A DNA stretch of 21,041 bases from the IMG/VR virus record IMGVR_UViG_3300020439_000102, positions 1 through 21,041 of that record; one strand, 5' to 3'. Below are positions 1 to 21,041 of this stretch, one piece after another (positions within the stretch are counted from its first letter, which is position 1; each line of letters begins with the position of its first letter). The DNA is from a virus. The position numbers and the translations under genes are program-made. The notes under the pieces are model-generated. The model saw only the letters and a program-made list of their open reading frames with translations, was not told where the DNA came from and did no database searches.

Positions 1-156
1 TTTATGCAGTATGTCCACGTCCTTGCTGATGAGAAAAACATCTCAGCACGCCGTGCTTTTCAAGACATGGTGCAGGGCACTTACGAACAACTAATGGAAA
101 AAGATTATGAGCGTAAAAATCGCAAGAATGCAAAGCGGCGAGGACGTAATCGCTGA
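1..156 (+). CDS. C-terminal end of an unidentified protein (partial)
   Basis: An open frame enters from the left edge and stops at TGA 154-156, giving the last 51 residues of a protein. The visible part looks helical and ends in a strongly basic tail (RKNRKNAKRRGRNR). It overlaps the next gene by 50 nt in another frame. In T4-like phages the clamp-loader genes 44 and 62 and regA lie just upstream of gene 43, so a replication protein is a reasonable guess. I cannot match this tail to any of them and do not name it. The frame itself is credible because it is open to the edge and the next gene starts inside it. Confidence 0.55.
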   Translation, partial: FMQYVHVLADEKNISARRAFQDMVQGTYEQLMEKDYERKNRKNAKRRGRNR

Positions 157-496
157 CGTTAAAGAAGTCAGAGCGTCTGAAGATCATACTCTGCCTCTCG
201 CGTATCAGTTTACTCAACCATACTCAGTGGTGATTGAGCAACCTGCTGACAAGATGTTTGATTTCCAAGGGGAAGAGACTGTCCCTGATGAGATGGACTT
301 GTCTGATGTGCAGATTAAACTGTACCCATGGTCTCCATTGACTATTGGTAACAACATCGTATCTGTAATGTCTGTTGTATCTCTCGGTGATCCTCACGAA
401 AACGTCAGCGAAAGTTACAAGGCCATACTTAAGTCGCACAAACCTGCTGGTATGAGTGTCTACTTTGATGAGGAGGATGCAACCGCCCGTGATTAA
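107..496 (+). CDS. Sm-like (Lsm-type) small protein
   Basis: This 129-residue protein opens with VKIARMQSGEDVIADVKEV, the strand-turn-strand pattern of an Sm fold. A second strand pair follows (LPLAYQFTQPYSVVIEQP), then KLYPWSPLT, and it closes with SESYKAIL. From memory, an Sm-like protein of presumed cyanophage origin has been solved structurally and has this general layout. The likely role is binding RNA or single-stranded nucleic acid as a ring, which is inference from the fold. It starts at ATG 107 inside the preceding gene and overlaps the next gene. The position just ahead of gp43 is where T4 has the translational repressor regA, but the sequence does not resemble RegA. Confidence 0.6.
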   Translation: MSVKIARMQSGEDVIADVKEVRASEDHTLPLAYQFTQPYSVVIEQPADKMFDFQGEETVPDEMDLSDVQIKLYPWSPLTIGNNIVSVMSVVSLGDPHENVSESYKAILKSHKPAGMSVYFDEEDATARD

Positions 497-734
497 ACTA
501 CTGATTCTAAAGAATAGTCCAGACACATACCTGATCGGTAAACTTACCGAGATGGATGAGGAGCCTAGTCTCTTGCTAGAGGACTCCTATCGTGTGGTGG
601 AAGAGGGACTGTTGAATGTGTATCCTCTCCACACTGACCAACGATTTATCTTCTTGACATCCACAGACATTATGTCTATACTGGACCCTGCACCCGCAGT
701 GCTGGCAGCATACCAGAAAGCAGTTAATGAGTGA
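477..734 (+). CDS. Second small Sm-like protein
   Basis: This protein of about 85 residues has the core IKLLILKNSPDTYLIGKLTE, then LLNVYPLHTDQRFIFLTSTD and a closing AAYQKAV. That is the same order of elements as its upstream neighbour (strand pair, YP-turn, strand, terminal helix with a Tyr). I infer a divergent Sm-like paralogue. Three in-frame starts compete: GTG 456, ATG 477 and GTG 489. AGGAGG at 471-476 touches ATG 477 and is 12 nt from GTG 489. The 489 start would give MIKLLILK, aligning best with the upstream paralogue, so it remains possible. The gene overlaps the preceding one and ends 8 nt inside gp43, so coupled translation is likely. Confidence 0.55.
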   Translation: MQPPVIKLLILKNSPDTYLIGKLTEMDEEPSLLLEDSYRVVEEGLLNVYPLHTDQRFIFLTSTDIMSILDPAPAVLAAYQKAVNE

Positions 735-3234
735 TTTTTATACAAGTGTCTGTCTACTGGGCGATGACATTCTCATCCGAGGTTACGAGCATGGGTCTCC
801 CGTGCAGTATCGGGAGAAGTCTCGCCCCACTTTGTTTCTAGTGCCTCAGGCACAGCAGAAGACAAGTAAGTATCGGACACTAGATGGTCGTTATGCTTTC
901 CCTAAACAGTTTGATGGTGCCCGTGAAGCACGGGAGTTTATCAAACAGTATGAGGGCGCATCGGGTCTGGAAGTCCATGGATACGAGCGGTTTGTTTACC
1001 AACACATCGCTCAGAAATGGAAAGGCGAGATTGATTATGACATGTCCCAGATGAAAATCTGGACCATTGATATTGAGGTCGCCTGTGAGAATGGATTCCC
1101 AGACGTGCAAGCATCTGCTGAGGAGATGCTCTGCATTACGATGAAGAATTTCAATACCAAGGAGACAATCACCTGGGGGACCAGAGAGTTTGTCCCTCCT
1201 AAGGGTATTGAATACCGTGTCTTCTGGACAGAGCAGGAGATGCTACAGGACTTTCATACATGGTGGAATCAGAATACCCCTGACATCATCACTGGATGGA
1301 ATAACAACCTGTATGACATCCCCTATATCTGTCGTCGTATCGAGCGGGTGCTGGGTGAGAAGTGGAAGAAGAGTCTGTCACCATGGAATCGGGTGATTGA
1401 CAGAGAGATCAGAATCCAAGGACGTACAAACATTGCTTACGAGATTACTGGTGTAGCGATCCTGGATTATCTCGATCTCTATAAGAAATTCACTTACACC
1501 AACCAGGAATCCTATCGCCTAGACCATATCGCTATGGTTGAGTTGGGTGATAAGAAGTTGGACCACTCTGAGTTTGAAAACTTCAAGGATTTCTACACGT
1601 CTGACTGGCAACGCTTCGTGGAATACAACATCCATGACGTTAATCTGGTTGACAGTCTGGAAGATAAGATGAAGTTGATCGAGTTGGCAGTTACCATGGC
1701 GTATGACGCTAAGGTAAACCTTGAGGATGTATATTCTCAGGTCCGCATGTGGGACACCCTGATCTATAATGATCTTAAGGGACGTAACATTGTGGTGCCA
1801 CCTCGAATAACTACTAAGAAGGATGACAAATATGCAGGTGCATATGTCAAAGAGCCGATTCCTGGAAGCTATGATTGGGTGGTCAGTTTTGACCTTAATA
1901 GTCTGTATCCTCATCTCATTATGCAGTACAATATCTCGCCAGAGACACTCCTCGATGAGCGACACCCAACAGTTACCGTTGATAAGATACTTAATGAAGA
2001 AGTAACTTTCGATGGAGATGGTTGTGTATGTGCTAACGGTGCTCAGTATCGTAAGGACATCCACGGTTTCCTTCCTGAAATGATGCAAAGGATCTACGAT
2101 GAAAGGACCATTTACAAGAAGAGAATGCTTGCCGCTAAGCAGTCTCTTGAGAATTCCACCTCACCTGCAGAGTCCAAGGCACTACAAAAGGATGTGTCCA
2201 AATTCAACAACATCCAAATGGCAAGAAAGATCCAACTCAACTCTGCCTATGGTGCCATCGGAAACCAATACTTCAGGTATTACAATCTGGCAAATGCTGA
2301 GGCGATTACTCTATCGGGACAGGTAAGCATCCGATGGATTGAAAACAGAATGAATGCTTACCTTAACAAAATTCTAAAGACTGACGATGTTGACTACGTT
2401 ATTGCTGCTGATACTGATTCCATCTATCTCAATCTGGGTCCTTTTGTACACAAGGTATTCAAGGGCAGAGAGACGAGCGATGATCGTATTGTTGGGTTCC
2501 TTGACAAGGTGTGTCAAGTGGAATTTGAGAAGTATATTGGAGATTCTTATGAAGCGTTGGCGTCCTATGTGAATGCCTACGAGCAGAAGATGTTTATGAA
2601 GCGAGAGAATATCGCTAACCGTGGCATCTGGACTGCTAAGAAACGATATATCCTTAATGTGTTTGACTCTGAGGGTGTCCGATACAAGACCCCTAAACTC
2701 AAGGTCAACGGCATTGAAGCAGTCAAGTCTTCCACCCCTGCACCTTGTCGCACTGCTATTAAAGATGCTCTTAAGGTCATCATGAATGGCACAGAGGATC
2801 AGTTGCAGAAGTTTATCGCTAACTTCCGTGATCAGTTTGAATCTATGCCTGTGGAAGACATCGCATTCCCTCGTGGATGTAACAACGTGGCAAAGAATTC
2901 GTCACCTTCTACCATCTATGGCAAGGGATGTCCTATGCATGTGCGTGGAGCACTGCTGTATAACTTCTATATCAAGAAGAGAAAACTCACTCACAAGTAT
3001 CCCATCATCCAAGAGGGTGAGAAGATTAAATATGTGATGCTGAGGACACCAAACAAGATCAATGAGAATGTAATCTCATTCTTCCAGACTCTTCCAACCG
3101 AGTTTGGACTTGACAAAAGCATCGACTATGATCTACAGTTTAAGAAGAGTTTCCTTGATCCCTTGACTGTAATCCTAGACACTATTGGTTGGAAACCTGA
3201 GAAACAAAATACCCTGGAGGCACTGTGGTCGTGA
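727..3234 (+). CDS. 43: DNA polymerase, family B (gp43)
   Basis: This is the replicative DNA polymerase with 3'-5' proofreading, 835 residues against about 900 in T4. Exonuclease motifs are visible: DIE at 115-117, NNLYD ending at D197, and YNIHD with D304. Polymerase motif A is DLNSLYP with D389. Motif B is the stretch around K501 to YG 508-509. Motif C is DTDS with D562 and D564. KKRY at 638-641 matches the KxY motif. All catalytic acids are present, so the enzyme should be active. It starts at ATG 727 inside the end of the Sm-like gene and overlaps uvsX. No intron or homing endonuclease interrupts it. Confidence 0.97.
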
Positions 3235-4244
3235 ATTTTCTTTCCGATATCGTAAAGGAGATCGATAATGAATACGCTGGTCTGGTTTCAGACGGAGTTG
3301 CTGCGGGTGACACCGCTGCTTACATTGATACTGGTAGTTATATTTTCAACGCACTGGTATCTGGATCAATCTATGGTGGCATCCCGTCCAATAAGATTAC
3401 AGCTTTGGCGGGCGAGTCTTCAACTGGCAAGACTTTCTATTGCCTTGGTATTGTCAAGCATTTTCTTGACATGGATCCTGACGCTGGTGTGATCTACTTT
3501 GAGTCTGAGTCTGCTATCAGCAGAGACATGATTGAATCTAGAAACATTGACTCCAAGCGTATGGTCATTGTCCCTGTCACCACTGTACAGGAGTTTAGGC
3601 AGCAGGCAATCAAGATCATTGACAAGTATCTACAGATGCCTGAAGAGTCTCGCCAACCCATGATGTTTGTGTTAGACTCACTGGGTATGCTCTCAACTTC
3701 TAAGGAGATTGAGGATACCGAAGCGGGTAAAGAGACCCGTGACATGACCAGGGCACAGGTAGTTAAGTCTATCTTCCGTGTGCTTACCCTCAAACTGGGT
3801 AAAGCAAACGTGCCTATGATCGTGACTAATCACACTTACGATGTCGTTGGAGCTTATGTCCCTACAAAGGAAATGGGTGGAGGCAGTGGACTCAAGTATG
3901 CTGCTTCTACAATCATCTATCTCTCAAAGAAGAAAGAGAAGGATGGCAAGGAAGTCATTGGAAACATTATCAAGGCTAAGACTGCTAAGTCTCGTCTAAG
4001 CAAGGAGAATTCTGAAGTTGAAACACGTCTCTATTATGATGACCGTGGACTGGACCGCTATTACGGACTACTGGAATTGGGTGAGAAGTACGGAGTCTTC
4101 CAGCGGGTCGGGAATCGCATCAAAGTTGGTGAATCTTCTGTTTATCCTAAGTCTATTCTCGCTGATCCCGAGAAATACTTCACCCCCGAAGTGATGGTGC
4201 GACTGGACAAGGCAGCAGAGCAGGAGTTTTCCTATGGATCATAA
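3225..4244 (+). CDS. uvsX: UvsX, RecA-like recombinase
   Basis: This strand-exchange ATPase forms filaments on single-stranded DNA and drives recombination-dependent replication and repair. The Walker A motif is GESSTGKT (63-70) and Walker B is FVLD ending at D151. The NHTYD stretch and the [13 protein letters not shown] stretch match the RecA/UvsX core. Two GTG starts are possible. GTG 3225 sits 5 nt after GGAGG. GTG 3231 gives [11 protein letters not shown], the usual N-terminus in cyanophages as I recall it, and overlaps the polymerase stop as GTGA. It overlaps gp43 upstream and the oxygenase-like gene downstream. Length of 337-339 residues is slightly below T4 UvsX. Confidence 0.95.
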
Positions 4245-4794
4245 GGAATGGATCAGGGTCTTCCCTAAGGCACTGGACCCTAACGTCTGCAAGAATGCTA
4301 TCCTCAAAGCAGATGCCTCTGACAAGATGATGAGGTGGGACGAAGGTGTCCCACAGTACAACATCATCAACGTTTCATTTCTTGCCAATGAAGGTGACCA
4401 CGAGTGGAATTCTATCCAACAGCAGGTCGTCCCTATCATCCAGTGGTCTGCTCATGAATATATGAAGCTACTGGACTGTGAGAAATTCTGGGCATCCAAG
4501 AATAACCTTGAGCAGATCAAACTGAATAAATACAATGTCGATACTGGAGATAACTTCGGTCTCCATATTGATGTTGGTGATGCAGATTCTGCTAAGAGAT
4601 TCCTGGCATACAAGATCTTCCTCAATGATGTTGAGGAAGGTGGAGAGATGGAGTTTCCACAAATTGGTTACAAGATTAAACCACAGCAAGGTGATGTGGT
4701 AATATATCCACCAGGATGGACGTATCCTTATTCAGATAACGCTCCCATCAGTAATGACAAGTATGAATTGACCACCTATCTACATTATCAATGA
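4234..4794 (+). CDS. 2OG-Fe(II) oxygenase-like protein with altered metal site
   Basis: This 186-residue protein has the prolyl-4-hydroxylase-type double-stranded beta-helix layout. It shows the metal pair HxD (H111, D113), [17 protein letters not shown], the [13 protein letters not shown] turn, and a late basic residue K176 where this group binds 2-oxoglutarate. The distal metal histidine, expected in a context like YPH, appears as YPY here, with Y166 in its place. Such proteins hydroxylate protein or nucleic-acid side chains, and the substrate in cyanophages is not known. It lies between uvsX and gp41, overlapping uvsX by 11 nt and gp41 by 4 nt (ATGA), so it is expressed with replication genes. 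It may be inactive or use an unusual metal site. Confidence 0.75.
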
Positions 4795-6167
4795 GCCTCA
4801 AGATCGAAGAGATTGCACTCAGTAAACTTATCCTTCAGGAAGATTACTGCAGAAAGGTCCTGCCTTTCATTAAGGATGAATACTTCGACATGTTTACAAA
4901 CCGTGTCCTGTTTCAAACGATTCAGGAATACATTGGTGAGTATGATGTGTCGCCTGAGCCTAACGCTCTGAAGATTGAGATTGAAAAGCGACGTGACATC
5001 ACCGAGGATGTTTACAGGGAGATTGAAACCTTCCTGGATAACCTTGACCGTGATCACTACAACGATGACTGGTTGATGGAGACCACTGAGAAGTGGTGCA
5101 AAGAGCGAGCAGTTTATCTCGCTCTCATGGAGTCAGTCAAGATCGCTGACGGTCAGGATAAAACTAGGACAAAGGACGCCATCCCCAGCATCATGTCTGA
5201 GGCATTGGGCGTCTGTTTTGATGATCATGTAGGTCACGATTACATCTCTGATGCATCAGACCGATACGACTTTTACCACAGAAAAGAGGAGAAGATTCCC
5301 TTTGACATCGACTATTTCAACAAAATTACAAAAGGTGGTCTGCCTAACAAGACTCTCAATATCGCCCTTGCTGGCACGGGCGTCGGCAAGTCTCTATTCA
5401 TGTGCCACATGGCTAGTGCCTCACTCCTACAGGGGCGCAACGTACTCTACATTACACTTGAAATGGCAGAGGAAAAAATTGCTGAGCGAATTGACGCCAA
5501 CCTCCTGGACATCCCGATCCAACAACTGAGCGATCCTATGCTCACCAAGGAGAGATACACCAAGAAGGTGGATGCTCTCAAGAAGAAGACCCAAGGTCGT
5601 CTGGTCATCAAAGAATACCCCACAGCATCTGCTCATGTGGGTCACTTTGAGGCACTCTTGAATGAGTTGTCACTCAAGAAAGGATTCCATCCTGACATTG
5701 TATTTGTTGACTACCTGAATATCTGTGCATCCTCACGATACAAGGGCACCGTCGTCAATTCCTATACATATGTTAAGTCCATCGCGGAGGAGTTGAGAGG
5801 ACTCGCTGGCAAGTTGAATGTCCCCATTGTCTCTGCAACACAAACTACGAGGAGTGGTTATGGTAATTCTGATGTGGAGCTTACTGACACTAGCGAGTCT
5901 TTTGGACTGCCTGCTACTGCTGACCTTATGGTCGCGCTTATATCCACAGAGGAGATGGAGCAGCTTGGTCAGATCATGGTCAAGCAACTTAAAAATAGAT
6001 ACAATGATCCCACAGTATACAAGCGATTCGTTGTCGGGATTGACAGAGCGAAGATGAGATTGTATGATTGTGATCAGTCCGCACAGGACAACATCATTGA
6101 TGCTGGTGACATCAGTGAAGACGCATTTACCGACACTAAAAAATCATTTGAAGGATTCAAAGTATGA
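4791..6167 (+). CDS. 41: Replicative DNA helicase (gp41, DnaB-like)
   Basis: This 5'-3' replicative helicase works with gp61 primase at the phage fork. The 458-residue length fits gp41. After an N-terminal helical domain comes the RecA-like core with Walker A AGTGVGKS (194-201) and Walker B DIVFVDYLN with D307. TLEMAEEKIAERI matches the H1a region of DnaB helicases. A glutamine-rich switch (SATQTTRSGYG) and a late arginine segment (FVVGIDRAKMR) are also present. It starts at ATG 4791 overlapping the previous stop as ATGA and ends the same way into the MazG gene. The T4 gene 40 homologue seen between uvsX and 41 in T4 is absent. Confidence 0.95.
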   Translation: MSLKIEEIALSKLILQEDYCRKVLPFIKDEYFDMFTNRVLFQTIQEYIGEYDVSPEPNALKIEIEKRRDITEDVYREIETFLDNLDRDHYNDDWLMETTEKWCKERAVYLALMESVKIADGQDKTRTKDAIPSIMSEALGVCFDDHVGHDYISDASDRYDFYHRKEEKIPFDIDYFNKITKGGLPNKTLNIALAGTGVGKSLFMCHMASASLLQGRNVLYITLEMAEEKIAERIDANLLDIPIQQLSDPMLTKERYTKKVDALKKKTQGRLVIKEYPTASAHVGHFEALLNELSLKKGFHPDIVFVDYLNICASSRYKGTVVNSYTYVKSIAEELRGLAGKLNVPIVSATQTTRSGYGNSDVELTDTSESFGLPATADLMVALISTEEMEQLGQIMVKQLKNRYNDPTVYKRFVVGIDRAKMRLYDCDQSAQDNIIDAGDISEDAFTDTKKSFEGFKV

Positions 6168-6817
6168 CTGACCCAAACAAATTTACAGACCAAGGCGAGC
6201 CCAACTACGAGTTGGAGAAAGAGACAGAAAAGATTTCGGGTCAGGCACAAGAGAAGGTTGAAGAAGAGCGTCAGCGTGCTCAAAAAGTCGCTGATGAAAC
6301 TCCCAAGACCCCTGAGGAGATGCTCAACAACCCTTCAGTTGCTGCTCCTAAGACCAAGAAGAAGGTTGCTGAGAAGAAGGAAGCACAAGCAAAGGCAGGC
6401 AAGCAAGAGAAGTTTGAAGTTGATCTTGATCGTTACTGCAAGTTTGTTGACCGTGTTACCTCTAACGCTAGTAAGGACTACCAGTCCTACATTGAGCGCC
6501 TGACTGAGTTGCATCAGCAAGGTTGCAACATTGAGCGTCTTGATACTGCTGCCTCTGGTATCTGTGCTGAGGGTGGTGAGTTTATGGAGATCGTGAAGAA
6601 GATTAAATTCCAAGCGAAACCCTGGGACCAAGCAAACAAAGAGCACCTGCAGAAGGAGTTGGGTGATATCATGTGGTATGTTGCCAATGCTGCTATGGCA
6701 CTGGACATGCGCCTCGATGAGATCATCTACATCAACACTCTGAAACTGGCAGCACGTTATCCTGAGGGTATGTTTGATGCTCACTACAGTGAAAACCGTG
6801 CCCCTGGTGATATCTGA
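6164..6817 (+). CDS. mazG: MazG-like nucleotide pyrophosphohydrolase with charged N-terminal extension
   Basis: The C-terminal half carries the MazG-type metal-binding pattern: E136 and E139 in AEGGEFME, then E165xxD168 in KELGDIMWY. The ending TLKLAARYP matches the TxKLxxRYP tail typical of this superfamily. Such enzymes hydrolyse NTPs or dNTPs to monophosphates and pyrophosphate. In cyanophages, dinucleotide or (p)ppGpp-related roles have been discussed. The first 80 or so residues are low complexity, rich in Lys, Glu, Ala and Gln, and unlike the compact MazG fold. They could be a linker or a contact surface. It overlaps gp41 as ATGA and touches the next gene by one base. Confidence 0.85.
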   Translation: MTDPNKFTDQGEPNYELEKETEKISGQAQEKVEEERQRAQKVADETPKTPEEMLNNPSVAAPKTKKKVAEKKEAQAKAGKQEKFEVDLDRYCKFVDRVTSNASKDYQSYIERLTELHQQGCNIERLDTAASGICAEGGEFMEIVKKIKFQAKPWDQANKEHLQKELGDIMWYVANAAMALDMRLDEIIYINTLKLAARYPEGMFDAHYSENRAPGDI

Positions 6818-7041
6818 TGAAGTTTACACAAGAAGATCTCTGGGAGACCATGCAAACACTTGGGTGGGATCCCAACGATGATGTCCATATTGAGATTGGT
6901 GGCACCTCAGTCTATGAGATTGATGGTGCTGGCACCAAGTGGGCACCTGTCAAAGGCACCCGCAAGTACAATAAGGATGCCTTCATTGTAATTAAGAATA
7001 GGGATCGCGATCCCTTTGTCCCTTCTAAGGCACCTGAATAA
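6817..7041 (+). CDS. Small unknown protein
   Basis: This 74-residue acidic protein begins MKFTQEDLWETMQTLGWDP and includes a beta-like run (VHIEIGGTSVYEIDGAG). No catalytic motif, signal or membrane segment is visible. Its start shares one base with the MazG stop (TGATG), so it is probably translated together with MazG. It ends at TAA 7039-7041, which is embedded in a late-promoter-like ATAAATA. I do not recognise the family. Confidence 0.7.
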   Translation: MKFTQEDLWETMQTLGWDPNDDVHIEIGGTSVYEIDGAGTKWAPVKGTRKYNKDAFIVIKNRDRDPFVPSKAPE

Positions 7042-7044
7042 ATA
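7038..7044 (+). promoter_or_regulatory. T4-type late promoter motif ATAAATA
   Basis: ATAAATA overlaps the TAA stop of the preceding gene, 24 nt ahead of the ATG at 7068. T4-like phages use TATAAATA-type -10 elements read by gp55-loaded RNA polymerase, with no -35 needed. The position at the start of a new gene block fits a late promoter. The motif is AT-rich and short, so chance occurrence is possible. Confidence 0.4.
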
Positions 7045-7067
7045 ACTAGGTAGAGTCACTGTTTTCA

Positions 7068-8078
7068 ATGGCGGTCCTGTCTGGCAAGTCCACTTCTGGA
7101 GAGTCAGCATTCGACAAATACATCGGCAACAACAGCATGTGGAAAGACCTCGTGCTCAAAGTCGAAGTTGATATGAATGCTACTTTCTTTAAGTCAAATA
7201 AAAAAGATACTCATGGTGTGCTAAAATCAGGCACGGAATTGAAACTTGCTGGCAACAAACAGGATACCATTGGTAAACTGAAAGTAGCACATGTAAAGGT
7301 TGGATCTAAGACTGGGTATATTGCACTCAACAGGATCAGAAAACCTACTAAAACAAATGTCATGGCAGCAGAAGAAGCTGCTATCCGTGACCTAGATAAA
7401 CTCATTAAGGACTTAGTTAAACAACTAGGTCCTATTAAAATATGTACACCCAGTGGTGACTTCAAGAATTGCGTGGGTGTGAGAAATATAACTGAAAAAG
7501 TTTTAGGTAGAGAAGCAAAGGCTGACTTTGCAATCTATGATGATAAGGAAGTGGATCAAATTTTTATCTCTCACAAGAAGGCAGGTGGACCTGCTGCTTA
7601 CCAGCAGTATGGTGGTGTCTCCCCTAAGTCTGGTAGTGCCAACAACCCTACGTTGATCTATGATGATGCTGAGACTAAAAACTTTCTAAGAAAAGTTGCA
7701 GGTTATATTGTTGGTGACAAACTACAGAATCCTGTCTACTCATATGTGAAGAGCACTACACTTATCAATAGATCCGTGTATGGTCCTTCTTATGGCGGCA
7801 AGTATGGTATAGATAATGTCAACATGATTGCACAGGGTAATCCTAAACTCACACCTAAGCGTGGTGAAGAAGCATGTTTCAATCTGACATTCTCTGATCA
7901 TGTATCATGGAATGGTGACTCGGACTACTTCTCTAGGGGAGGATACCGTGCTGCCTTTGCTGCTACCTACAGAGCAGGCAGAGGATTTGATATTGATGGG
8001 CAACGATACAACGGTGCCCGTGTGGCAATTTACCCAGTGGCACTGGTGAGCAACCGTAGTGGTGCTGAGGAGGTATAA
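7068..8078 (+). CDS. Conserved phage protein with possible PD-(D/E)xK-like nuclease core
   Basis: This 336-residue protein has an N-terminal part with an SH3-like pattern (LKSGTELKL, KLKVAHVKVGSKTGYIAL). The middle region has KADFAIYD followed by IFISHKKAGGPAAYQQYGG. The spacing D153 to S168-H-K170 resembles the metal-binding beta-hairpin of PD-(D/E)xK nucleases, with Ser in place of the second acid as seen in some families. The C-terminal third is rich in Gly, Tyr and Arg and looks like a beta-rich domain. It opens a block with the ligase-like and HxGH genes. As I recall, related proteins sit beside those genes in other marine T4-like phages. No start-proximal Shine-Dalgarno is strong. A structural role cannot be excluded. 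Confidence 0.75.
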   Translation: MAVLSGKSTSGESAFDKYIGNNSMWKDLVLKVEVDMNATFFKSNKKDTHGVLKSGTELKLAGNKQDTIGKLKVAHVKVGSKTGYIALNRIRKPTKTNVMAAEEAAIRDLDKLIKDLVKQLGPIKICTPSGDFKNCVGVRNITEKVLGREAKADFAIYDDKEVDQIFISHKKAGGPAAYQQYGGVSPKSGSANNPTLIYDDAETKNFLRKVAGYIVGDKLQNPVYSYVKSTTLINRSVYGPSYGGKYGIDNVNMIAQGNPKLTPKRGEEACFNLTFSDHVSWNGDSDYFSRGGYRAAFAATYRAGRGFDIDGQRYNGARVAIYPVALVSNRSGAEEV

Positions 8079-8085
8079 TAAAGAC

Positions 8086-9282
8086 ATGGCAAAAAACACA
8101 CACCTAGAGCACCTCGAAGACGACATCTTCAATCAAGGATACGCTGGTGCTACTAACGCTATCAATTTCCTTGAGTCATTGCGTGACATGCTCACGTCAG
8201 GTAAGGGTGGTAACAATACCAAGGTTACTGTCAAGTGGGATGGTGCTCCTGCAATCATTTGCGGCACAGATCCTGAGACAGGATTGTTTTTCGTGGGTAA
8301 CAAGTCAGTCTTTAACAAGACTAACCCTAAGATCTGCTACTCCCATGCTGACATTGACTTTCATTATGATGGTGCCCTCAATGGCATTCTCAAAGCGTGT
8401 CTCGATCAACTCAGCAAACTCCCTATTCAAGGAGTGATCCAAGGTGACTTGCTTTACACTAAGAAACCTACAGTCATTGCAATGCGTGGTCGTCCTTGCT
8501 ACCACTTCAAACCTAACACTATCACCTATGTGATTCCAAAGCATTCTGAGTTGGGACAGAAGGTTGCTGCAAGCAAACTCGGTATTGTATTCCACACCTC
8601 ATACAGAGGATCCACGATCGGTGAGATGAGTGCTGGTTTTGGTGTTGATGTGTCTGGTATGCAGGGTGTAAAAGACGTTGCAGTCTTCTCTTCCACCTTC
8701 CAGAATGTCAATGGCATGGCAAACCTTAACCCAGGTGAGATCACTAGACTTAATAGTACTATTCAGAAGGCACAACGTAGTCTTTCTAAGGGTAAGAAAT
8801 TCTTAGATCAGATCCAGAGAGCACCAGGACCACAGTCCTTTGCTCCTCCTGCTCTCTTCAAGATCTACTTCAACCAAGTTATCCGTGGTGGTAATGTCCC
8901 CTCTGCAGAAGGTATTGCTTCTGGTTATATTGACTTCGTGACCAAGAAATATGATGACGAGATTAAGAAGAAGAAGACTGATAAGTCACAGCAAGAATGG
9001 AAGCGCCGTAAGGTTGACGCTCTCGCTTACCTAAATAATAATAAGTCTTTAATGATCCACACATTTACTGGATTTAAGGACCTTATCGCTGCAAAAGAGC
9101 AAGTGATAAATAAACTCAAGAAGATTGAAGGCGTGGGTACTTTCTTGGAAGACGAGAAAGGATACCGTGTCACAAGTCCAGAAGGATTTGTTGCAATCAA
9201 AGATGGCACTGCTATCAAACTTGTTGATCGTCTAGAGTTTTCACGAGCAAACTTCACCGTCGCTAAAGATTGGGGCAAATGA
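8086..9282 (+). CDS. Putative covalent nucleotidyltransferase (RNA/DNA ligase-like)
   Basis: This 398-residue protein carries, in order, the motifs of the ligase/capping superfamily. Motif I is KWDG with K50 as the possible AMP-accepting lysine. A motif III-like IQGDLLY has D121. Motif IV is EGFVAI with E366, and motif V is AIKLV with K378. The last two resemble the EGYVAV and KIK segments of T4 RNA ligase 1 as I remember them. The second motif V lysine is Val (V380) and the motif III acid is Asp, so activity may differ. A helical, lysine-rich insert (about 285-345) lengthens the core. ATG 8086 is preferred over GTG 8059 because homologous starts resemble MAKNTHLEHLED and GAGGAGG lies 12-18 nt upstream. 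It overlaps the next gene as ATGA. Possibly a family catalogued only as unknown function. Confidence 0.7.
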   Translation: MAKNTHLEHLEDDIFNQGYAGATNAINFLESLRDMLTSGKGGNNTKVTVKWDGAPAIICGTDPETGLFFVGNKSVFNKTNPKICYSHADIDFHYDGALNGILKACLDQLSKLPIQGVIQGDLLYTKKPTVIAMRGRPCYHFKPNTITYVIPKHSELGQKVAASKLGIVFHTSYRGSTIGEMSAGFGVDVSGMQGVKDVAVFSSTFQNVNGMANLNPGEITRLNSTIQKAQRSLSKGKKFLDQIQRAPGPQSFAPPALFKIYFNQVIRGGNVPSAEGIASGYIDFVTKKYDDEIKKKKTDKSQQEWKRRKVDALAYLNNNKSLMIHTFTGFKDLIAAKEQVINKLKKIEGVGTFLEDEKGYRVTSPEGFVAIKDGTAIKLVDRLEFSRANFTVAKDWGK

Positions 9283-10385
9283 GATTTATTCAATTTATCA
9301 GGGAGGCAGCAGAGGCAGCAAAGAAGCCTAAGAAACCTTCCACATCCAGTAAGGGACGGTCGTCTGCAGCAGACAAAAAATTAGAGGACAAGCATGTCGC
9401 AATTACTTTTGGGAGGTTTAACCCTCCTCACGCTGGTCATGGTAAACTCCTGGATGCAGTCAAAGCGCACGGCGGCGACTCAGGCAATTACCGTATCTAT
9501 CCATCACGGTCCCAAGATCACAAGAAGAATCCGCTGACTGCACAGCAGAAGGTGGACCACATGCGTAAGATGTTTAAGGGGCACAAGGATGCTATCCAAA
9601 ACAACGAAGCGCATAGAAATATCTTTGACATCCTTCGCGACTTGCATGATGAAGGTCATGAGCATGTCACCATGGTCGTCGGTGATGATCGTGTGAAGGA
9701 GTTTGAGACCCTTGCAAACAAGTACAATGGTCTTCACTATGACTTCAAATCTATTAACATTAAGTCTGCAGGTGCTCGTGCTACTGACAGTGATGATCCT
9801 ATTGAGAATCTGTCCGCCTCAGCAATGCGGAAACATGCCCAAGGAGGAGATCACGACTCATTCCATATTGGGACTGGTGGATACAAGGACTCTAAGAAAC
9901 TGATGGCAGATGTTATCCAAGGGATGACACCTCCACCTAAGGCGAAGAAGGGTAAGAAGGGTGAGTCTGTCCATGAATCTGTCTGGACATACGCTCCTAA
10001 ACTAGACTTCGATGCCTTCCGTGACTACTACATGCTCAACCAGATCTACAAGGTTGGTGCAATCGTAGAGCATGATGACAGTGGTATGATTGGTAAGATC
10101 GTCCACCGTGGTCCTAACTACATCATCATGGAAGATGGTCTGGGTGGTGAGCACCGTGCATGGTTGCAGCATATCACAGAGATGACTGATGCTGAGACAC
10201 AGGCAGTTGCTGCTGACACTACAAAGGATCAAGGTAACTATAGTGCCGATGATGGCAGTGGTAACACCTGGAAAGCAGGGACTGACCGCTATCGTGAAGC
10301 ACTGCAGAATATGACCCCTGGTCAGAAGCCAGTTAAATTCTCAGAGTTTAACGCTTCCATTAGAAAAACTGCTGAAACTAAATAG
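9279..10385 (+). CDS. HxGH nucleotidyltransferase fused to a beta-rich tail
   Basis: This 368-residue protein begins MRFIQFIREAA, a short N-terminal leader, then a Lys/Ala/Ser-rich linker. The cytidylyl/adenylyltransferase domain starts at about residue 40 with GRFNPPHAGH (45-54), holding the nucleotide-binding HxGH (H51, H54). It ends with the phosphate-binding SASAMR (179-184), equivalent to the ISxSxxR motif. NMN adenylyltransferases and related enzymes share this layout, but the substrate here is not evident. After a PPPKAKKGKKG linker, residues 255-305 (YKVGAIVEHDDSGMIGKIV onward) look like a KOW/SH3-like barrel. The start ATG 9279 overlaps the ligase-like stop as ATGA. The stop TAG is embedded in CTAAATA. 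Confidence 0.8.
   Translation: MRFIQFIREAAEAAKKPKKPSTSSKGRSSAADKKLEDKHVAITFGRFNPPHAGHGKLLDAVKAHGGDSGNYRIYPSRSQDHKKNPLTAQQKVDHMRKMFKGHKDAIQNNEAHRNIFDILRDLHDEGHEHVTMVVGDDRVKEFETLANKYNGLHYDFKSINIKSAGARATDSDDPIENLSASAMRKHAQGGDHDSFHIGTGGYKDSKKLMADVIQGMTPPPKAKKGKKGESVHESVWTYAPKLDFDAFRDYYMLNQIYKVGAIVEHDDSGMIGKIVHRGPNYIIMEDGLGGEHRAWLQHITEMTDAETQAVAADTTKDQGNYSADDGSGNTWKAGTDRYREALQNMTPGQKPVKFSEFNASIRKTAETK
10378..10384 (+). promoter_or_regulatory. Late promoter motif CTAAATA
   Basis: CTAAATA overlaps the stop of the HxGH gene and lies 31 nt before ATG 10416. It is followed by a short inverted repeat (CGAAA at 10392-10396 with TTTCG at 10401-10405). CTAAATA-type variants of the T4 late -10 have been described for cyanophages. 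The stop-embedded placement repeats that at 7038-7044, which supports function, but the motif is short. Confidence 0.4.
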
Positions 10386-10415
10386 TATTAACGAAATTCA
10401 TTTCGGTTTAGAAAC

Positions 10416-11294
10416 ATGACGTTAGAAATGCTGGTGTCTGCGGCACTGATGGATTACAATCCTACCGAGCAGGCATATATCCTCAAGGCAATCGAAGAAG
10501 ATAAACTTCCTGATACCAAGAGACTCCACGATGGAGTCATGAAGGTCATGGAAGCATTCGATGCTTACGAGCCTACAGTAGAAGGCTACGCAGGATTCAA
10601 AATTGATCGTAACGCTGTCGCAAAGAAGAAGGCAGAGTACAAAGATGACCGAAATGTTGGTCGGGTTGTCAACGCTGGTGGTGATTCTATGCTCATCACT
10701 GGTAAGAAGGCAGACGGTCGTTACATTGTCGTCGGTAAGAAAGGCGAGAAGTCAGCAAGAGATGCTGCTGACCTAGGTGTCACCAAGAAAGAAGAAGTGG
10801 TTGGCATCGACATCGACGATCTCCATCAAGAAATGCTTGAAGGTCTCAAGCAGGCTCGTGCTAATGTTGGTAAGAGCAAGTGCTGGGACGGATACAAAGC
10901 AACAGGCACCAAGATGAAAGGTGGTAAGGAAGTGCCTGATTGCAAAAAAGAAGAGAGTATGAATGAAGTCTACAAGGGTAGGCATGGTCAGACTGACAAG
11001 CAGTATGCTGACTCCCGCTCCCAAGGTGGCAAGATGGTTTCTGGTGACTCCAAGATGAGTGGTGCTGAATACACTCATGGTCGTAGAGTCAAGGCAGCAA
11101 ACCCTGGTATGCAACCTGATGTAGGTGGCAAGACTAAACCCAAGTCCCAAGGTAAGATGGATAAGGGTACTCGTGCCGATCTTGATTATCGCAAAGCAAA
11201 TCTCAAAAAGAGCAACGAAGAGTTTATAAATAAACTGTCCGCTTCGGGACTGTTTACTGAAGCAGAGTTGCAAAAGATGGGGGAGATGGAATGA
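10416..11294 (+). CDS. Late or structural protein with CWxGY motif, function unknown
   Basis: This 292-residue protein begins with a helical stretch (MTLEMLVSAALMDYNP), followed by a Val/Gly-rich beta segment (VGRVVNAGGDSMLITG). It then has a cysteine-bounded motif starting CWDGYKATGTK at C156 and ending at C176 (PDC). The remainder is rich in Lys, Gly and Ser with little predicted structure, and ends NEEFINKLSASGLFTEAELQ. From memory, the CWxGY element recurs in marine T4-like phage proteins of unknown role, and the paired cysteines could bind a metal or form a disulfide. It follows a late promoter motif and overlaps the next gene as ATGA, so I favour a late virion-related role. That is inference. 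Confidence 0.7.
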   Translation: MTLEMLVSAALMDYNPTEQAYILKAIEEDKLPDTKRLHDGVMKVMEAFDAYEPTVEGYAGFKIDRNAVAKKKAEYKDDRNVGRVVNAGGDSMLITGKKADGRYIVVGKKGEKSARDAADLGVTKKEEVVGIDIDDLHQEMLEGLKQARANVGKSKCWDGYKATGTKMKGGKEVPDCKKEESMNEVYKGRHGQTDKQYADSRSQGGKMVSGDSKMSGAEYTHGRRVKAANPGMQPDVGGKTKPKSQGKMDKGTRADLDYRKANLKKSNEEFINKLSASGLFTEAELQKMGEME

Positions 11295-11674
11295 AACCCG
11301 TTGGTCACAAAGAATCATCTCTGAAGACAACCAAAAAAGGTAATGTCACCATCAATCCAAAGAAAGAGGATCTTATGTCCGAAAATCTAAGAAGTAGAAT
11401 CTTGAGTAACGTTGAATCGCTCAAGGAGGCTGCTAAGAAAAAAGACAAGCACATCAAAGCCGCCAAGGCAGGTAAGCGTTGGCAAGACTCTGACGGCGAT
11501 GGCAAGTGGTATGAGCCTGGCGAAGATGTTAAGGAGCAGAAGTGTGATTCCTCTGCATCTAAGACAGACAACGTTGCAGACGATGCTGCTAAGAAAGCTG
11601 CTAAGGATCGTATGAAGGCAAAGATGATGCAAGCTACGATCGATTTCGACAAGAAGAGGGAAGCTAGACAGTGA
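11291..11674 (+). CDS. Small basic protein with DxDGDG loop
   Basis: This 127-residue Lys- and Ala-rich protein includes RWQDSDGDGKWYEPGED. Its DSDGDG (66-71) resembles a calcium-binding loop of the EF-hand or dockerin type, although no paired helix or second loop is visible. It starts at ATG 11291 after GGGGGAGATGGA and overlaps the upstream gene as ATGA. A second plausible start is ATG 11374 (MSENLRSRILSNVESLKEA), which has AAAGAGGAT just before it. Two products or a downstream true start are possible. The Lys-rich ends suggest nucleic-acid or scaffold contact, which is inference only. Confidence 0.65.
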   Translation: MKPVGHKESSLKTTKKGNVTINPKKEDLMSENLRSRILSNVESLKEAAKKKDKHIKAAKAGKRWQDSDGDGKWYEPGEDVKEQKCDSSASKTDNVADDAAKKAAKDRMKAKMMQATIDFDKKREARQ

Positions 11675-11680
11675 TCGCAT

Positions 11681-11715
11681 ATATAGATCAGACCCCTTTG
11701 AGGAAAGATCTATGT
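11681..11715 (+). promoter_or_regulatory. Hairpin enclosing the start codon of the 58-residue gene
   Basis: ATATAGATC (11681-11689) can pair with GATCTATGT (11707-11715), giving nine pairs with one G-U. The 17-base loop holds the Shine-Dalgarno GAGG (11700-11703), and ATG 11712-11714 lies in the right arm. Closing the stem would hide the start codon, so translation could be controlled by structure or by upstream ribosome passage. Only base pairing by eye supports this. Confidence 0.4.
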
Positions 11716-11888
11716 GGGCACTCCTTCTACCCCTAGCAAAGAAGACAATCGGTAACCTTATCCAGAGAGACGAAGTGCGTCGTTATCTGGTAGAGGTTTT
11801 GCGTTCGCTGGCTGCTACAACGGACAACAAACTGGACGACAAAGCAGTTGACGTAGTTGAATCACTCCTGTTTCAGAAAGAAGAATAG
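11712..11888 (+). CDS. Small helical protein of 58 residues
   Basis: The frame runs ATG 11712 to TAG 11886-11888 and encodes MWALLLPLAKKTIGNLIQRD, continuing to a helical, charged tail that ends SLLFQKEE. The first 15 residues could form a short amphipathic or membrane-touching helix, too short for a confident membrane span. GAGG lies 8 nt before the start. It fills the space between two late genes and ends just before the TATAAATA promoter. I recall similar short proteins in cyanophage genomes, but I do not know a function. Confidence 0.65.
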   Translation: MWALLLPLAKKTIGNLIQRDEVRRYLVEVLRSLAATTDNKLDDKAVDVVESLLFQKEE

Positions 11889-11889
11889 C

Positions 11890-11897
11890 TATAAATA
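11890..11897 (+). promoter_or_regulatory. T4 late promoter TATAAATA
   Basis: An exact TATAAATA lies 32 nt upstream of ATG 11929 and directly after the previous stop codon. This is the canonical T4 late -10 element recognised with gp55, so the following Ig-like gene is very probably a late virion gene. It is the best promoter match of the heptamer sites in this window. Confidence 0.65.
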
Positions 11898-11928
11898 ACT
11901 TATAGGAACATCTTCTACACGGAGTACA

Positions 11929-12711
11929 ATGGCAATTTTTGGAAAAATTGATGCCGCAACCTTCTCAAATAACGTAGCGGTCACCAATGGTGACGCCACT
12001 GTTACGAAGAATGCAGCAGATACCGTCGTCGTGGGCGACATCATCGAGCTTTCTAGCGTCCCCTATATCGTTAAGGAAGTTACAAGCACAACCTCAATCG
12101 AGTTGCACAAGGCATATGCAGGTAGCACCGCTGCTGCTCTGTCTGGTGCTGTCCGCAGGACTGCCCCTAAAGCAGTTGCAGAATTCGTAGTCAAGGGTGG
12201 CGACTCTCGCTCCCGTGAGCTCGTATTCGTTGATGACACTGAGCAAGCAGTCGCTGCTAACAAGGCTCGTGGCATCTGGGGTCCTGGTTGGTGGCTCTAT
12301 GAGACCTACCAGACCGCTGCAGGTGACACCCGCCACAAGGCTGAGTGCATCGCATTCGTCCATGCTACCGCCGCCGCTGCTGGTGACGACGCTGACGATA
12401 CTGTGGTGGCAGACGTGCTTGAGACAATCACAATCGGCACTCAACCTGCTGACGCAACCACTTCTAGTGGCGCTGCAACCTTCACTGTTGCTGCAACCGT
12501 TGATCAGTCTGGCACTATCACCTATCAGTGGCAGAAGAAAGCATCTGGCAGCACCCGTTATGCAAACGTGTCTGGCGCAACCAGTGCATCTCTCGCACTG
12601 ACTGGTCAAACCGCTGCTGAAGACGGTGATAAGTATAGAGTGAAGATCAACACCAGCAAAGGTGCTGAAGAAGTCGTCTCTGATGCTGCAACGCTGACCT
12701 TCGGAACCTGA
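11929..12711 (+). CDS. Virion protein with C-terminal Ig-like domain
   Basis: This 260-residue Ala/Thr/Val-rich protein has no cysteine-rich or catalytic motif. Residues 1-80 alternate short beta strands (VVVGDIIELSSVPYIVKEV). The middle contains GIWGPGWWLYETY. From about residue 168 an Ig-like domain runs through TITYQWQKKASGS, with the core Trp, and EDGDKYRVKI, with the tyrosine-corner-like Tyr, to the end. Ig-like domains decorate T4-type capsids (Hoc) and tails and may bind cell-surface sugars. GGAG sits 5 nt before the start, and an exact late promoter is upstream. Codon use favours GCT/GCA and ACC, as expected for a highly made protein. A capsid decoration or tail surface role is inference. 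Confidence 0.8.
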   Translation: MAIFGKIDAATFSNNVAVTNGDATVTKNAADTVVVGDIIELSSVPYIVKEVTSTTSIELHKAYAGSTAAALSGAVRRTAPKAVAEFVVKGGDSRSRELVFVDDTEQAVAANKARGIWGPGWWLYETYQTAAGDTRHKAECIAFVHATAAAAGDDADDTVVADVLETITIGTQPADATTSSGAATFTVAATVDQSGTITYQWQKKASGSTRYANVSGATSASLALTGQTAAEDGDKYRVKINTSKGAEEVVSDAATLTFGT

Positions 12712-12730
12712 TAACTGACACTCTTTCGGA

Positions 12731-13102
12731 ATGCATTTTGATTTACTTAATGAGAAAAACTATTTGATGTTTGCTATTCAGCATTACGATAACCCCCAGT
12801 CGGTTACCGTTGATGATTTTATGGAGGACATGAAGAAATTCAAATACCTTAAGAGACTACTCAAGAGGTATTTGAAGACTGGTGTCCTCCGTGTCAATTT
12901 GATACTAAATCATCTGATCATCTTGTTTAATGTATTTGGCGACGGGACCATCCCACTTCTCATGTACAAACTAGAGAGAGAATACTGGTCTATCATTAAG
13001 ACCTTTCTCTTATACTTGAATAGATATCCTCAGGTTTCTGCAGGATCTCTTGACATTGTTGATATTGATAACGACGTAAAAGAATTGCTAGAAGACCTGT
13101 GA
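12731..13102 (+). CDS. Conserved phage protein of unknown function
   Basis: This 123-residue helical protein begins MHFDLLNEKNYLMFAIQHYD. The centre has a basic run (KFKYLKRLLKRYLKTG) followed by hydrophobic helices (LILNHLIILFNVFG and IIKTFLLYLNRYP), and the C-terminus is acidic (DIVDIDNDVKELLEDL). There is no transmembrane-length segment without charges and no catalytic motif. I recall similar proteins in other T4-like marine phages near structural or replication genes, without assigned role. It is translated just ahead of the next gene with a GTGA overlap. A late assembly role is possible. Confidence 0.75.
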   Translation: MHFDLLNEKNYLMFAIQHYDNPQSVTVDDFMEDMKKFKYLKRLLKRYLKTGVLRVNLILNHLIILFNVFGDGTIPLLMYKLEREYWSIIKTFLLYLNRYPQVSAGSLDIVDIDNDVKELLEDL

Positions 13103-13485
13103 ATGAAGACGCACCAACAATGAGTGTAGGAAACGGTGGCATGACTGGCTCAGCCGATGCTACTGGTCCTAATGCTGGTTACGATCCCCTCCTAGGAGGG
13201 TCGAAGCGTAAGCCTAGGAAGCGTCGTCGTTACACAATCTCTCAGAAAGAAATGCTTGCTACTGAGGGAGCACAGAAAGACACATCATACCTGCCATTCC
13301 TCATTTCATATGATGGATCAGAGCAGTATGTATTGTATAGTAAGTCTGAAGCACAACTAAAGATAGAGCTTCGTAAGATCTATCGCCCCGAAAACTTTAA
13401 GAAACTTGCAGTCAAACGTCTGTACCCTAATGATGTTATCCAATTCTATTGGAAGAAAAGACAAGCAGCACTTAGGGCAGAGTAA
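13099..13485 (+). CDS. Small protein with glycine-rich N-terminus and basic patch, unknown
   Basis: This 128-residue protein starts at GTG 13099 overlapping the previous stop (GTGA). ATG 13120 (MSVGNGGMTGSAD) is an alternative but lacks a Shine-Dalgarno. A Gly/Ala-rich lead (ATGPNAGYDPLLGG) is followed by a dense basic patch (SKRKPRKRRRYTISQK). The C-terminal part (about 60-128) has alternating strands and helices (PFLISYDGSEQYVLYSKSEA, ENFKKLAVKRLYPNDVIQFY). The basic patch could contact nucleic acid. I do not recognise a family with certainty. Confidence 0.7.
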   Translation: MNEDAPTMSVGNGGMTGSADATGPNAGYDPLLGGSKRKPRKRRRYTISQKEMLATEGAQKDTSYLPFLISYDGSEQYVLYSKSEAQLKIELRKIYRPENFKKLAVKRLYPNDVIQFYWKKRQAALRAE

Positions 13486-13952
13486 TGGCATTCGGTTTCG
13501 GCAAACTTGCCGTCTTGGAATCAAAACTATCCATCTATGAGGATCTCAGTAAGGAGATGCTCGATAAACTTGAGAGGGCTGTAGGCACTATCTCAGAAAA
13601 TAGCAACAAGATTGCTATCATCTTGGAGCGTCACGAGAATCGTCTGGACGAGAGTGAGCGCACGGATGCCCTCATCATTAAGATGATGGAGGAGATGAAA
13701 GAAACTCATGTGAGGGACAGGGAAGTCCTTCATGAAAGGATCACCACTCTTACAAAGAAAGTAGATCAGAATGCTAAGTTTGTAGTGGGTGCTGGTGCTG
13801 TCCTTGCAACTATGGTGACAGTCCTACAAGTGCTCCCACCACTCATCAATTCATTGACACCTGCTGTCCAATCTGTTAGCATGGTCTCAACGGATACTCA
13901 TGAATGGACTACGTTGACGACAAATACATCCGACTTCTCAGCACTAGGCTAG
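13485..13952 (+). CDS. Coiled-coil protein with one C-terminal membrane segment
   Basis: This 155-residue protein has a long amphipathic helical region (about 12-100, with heptad-like LESKLSIYEDLSKEMLDKLE and ERITTLTKKVDQNAK). It is followed by a hydrophobic stretch of about 20 residues (KFVVGAGAVLATMVTVLQVL) and a Ser/Thr-rich tail. This is the layout of a membrane-anchored coiled coil and resembles some phage holin-type or inner-membrane proteins, but I cannot assign it. It shares one base with the upstream gene, and its last 49 nt overlap the primase start in another frame. Confidence 0.7.
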   Translation: MAFGFGKLAVLESKLSIYEDLSKEMLDKLERAVGTISENSNKIAIILERHENRLDESERTDALIIKMMEEMKETHVRDREVLHERITTLTKKVDQNAKFVVGAGAVLATMVTVLQVLPPLINSLTPAVQSVSMVSTDTHEWTTLTTNTSDFSALG

Positions 13953-14896
13953 ACAAGTATAAGCACGTCAAATCAGGTCTCTATAACTTCCGCTGCCCCT
14001 ACTGTGGTGATTCACAGAAGCATAAGAATAAGGCACGGGGGTATTTTTTTCTGAAGAAGACTGAATACATCTACAAGTGTCACAACTGTGGCATAGGTAG
14101 ATCGCTGTCTAATTTTCTAAAGGACAATGCTGTGGATCTGCATGACCAGTATGTCATGGAGAAATATAAGCAGGGGATGACAGGTAAAGGGAGGCATACA
14201 CCCTCACCAGAATACAAAGGTGCAACACCAAAGTTTGCCAAGAAGGTAACAGATTGCACACCTATTTCAGAGCTAAATACAGGACACCCCGCAAAAGAAT
14301 ATCTTCTCAAAAGGAAGATACCTGAAGATCAACTAGGTAGATTCTTCTACGTTGATAAGTTTAAGAGGTGGGTCAACACACAACGTCCCACGTTTGAAAA
14401 TCTACAGAATGACAGACCTAGAATTATTATCCCTCTCATTGGTGAGGACGGTGTGTGGTTTGGAATCCAGGGTCGCTCTCTGGCAGCAACTTCTACGCTA
14501 CGATACATCACAGTAATGTTTGAGGATAGACTCAAACTATTCGGACAAGATCATGTAAACCCTGAGGAAACCGTTTATGTCACAGAAGGACCATTCGACA
14601 GTACTTTCATTAGACAAGCTGTTGCTATGTGTGGTAGCGATGTTGACCACCGCTCTATTCCTTATAAGAATAGGGTCTGGGTATTCGACAACGAGCCCCG
14701 CAATAAACAAATCGTGTCACGGATTGACGCTGCCATCAGAAGCCAGGAGCAGGTGGTTATCTGGCCAAAAGGATTAAAGGAAAAGGATATCAATGACATG
14801 GTGTTGGCAGGACTTGACCCTTCTGCTATAATAAAAGACAACACCTTTTCGGGATTAACAGCAAAGGTAAAACTAACAGATTGGAAAAAGGTATGA
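13904..14896 (+). CDS. 61: DNA primase (gp61)
   Basis: This DnaG-type primase makes RNA primers with the gp41 helicase. The N-terminal zinc ribbon is CPYC (C31, C34) with CHNC (C59, C62). The Toprim region shows VYVTEGPFDSTF with the catalytic Glu, then WVFDNEP with an acidic metal site, and EKDINDMVLAG. The 330-residue length matches T4 gp61. ATG 13904 is preferred because the family begins close to KYIRLLSTRL. This start lies 49 nt inside the preceding membrane-protein gene. The stop overlaps nrdA as ATGA at 14893-14896. Confidence 0.93.
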   Translation: MDYVDDKYIRLLSTRLDKYKHVKSGLYNFRCPYCGDSQKHKNKARGYFFLKKTEYIYKCHNCGIGRSLSNFLKDNAVDLHDQYVMEKYKQGMTGKGRHTPSPEYKGATPKFAKKVTDCTPISELNTGHPAKEYLLKRKIPEDQLGRFFYVDKFKRWVNTQRPTFENLQNDRPRIIIPLIGEDGVWFGIQGRSLAATSTLRYITVMFEDRLKLFGQDHVNPEETVYVTEGPFDSTFIRQAVAMCGSDVDHRSIPYKNRVWVFDNEPRNKQIVSRIDAAIRSQEQVVIWPKGLKEKDINDMVLAGLDPSAIIKDNTFSGLTAKVKLTDWKKV

Positions 14897-17193
14897 GCGA
14901 CATTACAGTTGTCAAGCGCAACGGTATGGTGGAGGATCTCCACCTTAGTAAAATTCATGAGATGGTAGAGCACGCTTGCAGAGGTCTTGCAGGTGTGTCT
15001 GAGTCGGCAGTAGAAATGAATGCCAATCTCCAAGTCTTCGATGGTATCAAGACCAGTGACATTCAAGAAATTCTTATTCGCTCTGCCAATGACCTGATTA
15101 CATTGGAAGCACCAAACTATCAGTTTGTAGCAGCACGTCTGCTGTTGTTTGGTCTTCGTAAGCAGGTGTATAATGGTCACCCAGACCTACGTCCACACAT
15201 TCAAGAGCATGTGTGGGACTGTGTTGAGCGTGGTGTGTATGACAAGACCATTCTCAAAGCATACTCTGATGATGAGTGGGATCAGATCGAATCATTTATT
15301 GATCATGACCGTGACTATTTGTTTACATATGCTGGTTTGCGGCAGGTAGTAGATAAATACCTCGTGCAGGATCGCTCGTCTGGTGAGGTGTATGAGACAC
15401 CACAACAGATGTACATCATGATCGCAGCGACGCTCTTCCAAAAATATCCATCAGAGACTCGACTCGATTATGTCAGACGATACTACGACGCAATCTCGAA
15501 GCACCGAATCAACATTCCCACACCTATCATGGCAGGGGTGCGAACTCCGCTTCGACAATTTGCGAGCTGTGTTCTTGTTGATGCTGATGACACCCTCGAT
15601 AGCATCTTTAGTAGCGACATGGCTATTGGTTACTACGTTGCACAGCGTGCTGGAATCGGCATTAACGCGGGGAGGATCCGTGGCATCAACAGTAAGATCA
15701 GAGGGGGTGAAGTACAGCATACAGGTGTTGTACCATTTCTCAAAAAGTTTGAGTCAACTGTCAGATGCTGTACGCAAAACGGCGTTAGAGGTGGAAGTGC
15801 AACAGTCCACTTCCCAATCTGGCACAAAGAAATAGAAGATATCATTGTCCTTAAGAATAACAAGGGCACTGAAGATAACAGGGTAAGGAAACTTGACTAT
15901 TCTGTCCAAATTAGCAAACTATTTTATGAAAGATTCATCGGAAATGGAGAGGTTTCGCTTTTCAGTCCTCATGATGTCCCTGGGTTGTATGACGCTTTCG
16001 GCACTGATGAGTTTGACGATCTGTATTGTAGTTACGAATCGGATAAGTCAATCCCTAGAAGCACCGTCCCTGCCCAGCAACTCTTCCTTGACCTACTGAA
16101 GGAGAGAGCAGAGACTGGTCGTATTTACATCATGAATATCGACCACTGTAATACTCACTCGTCCTTCAAGGACAAGGTGAATATGTCTAACCTGTGTCAG
16201 GAGATCACCCTGCCTACGGATCCTATCACCCATATTGATGATGACGCAGGAGAGATTGCGCTGTGTATTCTGTCTGCCGTTAACGTGGGCAAGATTAAAA
16301 ATCTTGAAGAGATGGAGAATCTTTGTGACCTTTCGGTTAGAGGTCTGGAAGAGTTGATTGATTACCAAGAGTATCCTGTCGCTGCAGCACGCCGTAGCAC
16401 CCTTGCAAGGCGCTCCTTGGGCATTGGATTCATCGGTCTGGCACATTACCTTGCCAAGCATGGAGAGCACTATGATGACAAAGGTGCATTGAAACTGGTC
16501 CATGAGTTGACTGAAGCATTCCAATACTATCTGCTGAAGGCATCTAACAAACTGGCACAAGAGCGTGGAGCATGTGAAGCATTCCATCGCACCAAGTACT
16601 CGGACGGAATTCTTCCGATCGATACATATAAGAAGGACGTAGACGATCTAGTAGCACCAGAATACAACTATGATTGGGATTCTTTACGGACTGATATCGA
16701 CGAATTCGGTCTCAGACACAGCACATTGTCCGCACAAATGCCTTCGGAGAGCAGCTCCGTTGTGTCAAACGCAACCAATGGAATCGAGCCGCCTCGCGAC
16801 TACCTGTCCATTAAGAAATCAAAGAAGGGACCACTAAAACAGATCGTCCCACAATATACAACACTGAAGAATAACTATACCCTTCTCTGGGACATGCCAT
16901 CCAATCAAGGATACGTTGGTATCGTTGCTGTGATGCAGAAATTCTTTGACCAAGCCATCTCTGGTAACTGGTCCTACAACCCAGAGAAATTTGACAACAA
17001 TGAGGTCCCCGTGTCAGTCATGGCACAAGATCTCCTTCTCACCTACAAGTATGGTTGGAAGACTTCTTATTATCAAAACACTTACGACTCTAAGAGGGAT
17101 CCAGATGTAGAAGAGACGGCAAAGAAACTAGACGATCTCCTAGCAGAGATCGATGCAAGTGACGAGTCTGAGTGCGACGCTTGCAATGTCTAA
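14893..17193 (+). CDS. nrdA: Ribonucleotide reductase class Ia, large subunit (NrdA)
   Basis: This enzyme reduces ribonucleotides to deoxyribonucleotides for phage DNA synthesis. The 766-residue protein keeps an N-terminal ATP-cone (VVKRNGMVEDLHLSK onward) that senses ATP/dATP. Active-site residues are visible: C226 (ASCV) and C458 (LCIL) as the disulfide pair, N433-x-C435-x-E437 (NLCQE) for radical chemistry, and Y726-Y727 (SYYQNTY) for radical transfer. The C-terminal CDAC supplies the swinging thiols. The start is ATG 14893, overlapping the gp61 stop. TTG 14881 is less likely. It overlaps the next small gene by 8 nt. Confidence 0.96.
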   Translation: MSDITVVKRNGMVEDLHLSKIHEMVEHACRGLAGVSESAVEMNANLQVFDGIKTSDIQEILIRSANDLITLEAPNYQFVAARLLLFGLRKQVYNGHPDLRPHIQEHVWDCVERGVYDKTILKAYSDDEWDQIESFIDHDRDYLFTYAGLRQVVDKYLVQDRSSGEVYETPQQMYIMIAATLFQKYPSETRLDYVRRYYDAISKHRINIPTPIMAGVRTPLRQFASCVLVDADDTLDSIFSSDMAIGYYVAQRAGIGINAGRIRGINSKIRGGEVQHTGVVPFLKKFESTVRCCTQNGVRGGSATVHFPIWHKEIEDIIVLKNNKGTEDNRVRKLDYSVQISKLFYERFIGNGEVSLFSPHDVPGLYDAFGTDEFDDLYCSYESDKSIPRSTVPAQQLFLDLLKERAETGRIYIMNIDHCNTHSSFKDKVNMSNLCQEITLPTDPITHIDDDAGEIALCILSAVNVGKIKNLEEMENLCDLSVRGLEELIDYQEYPVAAARRSTLARRSLGIGFIGLAHYLAKHGEHYDDKGALKLVHELTEAFQYYLLKASNKLAQERGACEAFHRTKYSDGILPIDTYKKDVDDLVAPEYNYDWDSLRTDIDEFGLRHSTLSAQMPSESSSVVSNATNGIEPPRDYLSIKKSKKGPLKQIVPQYTTLKNNYTLLWDMPSNQGYVGIVAVMQKFFDQAISGNWSYNPEKFDNNEVPVSVMAQDLLLTYKYGWKTSYYQNTYDSKRDPDVEETAKKLDDLLAEIDASDESECDACNV

Positions 17194-17353
17194 AGAAGTT
17201 ACTATCACACTCAGCAAGGACTTACAGGAAGACTTTGAGTCCTACATTGACTGCTGCTACTCCTTGGATGTCGCACCAAGGATCAACGCTTTTCTAAATT
17301 ATATTTACAACTACGGTACATGCAAGAATCCAAGGGAGCCACAATGGGACTGA
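17186..17353 (+). CDS. 55-residue protein between nrdA and nrdB
   Basis: This frame begins at ATG 17186 inside the last codons of nrdA and ends at TGA 17351-17353, 10 nt past the nrdB start at 17344. The protein starts MSKEVTITLSKDLQEDFESY and contains a CC pair (DCCYSLDVAP) and a further Cys. The beginning has the pattern of a short strand and helix. A role linked to the reductase is suggested only by position. An alternative start at ATG 17153 would overlap nrdA further. Nothing in the sequence identifies the family. Confidence 0.65.
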   Translation: MSKEVTITLSKDLQEDFESYIDCCYSLDVAPRINAFLNYIYNYGTCKNPREPQWD

Positions 17354-18480
17354 CAGTTTTCAATGATCGCAAGGTAGATACCAAGAAGCAACCAATGTTT
17401 TTTGGACAACCACTGGGGATGCAAAGATACGATGAGTATAAGTATCCTGACTTTGATAAACTAACTCAGACACAACTCGGTTACTTCTGGAGACCTGAAG
17501 AGGTATCATTGCAGAAGGACCGTGCAGATTACAAAACACTTAATGAACAACAGAAACACATCTACACCAGTAACCTCAAGTATCAGATCCTTTTGGACTC
17601 TGTGCAAGGGCGTGGTCCTGGTATGGCATTCTCTCCTTACTGCTCTCTTCCAGAATTGGAAGGATGCATGGGAGTCTGGGAATTCATGGAGCAGATTCAC
17701 TCCCGCTCCTATACCCATATCATCAAAAACGTATACGCAGATCCCTCAGAGGTCTTCGACGCGGTACTAGACAACGATAAGATCCTGGACCGTGCCAAGT
17801 CTGTGTGTAAGGCATACAATGAATTCATTGAAGCAGCAACTGAGTGGGCAAACGGCAACCTGTGGAAGGGAGACTGGAAAGACTCCCCCACATCTGCCTG
17901 GACAATGCGTGACGTAAAACGTAAACTCTACCTGGCGATTGCTAATGTCAATATCCTGGAAGGAATTCGCTTCTATGTTTCTTTTGCTTGCAGCTTTGCT
18001 TTTGGCGAGCTCAAACTCATGGAGGGGTCCGCAAAGATCATTTCCCTCATCGCCCGTGATGAGTCACAGCATCTGGCATTGACTCAGAAGATCCTTTATA
18101 AGTGGCAGAAGGGTGACGATCCTGAGATGCAAGAGATTGCAGAAGAAGAAAAAGAAACTGTGCGTCAGATGTTTCTCGACGCAGTAGCCCAAGAAAAAGA
18201 ATGGGCAAAGTATTTGTTTGAGAATGGTAGCATGATCGGTCTTAACGAGCGTCTGCTTTCTCAATACGTTGAATGGGTTGCAAACCGTCGCATGAAAGCG
18301 ATCGGACTGGCACCTGCCTTCGACATCCCTGCTAAGAATAATCCACTGCCCTGGACAGAGCACTGGCTAAATAGCAAGGGTCAACAAAATGCCCCTCAGG
18401 AAACTGAGATTGAGTCCTATGTCGTCGGAGGAATCAAGCAAGATGTCAGTGCTGAAACTTTTAGCGGGTTTAAGCTCTAA
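17344..18480 (+). CDS. nrdB: Ribonucleotide reductase class Ia, small subunit (NrdB)
   Basis: This subunit holds the diiron centre and tyrosyl radical that activate NrdA. All ligands read as intact: D85 (LLDSVQGR), E116 and H119 (EQIH), E222 (FAFGEL), E240 and H243 (DESQH). The radical tyrosine is Y123 in SRSYTH. The 378-residue length fits the class Ia enzyme. ATG 17344 is chosen because GGGAG lies 6 nt before it and the product begins MGLTVFNDRK. ATG 17320 is an alternative that adds eight residues. The C-terminal tail (DVSAETFSGFKL) is the part that docks on NrdA. The last 38 nt overlap the next small gene. Confidence 0.96.
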   Translation: MGLTVFNDRKVDTKKQPMFFGQPLGMQRYDEYKYPDFDKLTQTQLGYFWRPEEVSLQKDRADYKTLNEQQKHIYTSNLKYQILLDSVQGRGPGMAFSPYCSLPELEGCMGVWEFMEQIHSRSYTHIIKNVYADPSEVFDAVLDNDKILDRAKSVCKAYNEFIEAATEWANGNLWKGDWKDSPTSAWTMRDVKRKLYLAIANVNILEGIRFYVSFACSFAFGELKLMEGSAKIISLIARDESQHLALTQKILYKWQKGDDPEMQEIAEEEKETVRQMFLDAVAQEKEWAKYLFENGSMIGLNERLLSQYVEWVANRRMKAIGLAPAFDIPAKNNPLPWTEHWLNSKGQQNAPQETEIESYVVGGIKQDVSAETFSGFKL

Positions 18481-18649
18481 ACTTAAATCACTATATGGCA
18501 AGAAAAAAGTGGAAGAGACAAGCGAGGTCTCTTTATTCAGAAGATACGAGGGTGACTGGTTGTCCGAAAACCCTGAGTCATGGTATAAGGGACCACTTAT
18601 CCTTCTTGAAGAAACTGAAGAAGGACTTAAAGAATACCAAGCCTATTAG
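18443..18649 (+). CDS. Small unknown protein downstream of nrdB
   Basis: This 68-residue protein (MSVLKLLAGLSSKLKSLYGK at the start) has a basic N-terminal helix. Its second half is acidic and aromatic (FRRYEGDWLSENPESWYKGP, ending EGLKEYQAY). ATG 18443 lies 11 nt after GGAGG and overlaps nrdB by 38 nt. Upstream in-frame GTG/ATG starts from 18389 would overlap nrdB further and are less likely. No catalytic or membrane motif is seen. Its link to the reductase is only positional. Confidence 0.6.
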   Translation: MSVLKLLAGLSSKLKSLYGKKKVEETSEVSLFRRYEGDWLSENPESWYKGPLILLEETEEGLKEYQAY

Positions 18650-18688
18650 AAAAGGCAGAAAACGGTAACATGTGATACATTCGTGTTG

Positions 18689-18696
18689 CATAAATA
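18689..18696 (+). promoter_or_regulatory. Late-promoter-like CATAAATA
   Basis: CATAAATA differs from T4 TATAAATA by one base and lies in a noncoding spacer, 92 nt ahead of ATG 18788. An inverted repeat follows 5 nt later and may act as a leader hairpin. No good -35 element is visible, which is normal for T4 late promoters. Confidence 0.4.
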
Positions 18697-18700
18697 GTAA

Positions 18701-18718
18701 TGTCATGCTAGTATGACA
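18701..18718 (+). repeat. Inverted repeat TGTCAT/ATGACA
   Basis: The 6-bp arms TGTCAT and ATGACA flank a GCTAGT loop, which can close by one more G-U pair. It lies right after the CATAAATA motif, so it would be in the transcript leader or mark a protein-binding site. There is no run of T after it, so it is not an intrinsic terminator. Confidence 0.45.
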
Positions 18719-18787
18719 ATACGTTCATCCAACGGGACTCTATATCCCAATGGACGCAAGTAAGTCGCGGAACGGAGCGTTCACCCC

Positions 18788-18949
18788 ATGTTTGAATTAC
18801 TACTGTATTCATCAATGGCATGTCCAGATGCTGATGCTTTGGTCCTTCGGATCCAACAGCATGAGCACATGGAAGCAGAGGTTAAACTCGAGCTGGTAGA
18901 GACCGTAAAGGAAGCTGTACCAGAGTGCTACTGGGGCGCAAACGACTGA
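18788..18949 (+). CDS. 53-residue small protein
   Basis: The frame ATG 18788 to TGA 18947-18949 encodes MFELLLYSSMACPDADALVL, then a helical acidic stretch (EAEVKLELVETVKEAVPE) ending CYWGAND. I recall closely similar short proteins beginning with a MxELxLYSxM pattern in many cyanophage genomes, with no known function. GGAG lies about 10 nt before the start. A single helical hairpin with a Cys near each end is the most that can be said. Confidence 0.7.
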   Translation: MFELLLYSSMACPDADALVLRIQQHEHMEAEVKLELVETVKEAVPECYWGAND

Positions 18950-19013
18950 AGGAACGGGGAAACGGATCCAGCGAAAGCTGAGAAGGTTAATTACCCACTT
19001 CAGGAGAAAACAA
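18950..19013 (+). other. Intergenic RNA-like element with GNRA hairpin
   Basis: This spacer between two micro-genes has a perfect CAGC-GAAA-GCTG hairpin (18969-18980), a GNRA tetraloop. It is preceded by GGAACGGGGAAACGG, which echoes GGAACGG in the spacer at 18769. AGGAG close to 19004 is the ribosome-binding site of the following gene. The GNRA loop suggests a folded leader or processing element. No known riboswitch class is recognised. Confidence 0.4.
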
Positions 19014-19178
19014 ATGAACACACTTACTATCATCAAGAAGCAGATCCAAAAAGCATCTGCTCTTCACGATGCACAAATTGCTATGACTACCTACCGTGGT
19101 GTCAAGTATGAGTGCAAGCAGAGTGGTGAGGAAACTCACGGCACTTTCTGCTACAGAGGTCACACCTACAGCAAGTGA
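19014..19178 (+). CDS. 54-residue protein with YRGxxY motif (DUF4278-like)
   Basis: The frame ATG 19014 to TGA 19176-19178 encodes MNTLTIIKKQIQKASALHDA, a helix, followed by TYRGVKYEC and a second copy-like FCYRGHTYSK. The YRGxxY pair is the signature of a small domain common in cyanobacteria and cyanophages (DUF4278 as I recall it). This supports a cyanobacterial host. AGGAG is 7-11 nt before the start. The function of the domain is unknown. Similar short proteins occur in marine cyanophages, as far as I remember. Confidence 0.75.
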   Translation: MNTLTIIKKQIQKASALHDAQIAMTTYRGVKYECKQSGEETHGTFCYRGHTYSK

Positions 19179-19179
19179 A

Positions 19180-19275
19180 ATGGAAGCTCTACAAGTAGTC
19201 GGACTCACGTCCCTTGCATGTGTTGCGGTCATTTCTATGATTTACGGAGAGATTCTCCTCCTTCATCGGGGGTAG
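19180..19275 (+). CDS. 31-residue single-pass membrane micro-protein
   Basis: The frame ATG 19180 to TAG 19273-19275 encodes MEALQVVGLTSLACVAVISM and ends IYGEILLLHRG. About 25 residues are hydrophobic or small, enough for one membrane span, with charges only near the ends. It begins one base after the previous stop and ends one base before the next ATG, a spacing expected for real coupled genes. Function is unknown. It could act on host membrane or enzyme complexes, as other phage micro-proteins do. Confidence 0.55.
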   Translation: MEALQVVGLTSLACVAVISMIYGEILLLHRG

Positions 19276-19276
19276 A

Positions 19277-19447
19277 ATGGAAAACTATGTCTATCATGAT
19301 GATGACATGGACAAAGACAGCAGACCACCAGCATGTTACCAACTCAAATACAGAGGGGTAGCATACTGGTCCTGCTACCGTATCCATTTAACTGAATACT
19401 TTGAGAATCTGCTGAAAGTAGAGCCTCTATATAATAGGAAGAGGTAA
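19277..19447 (+). CDS. 56-residue protein with YRGVAY motif
   Basis: The frame ATG 19277 to TAA 19445-19447 encodes an acidic start (MENYVYHDDDMDKDS), then CYQLKYRGVAYWSCY with the YRGxxY motif of the neighbour two genes upstream. It ends in a basic tail (PLYNRKR). It looks like a second, divergent copy of the cyanobacterial YRG-type small domain. The stop codon lies inside the loop of the terminator hairpin, so termination and translation end together. Function is unknown. Confidence 0.65.
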   Translation: MENYVYHDDDMDKDSRPPACYQLKYRGVAYWSCYRIHLTEYFENLLKVEPLYNRKR

Positions 19448-19462
19448 CCCTCTTCCTTTTTT
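19436..19462 (+). terminator. Intrinsic terminator
   Basis: AGGAAGAGG (19436-19444) pairs with CCTCTTCCT (19449-19457) around a TAAC loop, followed by a T run to 19462. The stem is nine perfect pairs. It is the only clear rho-independent terminator in the window and closes the micro-gene cluster. Confidence 0.85.
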
Positions 19463-19476
19463 ATTATCTTTACACT

Positions 19477-19638
19477 ATGAATTACGAGAAAGTAAAAATG
19501 ATTGCCCACAACCTCAAGTTGTTGGCACAGTCCTTGGAAGATGCTATCAAAGAGGACCCTGATAAATATCTACAGCGGGAGGCAGACCACAAGTTTGGTT
19601 ACCGTTTTGATGATGACGATGATGGATACGCTGACTAA
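19477..19638 (+). CDS. 53-residue acidic small protein
   Basis: The frame ATG 19477 to TAA 19636-19638 encodes MNYEKVKMIAHNLKLLAQSL, a helix, and ends in an acidic tail (FDDDDDGYAD). It starts 15 nt after the terminator with no clear ribosome-binding site, so the mRNA source is uncertain. The stop overlaps the next start as TAATG, supporting coupled translation. I do not recognise a function. Confidence 0.55.
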   Translation: MNYEKVKMIAHNLKLLAQSLEDAIKEDPDKYLQREADHKFGYRFDDDDDGYAD

Positions 19639-19868
19639 TGAAACTACTAACTGTTGAAGATTACGAAAAGGCAGGAGAAACATTCTGGCCTAAGTATTGG
19701 TATGTTGCCAAGGAACTTGGCGAGGATGCCAGAGCAGAAGACATTCTAAAAGTGCTTGAGTCTATTGGCACAGTTGCCTTGAGACTCAAGATGGAAGAGA
19801 AAGAAGGACCCTTCGGATTCAATAAGCAAGGCAAAGATGAAACCACAGAGTGCGAAAGCGAAGGGTAG
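19638..19868 (+). CDS. 76-residue unknown protein
   Basis: This small protein begins MKLLTVEDYEKAGETFWPKY, with a helical centre (ELGEDARAEDILKVLESIG) and an acidic end. It starts at TAATG on the previous stop and overlaps the nuclease-like gene by 32 nt in another frame. There is no catalytic or membrane motif. It appears to be an accessory small protein translated together with the nuclease. Confidence 0.6.
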   Translation: MKLLTVEDYEKAGETFWPKYWYVAKELGEDARAEDILKVLESIGTVALRLKMEEKEGPFGFNKQGKDETTECESEG

Positions 19869-20175
19869 AAACTTCCAGAAGTGGGTCAGGGATATGCTCA
19901 TTGAGCATAGAGATGTACACCCTGAGGACATAGAGTCTCGCAGCATGGGTGCTGGTGGGGAGGATCTGATCATGGCACGGGATGCCAGGTCAAAGTTTCC
20001 CTTCAGCATCGAGTGCAAGAATGTGGAGAGACTCAATGTTTATGATGCTTACGAGCAAGCATGTGCTAACGCAGGAGACCACCAACCGATCCTTTTCATG
20101 AAGAAGAATCGGAAGCAACCACTTGTCGTAGTGGACGCTGAGTGGTTTATCAAACACTTTGGGGTTGACAAGTGA
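19837..20175 (+). CDS. Small PD-(D/E)xK nuclease-like protein
   Basis: This 112-residue protein shows a helix (GRNFQKWVRDML) with an early acidic residue, then SRSMGAGGEDLIMA with D43 and a strand FSIECKN with E59-x-K61. After that comes AYEQACANAGDHQPILFMKK. The order D, ExK and a following helix is the core of PD-(D/E)xK nucleases. The compact size resembles Holliday-junction resolvases such as Hjc, but also VRR-type nucleases. A resolving or repair role in recombination-dependent replication is plausible and is inference. It ends 47 nt before the next gene with a sigma70-like promoter overlapping its 3' end. Confidence 0.7.
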   Translation: MKPQSAKAKGRNFQKWVRDMLIEHRDVHPEDIESRSMGAGGEDLIMARDARSKFPFSIECKNVERLNVYDAYEQACANAGDHQPILFMKKNRKQPLVVVDAEWFIKHFGVDK

Positions 20176-20194
20176 CCCTCAGCACATATATACT
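20165..20194 (+). promoter_or_regulatory. Sigma70-like promoter TTGACA-N18-TATACT
   Basis: An exact -35 TTGACA (20165-20170) is followed 18 bases later by TATACT (20189-20194), a five-of-six match to TATAAT. Start of transcription would fall near 20201, giving a short leader with GGAGAGGAG before ATG 20222. Host-like promoters serve early genes in T4-like phages. The -35 overlaps the end of the nuclease gene. Sequence match only. Confidence 0.5.
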
Positions 20195-20221
20195 TAACAA
20201 GCACAGGAGAGGAGACCACCA

Positions 20222-20374
20222 ATGGACAATCAATTTCTTGAGGAGATTGATGAGATCAACTATACGATTGAATTCCTAGTGGACCAACTCCATGAAGCAC
20301 TAGCGGCAGGAGACTATCTGGAAGGCGAAGCACTTGCAGAGAAGATCCGTCAACAATCTGAAGCAATTAAATGA
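20222..20374 (+). CDS. 50-residue helical protein
   Basis: The frame ATG 20222 to TGA 20372-20374 encodes MDNQFLEEIDEINYTIEFLV, continuing DQLHEALAAGDYLEGEALAE to the end. It is acidic and mostly helical, like a coiled-coil hairpin. A strong GGAGAGGAG is 8-16 nt before the start, following the sigma70-like promoter. It overlaps the oxygenase gene as ATGA at 20371-20374. Function is unknown. Confidence 0.65.
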   Translation: MDNQFLEEIDEINYTIEFLVDQLHEALAAGDYLEGEALAEKIRQQSEAIK

Positions 20375-20961
20375 TTCATTCTTTATTTTCTATCCCCATT
20401 GCACATTATGAAATTGAGAATTGGAGGACGAATAAAGAGAGAATCATGAGTGCTCTGCCTGTGTTTCGAGAAGAGCATTTTGAATCAAACGGCGAGCAGT
20501 ATACTGACTTCTTCCACCAGGATGAGGAGTTGCTGCCTGCTTATGCTGACACGGTGATTGCTATCATCGAACCATATCTTGCTGAGTTTACTGAGCGTAG
20601 ACGCATCGAGTTTACTGACATGTGGTGTCAAACATCATACAAAGGTCAGAAGCACGGTCTCCACAATCATGGACACAGTGGATGGTCAGCAGTAATCTAT
20701 GTGGACTTCGATCCACAGCACCATCAAGCGACACAATTCGTGTCACCCTTTAATAACCCGTGGAGTGGTAGGTTACAGACCTTCATTCCACCAGTAAAGG
20801 AGGGAGACATGGTTATTTTTCCAGCAACGGTAGCACATGAGGCACTGCCCAATGAGTCTGATAAACCACGCACCATCGTTTCGTTTAACATACGAGGCAA
20901 AGTTGACAAAGTTAAGAAGACTATGTGGGAAGGCGATCCAATAGTACGTGTCCCTGTTTAA
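20371..20961 (+). CDS. 2OG-Fe(II) oxygenase family protein
   Basis: This 196-residue protein starts MIHSLFSIPIAHYEIEN and carries the beta-helix layout of a 2OG oxygenase. It has HGLHNHGHSGWSAVIYV (H98, H100), a GDMVIFP turn, the distal HEALP with H156, and KPRTIVSFNI with R167 as the likely 2-oxoglutarate binder. Unlike the oxygenase-like gene at 4234, the distal His and Arg are intact. In place of the usual HxD, the first pair is HxH, which some related phage proteins also show, so the metal site needs care. Substrate is unknown. It is the last protein gene before the tRNA. Confidence 0.8.
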   Translation: MIHSLFSIPIAHYEIENWRTNKERIMSALPVFREEHFESNGEQYTDFFHQDEELLPAYADTVIAIIEPYLAEFTERRRIEFTDMWCQTSYKGQKHGLHNHGHSGWSAVIYVDFDPQHHQATQFVSPFNNPWSGRLQTFIPPVKEGDMVIFPATVAHEALPNESDKPRTIVSFNIRGKVDKVKKTMWEGDPIVRVPV

Positions 20962-20967
20962 TCTCAC

Positions 20968-21040
20968 GGGACAGTAGCTCAGCGGATAGAGCAACTGCCT
21001 TCTAAGCAGTCGGTCGTAGGTTCGATCCCTACCTGTCTCG
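20968..21040 (+). tRNA. tRNA-Arg (anticodon UCU)
   Basis: This 73-nt sequence folds as a tRNA. The acceptor GGGACAG pairs with CTGTCTC (one G-U). The D stem is GCTC/GAGC, the anticodon stem ACTGC/GCAGT with loop CTTCTAA, and the T stem GTAGG/CCTAC with TTCGATC. The anticodon TCT (21001-21003) reads AGA/AGG. The discriminator is G, and no CCA is visible before the window end. It lies only 6 nt after the oxygenase stop. Phage-borne Arg(UCU) tRNAs help translate AGA codons. Confidence 0.93.
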
Positions 21041-21041
21041 T

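Follow-up and report, generated by a model that had tools for sequence, protein, structure and literature searches.

Is the DUF6267 gene of this viral DNA an overlooked ligase? The stretch analysed, called the window below, comprises 21,041 nucleotides (positions 1 to 21,041 of IMG/VR virus record IMGVR_UViG_3300020439_000102). An earlier note, made from the letters alone, had seen four motifs of the RNA/DNA ligase and capping superfamily in a protein not recognised as a ligase. The databases agree with the latter: according to both Pfam and PHROGs the function is unknown, NCBIfam has no model for the protein, and PADLOC matches neither it nor the nucleotidyltransferase (NTase) encoded directly downstream. 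The features are listed in Table 1.

Table 1. Features of the DUF6267 locus, in window coordinates.
Feature	Position	Strand	Evidence or remark
Type II restriction-endonuclease-like protein, upstream neighbour	7068-8078	+	PADLOC REase_II 1.3e-14; phrog_13937
DUF6267 ORF, predicted covalent (lysyl-AMP) nucleotidyltransferase / polynucleotide-ligase core	8086-9282	+	ATG 8086, stop TGA, 398 aa
H6-x-x-H9, within the family N-terminal NxHLEHxED signature	8101-8112	+	H6, H9 invariant 109/109
Motif I KWDGAP, K50 the predicted AMP-accepting lysine	8233-8250	+	K50, D52, G53, P55 invariant
K73 of FVGxKSVF, probable motif Ia	8302-8304	+	Invariant; assignment inferred from motif order
Motif III QGD, D121 replacing the usual Glu	8440-8448	+	Q119, D121 invariant
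NTITY (Y148), possible motif IIIa	8515-8529	+	Y148 invariant; assignment inferred
HTxY (H170, Y173), after NTITY	8593-8604	+	Both residues invariant
Lysine-rich helical insert, between possible motif IIIa and motif IV	8698-9135	+	Helices in AlphaFold2 model
Motif IV EGFVA (E366)	9181-9195	+	E366, G367 invariant
Motif V KLVDR, K378 kept, V380 for second lysine	9217-9231	+	K378 invariant; V380 V/I 109/109
HIGH-superfamily nucleotidyltransferase, NMNAT-like, "cytidyltransferase" in relatives	9279-10385	+	PF01467 3.9e-9, TIGR00482 1e-5

The protein is a full-length member of the Pfam family PF19782, DUF6267 (E-value 1e-129, 433 bits against a cut-off of 27, model positions 1-376 of 376), and also a member of phrog_455. 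A GTG at 8059 would give a longer frame, which is merely the mechanical earliest start codon. Using tblastn, we found DUF6267 in 467 phage records, mainly from Synechococcus and Prochlorococcus myoviruses (Kyanoviridae). T4-like cyanophages rank among the ocean's most abundant viruses. Other carriers are Methylophilales, Pelagibacter, Stenotrophomonas, Vibrio and Xanthomonas phages and a gut-type contig, so the earlier attribution of the family to marine T4-like phages describes most of its members, but not those from Xanthomonas, Stenotrophomonas, Vibrio and Methylophilales phages or from the gut-type contig. PF19782, phrog_455, T4-GC 71 and the cyanomyovirus signature gene S-PM2_141 are one gene, and a 2010 review of T4-like cyanophages counts S-PM2_141 among the conserved genes without a known function (PMC2984593). 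The names "DUF6267" and "PF19782" occur in none of the open-access literature searched. The family was thus already known without a function; what is new here is a fold and a likely chemistry for a widespread cyanophage gene. Pseudomonas jumbo phages have a protein of 446-449 aa that may be a very distant relative, with a Foldseek E-value of 8e-5 for the PA5oct protein (BFVD A0A4Y5JUK8) and a profile E-value of 0.012 for the PAC2 protein (PP408249, near 136649).

The motifs reported earlier are all found at the residues given and in order: KWDG with K50, GDLLY with D121, EGFVAI with E366 and AIKLV with K378 and V380. To evaluate their conservation we used 109 homologues, no two of them sharing 80% identity or more. 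Fifteen residues are 100% invariant in this set (H6, H9, K50, D52, G53, P55, K73, Q119, D121, Y148, H170, Y173, E366, G367 and K378), while V369 is kept in 108 and R382 in 107. The same invariant set, including K50 and E366, whose conservation had been singled out as a check, is found in the most distant members, i.e. those of XaC1, DLP_6 and C48C1 (Xanthomonas and Stenotrophomonas phages included) and of the gut-type contig, at about 22-24% identity with the XaC1 protein. When the protein's own sequence was shuffled 20,000 times, the motif series came up in order 3 times; among 332 unrelated proteins from the loci, each 250 aa or longer, it never did. A chance occurrence of the motifs is rejected by the residue invariance together with the shuffle test.

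Compared with the superfamily consensus, the KxDG of motif I (K50, D52, G53) and the EGhV of motif IV (E366, G367) are present in all 109 homologues. The acid of motif III is also invariant, but it is Asp121 and not Glu in 109/109, and in the KxK of motif V the first lysine (K378) is found in all members while the second is replaced by Val (105) or Ile (4) and is never a lysine. Both departures had been read from the window protein alone and turn out to hold for the whole family. The spacing between K50 and K73 is 23 residues, against 20 in T4 Rnl1, and the positions corresponding to this probable motif Ia are K119 in T4 Rnl1 and R55 in Rnl2. From the motif IV Glu to the motif V Lys there are 12 residues, against 13 in T4 Rnl1.

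An AlphaFold2 model of the window protein, built with 99 natural homologues, obtained a pLDDT of 90.1 and a pTM of 0.85. It contains a nucleotidyltransferase core, and the lysine-rich insert is predicted to be helical, as had been proposed, with helices at residues 216-235, 237-245, 254-267, 274-295, 299-318 and 320-345. When the full model was compared with the PDB by Foldseek, this insert dominated the matches. Therefore, we also modelled a natural homologue with a short insert, L206 (305 aa, pLDDT 86.7), without altering any sequence; short inserts occur in some cyanophage members, which are then about 290-305 aa long. The same core is present in this second model, and its top eight Foldseek rows are RNA and tRNA ligases, an RNA-repair complex and one DNA ligase, with E-values of 0.05-0.17. 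As the Foldseek E-values are 0.05 or worse for both models, the support for the fold comes from the structural alignment of predicted models and from the motifs.

After VIA realignment of the Foldseek candidates, the top 12 rows for the window model are all RNA ligases, with Z-scores of 6.5-8.1 and spanning residues 3-392 (Naegleria RNA ligase 8.1, TbREL1 7.2, T4 Rnl2 6.5). For L206 all 50 matches listed are RNA or DNA ligases, headed by the Naegleria RNA ligase (8.9 over 177 residues) and including T4 Rnl1 (7.5), T4 Rnl2 (7.2), TbREL1 (7.1) and the fungal Trl1 (6.9). Each of these Z-scores is modest, as according to the tool's own note 7-8 is often reached by models without a clear match and 8-9 is just above that. 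The assignment depends instead on a list made up entirely of one superfamily, with matches across the full domain, for a protein whose motifs point to that superfamily independently. On these models DUF6267 very probably has the fold of, and belongs to, the covalent nucleotidyltransferase (DNA/RNA ligase) superfamily. The earlier note had posed an overlooked ligase/adenylyltransferase family and a deviant one with altered chemistry as alternatives. The ligase matches of the two models and the invariant motifs bear out the former, and the motifs are at the same time deviant, so that the two are not alternatives.

Sequence comparison alone failed to detect this relationship. A profile comparison had been suggested as a check, and hhalign gave no significant match, neither to Rnl1 (E-value 0.013, probability 3%) nor to Rnl2 (E-value 0.06). 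Searching the PDB by phmmer and by profile returned no ligase, only chance matches that were mostly helical and driven by the lysine-rich insert. In Pfam, the protein matches none of PF09511, PF09414, PF01068 and PF01653. Further, the chain ends about 20 residues after K378 of motif V, and there is therefore no OB domain and no C-terminal domain of the Rnl1 or Rnl2 type. DUF6267 appears to be a previously unrecognised, divergent and separate branch of the superfamily, outside every named ligase family.

The best structural match of both models is the Naegleria gruberi RNA ligase (5cot, 6vt9), over its nucleotidyltransferase domain (residues 143-339). The identity is about 10%, the roughly 140 additional N-terminal residues of the Naegleria enzyme are unmatched, and compared with it DUF6267 has the helical insert and the deviant motifs III and V. 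T4 Rnl1 (gp63; PF09511), which the last two motifs were said to resemble, is a good structural match, but neither the best one nor significant by profile. It shares KxDG, a lysine about 20 residues further on (K119, here K73), EG(Y/F)VA and K-x-K/V in order, while DUF6267 lacks a PF09511 match, the C-terminal helical domain and the second motif V lysine, and the Glu of motif III is an Asp. T4 Rnl2 (gp24.1; PF09414) shares the nucleotidyltransferase fold; there is no profile match, and an equivalent of its K227 is absent. T4 DNA ligase gp30 (PF01068) belongs to the same superfamily and its place is empty in cyanomyoviruses; ATP-dependent DNA ligases, gp30 included, have an OB domain, and DUF6267 has neither this domain nor a PF01068 match. 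A parallel in domain make-up is RLIG1 (C12orf29), which consists of the NTase core only and lacks the RNA-binding domain that T4 Rnl1 has, yet is a true RNA ligase; its top structural hit is the same 5cot, and one motif V lysine is described (PMC11494293). RLIG1 has Glu in its motif III and is likened to DUF6267 by structure and domain make-up, not by sequence. Also for T4 Rnl2, the core alone (residues 1-249) can join strands (PMC3149579).

From the fold, the invariant motifs, the linkage to a partner gene and the finding that the Kyanoviridae tested have no other recognisable ligase, we infer that DUF6267 is a catalyst acting on nucleic acids. Our preferred reading, with a probability of about 0.6, is an AMP-lysine polynucleotide ligase, or an enzyme that adenylylates nucleic-acid ends, in either case acting together with the NTase. 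The lysyl-AMP chemistry as such is likely. K50 would attack the alpha-phosphate of an adenylate donor, most likely ATP and possibly NAD+, to give a lysyl-AMP enzyme, with D52, D121, E366 and K378 holding metal and phosphate. The AMP would then be passed to a nucleic-acid 5'-phosphate, which would be sealed to a 3'-OH; sealing of DNA nicks and of RNA ends are about equally likely. Since the protein consists only of the nucleotidyltransferase core and a basic helical insert, the insert and the partner NTase probably supply substrate binding. In some phages the NTase is fused at the C-terminus of DUF6267, the position taken in other ligases by an OB or helical domain.

One point against the ligase reading is motif V, where the second lysine, equivalent to K227 of T4 Rnl2, is missing family-wide. 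In Rnl2 the first lysine, K225, contacts the AMP phosphate in a remodelled site, and K227 is required for adenylyl transfer in both directions (PMC3149579). With the first lysine kept and the second missing, an altered use of the donor or an altered balance of the steps is plausible, and an altered chemistry, as suggested in the earlier note, is plausible. If the ligase reading is true, the superfamily gains a natural KxV variant that would be useful for learning what each motif V lysine does.

The ATG of the NTase overlaps the stop of DUF6267 by 4 nt. Its nearest NCBIfam models are nicotinate/nicotinamide-nucleotide adenylyltransferases, with E-values of 1e-5 to 2e-4, below the cut-offs of these models. 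An NTase lies at most 1.5 kb downstream of DUF6267 in 136 out of 187 loci and does not in the other 51. For five complete phages without adjacency (P-SSM2, Bellamy, ACG-2014f, S-N03, XaC1) we looked for it in the rest of the genome, where it is present in all five. The two domains form a single polypeptide in S-PM2 (LN828717), in the 936-aa proteins of the gut-type contig and in viral-library entries, and phrog_455 covers both. For S-PM2, LN828717 has one fused ORF of 591 aa whereas NC_006820 lists S-PM2p141 and S-PM2p142, with a "cytidyltransferase" that includes the C-terminus of DUF6267. A comparison of the two records suggests that the split is probably a frameshift in the older one, and the fused ORF rules out a separate pair.

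The N-terminus of the NTase, MRFIQFIREA (9279-9315), resembles the capsid-targeting sequence (CTS) of T4 internal proteins, MKTYQEFIAEA in IPII and IPIII, and comes with a site like that of the prohead protease; the role of the T4 CTS is described in PMC3012670. A CTS-like pattern is found in 27 of 33 distinct N-termini of NTase homologues and in 2 of 128 background proteins, the background being scored with a slightly stricter pattern and the first Met assigned mechanically. DUF6267 itself has no CTS-like N-terminus. Virion proteomes of cyanophages include cytidyltransferases (PMC10665884), and judging by its N-terminus the NTase may be packaged and injected. The locus defines a linked pair of a ligase-fold protein and an NTase, of which the partner is known from virions.

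Some names given to the NTase refer to ribonucleotide reductase. A C-terminal module (residues 241-304, about 9999-10190) matches phrog_4808, whose label is "ribonucleotide reductase alpha subunit", and in several records the NTase appears as "NrdB". The window has other ORFs, at 14881-17193 and 17320-18480, that look like genuine nrdA and nrdB, so the name seems to be a misannotation that has been propagated. A recurrent motif, CWDGYKxxGxKxKGGKxVPDC, is found in the gene following the NTase (10416-11294) and inside the C-terminal part of the NTase of phage C48C1 (4676-6019 of locus L285).

We then compared the ligase content of the phages. Recognisable DNA ligases and Rnl2 (PF01068, PF01653, PF09414) are absent from all 12 Kyanoviridae genomes tested, and Rnl1 (PF09511) from all seven searched for it, while the same profiles find recognisable ligases in T4 (PF01068 and PF09414) and in jumbo phages. 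Nine out of ten large metagenomic relatives, many of them fragments, have neither PF01068 nor PF09511. DUF6267 is the only ligase-type gene found in the tested cyanophage genomes and may therefore answer how such phages join nucleic-acid ends. However, DLP_6, XaC1 and one 195-kb contig carry it alongside a PF01068 DNA ligase, so that a plain replacement role does not account for it.

A tentative possibility is an RNA-repair ligase in the niche of T4 Rnl1, mending RNA (tRNA or other) after cleavage by the host's defence nucleases. The closest structures are RNA ligases, motifs IV and V resemble those of Rnl1, and RLIG1 is a precedent for an RNA ligase with the NTase core only. Four large phages with the NTase and without a detected DUF6267 (121Q, K64-1, Cr30, SNUABM_12) all carry Rnl1. 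The exclusion is however not strict, as XaC1 and the 195-kb contig have both Rnl1 and DUF6267. Repair of the T4 type is also weakened by the end-healing kinase/phosphatase PseT, which is present in T4, 121Q, K64-1, SNUABM_12 and XaC1 but was found in none of the 12 Kyanoviridae tested, and the genomic neighbours of DUF6267 are mainly genes of DNA metabolism.

Another reading takes DUF6267 as the missing DNA ligase of T4-like cyanophages, which would seal Okazaki-fragment and recombination nicks at a T4-type replisome. In the window the gene is located in a block of replication genes, between ORFs like the gp41 helicase and the gp61 primase and near gp43 and uvsX (names by comparison with annotated relatives), and in many isolates it follows gp41/mazG. 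It is also the cyanomyovirus signature gene S-PM2_141, and in the Kyanoviridae tested we find no recognisable DNA ligase. We nevertheless consider this doubtful, as there is no OB domain, the best structural matches are RNA ligases, PF01068 co-occurs in the three cases above, and some phages carry DUF6267 away from the gp41/mazG block. According to the 2010 review, homologues of g30 (DNA ligase) were not found in cyanomyoviruses; distant, unidentified homologues were considered possible, a true absence likelier, and the host ligase could suffice (PMC2984593). DUF6267 is a concrete candidate for the distant ligase that this review left open.

It is unlikely that DUF6267 has kept the ligase fold but given up joining nucleic acids, and instead adenylylates another target, be it a protein, a small molecule or, as a cap, the end of a nucleic acid, with the NTase and the upstream nuclease belonging to the same module. 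The Asp of motif III, the missing second lysine, the family-specific invariant HxxH and HTxY motifs, the constant NTase partner with its CTS-like N-terminus and the cytidyltransferases of cyanophage virions (PMC10665884) are all consistent with such a role. Against it, K50, D52, E366 and K378 are all kept, and the CTS-like sequence belongs to the NTase and not to DUF6267.

Quite improbable is a self-sustaining ligase module associated with the virion. Here the AMP donor would be a dinucleotide such as NAD+ and not ATP, which would explain the loss of the second motif V lysine; NMN would be left over, and the NMNAT-like partner, packaged by a T4-type targeting peptide, would remake NAD+ from NMN and ATP locally. 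Together with the hypervariable restriction-type nuclease this would form a cut-and-seal system early in infection. Finally, a catalytically dead scaffold or structural protein that keeps only the fold could account for the deviant motifs III and V, but is highly improbable, since phages of great diversity all keep the same fifteen residues, most of which are polar or of a catalytic type.

The slot just upstream of DUF6267 is hypervariable, with many mutually unrelated families in about 160 loci. Besides the window protein, one other family from this slot matches the REase_II model (1.6e-10), and the other nine families tested do not. A D..(S/E)xK signature is found in 14 of 33 from the upstream slot and in 11 of 128 background proteins (p 1.7e-5, which is optimistic because the expression was written after the sequences had been seen). 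By eye, the 936-aa fusion also ends in a similar stretch, D..EVK. T4-like cyanophages are not known to have denA or denB, and the upstream-slot protein could thus be an unrecognised nuclease for host DNA. CTS-like N-termini are also seen in a few upstream-slot lineages (L084, L183, L188). The wider neighbourhood contains two ORFs like 2OG-Fe(II) oxygenases, at 4234-4794 and 20371-20961. The first is located between the uvsX-like and gp41-like ORFs, and in Melnitz-3 an annotated 2OG-Fe oxygenase follows recA.

Follow-up and report, generated by a model that had tools for sequence, protein, structure and literature searches.

Cyanobacterial glutamine riboswitches activate genes for DUF4278 proteins, and in IF17, the factor that inactivates glutamine synthetase, DUF4278 makes up the N-terminal part (consulted sections of PMC6316151). 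The glutamine-I and glutamine-II aptamers have a common set of ligand-contact bases (as given in the consulted part of PMC6698751), and glutamine riboswitches have already been reported in cyanophages (excerpts of PMC9964418, PMC9602691, and PMC9004378).

The window analyzed here is a stretch of 21,041 nucleotides, a 21-kb virus record with a gene order as in T4-like cyanophages. It was matched by 429 of 50,697 phage records, nearly all of them from Synechococcus or Prochlorococcus phages. A gene taken to be nrdB from annotated relatives (17320-18480) lies before a cluster of four small genes, ORF1 to ORF4. The same cluster genes follow nrdB in isolates Syn9, S-SM1, and S-MS29, where they are annotated as hypothetical only and without any RNA feature. 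We propose that the cluster is probably an operon led by a type-I glutamine aptamer, with ORF1 placed in aptamer helix P3 and another gene, ORF0, in helix P2 of many relatives. The features are collected in the table.

Features of the cluster and its leader in the window (positions of the whole stretch)
Feature	Positions	Strand	Remarks
Weak sigma70-like promoter position TTGCAT-17-TAGTAT	18686..18714	+	Ends 7 nt before the aptamer
Aptamer helix P1, 5' strand CGUUC	18722..18726	+	Pairs with GAACG 18952-18956 across ORF1
Aptamer arm P2	18728..18754	+	In the window a hairpin, UCCA:UGGA (18728-18731 with 18751-18754) closing the loop
Joining strand and loop-E half CGCAAGUA	18755..18762	+	C18757 forms the long-range pair with G18957
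Aptamer helix P3, 5' strand AGUCG	18763..18767	+	Pairs with CGACU 18943-18947
Hairpin H, GAACG-GAG-CGUUC	18770..18782	+	ORF1 Shine-Dalgarno GGAG in and beside the loop
Stem S, 5' strand CCCC	18784..18787	+	Directly before the ORF1 AUG; pairs with GGGG 18933-18936
ORF1, 53 aa, PHROG 504	18788..18949	+	E 9.6e-25; embedded in the aptamer
Aptamer 3' half	18933..18957	+	S 3' strand, CGCAAA, P3 3' strand, GAA, P1 3' strand, G18957
Helix T, 5' strand CUGAAG	18946..18951	+	Contains the ORF1 stop UGA; overlaps P3
GGAUCC-(GNRA hairpin)-GAGAAGG module	18964..18986	+	In the T loop; in a subset of relatives only
Helix T, 3' strand CUUCAG (18998-19003)	18998..19006	+	Overlaps the ORF2 Shine-Dalgarno AGGAG 19002-19006
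ORF2, 54 aa, PHROG 545	19014..19178	+	Probable DUF4278-type protein
ORF3, 31 aa	19180..19275	+	Coordinates read from sequence; one hydrophobic segment (by eye)
ORF4, 56 aa	19277..19447	+	Weak match to the second half of DUF4278, E 0.035
Intrinsic terminator	19436..19457	+	ORF4 stop in the loop

The first-pass annotation had described four microgenes of 31 to 56 codons, three of them spaced by one base. All four are present, with 53, 54, 31, and 56 codons, and the one-base gaps are those between ORF2, ORF3, and ORF4. The GNRA hairpin spacer it had noted was found as a GAAA hairpin (18970-18979) inside the 64-nt spacer between ORF1 and ORF2, and the intrinsic terminator (19436-19457) indeed holds the ORF4 stop in its loop, TAAC. 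The terminator had a folding z of -3.5, and 1 of 200 shuffles was as stable. Frame conservation had been named beforehand as the test that could speak against the genes. ORF1 to ORF4 were all found conserved with synonymous-biased substitution, the in-frame pN/pS being 0.40 for ORF1, 0.32 for ORF2, 0.39 for ORF3, and 0.23 for ORF4. These values are low compared to shifted frames (0.83-1.72), and the frames therefore behave as genes in that test. The description as a run of micro-proteins with structured spacers held for the genes, but the spacers are more than that, being parts of an RNA that extends across ORF1 as far as the start of ORF2. The structured RNA begins at 18722, upstream of 18788 where the annotated run began, and its enclosure of ORF1 had been missed. 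Judged from the sequence, the cluster is likely to be a riboswitch operon and not a loose run of genes. The suggestion that ORF1 to ORF4 are host take-over factors is plausible, and is narrowed by the probable DUF4278 class of ORF2.

Further downstream in the window we observed a PDDEXK/RusA-like nuclease gene (19837-20175) and a tRNA gene (20968-21040). An operon that also feeds talC was considered and rejected, since a terminator-like hairpin with a T-run is located between the cluster and talC in Syn9 and S-SM1, as read from their sequences.

The first lead to the aptamer was a sub-threshold match to Rfam Glutamine-II just before ORF1 (18719-18781; 19.5 bits against a threshold of 33). All 14 relatives whose leader is complete gave sub-threshold Rfam matches to glutamine families at the same leader position. 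Folded alone as a single sequence, the leader was unremarkable (z -0.74). The upstream sequences of relatives contain a nearly invariant core that ends at the ORF1 start, and this core is present in 415 deposited phage records. In ten loci without ORF1 the core (unit 1) is followed immediately by a second, similar unit (unit 2), and in nearly all other loci unit 2 consists of the last codons of ORF1 and the bases after them. Read together, units 1 and 2 most likely represent one type-I (glnA) glutamine aptamer, built as a three-way junction of P1, P2, and P3. The elements are arranged in the order P1, P2, CGCAAGUA, P3, and then GAAGGAACGG after the P3 3' strand, so that the aptamer consists of a 5' half (18722-18767) and a 3' half (18943-18957) overlapping the end of ORF1. 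Inside P3 are ORF1, hairpin H, and stem S, which spans ORF1 by joining bases before its AUG to its last codons. The two strands of P1, like those of P3, are separated in the mRNA by approximately 175-225 nt that include a translated gene, and this counts against the model. The loop-E halves AGUA and GAA flank P3, as AAGUA-P3 and P3-GAAGG, both in the sequence and in Rfam alignments. Since CUAAAG replaces CUGAAG in 47 of 212 listed loci, the second half of loop E can be GAA or AAA. The contact bases of glutamine-I, mapped here to 18722, 18756, 18955, and 18956, were invariant in 72 of 72 aligned sequences, and from these invariant bases we infer that the ligand would be L-glutamine.

Locus counts are given among loci listed by pattern scans. 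Both aptamer halves were found in 212 of 215 distinct listed loci, the exceptions being two loci at a contig end and one with an insertion in H. Counts on 212 or 206 loci, the tandem-pairing test, and the platform-motif set include all rows. The alignment of 72 sequences was made from 108 candidate leaders, 36 of which, mostly with long, different ORF1s, were left out before counting. In this alignment 99.5% of 1656 cells were paired, compared to 95.0% when shuffled and 33-54% when slid, and 55 cells were two-sided, compared to 7.2 when shuffled.

The helices differed in how much they varied. P2 had 97.2% of cells paired in the alignment and two-sided changes in all 4 pairs. P3 was paired in 100% of cells with one-sided changes only; the two-sided variant AAUCG:CGAUU was found in one listed locus (L299) and in one locus of the platform-motif set. 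For P1, one pair had a two-sided change in the alignment. Among the 206 listed loci (6 of 212 lacked the 5' sequence), P1 was CGUUC:GAACG in 204 and CGUUU:AAACG in 2, and the corresponding numbers among the matches listed for the platform motif were 81 and 1. Hairpin H was paired in 212 of 212 listed loci, as GAACG:CGUUC in 198 and CAACG:CGUUG in 14. P1, P3, and H vary little, and covariation is therefore silent on most of their pairs. In stem S, 128 distinct pairs of arms were seen, and the first four pairs were formed in all 212 listed loci, compared to 0.913 of pairs with the partners shuffled. On a tree built without the 3' columns of ORF1, tree-independent pairs that changed the same way outnumbered those that changed in opposite ways by about 10 to 0 for S, about 12 to 0 for T, and 6 to 0 for H. 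The long-range pair was C:G in 291 of 293 matches listed, G:C in one (L295), and a mismatch in one (L182). Both halves were changed in L295, which makes the change compensatory. L182 is a degenerate copy with a broken long-range pair and no DUF4278 gene downstream.

Two further searches started from other parts of the element. A search with unit 2 only listed 127 loci, of which 6 were at contig ends; unit 1 was found in 119 of the 121 others, four of these being variants read by eye. The search for an unrelated motif, the platform motif, listed 99 loci, of which 8 were too short, 5 were duplicates, and 1 was a chance match. Among the matches listed that remained, 83 of 85 were complete with every tested helix paired. 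In L290, L368, and L390 (also in L248) the core is broken between unit 1 and ORF1 by a reading frame or insertion. At the equivalent position isolate Sf-CH5 carries a gene annotated as a homing endonuclease, so homing may be directed at the core.

The Rfam model for glnA (RF01739) provided an independent view of the fold. It exceeded its threshold of 35 in 6 of 9 ORF-less loci tested (38.4-43.6 bits), while the other three scored 30.1, 30.9, and 34.1 bits. The alignments ran from unit 1 through unit 2 and took the insert as the P3 loop. RF01739 does not contain a gene-sized P3 loop; of nine ORF-split records tested, six viral records and three isolates, none scored over the Rfam threshold, and for the window itself the scan listed Glutamine-II only, at 19.5 bits. 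The helices, the two-half aptamer, and S, H, and T are thus supported by covariation together with an independent Rfam model. The ORF-less phage element in L295 reads GACGGAAGUA plus GAACGC, the Rfam glnA consensus, and is a possible link to the host form. Searching 84,980 prokaryote species genomes for a host copy with the unit-2 pattern gave 23 matches, none in a genome titled as cyanobacterial, which by estimate is about chance level. Two other RNAs were encountered in relatives, PhotoRC-II above the Rfam threshold (L174, 1021-1116) and wcaG below it (L070, 5407-5508).

The two units could also be two separate glutamine aptamers in tandem, each with its own CGUUC:GAACG, and not one split junction. 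Either pairing is possible in 192 of 206 listed loci, both units read CGUUCA-stem-ACGCAA-...-GAACGG, and glutamine riboswitch doublets are common (157 in the consulted part of PMC9481103). On its own, unit 2 exceeds the Rfam Glutamine-II threshold in one locus (L198; 34.0 against 33), and unit 1 alone gives sub-threshold matches to both glutamine families. However, all 14 listed loci that discriminate between the pairings, by having CAACG, can form the composite pairing but not the tandem one. Covariation at the long-range pair links the two halves and is not seen within unit 1, the Rfam glnA alignments extend from unit 1 to unit 2, and the AGUA half of loop E is found in unit 1 only, while the GAA half is found in unit 2 only. 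We therefore find tandem aptamers improbable and retain the single split aptamer.

An ORF1 started by ATG was found in 201 of 212 listed loci. Its stop lies inside the aptamer in 192 of the 201 and outside in 9, which counts against the model. ORF1s stopping in the aptamer almost always end with DAND, GAND, or DAHD, and in the window the final codons GGC GCA AAC GAC belong to the aptamer. The tail is nearly fixed at synonymous sites, with GCA in 148 of 150 cases and AAC in all 134 asparagine codons. Two dissimilar ORF1 families have the tail, a hydrophobic start, and two cysteines in common, but little else; profile comparison of the two main families gave 75%, in part through the RNA-dictated tail. 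AlphaFold modeled ORF1 as a helical hairpin (mean pLDDT 82.6), and its best structural match in PDB was no better than E 4.

Purifying selection on all the ORFs would also be expected of a plain micro-protein cluster, in which the RNA structure is incidental and the DAND tail of ORF1 a feature of the protein. This reading is highly improbable, as the tail is fixed at synonymous sites, is common to dissimilar ORF1 families, persists as RNA in loci without ORF1, and has partner bases in the leader that covary with it. Isolated microgenes with incidental spacers were rejected on account of the covariation across ORF1 and the synonymous fixation.

ORF0, of 65 codons or so, fills P2 in 69 of 206 listed loci. 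Its start, and usually also its stop, is located in or beside the P2 stem, and in Syn9 it corresponds to gp196, with gp197 as ORF1 and gp198 as ORF2. The window has no ORF0 and its P2 is a short hairpin. ORF0 is under purifying selection (pN/pS 0.26), and its presence has changed at least 23 times on the tree. The idea that ORF0 and ORF1 belong to one protein family was discarded, as profile comparison was weak (9 and 25%).

The signature YRGxxY was found in 202 of 205 complete downstream ORFs of the listed loci. The downstream region was readable in 210 listed loci, of which 202 had YRGxxY, 2 a close variant (L106 and L107), 1 neither (L182), and 5 reached the contig end; a further 2 among the 212 listed loci end too early for downstream reading. 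All of 27 ORF2 relatives matched DUF4278 (PF14105) at E 0.1 or better, the best at 1.7e-7, and ORF2 of the window scored 23.2 bits against a cutoff of 25.3. By these profile matches ORF2 is probably a DUF4278-class protein. A sequence search of PDB with ORF2 found nothing. ORF3 and ORF4 had no PHROG match and were found in 86 and 96 of 299 listed loci, respectively. ORF3 appears as a conserved, optional insert between ORF2 and ORF4. ORF2 matches the first half of DUF4278 and ORF4 the second half, a pattern resembling one domain divided between two micro-proteins.

A leader that binds a protein or couples translation without any ligand, its likeness to a glutamine aptamer being a relic, would account for the near-invariance of the core across 415 phage records, a degree of conservation that is uncommon among riboswitches. 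Ligand sensing would moreover be disturbed by translation of a gene within the aptamer. Against this, the bases proposed to contact the ligand do not vary, forms lacking ORF1 pass the Rfam threshold for glnA, and the gene downstream belongs to a class under host glutamine riboswitch control. A ligand-free element is therefore rather unlikely.

The link from this aptamer to ORF2 would be helix T, in which CUGAAG from the ORF1 stop region forms six pairs with CUUCAG in the ORF2 leader. T was paired in 99.5% of cells with 22 two-sided cells in the 72 sequences, and CUAAAG was found solely with CUUUAG (46 of 47 listed loci, those with the partner read). T and P3 use common bases, and the aptamer and T are therefore mutually exclusive. 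The GGAUCC-hairpin-GAGAAGG module falls in this riboswitch in 104 of 105 distinct matches listed (103 counted and L401 by eye). Its 3-bp stem is kept in 102 of the 105 matches listed, with a GNRA or other tetraloop, and the module may be a second regulatory site.

In the proposed mechanism helix T would cover the ORF2 start when glutamine is absent. Folding of the aptamer with glutamine would open T and allow translation of ORF2 to ORF4. Alternatively, T could be opened by a ribosome ending ORF1, which would occupy the same strand with the same outcome for ORF2 to ORF4. Because folding of the aptamer closes a stem around the ORF1 start, glutamine should lower ORF1 and raise ORF2; the geometry thus predicts ORF2 ON and ORF1 OFF with glutamine. 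Reading the gene and folding the sensor would be mutually exclusive, so that one short RNA computes an OR between glutamine and a ribosome that has just finished ORF1, and thereby opens the next gene. In this reading complete genes under selection would themselves be arms of the sensor, in a widespread riboswitch architecture, and we regard it as having about an even chance of being correct. If true, cyanophages get a combined readout of the nitrogen state and the translation capacity of the host. Speculatively, ORF2 might adjust host nitrogen assimilation during infection, and an effect on host glutamine synthetase is equally speculative.

The promoter of the operon is less clear in the window than in its relatives. 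By our own reading the match in the window is poor, with 5 of 12 positions mismatched, which counts against the model, and scanning the window for promoters gave no hit. Among the matches listed for relatives, 165 of 193 distinct upstream regions had at most three mismatches to TTGACA/TATAAT, compared to 20 of 193 when shuffled, and the -10 element ends mostly 7-9 nt before CGUUC. The -10 of the window lies within an inverted repeat. In most relatives the -10 is inside a palindrome directly before the aptamer, e.g., GGTCTATAATAGACC, and this palindrome is a possible operator.

The phage RNA resembles the type-I glutamine riboswitch (RF01739) in P1, P2, P3, loop E, the long-range pair, and the contact bases; its ORF-less forms exceed the Rfam threshold, and a DUF4278 gene is found downstream in both. 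It differs in that a complete gene for a protein is housed in P3 and often also in P2, that the halves are approximately 175 nt apart, that there is an extra inner hairpin and an ORF-spanning stem, and that the split form is missed by Rfam. With the type-II class (Downstream-peptide, RF01704) it has in common the sequence CGUUCA-stem-CGCA-...-GAACGG, the association with small proteins in marine picocyanobacteria, and the DUF4278 genes. RF01704 is however a pseudoknot without P3, whereas the phage peptide gene is inside the aptamer and not only downstream. The pseudoknot pairing of the 5' CGUUC with the GAACG of its own unit was lost in 14 of 14 discriminating listed loci. The additional files of Weinberg 2010 reportedly mention a conserved stretch of amino acids associated with Downstream-peptide RNAs.

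The control of IF17/gifB in cyanobacteria likewise has a glutamine riboswitch before a DUF4278 protein (consulted sections of PMC6316151), while the phage ORF2 has only a DUF4278-like part. A putative glutamine sensor appears to control small proteins resembling part of IF17, and the virus may in this way read the nitrogen state of its host. Phages S-CREM1 (PMC9964418) and Melnitz (PMC9004378) carry a glnA-type RNA as well, found by database searches, and the excerpts consulted of these two papers do not describe a gene within the aptamer. In the open PMC literature subset we found no description of genes in glutamine-aptamer arms. For an ORF inside an aptamer we found one precedent, uMetE2 in the metE B12 aptamer of M. 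tuberculosis, a short translated ORF that overlaps the aptamer and affects the downstream gene; in the consulted part of PMC11260477 it has about 16 codons, a UUG start, and occurs in one riboswitch, and its conservation is not described. The arm genes of the phages in contrast have approximately 49-66 codons, a conserved protein sequence, and are found in hundreds of loci.

With this analysis, a cluster of genes annotated as hypothetical becomes a nitrogen-sensing operon that can be tested, its absence from RNA databases is explained, and there is a concrete lead on how cyanophages might tune host nitrogen assimilation. If true, aptamer arms can house whole genes, with sensing and translation linked on the same bases, and the dual coding of protein tail and aptamer strand would be a clean system for RNA-protein co-evolution. 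Self-splicing introns have ORFs in their peripheral loops, and thus also house a gene in a loop of a structured RNA. The phage RNA differs from these in being a putative metabolite sensor whose genes are not homing endonucleases, and in that the start-proximal bases and the last codons of the gene belong to the fold.
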